From positions 1,093,001 through 1,157,000 of the forward strand of contig WPIO01000082.1 in the NCBI GenBank assembly GCA_009760855.2: 64,000 bases of DNA, in the 5' to 3' direction. Shown in pieces: positions 1 to 64,000 of this stretch. The notes under the pieces were generated by a model. That model saw nothing but the letters and a program-made list of their open reading frames with translations. It made no database searches and had not been told where the DNA came from. Each line of letters begins with the position of its first letter. The stretch's first letter is position 1. The DNA is from Cristatella mucedo. Lineage: Eukaryota; Bryozoa; Phylactolaemata; Cristatellidae. The position numbers and the translations under genes were made by a program.

Positions 1-90
1 AGATACAAGTTAAATAATTGCAGTGCAGCTCCAGTGATACCCAGACGGGAGGTGAGGCGCTCGAGATAGGTTTGAAAATCAATAATGCAA
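1..90 (-). mobile_element. LINE-A fragment (reverse transcriptase part)
   Basis: The first ~90 bases match the reverse complement of the LINE-A reverse transcriptase. The same words recur around 14110-14190 and 62050-62110, on the segment that encodes the LQWFRSYLSG-type stretch after the LSAAFDTIDH motif. It is cut by the window edge and has no open frame. Confidence 0.6.
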
Positions 91-99
91 TGGAATGCA

Positions 100-225
100 T
101 CTCCACCAGCAACTCCAAATATCTACAAAGGCAACGTGGGTGTGACATACTGGAAATTGTTCAGCCCTCTGACAACCTATGCAGCCATTGGTATGGATTC
201 GGTAGCCAACCTAATTCATCACTTA
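100..225 (-). mobile_element. LINE-B 3' UTR fragment
   Basis: A decayed copy of the LINE-B 3' untranslated region. It resembles 47185-47290 and 60625-60735, which read 'aactccaca..gccataaagac..tgtggg' and later 'ggtagccaac'. The coding sense of the family is minus here. Many substitutions and no coding capacity. A LINE-A fragment lies directly to its left, as at 59.4-60.8 kb. Confidence 0.45.
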
Positions 226-304
226 TTTTGTATCACATATTATTACACGATCGTCCTTAAAATGTTAGCCAGTTGCAGTCACCTCAAAGCGGTCGTTTGA
301 ATCT

Positions 305-685
305 ATAGTTTTGAGATTACCCTACAGCAAGCTATCAAAGGTGGCAGTAGTAATTCCTCTCCAAGGTACTGACTCCAACCTTATCTCCGATTTTTCCCGT
401 CTCATTTCGATTTTGTCTGCAATAAATCGATCCTTTCTTATTATCGGTGATTTCAACACTCTGTTCAATAACTCGTCTGACGACTTCGGCATCGATTTTC
501 GTGCATTGACTGACTGATTGTCTCTTGTGGCTCACCTGCATGACCATACTCGGATCAAGGGTCACACGCTCGACCAACCTTTCTCTTACAACTAAATGTT
601 GTCTTCGATGATTGTAAAAAAAGTTGGCTTATCTGAACCAATGCAGATCTCATTAAATCGACTATGTGTGCCTCTTTTCTATCTA
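305..685 (+). mobile_element. LINE-A-like AP-endonuclease fragment
   Basis: Plus-strand translation gives RPPYSKL-like sequence, then FLIIGDFNTLFN with the GDFN metal-site signature of the exonuclease-endonuclease-phosphatase fold, then DDFGIDFRAL and HDHTRIKGHTLD. This is the C-terminal half of the apurinic endonuclease of L2/CR1 non-LTR retrotransposons, which nicks target DNA. A stop follows FRALTD, and the frame continues past it. It is the only endonuclease remnant I see in the window. It is assigned to LINE-A only by clade and position. Confidence 0.6.
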
Positions 686-689
686 AAAT

Positions 690-1203
690 CACATGTAAAT
701 AATGATAATAATAGCACTCTTGATAAAGTGCCGTCAGAGAACAAAATCTCTTTCTAAACACTTTACATTTGCTGCAAAGGAAACACAATCGGATGGTTAG
801 TGGTAGCATGCTGGATGAACAAGAAGAATTAACATAGCTAGGGCTGACATGTATAGGATCAGCATGCAAACGTGGCTAGAAGCAACATGTACAGCATCAG
901 CAAGCATTAGCACATAATTAACGAATAACAGGGACCAACTACATGCTGCAATAAAAAGCTGCGTTCTAAATTTCTTTTCAAATATTGTCAAGTCAGGGGA
1001 TGTCATTACGGAAGTCGATAGTGAGTTCCACAGTTTGGGAGCATGCAAACTAAAGGAACGGTCTCCAAAGACTTTAAGTTTTGTAACAGGCAATGGTAAA
1101 CAGTTAGATTCCGAATAGCAAAACCTCAAGACCCTTGACATCAATGCTGGACGGCCTAGAATCTTTGCTTCACGTCTCATGTTCCATCCATGTTCCGATC
1201 CGA
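690..1203 (-). mobile_element. LINE-A 3' end (C-terminal domain + 3' UTR)
   Basis: The minus strand encodes GDRSFSLHAPKLWNSLSTSV and then SPDLTIFEKKFRTQLF, the conserved C-terminal domain of L2-clade retrotransposon proteins. The 3' UTR with its repeated 'gcatgctga..' motif follows, and then the tail hairpin and a short AT-rich (ATA/ATT)n end at about 690-720. The next 490 bases to the right carry the upstream part of the same element in the opposite orientation, as expected of a 5' inversion made during insertion. Confidence 0.75.
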
Positions 1204-1690
1204 TAAACCTCCGATGTATGGGGTACCTCGAAGCTCTGTGTTTGGTTCTGTTCTTTTCACTGCTTATACTTTCCCTCTCGCCGATGTGATTGCCAGACAC
1301 ATTCTAGGCTTTCACTTCTATGCAAATGACACTCTGTTGTACTTTAGGTTGAATCCCTCCCAGTCCTGAAGCTCGCCGAATTCTCTCAACTACTTTGCAG
1401 CATGTAAGGATGACATCCGCACATTGATTGCATAGTTTTGTTAAATTGAATAGTGATAAAGCAAAATTTCGAATCATGGGGAAACCAAGTGCGATTCTGA
1501 AATTGGAAAGTTTAGCACTCACAATTGGCTCGCCACCACCTGTCCTGTTAAATATGCATGGAATCTAGGTGTCATGTTCCGAAGTGATCTTCCATTGGGC
1601 GACCACCACATCAGCTCCACAGTCAAGTCTTTGTACTTTCATCTACATAATAATGTTAAAACTCGGGCTTATTCACACAAAGATGTTGCA
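1204..1690 (+). mobile_element. LINE-A reverse transcriptase segment, inverted
   Basis: Plus-strand translation gives a degenerate GVPQGS-like motif (GVPRSSVFGSVLF), then GFHFYANDTLLYF in place of the YADD catalytic motif, then LGVMFRSDLPLGDHHISST. Stops interrupt it at several places. This is the portion of LINE-A that sits just upstream of the part found on the minus strand at 690-1203. The pair is best read as one insertion with a twin-primed 5' inversion. Confidence 0.7.
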
Positions 1691-1694
1691 TCTA

Positions 1695-1830
1695 GAGAGC
1701 TCAGGATGGCTGGAAAGGATAAGCTACGGTACGGCATCACTAAATTAGCTCAGATTACTCAAAGAGGTGCACAAGTCAGTTCCACAGTCTAGGACCTGCA
1801 GAGCAAACGCTTCTGACTCAAAGAGCAATA
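1695..1830 (-). mobile_element. LINE-B fragment
   Basis: Contains the LINE-B phrase for a frame-boundary region ('agttccacagtctaggacctgcagagcaaa' type, compare 47445-47475 and 40855-40880). It is a short, non-coding, 5'- and 3'-truncated remnant whose coding sense is minus. Confidence 0.5.
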
Positions 1831-2039
1831 TTTAATAAAGCTGCTAAAAAATAAGCAAAACAAGCAGAGAGACTTTCTCTAAGTCAGCATCCATAAGAAG
1901 GTCTTTATGCACCCAAGACAGTGCTGACTAAGTGGTGCTATTACCCGTAAAACCAAGGAGGAACGTACTGGCTCGGCTTGAAATTTTTTTAGAAATATTT
2001 AGCTGATGAAAGACAATTCGTTTTATCACCTTTTAGAAG

Positions 2040-2820
2040 AAAAGTCGAAGGATAGATGAGCGGAAGTTGCCCGAGTTGTCATTGCGTGGTGTGACTTTTT
2101 CAATTACTTGCCTTTCTACATCTTTTTTGAAAGGCGCAGTCACGAGATCCGAGGATAAAGACAACTTTCATTGTTAGTAACTCAAGGAAGCAGCTTGTAT
2201 GTATCGTAGAAGTAGAATAGTTGAAAAATCTAGAGGCATCCTTCATTGACTGGGAAATGAATATCAGGATGTGGTCAGGTGTGGCTTTCTTCAGTGCAGA
2301 CGCTAAAGTGATGCATGGAAATGAGCGTCTGAGAAGGAGAAGTTCAGTGGGATGGGAATCGAGGGACCGAAGTCCAGAGGAGGATGCTAATACCTTAGGA
2401 ATGGCCTCTCTGATCCTGTCTCTCTGGCTTCCAAAAAAGCTAGGAAATCAATCTGCTAAATCTCCACAAGACTCTCTAGTTAACATGTTAACATAGTAGC
2501 GGTTCGGTGGATGGTTGCTGGTAGACGTAAGGATTATTTAAATGTGCGACTGTAATTCAGCAATGTTTTAGAAAAGCTAGACTGGGCCTTTGCTATTATC
2601 GACTAATATGATGTACAGTGGCCTTCGTATCTATGACGATTGGCAGTCAGTGCTGATCTTTTGTACTGTTTTTCATGTTTGGGAATATTAAACCTAGCCA
2701 ATGAAATGTTTTGGATAAACCATTGGCGATCAGGGTGAGGGCAGGCAGTGGGCTTAGGCATAGGTGCAAACCCGTCAAACACGTCAGCTATCGTCGCATA
2801 GTACCATTCAACCAATGTTG
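2040..2820 (-). pseudogene. LINE-A EN-RT linker and start of RT (decayed)
   Basis: Minus-strand translation from 2815 gives VEWYYATIADVFDGFAPMPK, then HEKQYKRSALTANRHRYEG and IIAKAQSSFSKTLLNYS. These match the linker of the good copy at 62586-62987 (YTRSGLSVYRKLYDDY, ILAQAKSSFYRNIVKSQ). Further on (2500-2221) come DLAD.FPSFF and ISQSMKDAS, and then a decayed LLLRYI and APFKK-like start of the RT down to about 2040. Several frameshifts and stops. The linker contains the charged KR-rich stretch typical of L2/CR1 proteins between the endonuclease and RT. Confidence 0.65.
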
Positions 2821-3025
2821 AAAGTTCTAAAGGGGACTAAGAGATAGAGGGACAAAGAATATATTTTATTTCGGGCAGCAATGCTATCAATTGTATTAAG
2901 GTTTCGCGATTTTTATTTAACCACTAATGTGGCAAACGGCAGACACTTTAGACTAAATGAGAGTATTTTGAGTTAAAATACATAAATCTTTGAATCTATT
3001 GCTTGCATGGAGCTTCGACAAAAAC
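2821..3025. other. AT-rich spacer, nothing recognised
   Basis: No coding signature or repeat seen between the LINE-A remnant and the GA-rich microsatellite. Confidence 0.5.
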
Positions 3026-3027
3026 GA

Positions 3028-3097
3028 GGGAGAGAGTGAGAGGGAGAGAGAGAGAGTGAGAGAGCGAGAGAGTGAGAGAGCGAGAGAGAGAAGTTGT

Positions 3098-3154
<57 letters not shown>

Positions 3155-3250
3155 GGTGACAGAGAGGGAGAGAAAGAGAGGGAGACAGAGACAGAGACAG
3201 AGAAGCAGAGACAGAGAGAGGGAGAGCGAGCGTGTGAGAGAGACCGTGAG
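3028..3250. repeat. (GA)n-rich imperfect microsatellite
   Basis: About 220 bases of purine-only (AG)n with GAGAGCGAG, GACAGAGA and GAGAAAG variants. Apparent open frames of Arg/Glu or Ser/Leu repeats are by-products of the repeat. Confidence 0.95.
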
Positions 3251-3895
3251 AGAAAGCGTTTAACCTTTTGAGGGAGAGCAGGTATTAACGGAAAACGTTT
3301 AACATCGACGGTGTAAATGGTAATCTTAATGGTTGTTATGGTTGCATTGGTAGAAGCGAGCAAACAGCAGATCTATTTCAAGCAAGATTTCCAATGGAAA
3401 TAGTCTTGCCTTCGTTGGTATTTAAGTGTCCAAACCAGTCGCAAGCATCCAAACGAAATCCCATGTTGGAATACGTAGCAGTAACCGTCCTGCTCTGGTG
3501 CTGAAGTCACACTGGTCTGGTCGAAGGGCTTGAGGGCTCAAAGCAAACTTTATCCGTTTGCCCAGGCATCACACTTTCACATGTTCAATAATTGATGCTG
3601 TTGCTTGGCTGCTGTTAGCCATGCTGGTACGATCGATGCTGCAATTAGCCAAACTAGTTCAGCTGTCACTGGCAGGTATTTTCTGTCGTCAAAGCCTCTT
3701 ATGAGCATGATCACTTAGGGAGTACGGGAGAAAACACTCTTTAGAAATATTATGTATTGCTGGAAATAAGAGTCCAAATACATATGCTAAGCTAACGTAT
3801 CTGCTCCAGTCTGATCTAACTGATCTCTATGAGAAAAAAGCCAATACTAGACGATTGGAGAGGCAATAATTGTAACAAGAATGTGATTTGTCTTC
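3251..3895. other. Spacer, nothing recognised
   Basis: Mixed-composition sequence without a convincing open frame, tRNA-like box or inverted repeat. Confidence 0.4.
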
Positions 3896-3896
3896 T

Positions 3897-4125
3897 TACG
3901 GCATATGCATGCTTACTTTGTGCATGCTGTCACTAACCGTATTTTCATGCTGACCTTGTGCATGTCACTTCTAACCATGCTATGCTTGATGTCATTGAGC
4001 GTGCTAGCAATAATTAATCGATCGGTCTTCCTATGCTGCAACTGTAAAGTACCAGGAAGGAAATTGAATTCTCTGAGGGTCCAATATCAAATGCAACACT
4101 ATTTTATTGCATTATTACAATCCTG
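3897..4125 (+). mobile_element. LINE-A 3' UTR, tailless
   Basis: Carries the LINE-A 3' UTR hallmarks in order: 'tgcatgctgtcactaacc', 'catgctgaccttgtgcatgtcac', 'taaccatg', and then 'tgtaaagtaccaggaagg..gaattctctgaggg', which is the tail hairpin region. Strongly 5' truncated, with no (ATT)n left. Compare 54105-54372. Confidence 0.7.
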
Positions 4126-5690
4126 TCCACCTGCATTCAGGTATTTAGTACTTGTTATTAGTAGGAGATGATATCATACAGTTGCAGGCGAATGTCTGAT
4201 TGAGTGAGTGACCCTTGTCGTGAGTGGGTAATGCACATGATCCATGTGAATAAATGAATTAGTTCAAAAATACGGCTCTAGGAGCATCAAATAAGTTGTC
4301 AAAATGAAATGTCAAATCACTAAAATTAACCTGAATGAAGAATAATCGATATTTTGCACACACAATTGAAATGAGATTAAATAAATTTGAAATATAGATG
4401 GACTAGGTACCTAGTGACGATAGATTACTGCCACCTTTATCAATTCGTTGTTTGAGGAACTAAGAAATAGAGATTGAAAAAGATGCTTTTAAGGATCTGA
4501 AGACGATTTACCATTGAGGGAGGAACATACAATGGTGGCAACTCATGTACCAGTTTTGGTTAATCAAGGAGTATGGAAGAAGGAGAAGCCTAGCCGGGGT
4601 GCCTCGGTTGTGGTCAGGTTTGGTCACATACTATAGCTCAGGTCTTAGCTGTATCAGTTTCCTCATTTGACGTTCGCGAGAAATCAATTTTCTGTATGGA
4701 TTTCATCAACGGACAAGAAAAGCTAGAAGCACTTGCTGCCGGGAGGTGAGAATATACAAATAGGAGCTCAAACGTTTATGTAAAACTCTGCCGCTGGGAT
4801 TTTATGCCTTCAGCAGGTGACATAAACTACTACTGATCTGCACTGGTTCTACATGTAGCTATTCAGCACACCCAGGCTTCCGTTGCTCATTAGCAGTTCT
4901 CTCTATTGTCTCGTTTCACTTTGTAATGTCTATCTAAAACATATCCCAATCGGGCTTCACATCGCAGCATCCGCTCCCTTGATTCCGATAGTTTGATCAT
5001 GCGTCAAAACCATTAACAATTTTGAAACTGTACATTTAGCACGTGTACTCTAAGAGCCCAGAACTCACTCGCGACTGAAATTACATTCACTGACTTGGAA
5101 AAAGTTGTCTAAGAAAATAAAAAACCCGCCTGCTACACACACTTTCTTTCATTAGGCTTCAATTTTCCTTGCGTGGTTAATAAATATAATCGGTCGTAAA
5201 GATAATAGTCTAGACCTCGGAAGGTAAAGGTAAGCACCTTCACCCAGGGTTGAACAAAGAAATCCCGGTTATGGGTGCCACCATTTCGTTTATTAGTTAT
5301 CACAAATAATGTAAATAATTCGATCTAGAATATGAATAGTGCCTAAATGCACGACTAGCTTCAATTCAATGCTAACTTAAATAGTTCATTAATGGTTATT
5401 ATTAGTATTGAACAAGTCAAGCCTGGTTTGGCGATTGAAATTTCTTCATGGCCACCATTGAGTTAAAAATGAATTTACCAAATTCTTTGTTGAGGAGACC
5501 AGCACGTTAAATGGTTAAAATCCTAAATTAAAAAAAATCCCTGTAGTAGTATGTCATGGCTCTACATGACAGCAATGCGATGTTATTGAATTCAGTACAC
5601 AGTTTTAAGTTCATCGATACATAGCAAATAAATCCAAAATTGGGACTTAGTCTTGTTTTAGTTGAAGCAAGAATATTTTAAGAGGGGTTT
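4126..5690. other. Non-coding stretch upstream of FReD exon
   Basis: AT-rich sequence in which only one weak candidate is seen, the possible fibrinogen-domain exon relic at 4640-4745 listed separately. No LINE or SINE hallmarks recognised. Confidence 0.4.
4640..4745 (+). pseudogene. Possible relic of a fibrinogen-domain exon
   Basis: Plus-strand translation shows LTFARNQFSVWISSTDKKS and then a stop. This loosely resembles the FReD segment that precedes the GAWWY exon (Y..N.M.FST.D.DND). It ends at a GT donor (ggag|gtgag) in phase 1, the phase needed by the exon at 5746. The acidic calcium-site residues are not conserved, and a stop and a probable 1-base shift are present. The match is weak and could be chance. 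Confidence 0.2.
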
Positions 5691-5745
5691 GTGAGCCTGT
5701 TTCTAAATCAGAATCAGTTAATTGACAATTACCTTTTTCGAGCAG

Positions 5746-5897
5746 GTGCATGGTGGTATAACGCTTGTCATAGGGCAAACTTGAATGGTGCTTATCTACA
5801 CGGACCTTATACTACATTTGCAATTGGTGTTGCCTGGGAACCATGGAGAGGCTACTACTATTCACTGAAAACGACCATCATGCGAGTTAACGTGTAG
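5746..5897 (+). CDS. Last exon of a fibrinogen-related (FReD) protein
   Basis: After a pyrimidine-rich acceptor (ttttcgagcag) the plus strand reads AWWYNACHRANLNGAYLHGP, continues through WEPWRGYYYSLKTT and ends MRVNV-stop. This is the C-terminal end of the fibrinogen C-terminal globe found in ficolins, tachylectins and FREPs, secreted proteins that bind acetylated sugars or microbial surfaces. The WWY..CH..NLNG block and the GYYYSLK..M end are diagnostic. The Cys in ACH normally pairs with an upstream Cys that is not visible here. The exon starts in phase 1 (Gly codon split G|GT). A possible ATTAAA polyadenylation signal is at 5922-5927. The exon is intact, but upstream FReD exons were not found in the preceding 5 kb except a doubtful relic. 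The gene may therefore be broken, or its introns may be very long. Confidence 0.8.
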
Positions 5898-6340
5898 AAA
5901 TTCAAAAATACTCAGCGTCGTATTAAATGGTAAACATTACGTTGGAATCGTCACTTTTATTCAAATATAATTCATTCTGAGGGCTACTTTTAATGAATGA
6001 ACAGTTTCAATTGCCCACACGTGTATACCTGCAATCCGAACTGAGTAATCGTATCTGATATGTTAATTTGTTAGTACTGTCGCTATTCCAATGTCAGATG
6101 TATTTGACGGAGAATGAGAGCTAGATGACAGACGGATCAATAAACTACTTGCAAGAGAAAGTTGCAATGTCTACGGCAAACATGTGAGAACGGCTCACTG
6201 ATTCTTCATAAGAAGGCAGAACTTTTGTTTCGTATCCTGAAGTTGCTTACATTATTAATAATGCTACACTATGGGTGAGCTTGTAATTTTTATGCCTTAA
6301 TTGACAAGTTACATAATATATGTCACACATAGATATATGC
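5898..6340. other. 3' flank of FReD exon, non-coding
   Basis: AT-rich sequence with a candidate polyadenylation hexamer near its start and nothing else recognised. Confidence 0.4.
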
Positions 6341-6354
6341 CTGTGTGAGCATGT

Positions 6355-6360
6355 GCGAGC

Positions 6361-6406
<46 letters not shown>

Positions 6407-6428
6407 TTGTGCGCGCGTTTGTGTGTGT
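6355..6428. repeat. (GT)n microsatellite
   Basis: About 70 bases of TG dinucleotides with GC-containing interruptions (GCGAG, GCGCGCG). Confidence 0.95.
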
Positions 6429-6544
6429 AATCATAAATTTAGTTTTTTTCAAAGACTAGTCTGCAAGGAGGCAAGATTTATTAACTCTAGAAGGAATTTA
6501 ATTAATCACCAAAGTTTACCTGCATACACAAAGTCTATAGTATA

Positions 6545-7070
6545 AGCAGAGCCACTGACGTCTGAAGCGTCGAGCTGGGTCGCCTTTCCCCAGAAAGGCA
6601 AAGCCTTGGGTCAGAAGCAGGACTACCAGAACTTAGGAAGCTCTCTTTCGGCGAAAGCTCTTGACTTGGGTAGTCATCGACCCCGACTATCCAAGCAGTT
6701 ATTCAGCCATCTGGATCTTTGACGGCGTACGCTGGTACTCTTGGGGTGGAGTCGGTGCAACGGCGGGAATGTGGAAGCCGACTGAGCAACAGACACGTTT
6801 GTTCGTGCTTGCGGCGTCATTTCGCGCCCCTGTAATTTACTTTGGGCGCAATACTCCCTGTAGACTTGTCTAATTAACCCCTTTGTATAGTGCACTCGTG
6901 TGTATTATATAAAGTATTGTGTACTCGGTCGATCACCATTGAACCATTGTTGCAGGAGGGTCCTTGCACCGACGAAACCAGGCCAAATTAGGTGACTACT
7001 TTCGTGCATTAAATCAGAAGAAGATAGAAGACATCAAGCCGAAACAGGTTCCCTTGTAAAATGCAATTGC
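6545..7070. other. GC-richer block of unknown origin
   Basis: Higher GC than its surroundings, with short hairpins (cctttccccagaaagg; gaagctctctttcggcgaaagctc). A TATATAAAG-type box lies at about 6907 and is followed by a cytosine/guanine-rich stretch with 'gcaccgacgaaacca'. It could be a solo LTR or a small non-autonomous element, but I see no second copy and no clear terminal dinucleotides. Both strands have short frames (210-220 nt) without recognisable domains. Confidence 0.3.
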
Positions 7071-8150
7071 AATATTGAATGTGGTTTTATCTTTAGGTAC
7101 GCAAATCCCCAATGCCTAACTCAGTGTTACTCTGGATCTGACTCCTTCCATATCACGCAGCCAAAAAAAAATAAGAAGCATATCCGAGTAACGAGGAGTT
7201 GAAGCGGCTGCGAGCATAGATTAACTACAGGGGGGGGGGTGAGTTTCACAGGTTGGCAGTGCAAGAAAAATTCACAAAATTATTCACGAAAGATTGGAAT
7301 AATACAATTTCTTGCATCAGAAAGTGCAGATGCTTAACAGGCGCATATTAACACGTTTAAACCACTATTTCTGATAGCTAAGCAAGTTCATTCTTAGACG
7401 GAAGCCCTGAAATCAATCAAACCAAACAAAATGTAGTAGTGGGCCGTAGCGGGAATAAAATAAAAAGCGGAAATAATAAGCTAGAGCCCGTGAACCCGGC
7501 TACTAAGTAGCTTTGAGATCCCGAATCCGATTGAAAAAAGGAGCCAAATTTCTATGTTTGATCTATTGTTGATCTTGAAATTCCATTTGCAATTGATCAA
7601 AGTGAGCCAGCCCAATGTAAGCAGGACCAATTCCAGGGCGGCTGTTGCATTGGGGCCAGTTGAGCAATGGCAGCAGTTTAACCTCGCTGTCTATTTCTGG
7701 AAAATTGATCACGTGCATTCGCTATTGTAAGCCGGACTCGGATAACACGGATCGTTTATGAACAGCACTTCGCATGAGCACAGGCACCGAAAACGCTGTT
7801 GCCCGAGACACTAGCTAGGAAGTAATGTTATGACTCCCTCTTGCTGCTTTCGTTCAGAGTTCAACAAGTTGGTTCAAGCGATACTCGGTGACAATGTCTC
7901 TGATCCAGCTAGGGTCCTTTACAGTCCTTGTTCCGGTTGTGGCCGCAGGCTGCCATGGAGCACCCTACCAAACGTCTTGGGTCTTAGTTGCAGCCTGGTT
8001 TTCTGGGATATATTGAGCTGCCTAATATTAAGCCAGCGATAATGGTTGAGGTACAGCTTTTAATTCCGGCGGGTAAGGTTTAGCCTGGTGGGCTACTATG
8101 CCAGGGCGTTAAATCTTTGTTCGATTACTATTAGCCTAAGCTGGTTTGCT
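7071..8150. other. Spacer, nothing recognised
   Basis: No domain or repeat recognised, apart from a G10 run near 7231. If the neighbouring gypsy element kept its 3' LTR, the LTR should lie here in minus orientation. I could not delimit it. Confidence 0.35.
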
Positions 8151-8159
8151 TATTCAGCT

Positions 8160-9290
8160 TTGTCTCCTCCTGTTGACGCTCTTACCAGTGGTACAGAAAG
8201 CTGTAGTGGACTACAACTACCTTATCCCTGCTTAGTATTGCAAGGTATGACAGGTTACTGATCTTACGTTTGGCAACGTAAGGACCGCTCCAGTGTTGCT
8301 TGAGCTTTGAATTTGTCCCTCGTTGTTTTCGCCTGTTTCGTAGAAAGGCTTTCTCTCTCTACTGAAATGGAATACAGTTGAATGTTTTGTCGTGTTCACA
8401 AGACTGCCTCCCCAGATGTAGGTTCAGACTCAAAAGCTTGCGCCTGACTTGTTCTACACGGTCCATGTGCATATGCATTCTGTCGTGGCTAACTGTTAGC
8501 ATCTGATCTAGCCAACGCGTCGAGCGTTATGTCGTAGGGTACTCTAACTCTATGAAGCCCGAAGTTAAAAATGTGATGATTGGATTCTCGAGTGCACTGG
8601 CATGCTGCATGCGAAGCACACATACCGCACACACAGAGAGATATCCCAATCTTGCTGATCGGCTCGAATGAGCAGTCAAAGTAAATCACCTATGGTTCTA
8701 TTGCATCTTTTCCAATCGCCGTTCCTTTTTGAATGAGAAGCAATCGTACGAACCTTTTCTCCGTGAAATCGGCTACAGGTCTCATTGAGCAGGAAATCAA
8801 TATCGGACCTATGGTCGGTGCATAATATGCAAAGCACCATCTAGACGAACGCAATACGGTTAATAAAGGCGGCAACCACTATTCAAGTTCGCTTGTTAGC
8901 CAGTGAAATAGAGATGATAAAGTAGGTAAAGTAGTCAAACACCACCCTCAAATGCTAATTGCCGGCTGGTGTCAAAGGCAAATTGCACTTTCAATAAAAT
9001 CTGAACGTGCTCAAACGGTTTGGTTGGTGATACAATTTTTCCAAACAGGACCTCCAGCTTGTTAGCTGGTGGGCCTCGTTTCTGACAAGCTACGCATGGG
9101 GAGATCCACTCCTCGATGTCACGCCTCATACAAAGCCAGAAGAAACGTTCATGACGAGACATAAGAGTCTTCTCGACTGCTTGGTGTCCTGAGGCCGGGC
9201 TATCATGCATACCCTTAAAAGAAGTCCACTGTAGCATCAGTGGCAGCATCATCCACGTGCAAGCCTGAAACATTGTCTACAGTCACTCGG
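8160..9290 (-). pseudogene. Ty3/gypsy integrase (decayed)
   Basis: From the right, the minus strand shows HDSPASGHQAVEKTL, RFFWLCMRRDIEEW and CVACQKRGPP. This is the H-H-C-C zinc-binding domain at the start of a Ty3/gypsy integrase, and PFEHVQIL follows. After a decayed core, the C-terminal part reads MHMHMDRVEQVRRK, then SKLKQHWSGPYV and VVVHYSFLYHW, the chromatin/DNA-binding tail. Integrase inserts the cDNA copy of the element. Stops and frameshifts make it non-functional. A LINE-A 3' tail is inserted just upstream (9300-9400), between it and the RNase H part. Confidence 0.8.
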
Positions 9291-9297
9291 GTATGGT

Positions 9298-9400
9298 TAA
9301 TACAAATAATAATAATAATAATAAATTCGATAAATCACCCTCAGATAAATTAATCTTTTTCTAGGCGATTTGCAATTTCGTGCAGATACAGACCGACGGT
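9298..9400 (-). mobile_element. LINE-A 3' tail inserted in gypsy remnant
   Basis: (AAT)n at 9304-9324 followed by the minus-strand LINE-A tail hairpin ('cgataaatcaccctcagataaattaatctttttctaggcg'-like, split here as degenerate). Only the last ~100 bases of LINE-A are present. It sits between the RNase H and integrase parts of the Ty3/gypsy remnant, so it arrived after it. Confidence 0.65.
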
Positions 9401-9479
9401 TTTCACTTTTTGAGTTGAGCATGTAAGTTTCGGAGGTCGGGATCCTTTTCCTGAGCTTACCTGATTTCGGCAAAAGAGA

Positions 9480-10690
9480 ACGCACAGCCCATGGTTAATG
9501 CAGCCACATGGTGAGTCGGTCGGCACAGGGCATCAGCCACGGCATTCGTTCTACCCAGTTTGTGATGTCGGGTGAAGTCTTACTCATCCAACTTATGAAC
9601 CCCACGCCAAACACGGCCAGCGGTTTCCTCGGCATTATTCCTAACCAGCATTCATTTTACTGCCTCGCGGTCTGCCTATAGAAGAAGGCATATGCCGAAT
9701 AAATGAGGTTGGTAATCTTAGACCACCTCTACCAGTGCTAAGCAATCTAAATCTGTACCTGAGTACTTTTCCCCCATTTTTTCAGCTTCCACTCGCCAAA
9801 GGCTACAAGTTGTCGTCTGATATCGTAGTCTGAGTGATCAAGGAGGTAACCAACTACAATAACCGAGGCATTGCAAGTATCGATACACTGACAAGTCAGG
9901 AACGAGTATCACGTAATTTATTAGCCTCTGCTAAATCACGGTGAATGCTGTAGGCAGTCATCTGACCAATGAAAATATTTCAGCTGGTCGTACGGCACAG
10001 CCGAAACCTTTGCATAGTGGCTAATGAACTTCCTGTAGAAATCTATCAGCCCCATGAAGCTGGTCGGCTCTGTGGCATCTTGTGGGGTCTGCTGCATTAT
10101 ATGATCGACAGTTTTTGCGGCACCACCCGAATGCTGCCAGAAGAGACAGTATGCCCCAGGAATACTACCACTTCCCGGGAAAACAGCTCCTTTCCTGATA
10201 GTTTAAATCGCGACGCCTCTAAAAGCCGCATGACCGATCGATGCGAACAAGATGATATGACCAATTGCTGTATGAGCAAATAGAATCATCAAGATTCGCC
10301 AAAACCTTATTCACTAGCAAAAACCTCAATAATATCGTTTATTACATGTTGAAAGGTTTCTGGGCGTTATTTAACCCGAAAGGCATTCGGGAGAACTGGT
10401 ATGAGCCATGCCGTGTGAGTCGGACACTGTTTTGGACCTATCAGGTTTCTATACCTGGATCTGATGGTAGCCGGCAGCCATGTTAAGGGTAATACAGTTC
10501 TTAGCCTTGCAGAGCCAGTACAGTGCCTATATAAGGTTAGGCAGAGGGTAACTATCCTGAAAGGCGACTTCATTAAGTCGGCGATTGTCGACACAGATGC
10601 ATCAGTTCCCCAGACGGCTTCCTGACTATCGCCAAGGGTGACGCCCGCAGGCTTGCTGACTTCTCTGTGATGCAGTTCTTTTGTCACTCA
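9480..10690 (-). pseudogene. Ty3/gypsy reverse transcriptase + RNase H (decayed)
   Basis: In minus-strand order, with frameshifts: TLNMAAGYHQI (RT palm), QFSRMPFG (RT motif after it), then FSREVVVFLGHTVSSGSIRV, FMGLIDFYRKFISHY (RT thumb/connection), EKMGEKYSGTDLDCLALVE (RNase H region), and TNAVADALCRP (end of RNase H). This is the canonical Ty3/gypsy RT-RNase H order followed by integrase. The YLDD active-site region is heavily altered. Several stops and shifts are present, and no gag or protease was recognised to the right, where a LINE-A 3' end begins at about 10690. Confidence 0.8.
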
Positions 10691-11185
10691 CTTTTAGTTT
10701 CCTTATTTCTTTGGCTGCAGTCTACATATAAGATCTACTCTCCCACCAGGCTCTGCATCGTACCCACCGCTTTTCGTGATCAAACATCTTACCTATACCT
10801 CGTGCGAACCTAAAATCCTTTTGAGACAGTACTTCTAGTTCGTATGCTCTCAAAGCCCAGAACTCACTCCCGACATGCGTCGCGACATCTCTCGACTTAA
10901 TCACATTTAAAAAAGAACTTATAAATGAACCTATTTATTGCAGCATTTAGTGGGTCCCTCAGATTCGTCTTTTATATGCTTTTGCCAGCTGTCACTGTGC
11001 ATGCTGCTACCAACCACACTTGCAGGCCGATCTTGTGCATGTCACTCTTTAGGATGTTATTCTTGTTTCTTATTGAGAAGGCTTCTACTACCCATTGGAT
11101 TGTGATTCCATTTTAGCAGTTTGAAAGCACATAGAGAAAAAATTGAGTTCTCTTTGGGCACTTTATCTGATCTCTTAATTATAAT
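10690..11185 (+). mobile_element. LINE-A 3' end
   Basis: Plus-strand C-terminal domain of the L2 type: FSSYAP-like region, then NSLPTCVATSLDLITFKKEL, then LFIAAFSGSLRF. It continues into the 3' UTR words 'gtcactgtgcatgctgctaccaaccac' and a degenerate tail hairpin near 11135-11165. At the codon where several copies stop (after FSGSL) this copy has a sense codon and reads on for about 45 codons. Confidence 0.75.
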
Positions 11186-11950
11186 TATTTTGAATTAAAC
11201 TTTTTGGCTCTGTTGCAATTATTACAGCTTCTTAAGGATGATTGACCACGTTCAGAAAAAAACTCTAAAGTCCAAAGATGAAGTTCAAAGACGCCTCGTG
11301 TGACCTCCACTTTCTTGGGATCGATTTGTTAAGATTTCGAGATGACCCATGTTAAGAATTACTACAAGATGCCAAAATTAGATGTGAATTGCTCGGAGTT
11401 GTACACGAACGATGAATCCGCCGGAGGAGATGGATTTTTGGAGAACTCTCTTAAGTAGTTATTCTCTTGGTAGATGAGATTTCCAGAATACTGAACGGCA
11501 ACACGAACTATCTTGGAGTCTTCTATTGTTCAGAGGTTGATGGATCTGAGCTGCACAACGAAATATGTGACTGCAAAATGCTCCTTTCCACAAGTCACTA
11601 CTCGGCACCTAAGACCCCCTGGAGCTCACGTCTTTTGTTATCCATTATTTATATTTTCATTTTTAATTTCATTTCATTTTAACTATCAGATGTTTTTTAA
11701 TTTGTGAGTTGCCCGGAAAGTTCTTCTCATCACAGCTGTATCAGTTGCCAGTTGTGGAAGCTCTTTTAGAAAGCTGAAGATAATCCTGTCTTTCCTAAGG
11801 GTATCAATAGGCAAGATCGGCTCTGATATGGATTTGTTAAGCATAGAGAAAGAAACACTGGAAATTAATTAATTTCAAACTGTGATAGACCAGTTTGCCA
11901 CGTAGAAGGCCAGAAACATTCACCTAAGTAAAGGTTTTGATAGCTACATT
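11186..11950. other. Spacer, nothing recognised
   Basis: No domain seen. Short overlapping frames around 11467-11707 have no recognisable features. Confidence 0.4.
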
Positions 11951-11954
11951 GTAC

Positions 11955-12038
11955 CTTCACTAACAATAATACAATTTTCTCGACTTGTTATTCCTGATAC
12001 CGTATGATCTTAGAGATAATAAACGTGTCTATTTATAG
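11955..12038 (+). pseudogene. Decayed copy of signal-peptide exon
   Basis: Aligns with the exon at 57459-57572, for example 'gatcttagagataataaacgtgtctatttatag' against the end of that exon. The donor GT has become GA (ttatag|gataat) and no start codon is preserved, so the exon looks dead. It is the left-hand member of a duplicated pair and is followed, as there, by a 55-nt exon about 400 bases downstream. Confidence 0.45.
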
Positions 12039-12435
12039 GATAATAAAATTTATATTTACAGCACCAATATTCCCTATATTTTCTATCCTCTATACCTACA
12101 TTTATTTGCTTGCATAAATATATTCTATATCTAGAATGCAAGTGCTACAAGAAAATATTAACGTTGCTGGAAGAATCCTTATAAAATAGAACTGCATAAG
12201 ATAATGAACTTTAGGCTGCTATATCTTGGAAACTACTTCAAACTTTAGGCTTTACATGCTGAACAGAGCTGTTTCTTCTCTCGGTAGACAACTACTGCTA
12301 AAAACATGTACTTAAAATATTCCTATCTAGTGGCAGGTATAGGGATACTACAGCTTAATCCGTGTAATGAGCAAATATATGATACTTTCTTCCTTAAATA
12401 ATCTATGGCATGCTGACCTCTTACATTATTTGCAG

Positions 12436-12490
12436 TACAGCCTCTCTTTGGTGTGCTCGGCAATACCTAAGAGCAGAACAGTTTATCCAG
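12436..12490 (+). CDS. 55-nt exon of secreted-protein family (paralogue of 57949-58003)
   Basis: Bounded by acceptor tatttgcag and donor ccag|gtgagt. In phase 0 it reads YSLSLVCSAIPKSRTVYP and ends in phase 1. The paralogue at 57949-58003 has exactly the same length, conserved splice sites and an open phase-0 frame (CSFSPVCSAIPQSRVVYS). The length is conserved and both copies are open in the same frame, which supports a coding exon. The upstream signal exon is decayed here, so this copy may be a pseudogene. Function unknown. Confidence 0.5.
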
Positions 12491-12825
12491 GTGAGTAAAT
12501 GTGGTACGAGATTGCCGCGATGTTAGTGGTTGATCGTCGGTTACTCAAAATATATAAAAAAGAGTGGTTTACTGACAGCTGAGATTTTTATCTATTAGCT
12601 AATAAGCTCTCCCATTGTAATAAGTAAAAATAAAACACACTAAACGATCACATCAATTTATATAGATATTGGCCTCTATATCGAGATCTTCGAACAAGAT
12701 AGAACCATAGCTTGATCGAGTTTTCAACTTCTCTATGAATTAGACTCATGAACTTATAAATCCAATACCCCGAGTCCTGGTGTAAAAGATAGCCTCTTTG
12801 TCCTGAATTAGGAATGATAATAATA

Positions 12826-12973
12826 CAAAATATAATCCCTTTGTACAGCACCCCAAGAAAACTTATTCTCTATTTTGTCGCTTCACCTATGACTCGTTGC
12901 TCGAGCCCACGACCTCAGCCAGACCTTGGTCGTGGCGAGCACCTTAAACGCTGGACCAAACCAGCTCGACATA
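12826..12973 (-). mobile_element. tRNA-derived SINE (minus), present only in left duplicon
   Basis: Minus strand begins with the tRNA-like head GGTTTGGTCCAGCGTTTAAG (A-box-like) and a B-box-like GGGCTCGAGC about 60 bases on. It ends in a tail 'AATAGAGAATAAGTTTTCTT..GGTGCTGTACAAA' like those at 26.9 and 43.3 kb. The paralogous segment at 58.32 kb lacks it, which gives the insertion limits. Confidence 0.7.
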
Positions 12974-13009
12974 GTAATAATATGGAGCACAACATAACTT
13001 AATATCTTT

Positions 13010-14700
13010 GTAGACACTTAAAATAGGCTCAAAAAGAGGCACTCAACAGTGTCCACATGTATAAGAAGCTCAGTGGTAATATGCACAGCTCAAGCATGCA
13101 TAAGCAAACAAAGGACAATTCACGAGGACTAATCATATGCTATGAGCAAGTGGTGCATTTAGCTTCTTTTTAAATGTCGTCATGTCTTAACCTTCGTCTT
13201 TGGCGAGTTCCCGGATTTGGGATATACATATTAAAGGCATTGAATTATCAACAATTTTTTAGGTTGATACAAGGCACGGCTAAAGGATTTTGGTCAGAAG
13301 AGCAAGTAGTGAATGAAATGATCTGTAGTCAGATTAGCATTAGCGAGAGGTTGTGATAGACTGGCTGAAGCATGGAATGAAGAGACCTAAAAACAAGTGA
13401 CAAAATCTTGAAGCCGATACGTACCCAACTTGGAGCAAGTGCAAGTAACGAGAAACCGTGTGATGCTACGCTGGTAACAGGCATGCCTGGAGCTGTGTTT
13501 CATGTCACCTGTAAGCACCTGATTACACATGCCAAAGGACCTACAAGCAGTGAGTTGAAGAATTTGAGGTGGGATGCCAGAAATGCAGTGACCAGCTAGA
13601 CTGTAGTGTCCATGTCTAAGCAGGATTGCATTTTCGGAATGTTGCACAGTTGAAAGTGAGAAGGTCGTGCGTTACCCTAGTAAAAGGGCATTTTGGGAAG
13701 GACATCCAGACTTTGTGCAGCTGCTACAGGAGATATGCTAACAGAGCCAATTTTGAGTTTTAAGGTTAGAAATTTATGAATCACACTAGATTTTCCCTTA
13801 ACTCACAAAAGTTGCGTTATTTTCGTTCAATTTGATACAGTTTGCCGCTACCTAAATGGGGATGTCAGCAGCACAAGCAGTAAGACGGTTGAGGGAGTTT
13901 GACGTGCTGGGCGGCTGGAAGGAATCAAATCACAGGCACAGCTGTGTGTCGTCTGCTTAGAAGCAAAGGCCTATATTGTACTTGGGATCACATTGAAAAG
14001 AGAAAGAGTATACATTTATAAACAAGAATCTGACCAAGCAAAAAGCTATAGGGTAAACTGTACTTTAGTGGTTCGTCAGATGATTGAAGCTCGGTGATGT
14101 CACTCTGAAGTCCTCCACTGAGATAGGACCTAAGCAATTGCAGTGCAGTGCCAGTGATACCAGGCGAGATCGGAAGCACTCGATAAGGTCTTGGTGATCA
14201 ACCTTATCAAGTGCTGCTGAAAGATCAACTGAAACGAGCGAAAAGAGATCTGTAAAGTCTTAATTCTTTAGTAAATCGTTATTAAATCGAAACAATGTTG
14301 ATTTTGGAGAGTGATTAACTATAAGGTCAGACTGGAATTTACTTGCAATGTCTACAGTAGGAATGAATGTTTAATGAGACTGATAGTATGGATTACAGCT
14401 TCTTTGAAAGGAACTTCAGTAGGAAGACTGGAAGAGAAAGTCGCTCAAGTTCTCTTGGCCAAGTGCTGCTTTTCTAATTAGTGGCAGAGCAACAGAATTT
14501 TTGGAAGTAGAAGGTACCCGAGGCTAAAGGCATGTTTATGCATGGCTGACGCAGATTTACGCATTGAAAATCAGGAGTGTGAAAAGAGTGTCTAGCTTGC
14601 TAGGAGTCTTCTTTGTATGAGGATGAATGTCAAGATGATTATCAAGATGCCGATTGCAGTTGAGGCTCTGAGAGAAATTAGGAAGAATAGTCCTGCATAC
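13010..14700 (-). mobile_element. LINE-A copy, old, within duplicated block
   Basis: Minus-strand C-terminal region, RT and RT start of LINE-A, matched to the good copy by landmarks: 'agctgtgtttcatgtcacctgtaagcacctgattacacatgcc' type (C-terminal part), 'gatatgctaacagagccaattttgag', 'gtgctgggcggctggaa', 'agataggacctaagcaattgcagtgcagtgccagtgat' and, near 14450, 'tctcttggccaagtgctg'. Highly mutated with no long frame. The homologous copy at 58340-59410 shares private changes with it, so the insertion predates the duplication. Confidence 0.7.
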
Positions 14701-15555
14701 AAGTTACCTATGACGCAGTTACCTTAATAATTAACTATACGATCTTGTCTGTATTTCTGACCTTGAATCATGGAAGTGAGCTGTTAAAAAAGCATTTAAA
14801 AATCAGGACTGAGGGTTATCTGACAGGCATACGACGACTGCTGTAAATCATACCAATATATCATGGCCAAGGTGAAATCTAGTTTCCTTAAAAATAATGC
14901 CGAAACAGAGATTCTTAATTAAAATTTCAAATATCTGATGTCAACAATCTCCTTAATTGCTTGCAGGTTAGCTTCCAACATAATGTCTTTTGTTGATCGG
15001 ATAGGCACCTTAAAGGCAGTGCCCACGGCCGTAAACGCACAGCTTACAAAATCCACTAAAGAACGTAGTAACCTCTTGCTTTGCCACTTGTGGCCAGCCG
15101 GTAATGCGAGAGGGATATTACATGTCATAGTTAAGTAATCAGCAACCTTCTTTGATACTTCAGATATTGTTTAGATACATCAGAATAACTTTATCAAGTA
15201 TCAAAATATGTATATATGGCGTCACGCTATGGTAAAGAGGTTTCTTATTGTCGTCTGCTTAGAAGTCGTCTAAAAGAGGCAAAATCATCGACATTGTTTC
15301 TAGTCCTATTTTATACGAATAAATCGGCGAATTTCTCTTTTACAATTGAAACAAGATGAATTGATAGGCAACGCAGGATTCAGGAACAGCAGGAGCAGCC
15401 ACCACAGCGAGGGCACTGCCTGGCTCCACTACTTCGGCTTTGATGGGCTACCCAGTATGAGTAACAGCAATGCACCAAGGTCTAAAAAGCCTCTCATTCC
15501 AGAAGCGAGTGCTTTGAAACGCCTGGTTGCTTCACCTGCACAATAGTCATCGACA
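14701..15555. other. Spacer with no recognised gene
   Basis: Frames of about 200 nt occur on both strands at 14919-15138 and on the plus strand at 15346-15546. None shows a recognisable domain, splice context or codon signature, so none is called. Confidence 0.35.
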
Positions 15556-15559
15556 AGCA

Positions 15560-16060
15560 TATTTATTTTCCGACTCCTGGTGTGAGCTTTCGTTAAAGAA
15601 TTGTTGCATGAACCATTGTGCTACCGGGTTATAAGGACAACCACAATCCATTTCACAAAGCTACACAGACTAAGCGAGTGCTGACCAAGTTTTTCGCGTG
15701 CCAGTCAGGATGCCATAATTGTATGAACAGCTCGCAAGTGATGTTCCAGTCGAAGCATGATCTAATATTTGCCACGTTAGAACCTCAAAGTAGCTGGCTT
15801 GACTGTGGAGCTTATGCAGGCGTTTAGTGAAAGGTTACATGGGAAAGATCATCTAGAGTTTGTGAAGATGCTACCTGTTGTATTGTGGCCGAGCCTATTT
15901 TCAAGGTTCGATTCTCCAATTTCTTAGGAATACCAGGTTGTCTCGTAACTCATAACTTGGTATTTCATCATTCAATTTGAGAAAGATTGTTTCCACCCGA
16001 AAGCATATATCAGCAAGGCATTAATGCTTGGTGTGGCTCAGTTGTCAAGAAATGCCAACG
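15560..16060 (-). mobile_element. LINE-A fragment, old
   Basis: Landmarks of the minus-strand LINE-A segment between RT and C-terminal domain: 'gatgctacctgttgtattgtggccgagcctattttcaaggttcgattctccaatttcttag' parallels 61650-61720, and the following bases parallel the region around 61740-61805. Heavily diverged. Confidence 0.5.
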
Positions 16061-16414
16061 GGAGCCGTAAGTTATCAGAGGAGTCACTCTCCAAAAGAAA
16101 ACTATTGGTATCGATTTATGATTTCATACTTAACGTTCAAGAGACCGCTGTTGTAGTGAGGCTCTGATATGTACAAAATGTTAACTACATAGTTAGCTAT
16201 GGTTTTGCTATTTCTATAGCTCCATTTAATTGATACCCAAAGAAGTCGAAAAACTATTTCATGGCGGTCTTCTGGGTCAAGTGAGAGCATAGAGAATTAA
16301 CGGAAGCAGTCTAGGGCACTTTGGGACGGCATGAGTAATCGGGCTAATGCCATTTACAACACGGATTCTTCTTAAGCAATTAAAGATCATTCATTATGAT
16401 AGTACCATACAATA

Positions 16415-16815
<401 letters not shown>

Positions 16816-17178
16816 TAACATACTTCGTAAGTACGTTGTTAGCCTCAGGTCATGTCTCAGCAAGTTTCAAAAAGGCTTTAGTCAGGCGACTACTCCAGCA
16901 AGGAATGCTGGACCGAGAGAACTCGACCATATACTACACAGTTTCCCTTTTACCCTGCTTGTCGAAGACACTGGAGCTGATCGTGGCAGACTAGATGAAC
17001 TCTTACATTGAAACTTTATACCTTTCTTGTAAGTTCTAGTTTGGTTTTAGAGAAAATCACTCCACAGAGCCAGCATTGCTTTGATAGTTAACGACATACT
17101 TCGGAATGCAGACTTCAGTAGAGTTACTCGGCTAGTTTTGCTCGATGTTTCGGCAGCTCTTGATATTATCGATCACAC
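16816..17178 (+). mobile_element. LINE-A reverse transcriptase, 5' piece
   Basis: Plus-strand translation: LLASGHVSASFKKALVRRLL, then YTVSLLPCLSKTLELIVAD, stop, FGFRENHSTEPALL-like sequence, then LLVLLDVSAALDIIDH (RT motif A region). It matches the intact-looking RT at 61729-62652. A LINE-B copy is inserted immediately after the IDH codons, and the LINE-A sequence resumes at 17463. Confidence 0.75.
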
Positions 17179-17462
17179 ATCCACAATTCTTAGGCAACGA
17201 CAACTAATCTCCTGCTGCCGATTATACATCCTTTCTAGCCGTCCTGAGCTGCTAGTTTCATGCTACTCACTACCTCAACTGCTCTCCTGACTTCGCTGTG
17301 CTTCCCATTTTCTCTTGTTGCGTGAATGGAAGTGTTTTGACAAACGAATGCGTACATAGGGCCGCTTAGGCTTTGAGTGAACTATACAAACTCTCCTGCT
17401 TAACCCAGCATAGTCTTTGTGGCTTTGAGGATTTAGAAACGGATATATACACACATAGATCA
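17179..17462 (+). mobile_element. LINE-B 3' end inserted into LINE-A
   Basis: This is the reverse complement of the LINE-B segment at 40640-40850 and 47190-47430. Landmarks are CACAATTCTTAGGCAACGAC, then the CTGCCGATTAT and TTTCTAGCCGTCCTGAGCTG stretches, and the 3' UTR end with 'gtctttgtggctttgagg'. It interrupts LINE-A within the RT between motif A and the SRLTIIGTALQWF-like segment. Confidence 0.7.
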
Positions 17463-17845
17463 CCTAATCCTTCTTGAGTGCCTCTCACATCACCTGGGAA
17501 TCACAGGCCCCGCACTGCAATGGTTCAGGTCCTATGTCAGTGGAAGACCCCAGAGCTGATGTAAACGGAAAAAGATCATCAAAGGAAACAATAAAGTATG
17601 GTGTAGCTCAGGGCTCTTTGCTTGGTCCGGTTCTTTTGAAAGCTGTAACTTTCCCTCTTTCCGATGTGATTGCCATATCAACATATTTATATGTTAACCC
17701 TGTGGATGTCACATCTAGCCATCCTGTTAATGATGACATTGCACAAGTTACCATTAACCATTTCATCATGGTTTTCTATAGCCTATGTAAAGTGCCTAGA
17801 AAGAGATTTTTCTCTGAGGGTGCAATGCTAATGTATTATTAATAA
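17463..17845 (+). mobile_element. LINE-A, continuation after LINE-B insert (internally deleted)
   Basis: Resumes the RT: LECLSHHLGITGPALQWFRS-like sequence, VNGKRSSKETIKYGVAQGSL (RT motif B, A.QGS) and LGPVLLKAVTFPLSDVIA. It then jumps without the YADD segment to the 3' UTR and tail ('gtaaagtgcctagaaagagatttttctctgaggg'), ending near 17845 with a short AT-rich tail. The internal deletion removes YADD and the C-terminal domain. Confidence 0.7.
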
Positions 17846-18061
17846 TTTTTAAGTCTTGCAATAGAAGCTCGGAAGTTAACTTGAAAACATGCTACTTGCG
17901 GAAAATGTAAAAAATCAAATTAATGCCCAATTCAATTGCAAGTAAGCTATATATTTTGTGCATCGTAGCAATAGAGAGTGTCTCACTGGCATAATTTTGT
18001 AGTGTGACTGTGTGGTTTCGAATTCATACAGCCTGCAAAGGAATGCTTAAATGTCTGTAAT

Positions 18062-18255
18062 ATAAATATAATAATAATAATTAAGCACTTAATAAAGCGC
18101 CCTCAGATAACTCAATCTCTTTCTATGCGCTTTAAATTTGCTGCAAAGTGAAATGCAATTGAATGGTAAGTAAAATCATGCTTAAAAACAAATAAAATGA
18201 ATAATATGGTTAGGGGTGACATGCAAAGGGCCAGCTTGCAACGAACACGAACGCA
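18062..18255 (-). mobile_element. LINE-A 3' UTR and tail
   Basis: (ATA/AAT)n at 18066-18080 followed by the minus-strand tail hairpin ('aataaagcgccctcagataactcaatctctttctatgcgcttt' type), then the 3' UTR with 'ggttaggggtgacatgcaaagggccagcttgcaa'. About 190 bases, strongly 5' truncated. Confidence 0.8.
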
Positions 18256-19225
18256 CGTTAGAGTGCTCTATGTCAGGAGGCGTAAATGTAGATATTATTT
18301 AATATAATATATAATATATTTATATACATATATATCTATAATATGTGGAAAAGCACTGCAATCAAAACATATAGAACAATTGAAAATAATCATTTGCGCT
18401 TATTTGACTTTGCATTGAATTAAAGCTGTTCAATGCAACCATGCTCCTAGTTGGTCAAGTAACGTAGGAATTCATCATTTTTTAATAAAATTATTTTCTG
18501 AGAACTACTCATTTTAAAGTGATCAGATTTTGCGCTAGTTTATACTGGTATATTTAAGCTATTGTTCCGTTTACATTCCTCTGAAAAGTGGCACGCATTA
18601 AATGCCAGGGTTAAATACATGGAAGAGCATTAGTTTAGCTTGGTCTTAAAAAGATGTGTACGCTTTCCGGCTCTGAATTCCTTTCTTTAAACGTTACTTC
18701 AATAGGCTACCAAAGACCCTCATATTGAATAAATCAATATTTTCCAGGTTTAATAAGATTGTATTTGTTATGGTAACATAGAAAATGTTTCAGATTTATG
18801 AGATAATCGGGTTCAAAGATGCTATTTACTAGCACAGAAACGGCTAGTCTCCGAATTATATCAACTATTCAAAAGTACGTTTCGGCATGCCGAAGTCATT
18901 TGCTTTGGAGTTTCAAAAATTAAAAGGCTCATACGAGATTTAGTAAAATAGAAAAAAAAGGAAAGCAGAAAGGTGCAAGCTTTGCAGTTAACAAGCTAGG
19001 TTATCTAGTTTTATAGAGGGCAAAAAATAGACAATCGAATCCAACTGAAAATGCAAAAATACTCATGGTACCCTTTGAAATAAACAAATAGACCCTCTTT
19101 GTCTTTCCGACATTGTACAAGACCTCATTGCTAATACTTTTAATTTTTCGCAAACTTGGTTAGTGTACGTTTAGATAGCCACGAGCAGTCAACTAACACA
19201 GAGCTGCACCATTTTTTCATTTAGG
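18256..19225. other. AT-rich spacer, nothing recognised
   Basis: No open frame, domain or repeat family recognised. Confidence 0.4.
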
Positions 19226-19637
19226 CAGTGCACCATCTTGCCACGTGACGCAAGTGCACCATTATGCAGGGTGACGGGCTTTCTCGCTTTGGTTAGGAGA
19301 TCTATCACGCTTACTTTGATGTCAAAATGCACTTCCGGGAACTGGAAGATCGTAGAAGCTTATTTAATTAAAATGAAGAGAGTTTATTGAAAAACCTCAC
19401 TAATGCAAACGTTTTGGTGAAGTTTTGAACACTGTAGTACCTGCATTAGTAATCGCATAATAGTGAGATAGAGGCTTGAATACTACAATGCTTATAAAGT
19501 CATCTTGCTTCAATGGTTCTAAACCAATTTTTTAGTTTTTTCATTAATTTTACTTTGTCAACTCTACTAATTTACGCGAGAAAGTCCGTCACCCAGCAGA
19601 ATAGCACACTCGCGTGACTTGGCAAGGTGGTGCACTG
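19226..19637. mobile_element. MITE-like element with 62-bp inverted repeats
   Basis: Arms at 19226-19287 and 19576-19637 are inverted copies starting CAGTGCACCA and ending in CTTTCTCGC, with roughly 80% identity by eye. The ~290-base centre has no coding capacity. The ends resemble DNA-transposon termini (CAGTG..). The flanks (tttagg / tagtca) do not give a clear target duplication. A non-autonomous DNA transposon is the simplest reading. Confidence 0.55.
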
Positions 19638-20995
19638 TAGTCAATTGGCAAGGTAGCTCAGCGTTGCCATCCGCGACAGAACTACCAGGGCTTAGAGTGT
19701 TGAGTCCACAGGCATTGAGCTGCTCGTAGTAGAGTAGAGAAGAAACATGCTTCGAAGCTTGAGCCACTTTTAGACTTCCCATCAGTATAGTAGACTAGGA
19801 AAACTAGCAAAGGAAAACTATATTTCGAAGCTGCATCTGCTTCGTTTCTTCGGGGGTCGTTTTGTGTTATGTCTATTTAATAGTCAAGTATCTAAAATAT
19901 TTCTGCAGCATCAACAAATTTGGCTGATTGGTGCACTATGGTGTCTAGCACATCTCTTTAATTACTAGCTGGTGTTAGACGAAAAATCAATAGACTGCTG
20001 CAGGATTACTTATTGGATTAATACCTGATCGTTTTCATTTTGCAAATATGAAGTTCAATTTTCGTTAAAGAACGGTGCACTGCTTTAACGGTTGCTCATG
20101 GCATAGAGATAGACAGCCTACCCATAACTTTTTTAAATGTATGGGCTAAACAATTTCTGTTTAAAACATACAAGTTCTACTCAAATTAAATAGTGCATTC
20201 AGCATAATGTCAGCGGTTCCATTCAGTTGGCCGTTGGCAGTACCAACTGTAGATCCACCTCGAGGCGCCGTTTTTTGTCACACACTTACACATTGGATAA
20301 CCTGCAGTTTCTCTGCACTTTGAAAACACTGCTCTAGTTGCATCTGCAGGCGGTTAAATTATAAAAAGAATGTAGCGATTCCTAGGCTTTTTAGCTAACC
20401 TCTGCATACCAGTAGCAAGGGTTTCCGCTTTTACCAGGACTTGCCTACATCCTGCAGTGGATGCGCGTTCTGGACGCATTCATAGCAGACATAGAGCTGC
20501 TTGAAACCTAAGTTGCGATAAATATATGCATTCTTTGTAAGTAGTACAGTCGGATTCAGCAAGAGAACGTCAATGAAAATTGTTATAAAAGGCTTTAAAG
20601 ACAATTTTTGAGTGTTATAAAATAGTTATCACAATATTTCAATCAGCAGGCACTAGTCAGGTCACCTAGAGGTCATTTGCTTGGTCCCTGCTCGTGGCGA
20701 GATAATTTTGCTTCGGTCCATCCTGCGAAGACGGCCTCCTGTCACTTCGCGTTTTAAAAAACTAACAAATTATTTGAGTGTAACTAGTGGGCTATCCTTT
20801 GCAAAAATCAATTTAACATTGATATTTGAAAAATCCGAGCCTGTGTTTAGTAAATATGACTGATGTACACTAAAAATTGTAGCAAGACGTGATCATATGT
20901 ATAATTTCATAAAAAATCTAGCTCTATCGTATATTATAACGTCCCATCAAAGAATTGAAAACAGGCATATTTTGAAATTATTAGCCGACTTAACA
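19638..20995. other. Spacer with extra GTGCACC motifs
   Basis: Two more GGTGCACT words (about 19930 and 20074) match the outermost bases of the MITE-like arm. Otherwise nothing is recognised. Confidence 0.35.
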
Positions 20996-20997
20996 GC

Positions 20998-21125
20998 TTC
21001 ATTTGTGTAGCAGCGAAAGAGCCTTGCCGCCCATCACCATTGCTTGCAGTTGGCAATAAAAATCGCCTAATGCAGGATCGGAACCCTCGGTCGCCTAGAG
21101 CAAGTACCGTACAATCATCAATAGT
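20998..21125 (-). mobile_element. Possible second tRNA-like SINE family
   Basis: Minus strand: GGTACTTGCTCTAGGCGACC, then GGGTTCCGATCCTGC (B-box-like), then 'GGCGATTTTTATTGC'. A related arrangement is seen on the minus strand at 23340-23450 (GGTACTTGG, GAGTTCAAGTCCTGC, GGCAATTCTTTATTGC). The A-box is not clear in either, so tRNA origin is tentative. Confidence 0.35.
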
Positions 21126-21258
21126 CATATAAATTACTAACAACAGATGCTTTTTCAAAGGCTGTAAGTATTTCTGTTTTACCAGACACAATCCGTATTA
21201 AAAAATAGAAAAGTTATTTTCGCTTAAAAGTTAAAGAGTTGTTTATATATTTTCTAAG

Positions 21259-21417
21259 GCTGTATCGACGCAAAACACAAGGGGAGCACCGTGAGTGGAC
21301 CTTACTACATAGATCCTGATAGAGCAGGATCCTTCCTGGTTTGGTGTGACTTCGTGAGTGATGAGGCTTGGGCGGTTATACAAAGAAGGCTCGATGGGAC
21401 TACAGACTTCTACAAAG
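21259..21417 (+). CDS. First FReD exon of a fibrinogen-related protein
   Basis: After acceptor tttctaag the plus strand reads CIDAKHKGSTVSGPYYIDPD, then GSFLVWCDF and then AVIQRRLDGTTDFYK, ending at donor aaag|gtgagg. This is the N-terminal part of the fibrinogen C-terminal domain (C...G...SG.Y.I.P, V.CDM, W.VIQRR.DG..DF). It is 159 nt long and phase 1 at both ends, so it is a symmetric exon. The usual GGW before VIQRR is EAW here. FReD proteins are secreted lectin-like recognition or matrix proteins. No following FReD exon was found with confidence within the next 2 kb. It may belong with the 55-nt exon at 12436 (same strand, compatible phase), but that is inference. Confidence 0.8.
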
Positions 21418-23325
21418 GTGAGGCTAAACGGTTCTCAAAAGCCCTCAATCTCTTTACTTTTCCTCAAACAGTTTCAATATTGGCTGCAAAATAATTTTCC
21501 TGATTACGATGGCGTTTTGATAAATATTACTGCTAGGTATGCGATTGTGCATTCGTAATTATTGGTCGCCAGAGCATACGACCAAGCAAGTTACTTCAAG
21601 GAAATTGTACAAGAACAAATGACCACATTTTATTGTGTACGGCAAATTAAATGTTAACATTCACCTGTATCGTTATGAGCATGAGTTTATAAGATGGCTC
21701 AACAAACAAGTTCTACTCGAAAACTTTGTATTGCCCTTACTATAGTATTAACTAATAATTATTGGACACATTGCCTCTCTCTAGGGCAAACAATTGCACG
21801 TGTAAGGTTACCATCAATATTTCTTGGAGCCTATGCTTTATGTGTTATGAGGGCATACATTTTTACTTGCAATACTATGGTGCTGCGAAAAAAGATTTTG
21901 TACGTGCAATAAAAAAATTATTTACTCTGAAATTGAGTGAGTTTGTTTGCCTTACCAAACCGCAATATTCGGTGGTTTACAGCCGTCACCAGATTATCTT
22001 GCAGATTTTTATTTTCGAAATAATCTTCTCAATAGCTACATGAATGTCCCACTCAGAATCGAAAATGTTTTGGGCGAACCCACTCCCAAACCGGCAACTT
22101 AAAGTTTTATATAATCTATACAATTCTTTGCAGTATCATTCACTTTTGTTAGGTGGTCAGGGCCCCCAATGGCATGCTAGATCCTACACAATGAAATTAT
22201 TATTTGTAGAGGTGCACAGGGATTGTAGAGCTATGAAGGATACGCAAATGTTGACCATTGAGATCCATTTGCTCCAAAACAAGTTGAACATGCAAAAAGT
22301 GCTGACTTTGACATGCGATATGAGTTTAAAGTAAACATGGCGTCAACAGTTGCTAGATGTTACTTTGGCTCATCTGCCCTCTGGAAGATGCATGACCCTT
22401 TAGCTGCTGTACGAGCAAGCTGCCATTCTGTGAGCCACATTGCTGTACATAGTCACTGAGCATACAATGGGTCTACATTTTAACATCGTCTGACTTGTTT
22501 ATCAAGTTATAGGAATTACGATATTCGTTGTTCATGGAGATCTAGCAGGTAGTGATTTAAAAATAGAAATGTAATGGATTTAGCTATTGTTAGACTTTCA
22601 CATCATCTGCACACATCATTGCACATCTAGCCACTGCCATTAAAAGACTTATAGTGATCAGAACCTAGAAAATGCATCACGGAAGTGAAAAAAGAAAGTG
22701 AAGAAAAGTAGAGGTCTCTAATCATTTTTTGGATTGTGATATTGTTAAACTGCTGTGATTCAAATTAGAATGTCCATCAAACAGGTGGGGATTCCATGTC
22801 AGATGCAATTGGCGACTGAAAGAACCAAAGCCAGTTAGCAGTCAACGAGCAGGAAAAATACCTGACAGCAGGACGAAGTGTGTGATCAGAAGCCAGGTCT
22901 CAACGAAGGAACTAGAAGCAAAAGTTGAGACCAGCTTAAGTAGACATGTATCTACAAAAGAAAAGCCCAGCAACTCAGGCTAAGCAGAGAGAATTGCTGC
23001 AAAGCTCAGGCAGCCTTAAAAGAAAATATAGGCTGAGTGCGAACAGAAGCTTCAACTTCAATTCCAAGACCGAAGAAACAAACGTTGGCCGATATGCAAC
23101 ATTAAAGTAACGAACTCTGATAAAAAATATAAAGGATGCACCACTGCAAAGCCTAGTGTTGAGGCATTAGACGTGACTGGGTAGGTAAAGCCCAAATGCT
23201 CAATGACTCGCGAGATTTTGCAGAAAAACATTCTCAGCAACGATGATTGTCATGGTTATGAAGTAAAAAAAAGAAAACTTTAGATGATTAAACGGCCACA
23301 CTAAAAGATAAACATAAGATCATCA
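21418..23325. other. Intron/intergenic region after FReD exon
   Basis: Several short frames (21694-22334) lie here without a recognisable domain. A frame after a good acceptor at 22134 was considered as a further FReD exon and rejected as too weak. Confidence 0.4.
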
Positions 23326-23334
23326 TTCGATATC

Positions 23335-23450
23335 TCTCCCACTCGCAGAGAGCAATAAAGAATTGCCAGCTGCAGGACTTGAACTCAATATCTGGATTGT
23401 GAAAACCAAGTACCTTATTACGGATCTGTGATAAACCTGAACTCGTGGCC
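23335..23450 (-). mobile_element. Possible second tRNA-like SINE family, copy 2
   Basis: Minus strand has GGTACTTGG, a B-box-like GAGTTCAAGTCCTGC, then GGCAATTCTTTATTGC, the same order and spacing as at 20998-21125. Divergent and without a clear A-box. Confidence 0.35.
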
Positions 23451-26400
23451 AGGAAGATAACTGGAGATGGAAAAAAATAGAATTAATCAAAAAACAGCCT
23501 CAGGTACGATGATTTTTGTTTCGAAGTCGGTCAGTGGTTAGATTCAATCTGATCAGAGGTTGACCCGTCGATCAGCAGAGGTTTATACTATAGGTAAATG
23601 AATGAAAATACACACATGCGGTACAAAATACGAAAGCCTCCTGATAGCGGCGACTTAATGAATACCTAAGTTAGGTTACAAAAATGACTATGACTAGGCT
23701 TAACGAAGATTTGCGTCGGCCATAAAAAGCCTTCCAAAGACGAACGACAACTTCATGTTAAGAAGGTCACATGCGAAGGAACATGGGTGTCCTGTTCTGG
23801 AATGACCTCATTTAGGTCAAACACATTACCTCCCAGTCAGCTCTTTCTACTTTCAGAAGTGACTTTGCAAAGATTTAGTGGAGCTGTGACAAGGGAAACA
23901 CAGCAAAGATAATCCACGATTTTAGACTGTATCGTGTATCGTGGCTTATGCCAATCTTTCTTGACATGTCTTCCGGGTAATGAGAGTATTACAGATGTTC
24001 CACATTTTGGCACCTGAGCTGTCGTTGTAAACGGCTCTAATGCTATATCGCAACAAGTTTACCAGGAAAGGTAGAGCTCTCCATAAAAGTGCATCGACTT
24101 CAAGGTCACGCCAGTTACATATAGGCCGTTTCCTTATTTTGTGTCTCATCTACCTTAACTAACTCCTTCTTTCTAGCACCATGTGTACCTCTAACTCCAG
24201 TTATTTAGCTGAGCTCCTAACCATCTCAACTAATCGCTTTAACTTACTTTACACTTAAGGCATGGGACTATCTACCATATGAGATCCTGATATTTTTTCT
24301 TAATGCCGTATAAAGTTCATCTTAAAACCCTACTGTTAGTCATAGTGTGTGCTTAGGCAATAAGAGTCGTATTATAATGTTTAGATGCATGCTCTCATTG
24401 CTTGCCTTATTAATTTTATGAGCCGACATACTTTATTTTGATCTAAACTCTTCTGCAATACCACCATCATAAGGCCTCGGTTTTTTCGTCAGAGATATAA
24501 CAATTTCAATTAGCGACGGTTGCACTGAGGCGAGCATTATAGACTTAATTGTTTTGAAATCCTCAAACATGATGTGGGCGAATATTAAACCACCACTTAT
24601 GGTCTGATGAGCCATCGCGAATATAAACGTTTATTCCCATGTTTAGCCAGAGATAAAAGGGCGATTGTTATACCTTCTGAAAGGTATAATCATCTTTCTT
24701 AAAAAAGTAAATAAGGCTTGCACAGTCCTTATTTGATGACTGCTGGGCAGAGCAGAATAGAGTAATCATGTGATTTCAGGTCGCATTTACAATATATGAA
24801 AACAAGCAACTATATAAATGAAAAAAGTTTGTAAGAGGAAGGTTTTACATCATAAGATGATTGCATTTGAAATGCATTATAAAGGAGCATGTGCATTATA
24901 AAGGAGCATACTAAAGTGGCATGTTGTCGACACAAAGAATCACAGTCTGTTTCGTTTCCGGAAGAAATAGGACATTTTAAAAAAGAGGTGATCTTTTGAA
25001 AGTTCGAACATATTCGATTATTTGCAGACCTGCTTGAATAAGCTCTTCGAGGTTCGTGCTATCCGCACGATGGCCTTAGCTCTCTAAATAGGCGTTCAAC
25101 GTTCTATTTGCTAGTGTCGGTAAACGCTTCTTAGTGGGCACCTTCTACAGGTAGCTAAAGGCTTTCAGGAACATTTTAAGAGTTACAGAGATAGCTAAAG
25201 TAAGTTTATATAATAGCAGTAATAGTTTAAAGCATAAGTTTTTTGATGGGCTAAAGAACTTCTCTAAGCCGTTTTCAAAGTGAAGTCCGTTCGTACGCCA
25301 TGCCCCAAGGATAATGTTTAGCCACCATGCCAGTAATCTTGGCTACATGCTTGGTCCAGTGGGAGGCTTTTATAAATGAAGCATATCGAGGTAGATTCCC
25401 TCAAAAGTTCAAACTGTGATGGCATTAATAAATGCAAAAGCCACAAACCATCACAGATTACGAAGTTCTGGCCATCTAAAGCCGTGTGCCATGCCCTGCA
25501 TGTGCGACCCTTGTAGTTTCGTTCGCTGGAGCGTACCACACATTTGCTGGTTCAACTCGGGGTAATACATTTGATATGATTTCAGAGAGACTTCACTGAT
25601 CACTAAATTGATAATAATTTTAGGCACTTGGACTATCCCCCTTCGATCAAGCAAAATATGCCCAATCCACTGGTTTGGAACTCATGTCCACCATCGGTTC
25701 CTAAGCCACAACCATTACTAAATAAAGACTCTGCTAGGCTTTTGGTCACGCAGCAGAAAAAGTATAACTTTGGCTTCAATAATCAGTATTCAATAATATC
25801 ATTCAATAATCTCATGATGCTACACCAGTAGATCCCATCACTTCTATGGTGGCAGCCATTTGGCAAACTTTGCTTTCATCACCCTTTCGTCGTTCCTTAT
25901 GAGCTTGTTACTATATGAACTGTTTTCACTTTAATAGCTGTGATTCCGTTGTTGGTGCGTGATTTCGTAGTAAAGGCAGCTCAAGTTTGTGAAGACACGT
26001 GTGCAGAAAAAAGTCACTTCTTGGCATATATAGCCAAGGAGTTTATAGAAGCAGGCGCACTAAATTATATTATTCACTGCCCGTGTGCATACGTTTAGAA
26101 ATAAGAGAAGAACTTACCTAGCGACGTCTTTCGAGGGTGTTCAAAAACGCAAGAGCTAGACGACAAAGACCTTGCCATCATTATCGTAGAACAATTGCCC
26201 AAGTTCAAGCATTGAGTATTGGGTAAATTCAAGTTGCTATTGAGTGACTCCGGTAGCTAGCAGTGCTCATGACCCTAGTGCCCCAATCATGCTGATGGCG
26301 GCGGTGTTTGCTGCAAGTTGCTACTGAGGTACCTGCATAAGACAGTGGCGTGGGATACCTGCGAGATAAATAATGCACACAAAAGACACTGCGATTACCT

Positions 26401-26820
26401 ATCTGATATTTGATGGGGACTGGGGATATTTGATTTTGCCAGCTCTGCTATCTATTGTGCATTCGTCAAAAGCTCCGGTTATGCTCTTTCTTTGATGGTA
26501 ATGTGCAAAGGTTTCAAGGATGCTCCGTAAATCCGGCTATTGAGAGTATGGGCTAGCCAAATATATTAACCAGTTATTGTAACTCTATACCTATACGTAT
26601 GGTCGAGTGACAGGTCTGATTCATCAGCGATCTTCTTTTTAATGTCGGCCGCAGTTATATTTAATTCTGAGTGGGTACGTAAAATCACCCATCGAGCCTA
26701 AAGTTGCTGGTTGTCGGTATTCCTTAGAATGGTGCTTGTCGGTAATCCAAGTAAGGGCTAGTAAGGCCCTCTCGGTTAACCTAGCCTCACTTACGAAGTA
26801 ATCAGTCTCTCATGCCACGC
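23451..26820. other. Long non-coding stretch
   Basis: No recognisable gene or LINE. A direct tandem pair of about 19 bases (GTGCATTATAAAGGAGCAT) occurs at 24871-24910. Frames of 180-220 nt on the minus strand at 25318-25654 show no domain. Confidence 0.4.
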
Positions 26821-26975
26821 AGGTTTGGCCCAGTGGTTAAGGTGCTCGCTTCGAACCAAGGTTAAGATGAATGCATTGGATGACCAAGGTCGTCGGCTCG
26901 AGCCCAGTGGAACATATGAAGCGCCTGAATAGAGGTGAAGCTCTCTTACGGTGCCATGCAAGTGCTAGCTATATT
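26821..26975 (+). mobile_element. tRNA-derived SINE (plus), best head
   Basis: The head reads GTTTGGCCCAGTGGTTAAGG (A-box), with a B-box-like GGCTCGAGCCC at 26895-26905. Then comes a body and a 3' end GAAGCGCCTGAATAGAGG...GCTCTCTTACGGTGCC at 26919-26965. The 3' end parallels the LINE-A tail hairpin (AAGCGCCTAGAAAGAGATT..GTTCTC..GGCGCTT). No microsatellite tail remains. Confidence 0.75.
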
Positions 26976-29900
26976 CATTAGACTCCAAAAGTGATGCTTA
27001 AAATGCTTTGACCAAGCAGCAAGTACTGGCTAAGAAAATCATATTCTTTATTTATTTAAACGTAACTTTAATAAACTCAGCTTGTGCTGGCTGTGGCATG
27101 TTTCCGGTAGCCTCGTCGGCTGCAATTCTTGCTGACGGCTTTGGAGCTTGGGACCAATCTAGGTGACTATATGTCCACAACGCCTTCGATCGAACCCTCT
27201 TATAGAACGCCGAGTCAAGCTCTTCCATAGGCGGCCTGCGAACAGAATACAAAAACCTAATGAAAGGCCTAGCGTAGTTGCTAAAGCAGCTGGACAACTG
27301 GACCAGCAGGGCCTGTGTTAACCCATTCGTAGCTTTACGGCTGCCACTGGGCTAATGGATTGGGATCAGCAAAGCGAGGCGCCAGCAGAAACCCTAAACA
27401 GCTGACTCGCAAAATGCAATAGGTACAATACGAAGTAGCCTGAAAAAGCATTAGGTCGTGCACAGCGCACACATACTTCACAGGCCCCGACGACTGGGTC
27501 GCTGCAGTTTGCAGTGTCTTTTGCGGCCTCGTGAGCGAGTAGGCAGTCGGACGTCGGTAGTAGAGCATGGGTGGCCCCTCTGAGCGACTCAGGAATGCTA
27601 TCGTGTCGCGAACAGCCTCGTTTTTCTGATCGTATTAAGCTCGAGAGCGATCCTTTTCGGCCTTTTTCATCTCTGAAAAAAGTGCTTTAATTCCAAACAT
27701 GCCTCTGACTCTGGACCTCGGCTTACTTATGCTAAATAGGAGCAGCTGCTAGTGAACCCCATGTCTTTCCACGCTCTCCAGCAGAACGCCAAAGAAATAC
27801 GTTTACAGTTCCAGTAGCTACTAGGCATCGAAGTAGGCATTAGCTACTGGAACCGTAGCCTAGCCGTTGAAGCTAGAGTAGTAGACAGGCAATGCTCCGC
27901 CGGATGCATAGCCGGATATGCCGAATGAATAGCGCAGCCGCATCGAGCTGGATTGAGGAGATTTTTAGCAGCACAGGTAAGAAGGACCCCACGAAACAGG
28001 GCACCGAGTTTCGAAAAGAAAACACAAAAATAAATCCTGTCTGCGAAGCTGCTTCTAAAAGCTCTAAGCCTGCCCGAGAGTAAAAGAACAGAATGATCGG
28101 CGAAAAATGGATACTATAGGAGCATATTTGTAAGATGGTCATAGTCGAGCCCTGTACAGTTATTCACTCGGTCGCATGAACCCAACAGGAACGAACAAAA
28201 AGGTCGTTCGCTCATCAATTTGTGCCGTCGGGAAACCTTGCTGAGATCCGGCCTATAGCTGTGCTGCTGCTGCCAGTCGTGCAGGTTTAATGTTAGCATT
28301 CATCATGCCAAAGCTCGGGCGAAGGGCAACTTCAACAATTCATATAGAGCTTTGAAGAAATAATGGACTAGGCAGGATGTCTGATCTGGGCGAGCCGCCG
28401 TCACTGGACATGGGCAATCAGCTGAGTAAATTCTCTGCCAGGAGCCAGTACTCGAACCGTTAACGTGCACCAGCAGCATCCTGCGATGTGCACTTCCCAA
28501 ACTCATTTGAGATTGATGGCAAAAACTGTGAGCTCTCTTAGTTCTTCTAGATTTTGCGATGGTATGCCCTACGAGAGCAATGTCGATACGTGAAACGCTG
28601 GCATTTCGCCGACGAGTAATGTGATCAAGACCTTCCATCAGTCTGAGTCTAGACGATGGATAAGCCAGTTTTAAGGCTGGTAGCTCCTTACATGCGACGT
28701 TCTGGAATAATTACGAAAAATCTTAAAGCCATCCATTATAGGAGGTAGAAAATGTACTAGTGAAATTGTACTTCGATTGCAAGCTGCCTGCGGGCTAAAA
28801 AATCAGTTCCGGGAGACCAAGAAGAAGTTACTTCACTGCAATGCACAGCTGTAGTACTCACTCACCCTTTCTATCCACAAGCTGACTGGGCGTGTGAAAT
28901 AGGACGTAGTGCCGATAATTCTTCTCCTGAGAGAGCGGATAGTCAAACACGTCTGAAAAGGATTGTGCACATAAGGAAAGGCCTTAATAGACTTGGACAA
29001 GGACGGTTCCGGTTTGGCTTCAGCCTAGTCGAGACGGTTCACAGCTGGGCACTCCGGAAATAGTAATAGTAAACCGAAAAAAGTGTCCGGCGTTCGCTCG
29101 CATTTTTCATGGCTTCGGAGCACCTCAAAGAGGCAACAGCATGGTCGCGGCGATACTCGAGGACGGCACCCCTCCTGATCAGAACTTTCACCATGCATAG
29201 GGTACAATGACTTTGGTTTGAGATTACCAGCTCTGCTCATGTGCTACAGTTTAAGCTCTGCTTGCAGCAAAGTGAACTCGACTCATCTGTGATTCTGTGG
29301 TGACGTTTATTAATTTATTATTCATATCTATTTATTTATTTTTATTTATCGTTATTTATTGTTTATTTATTTGAAGTTTAGTGACTCTGTGGGCGTTTAT
29401 TTGAACGGCAAATGTTTCTCGTGTTAGGCTTAGGTAGTAGTTTGATTGCCATGCGATTGTTCTAGTACCGTAGGCACCAGCGTCAAGCCTAATGGCATCG
29501 TGTTTTCGACTCACCGTCTCAGCGTCACCCATCTGCTAACCACTTAGCCCGTAGCCGACTCATGGGAGCCGGTAACAATAACTTCAGTCGATACATATTA
29601 AAGAAGGTACACTCAGTAAATTGAGGTGCAATAGACTAGCAAGCGAAGGTATTTGATGTAAACAGCTGCTGAAAGAGGTATCGATCCGAGAAGCCTACAT
29701 GCTAATTTGTAGCTGTCAATAAAGCTGAGAGTTAAAGCCAGTCACGCCTCCAATTAAACTGGGAGTTAAGCGTAGCTGGCTCAGCCAGCCTTTGAATGGA
29801 AGAGCAGTAATCAGACCGCAGGCAGCTTGTGGGAAAACACCTTGTGCACACAACGTTGGAAGCAGTGCGACCCATCGCCACTCACGGCCTCTTGCTCAAA

Positions 29901-30520
29901 ACTAATCAGCTGGTGCTGTAACAATAAATCCTTCTAATTGCCAAAAGTTAATCCCTCAAGTCGCCAGTAAAGAGCTCTACGAGAACCAGCTTACTAAATA
30001 TTTGAACATCTCAATGCTTGATTATAGTTGTCTTTGGCAATGTTGATTGGCTGGAGCATTCCTATGTTCCAAGGCCGTGCGTGGCTACGATAAGAATGGC
30101 TACACATTAAAGATGACTGCCACGACACAGAGAGCCTAAGAAAGACCGCAAGTCCGGCAACGGCAGGAGCAGGCTTAATAAGCTGACTAATACATAACAT
30201 ATCATACCAAAGTGCGCGACTCTATTTGCAAACGGCTCCACCCTCTAAGCTACGAGGCATTGGAAAGTGGCAAGCCTGCTGTTGGGGGTACGAAGGCCGA
30301 GGGTATTTCCTGACAGGCCGTGGATTTTTTTAGAGTTAGTTTTCCACCATCCACCTCGTGTGACATAATTACGATTCAGATAAGAACAATAGCAACCGGA
30401 TAAAATTCAGACCTAGTGTTGGATTCGCCGTATACACGTGAGAAAGACAAAATATTTTATTATTTCTGTGCCGGAAGTGGGATAAATAGAAAGTTGTAAA
30501 GCGCTCAGCTCGTCACTTGA
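26976..30520. other. GC-elevated stretch without recognised gene
   Basis: From about 27050 to 29260 the GC content is visibly higher than in the rest of the window. Minus-strand frames of 230-340 nt (27052-27297, 27335-27568, 27873-28142, 28303-28638, 29025-29240) occur in succession. None shows a recognisable domain. A decayed mobile element is possible. After 29300 there is a (TTTAT)n-like AT-rich patch at 29310-29375. A tRNA-like A-box (TAGCTTAGAGGGTGG) is seen on the minus strand near 30250. Confidence 0.3.
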
Positions 30521-30525
30521 CTTAC

Positions 30526-30721
30526 TGAGAACTGTCAGGCTCTGCATCTTTCAAATTTCGTGAGTGACTTTCTCCAGGTCGGTGAGCTGATTGCCTTGCA
30601 GCATCAGCACTTTCAATAATGTCAAGTGGCCCAAAGCACTGCTGATGTCCTTGAGCAGGTTGTACTGCATATAAAGCTCAGTGAGACAGCAGTTTCTAAT
30701 GACGTCTGGCGCGATACAGAG
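30526..30721 (-). pseudogene. Leucine-rich-repeat exon, LRRC72-like, with in-frame stop
   Basis: On the minus strand an acceptor (tgttactgcag) precedes CLTELYMQYNLLKDISSALG, then LLKVLMLQGNQLTDLEK and VTHEI. A TGA follows, and then KMQSLTVLS to a consensus donor (ctca|gtaagt). These are two or more leucine-rich repeats (LxxLYLxxNxL). The wording CLTELY..N and then LK.L.L..N.LT resembles LRRC72, a leucine-rich-repeat protein of unknown detailed function. The frame across the TGA keeps the LRR spacing and reaches the donor, so the TGA looks like a nonsense substitution. No neighbouring exon was found. It is either a pseudogene exon or an allele with a stop. Confidence 0.6.
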
Positions 30722-32200
30722 CTGCAGTAACAAGCCGACATTTACGGCGTAAAATGAATGCACGTATAAAGCAAGTATATACCTGCAAATATATATGTAC
30801 ATATTTGTATATTTGGTTACATACAGGTATGTGTACATTAGTGCATAGCGTGAGTGTTCTTTCTGTAGCAGCATATTTAAGTTCTGTACATAGGAAGTAC
30901 ACGTGCATTGATATATCTAACAAGACTCTCCAGGCTAAACAACAATGGTACTGTGTCAAACTAAAAAATTGGAAAAGCCTAGCATGAGTGCGTATTTTTT
31001 TTATTAATTGCTGCAGATTAAATTATTTAAATATTCGTCGTACATGTAAAACACGGTTGCACTCCACTCAAAGTATCACTAACAACGCATGATCAATAGT
31101 TCTAAGTTTCTATATGTGCATAATTCGTATCCATTATTGTTTTACAACTGTCGTTTTGGAATGACGAGCTTCTATCAGCTATGCTGGTTTTGAAGCATCT
31201 TGCATGAGCCTAGTGGATGCTAATGCAACGAGAACTGAGGACCATGGCTACGCAAAGATCGGTGACATAATGTAGTTCGTATGAAACCAACTCAAAGTTT
31301 TACGTTTAATGAACATTGTTACAGTGATTTATATAGTTTCTTACTCATTTTAATAAAACGTATTCTCAATATTAACATCTAACCATCAAATTTCTTATCA
31401 GTAACCATTCCGTTAGAGCGTCCCACTGCTGCACCATGGAGTAAGCTTCAAGTCAGATCGCCACAGGCCATATAACAGCTCCGATTCAGGCTTGAAGGAT
31501 AATGCAGAGTGCACGAAGAAAGGGGCACCGACATCTCGTAAAAGCGGGAGGCGGTAGTGGTGCCGATGACACGTCAGCTTTGTGTATCGAAAAAAACCGG
31601 TAGCTGGATCGCTTGACGAGTCAAAATTGTAGGGAAAGAGATGGCATTGATGGTACACTAAATGCCACAATAGTAAAGCGAAATGGAGAATCAGCGACAC
31701 TGGATAATTAACCAGCTGGCTAATTAAGAAGCATGCAAAAGTAAATACCTTTGTCTCATTGCACATTGAAGTGGCTCAGTGGCAACGCATTCATTAGCCC
31801 GATCTATCTAAGAGATCCGTTATCTATCTAAAGAGTGGATTGCAAAATCCTTATGCTGCTTGCCGTGGTCATGATCTAGTTTTGAGATCGTTTCAGACAC
31901 CATTAGAGATAGGGCTGAAGCCACAGGCCTTCAACGGTTTCTGACCCAGTAAAGCTCTTGTAACACAAACGTCAGGAAAAACAAGAGTTCAGAAGCTGCA
32001 TTAAAGCCCAATATGCCACGACGGCTGTGGTGATAACGATTAAGAAAGGACAGCTAAAACGACAGATATGAAGAAGAGTTACAATTACAGCTACGAACAA
32101 GACACCTGAAACAATTCTCGGCATGATGCCCAAGAAGGTAGCGAAGCCAAACTATGAAAGTCCAACATACAAGATCGCACTGATTTAGCATAATGGTTTG
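30722..32200. other. Non-coding stretch
   Basis: A minus-strand frame at 31413-31766 (117 codons) has no recognisable domain. An A-box-like GTGGCTCAGTGGCAACGC lies at 31772-31789 without a clear B-box. Confidence 0.35.
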
Positions 32201-32205
32201 TCACC

Positions 32206-32335
32206 CTGGTTTGGCACAATGGATCTAATACTCGCCTTTAACTTACCAAGTCTTGGGATCGAGCCCTGCGGCTTATGAAAAACGCATGGGCATTGATTAG
32301 TTTCTCTTAGGGTGATATACAAATTTATTAAATGT
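32206..32335 (+). mobile_element. tRNA-derived SINE (plus)
   Basis: Head GGTTTGGCACAATGGATCTA with a B-box-like GGGATCGAGCCC at 32255-32266, and a 3' end TTAGTTTCTCTTAGGGTGAT followed by ATACAAAT, as at 43.3 kb. Divergent copy. Confidence 0.6.
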
Positions 32336-32602
32336 ATTGATCGAGTTTCTTTTGCTAACTCGGCCGGAGATGACAAAATTTAATCAGTGGAAATTGAAAC
32401 GTGTGCATGCTAAATAGGTCAGATTGTGACGGTGCTCAAATTATTAGTGGTTCAAAAGTTACAAGATTAAGGAGCAAGTTGCACCATAGTCTATGGCTTG
32501 GACGAAACTGGAAATCTGGAATGAGGTCTGTCAATTGTACTTTGAGCTTCAATTTGTTCGCTACGAGTCGTAGGCTGTGGCTGAGGCTGTTGAGCCGTCG
32601 CT

Positions 32603-32662
32603 CTCAGAGTAAGTAAATCGTCCTACGAAAGGACGTGATTTTAAATCGCCCTGCGAAAGGAC
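32603..32662. repeat. Tandem pair of small hairpins
   Basis: Two ~30-base copies of an AAATCGYCCTRCGAAAGGAC unit, each able to fold as GTCCT-N5-AGGAC. Meaning unknown. Confidence 0.6.
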
Positions 32663-32909
32663 GTAATTTCATATTAAGTTATAGGTGATATTAATTGCTG
32701 CCGAGCTCTAGTATCGTAATATTGGAGCCGTATCTCGTTGCAACTGTGCACCAACTACGACTCGTCCAATCTTCTCGGCTCTACCACAATTTGTCATACA
32801 TAGGTATGGATTAGCACTTGTTACGTGCCCTGTGCTTGAGATAAGGAATTTAATCGGTAACTACGGCAGCAAGTTTTCCAAAATAGCTTGTGCATACTTA
32901 TTTATTTTT

Positions 32910-33480
32910 TACTGTGTATCTCCGTCTTTAAATCCACATAGGTGCAAAGACTAGATGGATGCTTCCCTGGAGAGCTTTCTATAGCACACTCAAAGCTTAA
33001 CAGGCTTTCCGTGTGCCAGCAAACTTTGTCTCACGAAACCAAGAGAAAGTGAGATGTGTAGCTGAGTCGTGATGACAATCGAGGAATTGAGTAGCCTAGA
33101 AGTAGCAGCTCAGGACGGCTGCTAAGAATGTGCAACAGTAGGCAGCAAAAGCAAAGATTTTTTTTGTAGGAATTGTGGAAGTGAATGCCACAGTCTTGGA
33201 CCTACACAGAGCAAATGTTTTTCTCACCAGCGGCCATATAAACGTAGGAATGTAACTGGTCATTTGCTGATCATAGGAGACCTGATAGCCAGAGGAGGCT
33301 TAACCTGGTGCTGCAGTTTCGCTAAGTTCGAAAGAGCCAAGCCAAGGCGTTCTTGAGGTCCGAGTAAAATTGTGCTTGGTATAGGCTGATTGACCAGACG
33401 CATTTGCAGCTCCTTAAGCAAAGGAGAGGCGTGGCTTAAGATGTGAGACTTGTTGACTAACCGATCAGAAATATTTATCA
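32910..33480 (-). mobile_element. LINE-B 3' end (C-terminal region + 3' UTR)
   Basis: Co-linear with 47160-47740: the 3' UTR words 'gagagctttctatagcacactc', 'caaactttgtctcac' and 'tagaagtagcagctcagga' lead into the minus-strand C-terminal region, ending in a HILSHASPLLKELQMRLVNQ-like stretch (compare HVSPLLEELGWLPVEQ). Frame broken. Confidence 0.7.
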
Positions 33481-34475
33481 TCACTTATATAAAAGCCTAA
33501 TGGCTTTTGCACTAGCTCTTGCGAAACGGAAAGCTGTTATCCAGCCTGGTCAGAGCTAGATGGACTTTTAGCAAGCCACCGTCATGAAAATATTAATCCC
33601 AAATCTTAGGCAGGGATCAAATGCGATGGCTATCTGTGGTGTGGTGTTACTGTGGCGAGGTGTTCGCGATATATTTAAAAAAGCAGCAGACACACACAAT
33701 AGTTGAATCAGTAAAATTAATGAAGACTTCAAACCTTTAGCTATTTTCAAAGAGCACACCTGAATTTCGAGCACACGATGACGGTCGTACTAAAAAGCAC
33801 AATCAATTCAAAGAGAGTAAGTCTCCTAGTCCGGTTGCATGCTTAGCCTGTCCTGTGAGTTGCTCTTTGCGATAAATGGGAATTTAAGTCTTTAGTATAA
33901 TTAATACGTATTTTCTCAGAATGAACCGCTTCTGAAGTATTTCACACTCGAATTAAAAAGGTCCTAGCAGTGTAGAAGTCCATGTTTTAAAAAGAAGAAG
34001 TACTGCTTCTGGTAGTTGACCACTGCAGCACAAACCTTAAGCGTGTGCACGGAAGAGCCTTGACTAAAGGAAGCAATTAATCATGGATGTGTGAGCGCCA
34101 CTCCGGTGCTACTCATGCCGTGACGTGGCGCCTCGTTTCTTACTGTTCGGCTTTAACAAACTTAGGTCCGGTCAGACGCTAGCTCAGTATTTGCTAATGA
34201 AAGATGATAACTGGAAATGGTTGTTTATATTCAGAACTCTAAATAATTACTTAGAGTATTGTGCATACAAGACCTTTTTTAACTATTTGGACGGTTTCAT
34301 ACATTGATAAGCATTTTGTGGTAGTAGTGATGATAGCAGCTTCTGATGCGGACTAAGGTTAAAGTTGCTATTTCAATGCTAGCCATGATCAGTGGCTTGC
34401 TTTGGCTCTCCATCGTCAAGATCTCGGGTTGGCATTACTTACGTCACTGTATTAACAAACAATGTAAGTTTGTAA
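33481..34475. other. Spacer, nothing recognised
   Basis: No domain or repeat recognised. Confidence 0.4.
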
Positions 34476-34479
34476 AATA

Positions 34480-36093
34480 TCTTCCTATCAAAGACAATAG
34501 AACCGGATGTGGCAGACCAGCTAAACATATATCTTAAAACTTCAAACCTTGCTAGTAAGTTCCAGTCTGGCTTTAGAGCTAATCAATCCAAAGAGTCAGC
34601 ATTGCTTCGGGTGTACGACGACCTTCTTAGCAATGCAGACATAGGTAGAGTGTCTCTGCTTGTTCTGCTCGATCTTTCAGCAGCTTTGGATACATATTAA
34701 TAATAATGCATAATAATACATAATAATAATAATAATACATAATAATACAATACTATCGATTACAAAGTTCTTCTAATGTACCTATCATCTCGCCTGGGCA
34801 TCACTGGCACTGCTCTGCAATGGTTCAGTTCCTATCTCAATGGGAGACTCCTGAGTATTGACGTGAATGGATAAAGATCATCCGAGGTACCTCTGAAATA
34901 TGGGGTACCTCGGGGTTCCGTGCTAGGTCTGGTTCTTTTCACGGTTTATGCTCTCCCTCTTGCTGATGCGATTGCCAAGCACAGTCTAGGCTTTCACTTC
35001 CATGGTGATGACACTCGGCTGTACCTTTGCTTTGATCATTCCCAGCTCTCAAGCTCCTCGAATTCTCTCAACTAACTTGCTGCATGCATCGATGACATCC
35101 CCGAATAATGGAAGCAAATTTTCTAAAACTAAGCGATGATATAACCAACTTACTAGTTATGGAAAACCCAGTGTGATTAAGAAATTAGAAAGGCTGACAC
35201 TCAAAATTTGCTCTGCCAGCATATCTCTGGTTGAACAAGCTCGAAATTTTCGTGCCATGTTCCAAATTGACCTCTCGTTAGACGATAACATCAGCTCTAC
35301 AGTCAAACCTACTTTAAACTACATAAGATTGCTAGAATTTTGGCTTGTTTAGATAGGGATGCCACGTCTAAGTTGGTCCATGCATCTGTGACATCCTGAC
35401 TTGACTTCTGTAACTCACTGCTTGCGGGCCTACCGGATGTGCAATCAGGCGATTACAGCTGGTGCAAAACTCCACAGCCAGGCTTGTCTGTCGTGAGCTT
35501 CGCAGTTGCCACATCGCACCACGTCTCGCCGACATGCACGGCACACCAGTCAAGCAACAGATCGACTTCAAGGTCTTGTCGCTCACTCATTGGTCACTTC
35601 ATTCTTTCGCTCCAGCCTATCTCTCAGATCTACTCCACCCACCAGGCCAAGCATCGTATCACCTGCTTTTCGGTATTCAACAGTTTACTAATGCCTTGTA
35701 TAAACCAGAAATCCTTTGGAGACCGTGCATTTAGTTTGTATGCTCCCAAAGCCTCTAAATACCTCCCGACATGCGTCAGAACATCCCCTGACTTGACCAC
35801 ATTTAAAAAGAACTTAAAAACACACCTATTGAGGACAGCATTTAGTGGGTCTCTGCGATTCTTCCTTCATGTACTTAGGCATGCTGACACGGTGCATGCT
35901 GCAACTACTCACACTTGCATGCTGACCCTGTGCACGTCACCCCTAAACATGTTATTCGTGTTTATCAAGCATGATATTACTTACAATTTAATCGCGCTTC
36001 CCTTTTCAGGAAATGTAAAGCACCTAAATATAGACTGAGTTCTCTGAGTGCGCTTTATCACGTGCATTATTATTATTATTATTATTATTATCG
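34480..36093 (+). mobile_element. LINE-A copy, RT to (ATT)n tail
   Basis: Plus-strand order: VADQLN-like start, KFQSGFRANQSKESALLRVY, RVSLLVLLDLSAALDTY. A 58-base AT microsatellite insert follows, then ALQWFSSYLNG, GVPRGSVLGL (motif B), FHFHGDDTRLYL (catalytic motif altered to GDD), the C-terminal domain RAFSLYAPKASKYLP with TTFKKNLKTHLLRTAFSGSL, the 3' UTR, and (ATT)n at 36066-36091. There are many stops in the RT half. A 600-nt C-terminal frame (35439-36038) is open and reads through the point where other copies stop. Confidence 0.85.
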
Positions 36094-37555
36094 GCAGTGC
36101 GCAGTACTTTGCCACTATTACGGCCTCTTGCAATTCATAGCGGCTCATTTTATAGAGTGACCTAGTCTCTCCGAGATTGTTAAGCACAGCATCTTCCGTA
36201 GGTTCTCGTTAATTTATGGTGACAATCTGTTGATGCCAAGTGGTCAGGATACGAGCGGTCAGTCGGCCGTCCATGTGGCAGACGAGATGCCACAGTCGTG
36301 ATTATGGGAAATTTAAACGTTTAGCTTATCCGTTTTTCTTTACACTTTACGTGCTTACCTGTGCTGATTCTATGCAGGTTACTAGCCACGGGTCCAACTA
36401 ACCAGCGATCTCAAGTATTTTATTTTTTTATTTGAATGCTTCTCAAAGTACGACACATTGCTCGCCATCAACTCTGGGATTATCGCTTCTTTTATAGCGT
36501 GCTGTAACGCGACTGGATAGAGCTTTGGTTATCCTAGGGTGCTTTTAATAATCCTACGCTGAACTTCAACACGAACCCGGGATTTGACAACAGAATCACA
36601 AAAGACATTACTTACGCGGTTTTTGGAAAGCCACTGCTTCTGTAGGTTTACGTAGGGTCCAAATGAGCACACGGTTTCAGCATCTCTGCAAATGATAAGT
36701 ACAGTATGCACCCGAAGTCTGTTTGTCATAAGCTTGTTACATGGTCAGAAAAATTGTGGGTTTCAAGACACACGATTGAGGGAATCACTCAGCCGCAGCT
36801 ATGTAAACGAGCCGGCCAAGCGGCGAAGCTTGTTAAACAGCTAGGAGCTAGCTGCCACTGCTGCTGGCTTGCGAAGAGAATCGATCGGCGGTTACACTTT
36901 CTCCTTGGGTTCCAAGAAAATCTCTAAGAAAGCTATAATGCAATGCTGACTGAGAAGCAAGGGTGCGTGTAGCAGTATTCCAAGCGAGCAAGCATCTCTT
37001 TACAGAAATACTCAGGCACTCGGCCGATAATATTCACCCTGGTAACAGCTTCAAAATAACAGCACATTACAACAGCTCATAGTGCATTCTCATATCCGAA
37101 TGGCACTAAAGCTGCCAAGCCTTTCACCACAGGCAAGTGAAACCGAGTTGGATGATTTACCGTGCTATCTGAATTGCTACAAATAGATACTAAGCTTTTC
37201 ACAATATGGTTCACAAATGAAGATTTCATGATTTAGGTGTGTTCTAATTCTAACAAGAGAATGTAGCACAGTTTGTATTCGTGGGTAGTGTTATTTCGCA
37301 AATGCCTATTATCTCAGAAGTACAGAAAATTGTCATTATTCCTTGTAAACTGTGCTTTGGTGAACTGATCGATGAATAGCTTGAAATTAACCAATTAAAT
37401 ATTATATTTTGATTGGAATTTAGTTCGAAGGATACGAAAAGGAATTAGAATTAGTATGTATTTACCTACTCTGAAGTCATGCACAAATGACCAATCAAAA
37501 CGGTTCAGCAATGACTAGACGTTCTAGAATTGTGGCTATACTGCAAAGCGAGTTC
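36094..37555. other. Spacer, nothing recognised
   Basis: No gene or repeat family recognised. Confidence 0.4.
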
Positions 37556-37559
37556 CAAA

Positions 37560-38490
37560 GGAAGCCTCAAAGCGTAGTTGGGCTATCATGATTTCATCAT
37601 AGTGCCCTTGATAAAGTTGTTTAAATTTCTGTGTATCACAGGCTTAACTTGCTGATCTGAGTAAGCTCCCATATTCTCTACAAATTTTTCAAAATGAGCA
37701 TCAAGGATACACAATTCGATGAACATTCTGCATCCCATCATGTTATGAGTTCTTCATAAGAGCCTAAACCAGCTGCTTGTAGCTTTCAGCTTGAGGATTG
37801 CTCAGAAAGCCGTGAAAAACTACAAGCAAACTGTTCCAAGACGCTTTCTCCACCCTGCTCAGCTTCCTGACCAATTTGTCACTGTGGAATGTAACAATAA
37901 AACACTGTAGAATATTCTTCACCTGTGGTCTCACGCAGATACCAGCTTTGACTTTTGATTCTGACAACTGTGGAAAGATATGCTGGATGTAATTGAAAGC
38001 TGCTGCCCAAATGTCCAGAGCCGTAAGAAATTGCTTGATGAGGCCTACTAAGTGAGCAGTTGTGGATCAGAACCGTTCAAGGGTCTACCAGCGGTTCATA
38101 CGTGATGTTTTCCTTCCCAACAAAAAATACAGTCCACTGTTACCAGCCCCACATGTGATACTGCACCCTAATTTCGGAAAAAGCCTTGGAGGCACACCAG
38201 GAACGACACCATTTTGAAGTAGCCGGTGACATCAGTGTCTAGGTCGTCATAGTTCAAGGAAATACGCAACATCTCAACATTGTAGTTGTCTTTGAGGTGC
38301 ACCGACTGAGCCACAAGGAGAGACGGGTACTTGTTAGTGTTATGAAGCAGAATTGCATCGAAGCTCTTGGATGAACTGTCTATAAATAGGCTAAATTCAA
38401 TCGGATTACACGGGTTCTTCTTGCCCAAAGTACAGATGTATAAATGGCGAACTACAGTCCATCTCGCCAACCGAAGAAGCGGCAAAAGTT
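37560..38490 (-). pseudogene. Fragment of an unnamed multicopy invertebrate gene family
   Basis: Minus-strand pieces in order: FSLFIDSSSKSFDAILLHN, NKYPSLLVAQSVHLKDNYN and GYFKMVSFLVCLQG. A gap follows, then SESKVKAGICVRPQVKN, LSRVEKASWNSLLVVFHGFL, NPQAESYKQLV, and CILDAHFEKFVENMGAYSD. From memory this order of motifs occurs in a large, uncharacterised family found in many copies in cnidarians, aphids and other invertebrates, which behaves like a mobile or captured gene. Its function is not known. Frames are broken at least three times, and the C-terminal QGERFHQ-like region is decayed. Confidence 0.55.
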
Positions 38491-40085
38491 TGGAACGCTT
38501 TTTCTCTATATGGTACTTTTAGGCTTTCCACCAATAAGTTCCACTACTTGAGTGTAGATGTCAGAAGCTTAGCATTAGATTAAGTAAAATCAAGTCTCCA
38601 ATTAAAGGACAGAGGTCTTTCCGGTTGCAAAATATATTTTGTCGCTTCAGCTGCTTCGGTGAACATAAAACTGTGGATGTGCAATATCTTATTCTCTGTC
38701 TTACCAGCTTTTTTCTTCAGAAGATGTCTGATCTCTTCAGAAGGGTAGGCAGAGAGAGCTCAGGTCAAAGCTCAGGTACTTGGGCAATGAATGATGAACG
38801 TGTTGATACGTGTTGATACGTGTTGAGAGGCTCGCTCTTTCCAGTTCGACGAGCGGAAGGGTTCGAGAAGCAAAAGTAGCAGTTGCTTGAGAGATCTTTT
38901 GGCTACCGCCGAATTTTCTCGATAGAAAACTTCACGGGTCTCTTTTCTTTCTTGTACCAGTCTGTAAGTCTCCCACAATTTTCTGAATTAAAAACTTAAA
39001 ATTTTCACAGCGCATACTAATAAACAAAAAATCCCATCTAGCTAGAAGCAACTGTTTACCTTACGTCCGAGTTGTCTTGCAGCTTTCGTAAGTGAAATTA
39101 GGAGCTCAGAGCTCTCCTTTATCCCCGCTAGGGATGCCAAAATATTCTTTAAATATATCGCACATATTAATGACAATTTCTACGGAGTATTTTTTCGCTC
39201 TTATCTTTATAACTTGAAAAAATACGTAGCAAAATGTAGCTGCTAGGTGCATGCTTCCTGTTGATGCTATGTCAAACAAATATAGCGATAGACTATTCTT
39301 CGTATTTGTAGTAGCTTAAGCCACAATGCTGTTTAAGGTAAATGCACTGTTACAATTCAATGGATACTCCGACAGCGTGATATGTCCACCTAAGCCTCCT
39401 CAATAATTGGGGTAGAAATACAGCGAATGCTTGAGATGCGAACCTAACGTTTGTAATATTGCTTCAAGCTCATAGGCATAATTAGTGCTCAAGGGAATAA
39501 GTAGTGCAAAGATAAAACGGTTGATTTTTACAAATTATTTTGCACACAGCGTCCAAGGATGGGAAAGCATTATGTGTTACACAGCAGAGGTGGTTCTGTT
39601 TAGGCTAACGTAGGAAGCTGTGGCCGCTGATAAGGGACACCCCGTAGTTAAAAATGGGCTATCCAAATCTTAGAATAGTAAAAGTAGTGTTAAACAGTAA
39701 CTAAATTGTGCTGGCTTCCAGCATCTAGCATACGTATCACGTCATGCTCATACCAGGGTGGGTTCTCGGACATTTACGTCGGCTGCCATGTTGTGTTGCT
39801 ACCCCAATGGCATTTCCGTTTCCGGCATAGCCTCTGCTGACCGAAGTCCTTGAACGTACCCGCTGATTGCAGTGGGGGTACCGTACATTTAACTCCAGTT
39901 ATAATTCATAGATAACATCACGAAACTAAACCTCAGTTGCTGTACGGAAAGCGGCTGTTAGTCTTCCGCCCTCGACAGATGTATCCGACCTGACGGATGT
40001 CGTTCCTAGTGCCGCACAAGGCTACTCAACAATACATTGCTGATAAAATATACTGCAATGTATTGGCTATAGTGCATTATACTGA
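38491..40085. other. Spacer with small tandem repeat
   Basis: Three copies of a TGTTGATACG decamer at 38799-38826. Otherwise no gene or element recognised. Confidence 0.4.
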
Positions 40086-40089
40086 TTTG

Positions 40090-40203
40090 GGTGGCCGTAC
40101 AAATATATTGTTTTGAATTGCTTGATAGCATCAATATATATATATATATATATATATATATTGATGCTATCAAGCAATTTAAAACAATATATTGGTACGG
40201 CCA

Positions 40204-40205
<2 letters not shown>
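40090..40205. repeat. 116-bp near-perfect palindrome with (AT)n centre
   Basis: The 45-base arms are 40090-40134 (starting GGTGGCCGTAC) and 40161-40205 (ending GTACGGCCACC). They are inverted copies with 43 of 45 positions matching by eye. The ~26 bases between them are AT dinucleotides. It can extrude as a cruciform or fold as a long RNA hairpin. Confidence 0.9.

Positions 40206-40270
<65 letters not shown>
40206..40270. repeat. (AT)n microsatellite next to palindrome
   Basis: About 62 bases of AT dinucleotides directly outside the right arm, ending in TATGTATATACACACACA. Confidence 0.95.
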
Positions 40271-40276
<6 letters not shown>

Positions 40277-40559
40277 CACACACAATCCTGTGTAAGCTTT
40301 CCATATATAGTTTACAGGAACAACAAATTCTGCTTGTACATTTATCATTACCTAAATTAGTAATAATGCAAATATATACCGTGAAAACAACAATTGGTGG
40401 TATATGCTAGTACGCTAGAATATTACTATCTTGTCCGTAAATATATCGCAAATATATATTAGTGAACGCTAGCAGGTAATAATATGTCCTCAGTTATTGC
40501 TATCATTATGAGGGTTAGCAATTCCTTTTTTGTCATTTTAAGTTCTACCATATGTATGT

Positions 40560-40905
40560 GTGTATGCATCTCCGCCTGTAACTTCATAAAGCCATAAAGA
40601 CAAAGTGAGTGTTACGCAGAAGAATTGTGTATAGCGAACTCACCGCCTAAGCGGCTTTCGGTACGCACTCGGTGGCCAACAGGCTTCATCTCACGCAGCA
40701 AAGAGAAAGTGGGAAGCATAGCAGAGTCAGAAGAGCAGTTGAGGTAGGGAGTAGCGGAGTAGCATAGAAGTAGCGCCTCAGGACCGCTGAAAAGGATGAG
40801 CCATAGTCGGCAGCCGGAGAGTGGTTGTCGTTGCGTAAGAATTGTGGAAGTGAGTTCCACAGTTTTGGCCCAGCAGAGCATTGTAGTCATAAGTACATAG
40901 ATGTA
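40560..40905 (-). mobile_element. LINE-B 3' UTR copy
   Basis: Co-linear with 47160-47470: 'atctccgcctgtaacttcataaagccataaagac', 'agctcaccgcctaagcggctttcggtacgcactcggtggcc'-type words (diverged) and 'gaattgtggaagtgagttccacagttttgg'. It stops before the C-terminal coding part. Confidence 0.75.
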
Positions 40906-41059
40906 GCAGTTTCTCTTAAAAATATAGATATATGCCTTATGCAAAGCGTGGAAGTCAATTGTGCCTTGCCGACATCGCAGCTAATTGAAAGACATTCGTT
41001 GGCAAATGGCGACAATGCTTAGGATAACTTTATAAAGAGCAAAATTTCGTAATGAAATC

Positions 41060-41600
41060 AAACAAATTATTTCCGTCTGAAACTCCACAAAGACTAAGTG
41101 TGTGTAGCTTAGGAGAGCTTTCTGTAGCAACATAAATCCTGAGTGGCTATCGGTACGATTACAGTAACAACTTCATCTCTAACAAGAAAGAAGATATGCG
41201 AGGCATAGCTAAGCAAAGATGGGAGTAGATGAAACAAGTAGCTTGGCAGTAGCAGCTCAGAATGGCTAGAAATGATGTGCTGCAGTTGGCTGCAGAAGAG
41301 TAGACGTCGTTTTGTACGAATAGTGGAACTGAACTCTACAAAACAACTGTTTTGATCACCAACAATGTGTAAGCGAAGGAATAGAGCAGCTCATTTATTG
41401 ACCGTAGAGGGCATGAGGGCATGAAGAGGCAGAAACTGGTAAAGCAGCTCAGCTAGATATAAAGGAGCCAAGCCACGGTGGGTCTTAATGGTCAGCGTAA
41501 GAACTATAGTCTGTATATGTTGATCAAACGAGAGCCATTGCAGCTCATTCAGCAAAGGAAACGCATGGCTTAGCTACTGGGATTTCTTTTAGCTAGTTTG
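41060..41600 (-). mobile_element. LINE-B copy, second in direct array
   Basis: Begins 'gaaactccacaaagactaagtgtgtg', goes through the same 3' UTR order and the 'gaactctacaaaac' boundary. It then enters the antisense of the C-terminal region (compare 47500-47700), ending near 'cattgcagctcattcagcaaaggaaacgcatggctt'. Diverged and without an open frame. Confidence 0.65.
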
Positions 41601-42191
41601 CAGCTATATTTATCTGCAGCTGCAGTTGCCGCCAACGCCTAGAAAGTGACGAATACTGCATCGTGTTGGATGTATACATGTTACTATATATGGTTCCAAG
41701 TAGTTGCTTTATACGGTGATAGGAATTAAAAAGCCTTCCATTCCTCTTTAAAAAATAAAACGACTCGAAGCCTTAAGTATGACGAAATACTGTGGATGGA
41801 AACCAGCCTGATCGATAATACTCCAGGTAGTCTGAAAATAAACGAAGGCATTGTCTAATATAAAACATTTCTGCTATTGATTTTATTTAAGCGATGCTTT
41901 TATCACCTGGATAAGACCATTGTAAATAAGACACTTGAAAAAATTGATTGTCGTTGAGATCATATTGCACAAAATAAATGGCGTGATTTATTGATTGCCA
42001 TTTTCTCAATGTGCAAATGCTGAGTGGGGTTTTTACCGCATAAATTATTAGGCCACTCAGCAGTGTCTACGTGGAGCAAAGCAAGTGAAAATAGGCCTCA
42101 TAGAAAGGTTTGAACATGGCAGGGGTTTTCTGCTGGCCGTTACCATAGCACATGCGTGGTGCTGCAATCCTCCTGCAGCAACAGAAGGTGC

Positions 42192-42527
42192 ATGCAAATG
42201 GAGCGGATCGCCATCTTTCTTCACTGCGTCGCGAGTTTCTATGTGACAGCAGAATACTTAGGCTGCCACTCGAGTTACTTTGACCAGATTCAATACGTGG
42301 CATCTGAATTGGTCAGTCTGGAGACTCTGACTGCAGTCACTGGTGTTTCTCAGCTCCTGAGGTGTACCATACTCTGCTTTTTGGAGCCGACGTGTAAATC
42401 TGTGATCTATGATCGAGGGGCCAGTTCTTGCTACATGAGCCCAGCAACTTACCATTATATAGCCAGCAGATTTGCGACTAACTTCAGCTATGCTGGATTG
42501 AAGACTAGATGCACAGACTTTAACGAG
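42192..42527 (+). CDS. First exon: signal peptide + PAN/apple-like domain
   Basis: The frame from ATG 42192 (or the in-frame ATG at 42198) gives MQMERIAIFLHCVASFYVTA, a plausible secretion signal. A Cys-rich domain follows with LRCTILCFLEPTCKSVIYD, SSCYM and a final Cys in KTRCTDFNE, at donor gag|gtaagg (phase 0). The spacing C-x3-C-x5-C..C fits PAN/apple domains, which mediate protein or carbohydrate binding in secreted proteins. The exon encodes 112 residues. The reading frame runs on into the intron for 55 codons, but the donor and domain end argue against using them. PAN plus FReD architectures exist in invertebrates, so this may belong to the same cluster as the FReD exons. That link is inference. 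Confidence 0.65.
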
Positions 42528-43225
42528 GTAAGGCATAAACCACCTAACACGTTGCTTGTTGTTCTATCATGTTATATAAATTTGTTTAACATCGCATATC
42601 CAGCCACACGGTCTAGTACACGATCGCTATTTTCGCTTCGTAACCAGAATTGTTCAAGATTCGATCGAAACATATACTTGTATGTCTTTTAATACTGGTC
42701 AGAGCTGGTTAGGATTGTTATATAATAGTTTTGCATGTAATGCGAAATCAGCCACCAGCTTCAAATTTCTGCAGGGATCAGTTTCAGTGTAGAGTCAAGT
42801 GACGAGGTTCTGAATAATTTACACACCGTTATCGCAGAGTTTTGACTCCAGGAATACCCAGTTTCTGCCTAACGTCCAATCGCTGCTTTGCTTTGTTAAT
42901 CATATGGGGCTTCCATATTGAAAAAATTCCATAATTCCTTAAAAACTCGAAGTGCAAGCACTGAGTGCTGTTATGAATTTAAATAATGCCATGGGAAATG
43001 TTGCCAGTAGAGTGGTGCGTGCCATATGCCCTTGAATTCCGATCAAAGGCATGTCAGCCTGTATACAGCCAAAAAGAACAAGTATTGTGGTGCATGCCAC
43101 ATGACCTAGTAATACGAGTGAGCTACATAGCCAATTAGGATGAGTAAACTTGCGTACGCCACATGCCCTGGCATCTAGAACTGGCAAGTTTGCAGGTGTT
43201 TTGAATTCACTATAGGATTTCAATT
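42528..43225. other. Intron/spacer
   Basis: A decent acceptor (aaatttctgcag) at about 42774 precedes no frame I can recognise. Confidence 0.35.
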
Positions 43226-43370
43226 GTAGCTTTGCCCCAGAGGTTAAGGTGATCGCACCGACCAAGGTTTGGCCTAAGTAGTAGACGATAAATAGCCTCG
43301 AGGCATACGTGAAGCGTCCGAATAGAGATTAAGTTCTCATATAGCACTATACAAATGAATTATATATTAT
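43226..43370 (+). mobile_element. tRNA-derived SINE (plus)
   Basis: Head GTAGCTTTGCCCCAGAGGTT followed by AAGGTGATCGC. The body has ATAGCCTCGAGGC in the B-box position, and the 3' end reads GAAGCGTCCGAATAGAGATT, AAGTTCTC, and then AGCACTATACAAATG. The 3' end is close to the LINE-A tail hairpin sequence. Confidence 0.65.
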
Positions 43371-43506
43371 ATAAACAGCTTAGATTATTTTAGAATTGAT
43401 TAAATAATAAAATCAGTTCGGGACCTACGTAAATTTTGATCTCGCATAGAGAAAGTCTTACATAGGTATGCCCCCAATAAGCTGAACTAGAGCTGCTATT
43501 ATCGGT

Positions 43507-43527
43507 GAGGGAGAGAGAGAGAGAGAG

Positions 43528-43602
<75 letters not shown>
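43507..43602. repeat. (GA)n / (GATA)n microsatellite
   Basis: GA dinucleotides with a short GATA block at 43528-43548. Confidence 0.97.
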
Positions 43603-43603
<1 letters not shown>

Positions 43604-45244
43604 AGTGTGAGTCGCTCCTCGAGGTACCCTGCCAGTGCTGACCTTGATTTCGCTGGCTGTTTTTGTTAAATTTCTTAACACTAACGTGGACCTCTTGCAC
43701 TGTAGTAATCCGCTGCTAGTCATGTGTCCATTCGCGAGCTGACCGCACTCTTCTCCGTCATCTGAAAAGCAGAGGTGAAAATGAATGCATTTAGTTCTAC
43801 GAAAGAAGATATGAAAAGACCGTTGGTACACTTCCGGTAGTAAGACAAAAATAGGTAGTGCCAAGCTTTAACATGAAATTGGAATTTACATATTTAGGCA
43901 CGTAGACGGCTTTAAAATGGAATATTTTTGGATGTGTTTAAGGAGTTTACTTTGATTGACCTCATTGGGTTTTTAATTAATTGCAAACCAGGCGACCTGC
44001 TTTGGCATTCCTAATCCGTAATTTTGAATTCCAGTTCAATTAAAGCTCATCGATGAGAGCCGCATCTACACCAATGCATCTAAAAGTGTGCCGGCGTGGA
44101 TTACAAAAGAAATTAAGTACATTTGTGCATTAATATTCGTGAAAATGAATTAAAGCAAGTTTCTAGCTTCAATAAGCTTGGGATATTATACAAATATTAA
44201 AATAGCTCAAACAATAACTTGAGTTGGTATGTCTAGTTGTAGCTGTCAAAGATTTTATGCAAAGCAAGCATAGATTTATTGAATTTTAAAGCCTCTAGGC
44301 ATGCAATGTGTCTACTTTGAGGTTCTGGCTGATATTTAAAGTCAACTTTGAATCCTTTAGATCCATCCGTGAGATCTGGCTCAAACCTTCATGACTATAG
44401 GCCGTTTAAGTCGTAAAGACTGTGACCTGTGATGGAAAATAATAATAAGGAAGCAATAATAAGGAAGCAAAAGAGATTCGCCACCGATGCACTTTCGGGC
44501 AGGATTTAATGTGCTGAAAACTTGTAGGGTGCATTTAAATGCCGTCTTCCATACACTGATAGCTTGCCCTACGCAAAATTTGCTCTTTATTCAATTTGGC
44601 ATATGTCAATGGCTTCTGAAAAGTTTTCGTAGAAGTTTCTTTCGTTGAGTCAAGAGAGTGTTGTAAATTGGTTTAAACTAGTACTTTAGTTACTCTATCA
44701 TCTATTTTGGGAATGATTGTTGGACTCGAATCCTTAAGAGTATCACGATGCCATAAAAGATTTGTTCCTCGGTAGTAGATGTTATTTCCTACTTGGTCAT
44801 TCTTGAGAATATTGAGCGTGACAATTATTCCACACATAAAAGAATTAAAAACATCCCTTCTTCCAATAAAAAGGGCGACCTTGTGCCTTTTATTTCACGT
44901 TCAGTCAGATTGAAATGGTAATCAATGTAACATGTTTTGTAGCGTTATTTTGCAAATGGATCAATAGAAATTTGAAAGTTAGTAGTTTTGTAGACATGTA
45001 CGATCAACCTGCCGATTGCATTCACGAATCAGCCATATCTTATGGATAGCCTACCTCTTCTACCTAATAGCTTTGGTAGTAGGACCGATCTTTTTGTTGT
45101 GGCAAATGTTAAAGCAGCATTCGGCGATAAATCTTTCCACGTCAAACTGATAGATCAAGGAGGGAATTTTTACCTTGGTCATTGGTGCCCTGATTATCGG
45201 AGTTGATTTGGGCTCCCATATGTAGAGTAGTTTATAGTGAAGTT
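43603..45244. other. Spacer, nothing recognised
   Basis: One 14-base tandem pair (AATAATAAGGAAGC) at 44441-44469. No gene recognised. Confidence 0.4.
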
Positions 45245-45246
45245 CT

Positions 45247-46830
45247 GATAATAGCAATAATAATAAATTTGATAAAGTGCCCTCAGAGAACTCAATCTCT
45301 TTCTATTCCTTTTACAATTGCTACAAAGAAAGCGCGATCGATTTCTTAGTGGTAGCACGCTCAATAAGCAACAAGAATAACATGGTTAGGGATGACATGC
45401 ACAGGGTCAGCATACAAGTATGATTAGTGGCAGCGTATAACGGTGGCAGCACGCACATACAGGAAAAATCACCGGGGCCAACTGAATGCAGTGATAAATA
45501 GATGCGTTTATAGTTTCTTTTTAACTGTGGACAATTTGGAAGATGCCGTTACAAAAGTCGGGAGTAAGATTCCAGACTTTGGAAGTGTACGAACAAAAGG
45601 CAGGGTCTCAAACAGATTTGTGGTTTGTACGAGGTGTAGTAAAATACCTAGATTTCGAAAAGTGGGTAGAACTATGCTTAGCCAGGTGGGATGAAGATCT
45701 AATAGGTGGACTGGAGCAAAAGAAAGAAAGTGCTCGAAAGTGAGTAAACAAACCTCGAAGTCGATGTATTGCCTGACTTGGAGCCAGTGCTGGTCGGGGG
45801 GGGGGAGTGGTGTGACAAGCCTAGCTGTATAGTTTTGCACCAGCTGTAAGTGCCTGATTTCACAGACCAGTCTACCAGTAAGCAGTTAGATACAGAAGTC
45901 AAGAAAGGATTTCAAAAAGCCACGGATCAATTTTGATGTGACAAAACTGTCTAAACAAGCTCAAAGTTTAGCAATGTTATTTAGCTTAAAGTAGGCAGAA
46001 TTCACCGTGGAGCTGATGTGGTCGTCAAAGGAAAAATCACGTTGGAACGGTACACCTAAATTCCGTGCAGCTTTAACAGGAGACATGCTGGCAGAGCCGA
46101 CTTTGAGCGTTGGCCTTTCCAATTTCTGAATAACACGTGAATTGCCTGCAGCTAATAAGTTGGTTTTACTATCATTTGATTTAAGAAAATTAGCTGCCAT
46201 TTATATACGAATGTCATCAATACATATAGCAAGGGAGTTGAGAGAATTTGACATGCTGGAGTGCTGGGAATGATCAAAACAAAGATACAAAGGAGTTGTC
46301 GTCATCATAAAAGTGAAAGCCTATATTTGGCTCGGTAATCACATCGGCTAGAGGGAGAGTATAGAAAATGAAAAGAAGTGGACCAACACGGAACCTTGAG
46401 GCACCTCATCTTTCAGAAGTTCCTCGGATGGTATTTGTCCATTCACATTAATACTCTGGTTCCTCCAAATGAGATAGGACCTGAACCATTACAGAGCCGC
46501 ACCAGTGATGCCCAGGCGTGATGACATGTGCTCAAGAAGGACTCGATGATCGATAGTATCAAAAGTCGCCGAAAGATAAAAAAAAAACAAGTAAACATAC
46601 TCTACCGATGTATGCATTCAGAAGTAAGTCGTACACCAGAAAAAGTGCTGATTCTGCGGAGTGATTAGCTCTAAAACCTTAATGGAACTTACTAGCACAG
46701 TTTGAAGTTTTAATGTATGAGTTCAGCTAGTCTGTCACAACCTCCTTTAAGTGTCTTTGATAGGAATGGTAGAAGTAAGACTGGGTGGAAGTTGCTAAAG
46801 TTCACCCGATCTAGTGTTGCTTCAATAAAG
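45247..46830 (-). mobile_element. LINE-A copy, tail to RT
   Basis: (AAT)n at 45247-45261, then the tail hairpin, 3' UTR and C-terminal region, including antisense of HWLQVRQYIDFEV. Then come KVGSASMSPVKAARNLGVPF, FDDHISSTVNSAYF, and RT landmarks up to 'gttgctaaagttcacccgatctagtgttgc' (compare 62370-62400). Frames are broken several times. The 5' end is truncated in the RT. Confidence 0.8.
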
Positions 46831-47158
46831 ATACAAATGTTCCTCTGTAAGAATTCTCAAAACAAAAATCATAACAGGAAATTTTTAAAGTCTCTAGCGA
46901 ACAAAATTTAATTATAGTAAACAATAAGCATATCGTTTCGTCTTTGATAGCAATCACAGTGTCAGCACATGCAAACACATGCAGAAAACTCACCCGAACA
47001 CAGCAAATGCTTTAAGAAACTGATGCTTTTTGGCAGCTTAAAACATATCGTCACGTGGCAGTTTTTTTTGAAAAGAGTCAGTAATGAGTTTCAAGATTTG
47101 CAAGCAAACGAACTGAAGGCACGATCACCAATGCATTAGAAAAAAGGTTGATCATAGA
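46831..47158. other. Spacer, nothing recognised
   Basis: AT-rich with a T8 run. No element recognised. Confidence 0.4.
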
Positions 47159-47159
47159 T

Positions 47160-47740
47160 GTAATGTATCTCCGTCAGTAACTCCACGAAGTCATAAAGAC
47201 CATGTGGGCGTTACGCAGGAGAGTTTTGTATAGCCCACTCACAGCCTAAGTGGCTTTCGGTACGCATTCGGTAGACAACAGACTTCGTCTCATGCAACAA
47301 AGAGAAAGTGGGAAGCATAGCAGAGTTAGGAGAGCAGTTGAGGTAGTGATTAGCATAGAAGTAGCAGTTCAGGACCACTGAAAAAGATGTGCCATAGTCG
47401 GCAGTTGGAGAGTAGATGTCGTCGCGTAAGAATTGTGGAAGCGAGTTCCACAGTCTAGGACCTGCAGAGCTAAAGCTTCTGTCGCCAACTGTCTTTAAGC
47501 GGAGGAATGGGACAGCTAATTTATTGTCCACACAGGACCTGAGGGCGCGAACAGGCTGAAACTGATGTAGAAGTTCAGCTAGATACGAAGGAGCCAAGCC
47601 GTGGCGGGCCTTGTGGGTCAGCGTAAGAACTTTGCTCCGTATCCTTTGCTCAACCGGCAACCATCCTAGCTCTTCCAGCAAAGGTGACACGTGCTCAAAC
47701 CGCTGGGACTTGAAGACCAGCCTTGCAGCCATATTCATAG
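47160..47740 (-). mobile_element. LINE-B 3' end, best C-terminal frame
   Basis: The open minus-strand frame 47211-47738 starts AARLVFKSQRFEHVSPLLEE, continues LGWLPVEQRI, THKARHGLAPSYLAELL and PFLRLKTVGDRSFSSAGPRL, then WNSLPQFLR, the L2-type C-terminal domain. The last ~60 residues come from 3' UTR sequence. The family differs from LINE-A in sequence and 3' UTR (no A-type hairpin) but belongs to the same broad clade. Domain role unknown. Confidence 0.8.
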
Positions 47741-47986
47741 ATACAGATAGGGGAATTGAGTCGGAAGTGCAAGTGGTGCAATCTGAACAGGAGCTACTTC
47801 TTACATGTAGACTAGAGCTATAGAATGAAGGGAATAGATATTAAGTGGTAGTAGTTTGTATTCAATACTCTACTTGGTGAAGAGCCAGTGACGGTTGATG
47901 CGAAGTGGTGTGTTGTGTAAATTGTGACTTTCAAGACAGATTGGCCCTACCAGCAGAACTTTGCACTGAGTGAAGACTTAGGTTTC

Positions 47987-50028
47987 GTGACTATTGAACC
48001 TACGACTGCTGATCCTGCGACAATTGGCCTGTACCAACCGGCCTGTCAACAATTGATCTACATACCATCTGTTCTGCTACTAATGGACCAACGACAACTG
48101 GCCTGTACTAAATGACCTATACAATAATTGATTTATATGTCAATTTATAAGAACAATACACAATTTTTAATTTAAACAATGGATACCAGCAATTAAGAAT
48201 GAATTCATGACCGTCTGCATTTTTTTTATATTAATCCAACAGGATTACGAGCAAAACTTTTTTTTTCTCTTAAAAGTGTCAAAAATGTTCATTACGTTCT
48301 AAATAAAACCGATCTTAATGTTACTGTAGCTTCTAAACTAACTTTACGACAAATATGCGATGGCTTGAAGAAAAATTAGAACATCTGTACGACCGTAACC
48401 TTCAACAGCCAGCCAAACATTTTTGGCCAGCTCGAGGTATCTCGTTGCTTGGACAACAAGAACGCCAGTGGCACCTTGCCAGAATAAGGCAGTCTACTTA
48501 CTGTGGTCCATGAGAAGCTCATCCAGAAATGTTCACATCTTTTGATGATGGCACTGGAACAATGCTTGGAACCCATAATTCCACCACTCTACTGCATTAG
48601 TTGTACGAGCTACACCGTCTACTGATGCCACATACTGATCTAGCATCCCACCGGGAAGAGCGTGTCGTAGTTATCACCTCGACCTTTCAGACGTCTGCCT
48701 CGGATGTAAGTATGTTCGAAGTAGGAGATCAGCTCGATAATACGCTCATGTGATGGCATACAGTCGGACGGACAGCAGCTCAAATGCTTCGATGGCATCA
48801 GTCTCTGGTACATGTGCAAGTGCTGGTAGATATTGGCCTGCACTGCGAATAACATCATTATAAAAGTTTCAAACCATTCATTCATTCCTAACTCGTTGAA
48901 CTTTCGCGTGACGCTCTGAGTGAGATGGAAATAACAGCCCGTAATTGTAACAGTCAAGTACAAGGCAGAGAAAGCATTAATAGCTGCTGCTTCGAAATCG
49001 ATGAGAATGGTTTGAGGGTTTACAGAAGGTATGAGACGCTTGAGTTTGGCGAGAAGGCGACTTTATGTTGCTCGAGTCTTTTTTAGAAGTAGGCAGTACA
49101 GTCCAATAGGGATAAGTCGTGGGAAAAAAAGAAAATAAATGGTGTGCAGTTGAAAACAGAGTAAGGGAACTACTTGAAACGTACCGTCAGCTAGCCACAC
49201 GTCTGCTCGAGCCAAGCCGTCAAGTAAGGTGTTTCTTCCCAAGATAATCTGTCGATCCTGTCCCGAGTCAAACAGTACGAAACTAATGAATTTCTGAGGG
49301 ACATCAAATAACAGATCGGTGGGTGTCGGTGGAGATGTTTTGTCGGCCTCGGACAAGTCCTTCTTTATCTGCAGCCGCAGTACTCTATTCAAGGTTGAGT
49401 TCCTCAGTAAAGCCATTAGCACGTCATCAGATAAGTTTCTAGCGAAAAGAATCTTGCACTGCACTCAGAGTCGCAGAAACCTCCAATATCTTAGCTTTCA
49501 TGTCACCAACAGGCTTTTTCGCCTGGCTTTTGCAATGTTATCTTCGTGGCAGTGTTCTGGAGCGCGATTTCCAACAACTATCGTGCCATTCGTTATTAGA
49601 CGAGGTTTGCAACCAAGTTGACGGTATTTGCAGCATCGCCAATTCATAGTGCTGCTTGCATTAACGATTATCTTCCAGTATTCAAAGTTTCTATATATAG
49701 CAGTAGCATTTCCACGTTCGGAAATTCCGTGCCGTATCACTGAATACGTGATACATAAATGTGTTGGTGTTCAACAATTATTAACTTCACAAAATATAAT
49801 CTCTATTTATGTATACTTGCTGATATCCAATCCTTATAATTGTCTTTAACCTTTTATGTTTATATATATTTATAAACTAATTTGATCAAATAAAACCGAC
49901 CTGCACCAGTTTTATTTGCATTGCCTATTTCTGATCTTTGGGCCTCTTGTCATAGATCAGTTGTCATATAGATCAATTGTCGTATAGTCCAGTTGTTACA
50001 GGAAAATTGTCGTAGGGCGAGTAGTCAC
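47987..50028 (-). mobile_element. MULE (Mutator-like) DNA transposon with FLYWCH domain
   Basis: The transposase lies on the minus strand between long terminal inverted repeats. The left TIR (47987 to about 48130) and the right TIR (about 49905-50028) are both built of repeated ~15-base units of the type CGACAATTGGCCTGTA. The outer ends GTGACTA..CCTACGAC match in inverted orientation. Length about 2.04 kb. No certain 8-10 bp target duplication was seen, so the exact ends are approximate. Confidence 0.75.
48290..49740 (-). pseudogene. MULE transposase with N-terminal FLYWCH zinc finger
   Basis: From 49740 down: NWRCCKYRQLGCKPRLITNG and then EHCHED form a FLYWCH zinc finger (W, C, C, H.H), which binds DNA. 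Then come RADVWLADGTFQVVPL (first catalytic Asp, DGTF), QLHTIY, ILIDFEAAAINAF (second Asp, DFE), TITGCYFHLTQSV, and MLDQYVASVDGVARTTNAVE with WWNYGFQALFQCHH (MULE C-terminal signature). The protein would cut and join the TIR ends. Breaks: a stop between KKTRAT and SRLLAKLK, a shift between the FLYWCH and catalytic frames, a stop before QYVASVDG, and a stop after CHHQKM. It is recently decayed compared with the LINEs. Confidence 0.8.
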
Positions 50029-51875
50029 AAGTTTAATTGTCGGTACACCAAGGCTTCCGATTGCAACTGGAAGATACTTTCAAGAAGTGAGCTACAGAAA
50101 TCTTGTATGGATGTCAAAACTAGATGGACTATGGTATCATTGTAGTAGTAATCCCAAACTTTTGCTATGGTACATAGATGTAAGTAGGCGGAGTGAAATT
50201 TGGAGTTCTCCAGAGAAATTTTGCTTTAGAAAAAGACAATTTTACCTTTTGCAGATGCTACTGTGAACATTTTTAGACCCTGAAAAATTATGGAGTGAGG
50301 CTTATCAACTTCTGAAACACTTTAGATTTGTCAATAAGTATTAAGTTGGTTTTATTTTTACTGTATTTTGAGAAGGTTTCCATTCATCCTAAATTTAATG
50401 AATGCCATAATTACTCAAGTGGAATCAAGCTTGTTCAACTATTTGCAAAGAATGGTGGTATCAAAGAACACGCACACCTACTAACGATCCATACTACAAT
50501 GAACGCCTATAGTTTCCTCGGTGAATACGTCAACAAGAAAAAGATTATATATATTTTGCAATGTTGATGAACAAACACAGATTCCAAGAGAAATTCATAG
50601 TTTAAAGACTCCACGAACAATCTTAGCCCGATGAAATAAGTCTTCTGAAATCTAGTAATATTATAGGACCTACACCGTTGCAACGGGAAGCCCTGCTTAC
50701 GCGAAGTGATTTGTATTCAAGAATGACTTGGTTATTAAGGGTATCAGCCCTGCCCAGAGATCAAAACTAGCAGAACGACTCAACAAAAGTCACAATTCCT
50801 CTATAGGTCGTTGTATACTTCCAACTGTGCTGCATGCGATTAGCTATTATTTGTATACATGGCTGTAGCTGTTTGGGCGAAGTTGCTAAAATTAAGGTGT
50901 AACAAATTCTTCATGATTAGCATTAAAAGAGAGCCTTTCTGAACAATTTTTGGGATATACCTGAGTTTCTGAACATGTTCATCATGTTCATCATGTTTTC
51001 ATTAGAAGTAAACTGCAAATATAGGCATCACACAAGAAGACAAGTTATTTTTCTTCTAAAATGAGGAGCTTGTTCTTAGTATAATTGCTGTTAAAAAAAC
51101 GCATGCACCCAGTAGCACCATTTACTACCACCCTAGGCAGCCTTTTGACGAAGTAAGGATATTTTCAAGTCACATCTTTCGTATTAAAAATACCACCTTT
51201 ATATCACTACAAGCAGCATATGGCATGCAGTTCCAAGTCCATAGCAGTGACTGCAAAGTTCTAAGTTTTGTGGTTGGAGCAGCCGCACTACTGGTAAAGA
51301 TTTACCTCCAAATGGTCAGTTACATGGTCTGGAGAGACGCTGCTGTCCGAGCAGTTGGAGCCTTAGCCGCTACTGGTGTGGCTACGAAGAGAGCTGCTCT
51401 CAAGTGCTAGAAGCAGTGCTAAGAAAGCCAGGACATGTCAGCTGATGATAAAATGCTTAAACTGGATGTTTTAAGTCTTGTTGACAATAAGCTATTGCCT
51501 CTCCTGCCAACATATTTAAAGTTTCTGAATGGAGATGAATAGAATGCCTGAATAGTGCTCTCTCAACATGATATGCTATTTTCATTATTATTATTATTAT
51601 TTTGACAAGATATGGATTAATTAGTAGGTTTTCCGTCGCAGCTTCTAGCTCGATGCCCTGTGTGCCACGAATATTATCATCGCTTGGCATCTGGAGCTTA
51701 ATATCTAGTTCAGCTCATCTCAGAATCAAGTTGTTTGGGACGAATAAGTACTTAAAAGCCTTAGTTTCCACAAGATAAGAGATATTACTAATTTTTTGCT
51801 TTAGGGTTCTCTCCAGCTTTCTAGTTTACTGGAAAGCTTTGAAGTAAGACCCTTATACTTAATAAAAAAATTCGC
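50029..51875. other. Spacer with an (ATT)n tail-like site
   Basis: (ATT)n at 51583-51601 follows a sequence loosely like a LINE tail (GTTTCTGAATGGAGATGAAT..), possibly another LINE family. A 61-codon frame at 51225-51410 with an Ala/Val-rich segment has no recognisable domain. Confidence 0.35.
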
Positions 51876-51879
51876 AGGG

Positions 51880-53900
51880 AGATATTTTCCCTGATATGTT
51901 ATGACTCAATTTGATCCTGAGACGGCCTGCCGAGCACGCTCTGCATGGATCTGATTGTTTTACTCTCGAATGAATGAAAGCCTCTTCGATGCAGCTTCTG
52001 CAATTTTCCATTACCACCTGACTTCCGAAGACTTTATTAGTCAGCCGTCGAAGTGCTTCACCGCATGAAAGGGGTTCCCGGAGAGAAATAAAATTTCGTG
52101 TAGAGGCATCTTGACCGTCGAATGCCTTGAAGTTTCGGATACGTAACACGCCTGCATTGTAATAATGTCCTAGTTAGCTAGACCGACCCTTGAGAATCAG
52201 CAGCCGTAGGGGATCTCCGATGTTGTGGTTGCAGAAATCAATATAACCATTGCTTTCCGGATAAGATGTACAGAAGCTCACATTATCTTTAGGAAGCTCT
52301 CTGCAGGCTTTAGAAAGAAGGCGTGACTCTTAATTTGAGCCTAGATCGCGGCTGAGCCACATAGGCCCGCCATACACCAACACGACATGAAGTACAGAGG
52401 CTTTGGTTACGGTTTCAGTCGGCTTATTGATCACGGGTACTGCAAAGAAATACATGGAAAGTAGACGCTTGCGATCATAAGGTATTAGAAATTCTTATTA
52501 GTTGCTGTCAATTGACCATTTAAGCCAAAATTTTCAGATTTCAAATGACGTTCGTGGTGTAGGCCTGTTGCAATGGTTGGCCAAGGCATCAGCACTTGGG
52601 GTGCCTTACATGAGGTGCCCCATCGGCATGCCCCACAATAACTAAAGTCATCACACACCGTGGCGGTCTGAAAAAGATCTTTTGTGCTACTGAAAGTGTC
52701 TTATCGAATGCAAGATGACCAGACGATAGGCTGTCGTGCACGTGCACCAACATCGGCGTTCAATGCAGGTTGGCAGAATGATTCCGATTCCATTACATAT
52801 TAGCCAGCCAAAGCCTACATTCAATCAGATGTGTGCTTTACTGTGCTTGCTGTTTTTTTAATGCTTACGATAGGCTTATCAAACTAAGCTAGAAGCTCAT
52901 AAACATTCTAATTGCGTTTCTGAGCAACTCCGATGTCTACTATGAGAAGTATAAGGACGATACCTACCAGGGCACTGGCAACTGCTGAGGTCTTCATAAA
53001 GTATCCGCCAAATTGTTGGAGTGACCAGCATTGTGGTTATATGTTGAAATAAAACTCACTGAGTGTTTTTTAGCCGATTCTTGAAGCTTTCCAAGTGTTT
53101 ATTTTTTTATTGACCCTCGTTGGCAAGAACCAGTTGAATGCTCCGTAGTCCGTATAGATAGTAAGCTTTTAGCCCACCAGGATGAATGGTATTCAATGAG
53201 GGCATCAACCACTGCAACGACATTCAAGTTCTGTAGCCCTTTAATTGTCTTCACGAGCGTTCAGCTTTGTGCTGCCGAACTTCACCTGATGACATTGACC
53301 ATAATATCAGAGTGTTTCTGAAAGAACCCGACTGCGGCTTTGAAGCATGGCATGCGATGGCAAATGGCTTTCTGGGATCGGGGAAGCACATTATCGTGTT
53401 GGCCCTGAACACGTTCTTAAAGGGCGCAAATCTGTTGGAAAAGTCAGGAGAATACTTTGATTCTTAAAGCTGTTTTTATAGGACAGCAGGTATACAAAAA
53501 AAGATTTGAATTTCCTCCAGAAGCCCCATTAGTAGGGATCGACAACCTAAAGACGGTTCTTGGCACATGGACGTCTTGACGAAGCTAAAGGTCTCTGGCT
53601 ATGGCTGAATGCTATTGACGTAGATAAAGTTGCATAGGACTTGCATTTTCTCAATAGCAAATACAAATACTTGCCTTATAGTTTACAGCCGAACTTCCAG
53701 CAGAGTTTCCGCTTTCCATCCAGACTCGTGGTACGGTCTTCCCAGCTGTTACGAAACAATAAAGCCTCCAAGACACAATATCACGTCCTCAATTTGTAAA
53801 GTCCCAGAAACGACATCGTTTGATACTTGACAGAACGCTCTTGATGGGTTTCTGAGACCCAATTACGTCAGACAATATTGATCCGAAGTGCAAAAGGGCG
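51880..53900 (-). pseudogene. Second Ty3/gypsy remnant (RT/RNase H and integrase)
   Basis: Minus strand from the right: FKNVFRANTIMCFPDPRKPF and then ACHASKPQSG (RNase H start, F.LK..L.....FPD..KPF....DAS); NHNAGHSNNLADTL (RNase H end); VHVHDSLSSGHLAFDKTL (integrase zinc-finger region). The integrase core follows with YFFAVPVINKPTETVTKASV, LVYGGPMWLSRDLGSN, and FCTSYPESNGYIDFCNHNIG. In the last motif the catalytic Glu position of the NG..E signature is replaced. A C-terminal remnant continues to about 51880. Many stops. It is a different lineage from the 8-10.7 kb element by motif wording. Confidence 0.7.
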
Positions 53901-54102
53901 ACTTGAAGACAGTTTCTTTTGATTACCTCTAGCTATCTCAATTGATGTTACCAGATGCTGGGTCAAAATTCAAGAAGTATTAAATCCTGTTCAAGTTATT
54001 TAGTGCCTCTGTGAGATTTGTGACTTGCTAATTATCTCTAATGGTAACGTGGTTGAGGGAATACTATTTGACCCAAATACTGAATTCGCATGATCCGGTT
54101 AC

Positions 54103-54372
54103 TCACTAGGACAGCATTTAGTGGGTCCCTGTGATTCGTCCTTCACGTGCTTATGCGTGCTGACACTTTGCATGCTGCCACTAACCACATTTGCATGCTG
54201 ACCCTGTGCATGCCACGCCTAACCATGTTATTCATTTTGTTTGTTTTTCAAGCATGATTTTACTTACCATTTAATTGCATTTCTCTTTGCAGCAAATGTA
54301 AAGCGCCTAGAAAGAGATTAAGTTCTCCGAGGGCGCTTTATCAAGTACATTAATATTATTATTATTATTTAG
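54103..54372 (+). mobile_element. LINE-A 3' end, short and well preserved
   Basis: Starts at 'aggacagcatttagtgggtccctgtgattcg' (last codons FSGSL-stop). It carries the full 3' UTR with two GCATGCTGACxCTxTGCATG repeats, the tail hairpin AAGCGCCTAGAAAGAGATT..GTTCTCCGAGGGCGCTTT at 54301-54341, and (ATT)n at 54352-54371. This is a good reference for the 3' end. Confidence 0.9.
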
Positions 54373-56635
54373 TACCACAGGGGAAGCTCATGAGCCAGTG
54401 GACTTCCTGACGATTCTACCGTTGAACATCTTTGAACCTCTATACTTGACTTGTTGCTGGAAATATAGGGGTGAAAATCAAATCTAGGCTTTCTTTCGTG
54501 CTAGTAGTGCATCAGGCCTTAGCTAAACTGTTTGTTAAATTTTTTTATTTCTTAAGGTCTATTGAATAGCGAGAAAAATGTCCATATACATATAACGCAA
54601 GCATCTATGCTTGTCTCTCGGCAGGTGATGAGCCGTCAAACTTGTATACTAAATGCTCTACTAGCTGTATTGAAAGATATACGGTCCGATTGTGGTAATA
54701 GAATTGGCGTAACTTAAATACAGCTGCAGGCCGGGCCATACCCTGCAGTTGTAAAAAGAAGATAGTTCTGAGTGTAAGTACCCAGAGTACCATTCGCTCA
54801 AGCCATGCGGCATGTCTGAACGTCCGAACAGTTCAAGGTCACAATTTCTCGATGTGGCTTATATGTTATTAGCTGTATAGCGATATTGCCGTAGTTCCAG
54901 TGTAACAGGCCTGATTATACTCCAGACTGGATTATGCCCATGGCAAAAACACGATCTAGGTGGCATTTTATAACCAATGGTTAAAACGGCCTCGGCCACT
55001 TTTAACATGGGGCGTAAAAGAAATATTCCCTGTCAAAAAATGATGCAGAGTGTGAAATTTTGTAACTATAACTAACTCTTTAAATCGGCAGGTCTTCTGG
55101 GAGTATCTGCCTAAAGGCTTTAATTATGGCAGCCAACCATTTTATCTTGTCTTGTGAAACCTTAGATAAATTCCATGGAGATGTCGCGACAGCACGGTGT
55201 GACTCAACGCTTGCATTAGGAGAAAGTTGATTTACGGAGTCGGCCTCCCATGCCTAAAAAAATGTCAGGCAAGATAAAGTGAAGACATGTCATTTCAGTC
55301 ATCGGAGCTGATCCATGTATTCCTGAACGTGAAGCAATAGCTTTTTGGATGATGAATATAAGAGTGCACATGAGTGCAAACTCTCACGCCATGTAAAACT
55401 ATCAGCTGAAGCTTCAGCTCTATCATCTATCCCCAACAATATAAAATTTTGCATATTAGCACAGTGAAATGTCGAGCCCAGAACTGCTCAGTAAGTAAAG
55501 CGTCTGATCGAACCCCAGAGTGAGCATGCACACATAGCATTTTGTTCCAAGACAATATTGTGGAAGTCTTGACAGTGACTGAAAACTGAGTCACTGACCC
55601 CAAAGAAGACACACAGTTGGACTAAAGTTGAAACCTCCTCGCATAGGAGCTCTTTTAAGTATCGAGCTGCGTAAACATTCTTGTGATGGTGAAAATCGAA
55701 ATTGAAATGAAAGACCAGCTACAAGCTCACTGTGTGCGCCTGCAACACAATTGAAATATCTAAGCGTTTTTTCTCATCCATCTTTTGAGCTGCTTCTAAA
55801 CGCACGAAGTTGGTAATAGGCTATCCTTCTCAGTTTCATGTTCATGTAAAATTGCCAAATGCAAGGCATCATACCTGTAAAAGGTTGATTACTAATCCAC
55901 CTTGTCGACGCTCGTGCTGAAATCTGAAATAAATGACTGGTGCTGAAATTTTCCATCTCCATTTACTCTGCTGACTAAGCCAATGTAACCCTTTCCCAGA
56001 TGGCTAATTATTTACAGTAGATGTTAAAATAGCTCAGAATAATACGCCCAACTAAGAATATTAAGCCTAAGAAGGCTAAGCACAACCCAAGCCATACAAT
56101 AAGAACTGGCAATCAATAAACTAACTCATTGAATTTGCCAGAGGTTACTGAATCTATCTCACGTAAAGCAGAGTAAAGCTTGTATAAAAAACGCAGTCAA
56201 GCCAGAAATTCGTCAAAAAAGGCTGATACCGACCATTAGCTTGCATTTTTACCTTATCTTAATCACCACATTACCTAAGAATGTTTTCGTGATTTATCCA
56301 ACGGTTTTCTTGCTTCTTTGACAGCCAGTAGAAAAAATTAAAATTCTTGATCATTCAGATGAATAATCTTTGGATTTTCTAGCCTGCGCTTGAAGTTTAT
56401 CTCCAAGTCTAAGAAGCTTAATAGTCCTCTAGACACCATAGGCACAGTTTTCCTTCAAAAATGCTTTGACATACTGCTGCCCTGCACACTTTCTTCTAAT
56501 TTTTGTTCCTATCACTGAAATTGCAAGTAGTGTCAGACTAGTTACACAATTTTATCAAAGCGAGCTTGAAACCTAGAAAGTAGGTCTGGTTTAGAGTTTA
56601 TGCACAAATCACAGCATGCAGTTAGCACTACCGTT
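54373..56635. other. Long spacer, nothing recognised
   Basis: Frames of about 190 nt at 54605, 55427 and 55774 (minus) have no domain. A GGGGTTCGATC word (B-box-like) on the minus strand near 55512 lacks an A-box partner. Confidence 0.4.
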
Positions 56636-56639
56636 AGTG

Positions 56640-57165
56640 CCCAACGACCTTTTATAAATGACAACAAAGGCATTGCCTTTCTGCTAATTTTGTAAGACCT
56701 CTTGGCCGCTTTTAATATCAAAAATACAGAAATTGTTCACTCGCACCCGTCGTCTTGCATAAGATTCACAGGTACACTGCCTCCATGGTTTAGGTCCTAT
56801 CTCAGTTGGAGAGCTCTAGGACCAGATATCATGGATAAGGTCATGCGGTGAGCTTCTGATACGTGGCTTGCTTTGGCAGTGCAACACAATTTACGCTCTC
56901 ATTTTTGTGAAGCCGATAGTTGTACCAGGGCTTTCATCTATCTCTGCTTTCAATCAAGTCTCCTCGAACTTGCTACCTGCTCACGTTACGTTATCACCTG
57001 CTTGGACAGAATTAAAAAAGGTGTTACAATCCTAACTATTTGTCAAATAAATTCCTCATTCCTTATAAGGTTTATTAGTTGCACGTGTGTTCTGAAACCT
57101 TCCATGTTTTTATTAAAATACGACATACTTCTTATTTGCCATCTGTAAAGTGCCTGGAATGAGAA
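56640..57165 (+). mobile_element. LINE-A copy, internally deleted
   Basis: RT fragments on the plus strand ('gccttttaatatcaaaaatacag' for the AFDTID region; 'ggtttaggtcctatctcagttggagagctc' for FRSYLSW.A). They jump to C-terminal and 3' UTR sequence (SSLLELATCSRYVITC-like) and end at 'ccatctgtaaagtgcctggaatgagaattggc'. Frames broken. No (ATT)n tail. Confidence 0.55.
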
Positions 57166-57458
57166 TTGGCTATTAGGATTCGCTCTACACATCGTTTTGA
57201 CCTTTTACTTCAAGTATCATTGGCACGATCGCTTTGGGATGATGAAAAATTGGCGTAGGCATGAAGCAATTACGTGTCCAAAGTAACAACACGACACTGA
57301 CGAACTCATGAAATACACGTTAAAACTACGTAGCGCTCTTTCTATAAATATGCTAAGTAATTAAGATACTACAAATACTATTCACCGCTTGAAAAAGCAT
57401 TTAAAACGTACAAAACGAAATTGAAAAAACTTGACAGTATACACGAAACTCTAATAAA

Positions 57459-57572
57459 ATGTTAAGTTTAATCATCATGACTCTGGTTTTCAGCTATAGC
57501 ATTTATATGGTATTATTAGGTGTAGAAAGCTGTGAAAATCTGAGGGAGAACGAATGCGTCTACATTTTTAAG
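57459..57572 (+). CDS. Signal-peptide first exon of a secreted protein
   Basis: ATG at 57459 opens MLSLIIMTLVFSYSIYMVLL and then GVESCENLRENECVYIFK, a typical cleavable signal followed by two Cys, ending exactly at donor aag|gtaata in phase 0 (38 codons). The next exon candidate (57949-58003) starts in phase 0. A decayed paralogue lies at 11955-12038. The domain is not recognised beyond the signal. The downstream gene would run past several LINE insertions and possibly out of the window. Confidence 0.55.
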
Positions 57573-57948
57573 GTAATAATATTTCTACGTAGGCCATCAT
57601 TATTGTCTACATTGTCTCTCCTGTACATACAGTACATATGTTTGCTTGCATACAGATACTCTATATATTGAATACTAGTGCTGCAAGTAAAAATTGTCGC
57701 CATTCGAAGTATCTTAAAAATAGAATTTATTAAGATAATCAACTTCAGGCTGCATTTCATTAGAAAGTGACTTTAAACTTTCTATGCTGTACAGAGCTGC
57801 TTGTTTTTTGGCAGACGATGGGTACTGCTAAAGGCATGTACTTAAAACTAATAACCTAGTTTTAAGGCAAATCGGTACTACAGCCTGAAGCAAGTAACGG
57901 TGAACAGTTAAATAGTCGATGAAATCGAGTCGCTAATATTATTTGCAG

Positions 57949-58003
57949 TGCAGCTTCTCTCCAGTGTGCTCGGCAATACCTCAGAGCAGAGTAGTGTATT
58001 CAG
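57949..58003 (+). CDS. 55-nt second exon of the same secreted protein
   Basis: Acceptor ttatttgcag and donor tcag|gtaagt. In phase 0 it reads CSFSPVCSAIPQSRVVYS, ending in phase 1. Length and splice sites are identical in the paralogue at 12436-12490. The phase-1 end is what a FReD exon like that at 21259 (phase 1) requires, so I infer that the full gene continues into a fibrinogen domain. None is visible in the remaining 6 kb. Confidence 0.5.
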
Positions 58004-58339
58004 GTAAGTGAGTGTGGCACTCGATTGCAGCATTTTTTTGTCAAATTGTTTGTCATTCAAAATAGCAAAAAAATGCTCTTTATTGACTGTTGGAATTTTA
58101 ACCTATTAGCTCTTTAGCTTTCCCGTGGTAATGAATAGAAATTTGCCAATAAATAGTCACCTTAATTTGTAGAGCTCTTGGAAATATATAGAGATTGTAA
58201 AGCAAGATAGAGCCATAGTTTTATCTAGTTTTTATCTTCATTACGAATTAGAATATTAGAATAACAAATCCAGTGCCGAGAGTCTTTCTCTAGAAAATAT
58301 GTCCTTTACCATGAAATAATAATGATAATAATAATATTA

Positions 58340-59410
58340 GAGCAACCACCAGAACTTAATATCTTCCTAGAAACTTCAAAGAGGCTGTACATGAAGCCTA
58401 AGCGTGCGGTTATTGAAATTCACAAGAACCTATGACGAACTGTGAGGTATTGGTGTGTCTTTAGCTTCTTTTTAAATGTAAAGTCAAAGGATATCTGGAC
58501 CTCAGTCAGAAGTGCGTTCCTGGCTTTGGGAGTGCTCGAACTGAAGGCTTGGTCTTGAGTGAATTCGATGCTGGTACGAGGCATAGCAAAACATTTTCAG
58601 TCAGAAGAATGAGTAGGAAGACCCAGAGCTTGGCGCGTATTTTAATCATTAGGCACGCCGAAGCTACAGAATGAAGGGTCCTAAAAGTGGGTGAAAAATA
58701 GGGAAATCGGCACGCTACTTCTTTGGGAGTAAGTGCAAGTAACGAGAAATTGTTTGATTCTATGCTCGTGACAGGCAAGCCTGGCTGCAGCAATTAACGC
58801 CTGTTGTAAGCAACTGTATGCATATAGCACATGACATGCAAGTATTGGGTTTCAGAAGTCGAGATGGGATGTGAGAAATGCTGCAAAAACCCTGGATGTA
58901 GTGTCCTTTATAAGCATGCTCGATTTTTCGTAATGCTACGTACCGGAAATTGTGGAGGTTAATCAGTCATTTTATAAAAAGGTCACTTTCGAATAAGACA
59001 CAGATTTATTTCAGATTCTAAAGGATATATGCTCGCAGAGCCAATTTTGAGCGTTCAGCTTTGCAATTCATGATTTAAACTAAGTTCTCCCAGAACTCAC
59101 AAGCGGGTTTCACATTCATTTAATATGAGACAGTTTGCTGCTATCTAAGTGGCGATATCAGCAGTATATGCAGCAAGAGAGTTGAGCGAGTTTGACATGC
59201 TGGGCGGCTGGAAGAAATCAATCCGCAGGTAAAGTTGTGTGCCATCTGTGAAGACGTAAAAGCCTGTATTGCGCTTGGCGATCTCATTGGGAAGAGTGAG
59301 AGTAGAAATTTGTGAAAAAGGAGCTGACCAAGCACAGAGCCCCAGGGTAACCTGTACGTAAGTGGCTCCTCAGATGATTGTCGCCAGTTGACATCGCTGT
59401 TAAGTCTGCC
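58340..59410 (-). mobile_element. LINE-A copy, old, right duplicon
   Basis: Co-linear with 13010-14120 and sharing private words ('agtgcaagtaacgagaaa', 'gtgctgggcggctggaag'-type, 'gatatcagcag'-type). It runs from the C-terminal region to mid-RT and is cut at about 59412 by the next LINE-A tail. No open frame of note. Confidence 0.7.
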
Positions 59411-59411
59411 T

Positions 59412-60606
59412 TTTAAATATTTATAATAACAATACATTTGTATAGAAATTTCATAGAACTGAATCTTTTTCTAGGCACTTTATAGACACTGAATAGAAAG
59501 CATTTACCAAATAATTAGTGGGAACATACTCAAAAAGAAAGATTTCCTAAATGATTGCTGGTAACATCCGCAGGCAGCAGGCATAGAATAAGCAGGTACA
59601 TGCATACGAAGAACAAATCACATAGACCCACCAAATGCTGTAATACACAGACGCGTTCAAAGCTTATTTAAATTACATCTTGTCAGAGGGCCTTGCGAAG
59701 TGCATCGGAGTGAGTTCCAGACTTTATGAGCATACGAACAAAAGGCATGGTCTTCAACTGTTTGAGGTCGTACGAGGTATGGCTAATCAATCAGAGTAAG
59801 AACAGCGGATTGTAGGATTCTTCGCCTTGTGCTGGAGTAGTTATGATAGGTAGGTTTGAGCCAGATGATGAAGGGCCTGACAAGTAAGTGACAAAACCTT
59901 AAAGTCGATGCACTGCTTGACTGAGAGCCAGTGCAGGTCGGCTAGAAGTGGTGTGGGGCAACTGTGAAGCTCCCGACAGACAAGACTAGCTGGTAAGTTT
60001 TTCACCAGCTGAAAGCACCTGTTTGCACAGGCGGGTCTATCAGCTAGCAGTGAGCTATACAAGTCAAGACGAGATGTCCCCAAATGCATGGACCAATTGG
60101 AATGAGGCGTCCATGTCTAAACAAGCCCGAACCTTGGCAATGTCATGTAGCTGAAAGTAGGCAGACTTGTATGAGGAGCTGGTGTGGTCGTCTAATTATA
60201 GGTCACTTTGGAACTGGACACCCAAATTACGTGAAGATTCAACAGTAGATATTCTGAAGAAGCCGATTTTTAGCATCTGGTTTTTTCAATTTTGGAATCG
60301 CAATTGGTTTGCCTAACACTATTAATTTTGTTATGTCGTCATTCAATCGATGAATATTTGCTACTATCCATATGCGAATGTCATTAATACATGCAGCAAG
60401 GGTGTGTAGAGAACTCGACATGCTCTTGGGCTGGAAGAGATCAAAGCAAATGTACAAATGAGTTTCATCTGCATTAACCCAAGATTGGGCTTCACTATCA
60501 CGTCGGCAAGAGTGCCAGTATAAACTGTGGAAAGACGGGGATCAATCATATTGCCCTGAGTTAATTCGTACTTAAGTGGTTCCTCGGATAAATTTGTCCG
60601 GCTACA
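59412..60606 (-). mobile_element. LINE-A copy, tail to mid-RT
   Basis: AT-rich tail at 59415-59440, then tail-hairpin-like sequence, 3' UTR, and a C-terminal region with antisense of RPACANRCFQLVKNLPASLV and HWLSVKQCIDFKVLSLTCQA. RT landmarks run up to 'ctcggataaatttgtcc'. It ends where LINE-B begins. Frames broken. Confidence 0.75.
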
Positions 60607-60607
60607 T

Positions 60608-60788
60608 GTATCTGTATCTTGGTCTGTAACTCCACAAAGCCGTAAAGACTATGTGGATGTTGTATGGGAGAGCTTTGTATAGCTCACTCACAGCCTATGC
60701 GGCTTTCGGTAAGCATACGGTAGCCAACAGACTTCGTCTCACCCAACAAGGAGAAAGTAAGCAGAATAGCAAAGTCAGAGGAGCAGTT
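60608..60788 (-). mobile_element. LINE-B, 3' part (split by LINE-A)
   Basis: LINE-B 3' UTR from 'gtatcttggtctgtaactccacaaagccgtaaagac' to 'agaggagcagtt'. The missing continuation (gaggtagcgagtagcatag..) resumes at 62969 after the LINE-A insert. AGTT at both junctions may be a 4-bp target duplication. Confidence 0.8.
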
Positions 60789-61022
60789 AGTAATAATAAT
60801 AATAATAATGCATTTGATAAAGTGGCCTCAGAAAACTTAATCTCTTTCTAGGCACTTTACATTTGCAGCAAAGGGACATGCAATTGAATGGTATGTAAAA
60901 TCATGCTTGAAAAACAAACAAAATGAATAACATGGTTAGGGGTGACTTGCACAGGGTCAGCTTGCAAATGAGGTTAGTGCAGCATGCACAGTGTCAGCAC
61001 CCATAAGCACATAAAGGACGAA

Positions 61023-61427
61023 TCACAGGGACCCACTAAATGCTGCCCTAAATAGGTGTGTTTTTAAGTTTCTTTTAATTGTGGTCAGGTCAGGGGATGT
61101 TCTGACAGAGGTCGGGAAGGAGTTCCAGGTTTTAGGAGCATAAGAACTAAATACACGGTCTCCTAAGGATTTAAGGTTTGTACAAGGTATTTGTAGACTG
61201 TTGGAGTCAGAAAAACGGGTGGTACGATGCTTGGCCTGGTTGGGTAGTATATCTGAGAGATAGGCTGGAGCCAATGAATGAAAGGACCTAAAAGTGGGCG
61301 ACAAAATCTTGAAGTCAATCCCTTGTTTGACTGGTAGCCAGTGCAGGTCGGCGAGAAGTGGAGTAATGCTGCAACTGCGACACTCACGACAGACAAGCTT
61401 AGCTGCAAAGTTTTGCAATAGCAGCAA
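61023..61427 (-). pseudogene. LINE-A C-terminal domain (L2 type)
   Basis: 134 codons: FAAKLVCRECRSCSITPLLA and then DLHWLPVKQGIDFKIL, SFHSLAPAYLSDIL, RVFSSYAPKTWNSFPTSVRT and TTIKRNLKTHLFRAAFSGSL-stop. This module is conserved in L2-clade proteins after the RT, with no known catalytic role. The TGA after FSGSL occurs at the same place in the copies at 54.1 and 63.7 kb. Confidence 0.8.
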
Positions 61428-61728
61428 TCACCTGATCGCACATGCTGGTAGGCCAGTAAGCAGTGAGTTGCAGAGGTCGAGATGGGATGTCACGAATCCA
61501 TGGACCAATTTAGATGTGGTATCCTTATCTAAACAAGCCCGAATTTTGGCAATGTAATAAGCTGAAAATAGGCACATTTGACTTTGGAGCTAATATGGTC
61601 GTCCAACGAGAGGTCGCTTTGGAATATGACACCTAGATTGTGCGCTAATTCAACAGGAGATATGCTGGCAGAGCCAATTTTGAGAGTCAGCCTTTCCAAT
61701 CTCTGAATCAGACTGGGTTTGCCCATAA

Positions 61729-62652
61729 CTAGAAGTTAGTCGTTAGTTCATCGTTTAGTTCTAGAAAATTTGCTGCCATCCATGTGCGGATGTCATCAAT
61801 GCATGCAGCAAGTGAGTTGAGAGAATTTGAGGTGCTCGAATGTTGGGAGGGATCCAAGCAAAGGTACAACCGACTATCATCCGCATAGAAGTGAAAGCCT
61901 AGATTGTGCTTGGCAATCACATAAGCAAGAGAGAGAGTATAAACCGAGAAAAGAACCAGACCTAGCACGGAGCCTTGAGCTGCTCCATATTTCAGAGGTA
62001 CTTCAGATGATCTTTGTCCATTCAAGTCAATACTCTTGAGTCTCCCACTGAGATAGGACCTGAACCACTGCAGAGCAGTGCCAATGATGGTCAGGCGAGA
62101 TGAGAGGCCCTCTAGAAGAACTTTGTGATCGATAGTATCAAAAGCTGCCGAAAGATCGAGCAAAACAAGCAGAGACACTCTACCCACGTTTGCATTCCTA
62201 AGTAGGTCGTTGTATACCCTAAGCAATGTTGACTCTGTGGAGTGATTAGTTCTAAAGCCAGAGCGGAACTTCCTAGCAAGGTGCGAGGTTTCAATGCATG
62301 AGTTTAGCTGGTCCGCCACGACCAGTTCCAGTGTCTTTGATAGGAATGGTAGAAGGGAGACTGGGTGGTAGTTGCTCAATTTCTCTTGGTCTAGTGTCTC
62401 TTTCTTGAGAAGTGGCCCGACTACAGCTTTTTTGAAAGGTGCTGGGACATGACCTGAGGCTAATGACATATTAATGATGTTAGTTATGCATGGCAGCAGC
62501 AGATCAATGTAACGTATGAGCAGGACAGTGGGAATACGGTCCAGAGGACTTGTTGTCTTCATTGATTGAGATACGAACTTGAGGACTAGATCACTAGTGA
62601 CCTGCTTAAATGCAGACATTGTGAGGTGCAGCCAGGAACCGAGGAACAGCAT
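61729..62652 (-). pseudogene. LINE-A reverse transcriptase (longest frame in window)
   Basis: 307 codons. Residues about 60-110 carry MSLASGHVPAPFKKAVVGPL and YHPVSLLPFLSKTLE (RT fingers). Residues 167-176 are LSAAFDTIDH (first catalytic Asp), 224-231 AAQGSVLG (primer/template motif, usually PQGS), and 254-263 HFYADDSRLY (YADD catalytic pair). The enzyme would copy the element's RNA at a nicked target. The frame is uninterrupted but ends early by a shift near NDELTTNF, where related copies read LNDSKTN. The next part continues at 61726-61529 in another frame. Its first ~10 residues overlap the linker frame and are probably not native. Confidence 0.85.
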
Positions 62653-62968
62653 TCTAGTGGGAAGGTTGTCATCGCAGGGACGGATTCCCTGATCTTGTCT
62701 ATCTTCTGCACAAAGAATCGAGAGAAGCGATCGGCTAGACCATCACAACGATCATCAGGTAATGAGCTAATCTGAGAACGGTTGGGGAGATGGTTTATTG
62801 TCGATATCAGCATTTTTGGATTGTGCATTTGTGATTTAACAATGTTTCTATAGAAGCTAGACTTGGCCTGTGCTAGGATCGATTGGTACGACCTACAGTA
62901 GTCGTCATATAGCTTTCGATAGACAGATAGTCCGGATCTTGTGTATGCTTTTTGAAGCTTTCGTTTAG
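62586..62968 (-). pseudogene. LINE-A EN-RT linker
   Basis: KRKLQKAYTRSGLSVYRKLY, then SILAQAKSSFYRNIVKSQ, ISTINHLPNRSQISSLPDD and LADRFSRFFVQKIDKIRESV. This is the typical linker between endonuclease and RT in L2/CR1 proteins (Y...KI..IR). The seven residues before it (MLLATST) come from antisense LINE-B, so the insertion junction lies at about 62968. A shift separates it from the RT frame. Confidence 0.75.
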
Positions 62969-63078
62969 TTGAGGTAGCGAGTAGCATAGAAGTAGCAGCT
63001 CAGGACCGCTGAAAAGGACGAGCCATACTTGGCAGCAGGAGAGCAGTTGTCGTTGCTTAAGAATTGTGGAAGCGAGTC
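62969..63078 (-). mobile_element. LINE-B, middle part (split)
   Basis: Resumes LINE-B ('gttgaggtagcgagtagcatagaagtagcagctcaggaccgctgaaaaggacgagccat' type). It stops at 'gaagcgagtcca', where a plus-strand LINE-A begins. Confidence 0.8.
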
Positions 63079-63935
63079 CAATGTGTCATATTCTTGGCGA
63101 CCTCTCGTTAGATGACCGTACAGCTACACAGTCAAATCTGTCTATTTCAGCTTCAAAATATTGCTAAAATTCTGCATTGTTTAGATAAGAATGCGGCGTC
63201 CAAGATAGTCCACGCATTCGTGACAACCCACCTCGACTTCTGCCACTCACTGCTTACTGGCCTACCAGCATGTGCGATCAGGCGATTGCAGGTGGTGCAA
63301 AACTCCGCAGGTCGGCTTGTCTGTCTTGAGCATCACAGTTGCCACATTACAGCACTTCTCGCCGACCTGCACTGACTACCAGTCAAGCATAGGATTGACT
63401 TCAAGGTTTTTGTCACTCACTTTTTGGGGACTTCGCTCTTTGATTCCAGCCTATCTCTCAGATGGACTACCCCGTCAGGCCAAGCATCGTAACACCCGCT
63501 TTTCGGAATCCAACAGTCTCCAAATACCTCTTTCAAACCTCAAACCCTTGGGAGACCGTGCGTTTTGTTCGTATGCTCCCAAAGCCTGGAACTCCCTCCC
63601 GACCTGCGTCAGAACATCCCCTGACCTGACCCAATTTAAAAAGAACTTAAAAGCTCACCTATTTAGGACCGCATTTAGTGGGTCCCTGTGATTCGACCTT
63701 CATGTGATTATGCGTACTAACACTGTGCATGCTGCCACTAACCACATTTGCATGCTGACCCTGTGCATGTCACCCCTAACAATGTTATTCATTTTGTTTG
63801 TTTATCAAGCATGATATTGCTCGCCATTCAATTGCATTTCCTTTTGCAGCAAATGTAAAGCGCCTAGAGAGAGATTGAGTTCTCCGAGGGTGCTTTATCA
63901 AGTGCATTATTTATATTATTATTATCATTGTTATT
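63079..63935 (+). mobile_element. LINE-A 3' end, plus strand, inside LINE-B
   Basis: Starts at the DRTATQSNLSISASKYC-like segment after the RT. It carries the C-terminal domain (frame 63272-63691: RAFCSYAPKAWNSLPTCVRT, then TQFKKNLKAHLFRTAFSGSL-stop), the full 3' UTR, the tail hairpin AAAGCGCCTAGAGAGAGATT..GTTCTCCGAGGGTGCTTT at 63856-63898, and (ATT)n to about 63935. Opposite in orientation to the LINE-A 110 bases to its left. Confidence 0.9.
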
Positions 63936-64000
63936 TAACAGTGTAGGACCTGTGGTGCCAAAGCTTCTGTCACCAACGATCTTTTAGCTGAGGAATGGAA
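63936..64000 (-). mobile_element. LINE-B, continuing past the window edge
   Basis: 'cagtgtaggacctgtggtgccaaagcttctgtc' continues the LINE-B sequence broken at 63078 (compare 47452-47490). It is cut by the window end. Together with 60608-60788 and 62969-63078 it forms one LINE-B interrupted twice. Confidence 0.75.

Follow-up and report, generated by a model that had tools for sequence, protein, structure and literature searches.

The dispersed SINE family described here ends in a 3′ tail that, as sequence comparison supports, it shares with a group of L2/CR1-like LINEs, both genome-wide and in the window, the 64-kb stretch of DNA that was analyzed as a whole. We propose that the two probably form a SINE/LINE partnership of the stringent type, in which the 3′ end of the SINE comes from the L2/CR1-like lineage, with LINE-C or a close relative as its most likely source among the three LINE families compared. 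LINEs of this type have a reverse transcriptase that recognizes a 3′ stem-loop, with the loop as its most important part, and a SINE that ends in such a tail is considered to exploit the LINE machinery, as outlined in PMC4176376, PMC3747384 and PMC2653535.

Four copies of the SINE lie in the window. The SINE profile bounds S1 at 26819-26966 on the forward strand, with a LINE-type tail from about position 26909; S2 at 43226-43362 on the same strand, with a tail from about 43303; and S3 at 12966-12832 on the reverse strand, directly behind a LINE tail at 13040-12976 of the same orientation. S4, at approximately 32202-32330 on the forward strand, is the most decayed of the four and was recognized by its head (E = 7.2e-13). 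A head-only profile of the SINE matched S1 to S4, and its next best match in the window reached only E = 1.9. An earlier note on this DNA had described two SINEs, at 26.9 and 43.3 kb. Both are real and the sequence strings quoted in that note are present where it placed them, as a direct check confirmed, but the window contains four copies.

The same elements recur with common 5′ and 3′ ends throughout the genome, for which an assembly of 572 Mb in 688 contigs was searched. The consensus of the four window copies retrieved 1725 first-look candidates, the best of which matched at 95% across all 133 bases, and the SINE tail alone retrieved 578, of which 40 were scored, each at 90% or more; these counts, like those for the LINEs below, are of candidates unconfirmed as copies. 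The sample used for comparison was drawn from the best-scoring hits, and filters on score, length and repeats reduced its 68 full-length hits to 65 rows; of the 68 sequences, 65 are distinct. The resulting genome-wide consensus runs from the head through the B-box region and GCATATGTGAAGCGCCTGAATAGAGATTAAGTTCTCTTGGGGCGCTATACAAATGAATTA to an AT-rich end; the element is approximately 135 bases long, of which the LINE-type tail makes up approximately 60. Shared words of at least eight bases flank 8 of 59 SINE copies, compared with 3.5% in mismatched flanks, which is a hint of target-site duplication, although one of the eight (L069) arises artefactually from a tandem array. That locus (G000:C528:2539334-2539651) carries SINE copies arranged head to tail. 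A literature search by sequence words of the elements, which is a weak form of search, found no description of this SINE.

What kind of promoter heads the SINE? S1 begins with an A-box-like TGGCCCAGTGG at 26826 and a B-box GGCTCGAGCCC, and this box pair is the only one in the 64 kb and occurs in none of 20 block-shuffled windows. The heads of S2 to S4 match the A and B boxes only in part. A tRNA origin of the head is suggested by these box motifs only. ARAGORN reported no tRNA in the window or in 23 loci and, on the SINE consensus, none by default and a single irregular candidate in a relaxed run that allowed introns. Rfam likewise gave no tRNA match for S1 to S4 or for locus L065 at E values up to 10, and a scan of the window at its gathering thresholds returned no match. 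The tail starts within approximately five bases of the B-box and thus leaves no interval in which a central domain could lie.

Tail searches located 13 LINE 3′ ends in the window, each preceded by matching LINE sequence. LINE-A tail hairpins lie on the forward strand at 54281-54352, behind a LINE-A 3′ region that begins at 54107, and at 63838-63909, behind an ORF2 C-terminus at 63224-63688. Further LINE-A tails are found at 35998-36069 on the forward strand and, on the reverse strand, at 18081-18152 and 60805-60876; LINE-A-like tails occur at 712-783 and 45262-45332, also on the reverse strand. A LINE-B 3′ end occupies 59418-59636 on the reverse strand (LINE-B profile, E = 3.2e-26 and 1.8e-21), and its tail ends in CTATACAAATG as in the SINE. 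LINE-C is represented on the forward strand by a 3′ end at 36431-36545 (LINE-C profile, E = 2e-15) and a decayed one at 51454-51606 (E = 2.2e-7). A reverse transcriptase fragment lies at 61732-62742 on the reverse strand (PF00078, E = 2.2e-20), and the matches of the LINE reverse transcriptase to solved structures named the L1 ORF2 protein, R2 and RNA-directed DNA polymerase. From the C-terminal motif and the tail type, we take the window LINEs to be putative members of the L2/CR1 group.

The comparison of families covers LINE-A, LINE-B and LINE-C as a non-exhaustive sample. LINE-A yielded 884 first-look candidates, 40 of which were scored, with 97-100% identity to the query; the 34 sampled copies, left of 35 after the same filters, are young (median 98% to consensus), with the reservation that all LINE samples consist of best-scoring hits and are biased in age towards young copies. 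LINE-B, found via locus L050, yielded 6050 candidates, the most of the LINE queries used here, and is represented by 20 fetched copies and L050. Its consensus is built from these fetched copies and replaces that of eight "CTATACAAA" tails, which was discarded because it included two SINEs (L048 and L057). LINE-C yielded 1377 candidates and was found via L129, one of two among 20 sampled pattern hits that have no SINE head; its sample comprises 20 fetched copies and this seed. None of these 21 rows carries a SINE head, and three of four upstream stretches contain reverse transcriptase and/or C-terminal coding sequence.

The resemblance between the SINE 3′ end and the LINE tail, which the earlier note had proposed, exceeds chance. 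Within the window, BLAST aligned LINE tails to S2, S3 and S1 with best E values of 5.4e-5, 3.4e-4 and 0.001, respectively; the LINE tail queries did not hit S4. When the SINE tails were scored with a profile of 12 LINE tails alone, the four copies gave E = 2.8e-5, 1.4e-4, 0.017 and 0.52, each with the match in the correct orientation and at the 3′ end of the SINE. The first two fall inside the HMMER inclusion threshold and S1 just outside it, whereas the tail of S4 is not significant, at the level of the reversed-window control (best E = 0.48). In the opposite direction, a SINE-tail profile recovers the LINE tails in the window (best E = 2.2e-7). The LINE-only and SINE-only consensus tails are identical in 51 of 62 columns and score 37, compared with a maximum of 17 among 5000 shuffles. 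The differences between them appear fewer in the inner hairpin than elsewhere, but not significantly so (P = 0.14).

Is the shared tail also a shared structure? For both SINE and LINE, the consensus tail has a predicted fold with an extended outer stem and an inner GAGA/TCTC stem, together with a loop of six bases. The AAGCGCC/GGCGCTT outer stem, earlier ascribed to both, is perfect in LINE-A; in the SINE, the 3′ arm reads GGCGCTATAC and leaves an A·A mismatch in the lower stem. The window consensuses fold at -26.5 kcal/mol (z = -6.6) for the LINE and -22.6 kcal/mol (z = -4.9) for the SINE. The genome-wide consensuses give energies of -24.5 (SINE), -21.9 (LINE-A), -23.7 (LINE-B) and -21.5 (LINE-C), with z scores of -5.6, -4.0, -5.4 and -4.4, respectively, and similar minimum free energy folds. 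A tail stem-loop is thus modeled for the SINE and all three LINEs on consensuses only, and the single window copies S1 to S4 fold no better than their own shuffles (z = -0.76 to 0.35). RNAalifold found no structure in 13 LINE tails, probably because old copies blur it, and covariation was assessed instead by counting on a fixed structure. The covariation that the earlier note had suggested looking for was not detected, since 193 out of 500 shuffles scored at least as high as the real alignment. Paired cells amount to 76.9%, compared with 39-56% when the structure is slid along the alignment, but a structure read from the same sequences tends to exceed slid ones. Dead insertions drift without constraint and are not expected to covary, and the test therefore has no bearing on the hairpin either way.

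Which LINE is the partner? The earlier note had named LINE-A. Old window LINE copies gave a first pointer to an older partner: at 22 of 31 changed diagnostic sites, they carry the SINE state (P = 2e-5 if the chance is 1/3, 0.015 if it is 1/2), although this test is weak because young copies behave similarly (5/8) and the copies are related. Within a core of 48 bases, the number of positions at which the SINE consensus agrees is 43 for LINE-C, 40 for LINE-B and 37 for LINE-A, and LINE-C is the nearest of the three consensuses for all 65 distinct best-scoring SINE copies. In the window, S1 to S3 are nearest to LINE-C over this core and S4 is tied between LINE-B and LINE-C; the LINE-C profile likewise ranks top for three of the four SINE tails (27.4, 28.0 and 25.3 bits). 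When alignment columns are bootstrapped, LINE-C is preferred over LINE-B in 87% and over LINE-A in 97% of resamples. The whole GAAT block of CCTGAATAGAG is present in 56 of 65 SINE copies and 12 of 21 LINE-C copies (11 of 20 without L129), and in none of the 34 LINE-A or 21 LINE-B copies. Taken singly, its second state (A) is likewise absent from both of the latter families, G occurs in none and one copy, respectively, and T in one and none. LINE-C was reached through a pattern that contains a SINE-like block, which favors SINE-like tails, and CCTGAATAGAG is found within one mismatch in 12 of the 21 LINE-C rows. Decay agrees with LINE-C as the source: the window SINEs match their own consensus at 34-40 of the 48 core positions, similar to LINE-C copies (median 38; LINE-B 45, LINE-A 47). 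Taken one by one, copies of LINE-C do not approach the SINE consensus more closely than those of LINE-A or LINE-B (medians 37, 37 and 38, maxima 41, 41 and 40, for LINE-C, LINE-A and LINE-B), and the case for LINE-C therefore rests on the consensuses.

On these figures, LINE-A itself is probably the wrong partner, and we regard the earlier proposal as unlikely. Its young copies are the strongest LINE matches of the SINE-tail profile in the window, and its GCGCC, which reads GTGCC in LINE-B and LINE-C, also occurs in the SINE. However, LINE-A differs from the SINE at 11 of 60 consensus columns, has the fewest core matches, lacks the GAAT block and is the nearest LINE of not one of the 65 SINE copies. 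The tail sharing with an L2/CR1-like LINE group that the earlier note described thus stands, but LINE-A as the partner falls to a refutation that the note itself had set, a better match of the SINE tail to another LINE, here LINE-C. Mobilization by LINE-B is somewhat more plausible than by LINE-A, though still improbable. LINE-B and the SINE have the exact GGGCGCTATACAAATG end in common, and the SINE end ACAAATG agrees with LINE-B where LINE-C has ACAAAAGAC; moreover, S4 scores best with the LINE-B profile, and LINE-B retrieved the most candidates. This is set against its lower number of core matches and the absence of the GAAT block from its copies. A family intermediate between LINE-B and LINE-C, outside the present sample, may be the actual source.

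Two further explanations concern the tail rather than the partner. The likeness could reflect chance or convergence on a simple hairpin, as the shortness of the tail, the negative covariation test and the control-level score of S4 with the LINE-only profile would allow. This is extremely improbable, given that none of the 5000 shuffles reaches the consensus score, that the tail lies at the 3′ end in all four SINEs and that the SINE and the LINEs also have letters of the unpaired loop and linker in common. Alternatively, the SINE could have donated the tail to the LINEs, or a third element could have supplied it to all of them. We consider such a transfer very unlikely because the tail occurs in at least three LINE families with scarcely similar 3′ regions upstream of it, which suggests that it is probably older than the SINE. 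Borrowing by the SINE from a LINE-C-like lineage remains our preferred reading.

In the proposed mechanism, a SINE with a polymerase-III-type A/B-box head and no central domain would have acquired its 3′ end from the L2/CR1-like LINE lineage. We infer that the SINE is transcribed and that the tail of its RNA folds into a LINE-like two-part hairpin, consisting of the outer stem, the inner GAGA/TCTC stem and the loop TTNAGT. The reverse transcriptase of a LINE-C-like element would bind this tail, and target-primed reverse transcription would then copy the SINE RNA at the target, starting from its AT-rich end. The apical loop is TTNAGT in all four family consensuses, and its variable base is A in 61 of 65 SINE copies, G in 26 of 34 LINE-A copies, C in 18 of 21 LINE-B copies and, among the 21 LINE-C copies, T in 11 and A in 7. 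It is conceivable, though we hold it to be doubtful, that this base, in a hairpin that otherwise hardly varies, acts as a recognition tag by which related LINE proteins are confined to their own RNA, and that the SINE follows whatever LINE-C-like lineage reads A. If true, the loops would offer a naturally occurring set for studying how the tail specificity of LINEs diverges and how a SINE changes partner.

The sharing of tails between SINEs and LINEs is an established phenomenon, of which the SINE described here is one further case. The V-SINE, DeuSINE and MetaSINE superfamilies, which include molluscan RUDI, are defined by a conserved central domain, and MetaSINEs are often tRNA-headed with LINE-derived tails. 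The present SINE differs in having no interval between head and tail for such a domain, and is set apart from them by this spacing. V-SINEs and DeuSINEs are also described as often tRNA-headed with LINE-derived tails in PMC3747384, which tabulates many CR1/L2 SINE/LINE pairs. Among these, SINE2-8_SP/L2-1_SP of a sea urchin and Nve-Nin-DC-SINE-1/L2-22_NV of a sea anemone are likewise invertebrate SINEs with a CR1/L2 tail, and are likened here by their description (PMC3747384). HAmo SINE/HAmoL2 of carp, in the L2 clade, and UnaSINE/UnaL2 of eel resemble the present pair as reported, in that an A/B-box SINE has a short 3′ tail that shares sequence and a hairpin with an L2-type LINE (PMC2653535, PMC3747384). 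HAmo SINE and LINE, however, are reported to share a GGAUA loop, as in UnaL2, and HAmo to end in TAAATG repeats (PMC2653535). The present elements have a TTNAGT loop, and the LINEs here terminate in ATT repeats; by its loop, the present SINE does not belong to the UnaL2/HAmo subtype. The zebrafish LINEs ZfL2-1 and ZfL2-2 are of the stringent type, and their retrotransposition is reported to need the 3′ stem-loop, above all the loop (PMC4176376); the stem-loop here is predicted from consensus sequences.

The pair would extend by one the list of genomes in which SINEs ride on an L2/CR1-like LINE tail. LINE donors of SINEs are often unknown; according to a survey of bivalves (PMC10294476), donors had been identified for no more than three of the eight SINE families described. 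The window also illustrates a trap, in that its youngest and most visible LINE need not be the partner of a SINE, which an older relative fits better. In addition, the SINE and three sister LINE tails, which coexist in a single genome and differ at a few bases of loop and linker, provide a usable test set for tail recognition.

Several loci bear on where such elements come to lie. The start of S3 adjoins an old LINE tail, within the ATT repeat of that LINE (window 12832-13040, reverse strand), and TATTATTA flanks S3 at both ends. At locus L014, positions 1623-1675, close behind a LINE-A end, hold a tail of the SINE type that includes a B-box-like GGGCTCGAGCCC and lacks a recognized head; this headless tail possibly represents a second SINE subfamily. 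Both cases would fit priming on such repeats, although two cases prove nothing. Another headless SINE tail, at approximately 1340-1560 of locus L048, follows LINE ORF2 C-terminal sequence. It was considered as a LINE/SINE chimera and rejected, given that LINE-like sequence seems to resume behind the SINE tail; by its sequence it is probably a 5′-truncated SINE inserted in a LINE.

Pattern scans of viral contigs for the element found nothing, and one pattern match among genomic contigs (L001) was dismissed as chance; it lies inside a bacterial gene, presumably trmB from its protein. An orphan LINE-type tail at 9321-9391 of the window lies near a piece of another retroelement, an integrase zinc-binding domain at 8938-9276 on the reverse strand (PF17921, E = 3.4e-15). 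Similarity to a MULE-type transposase at 48643-49062 on the reverse strand (PF10551, E = 7.5e-4) is under the curated cut-off. On the forward strand, an open frame at 42114-42689 encodes a PAN_1 domain (PF00024, E = 1.2e-5) and is possibly an exon of a host gene.
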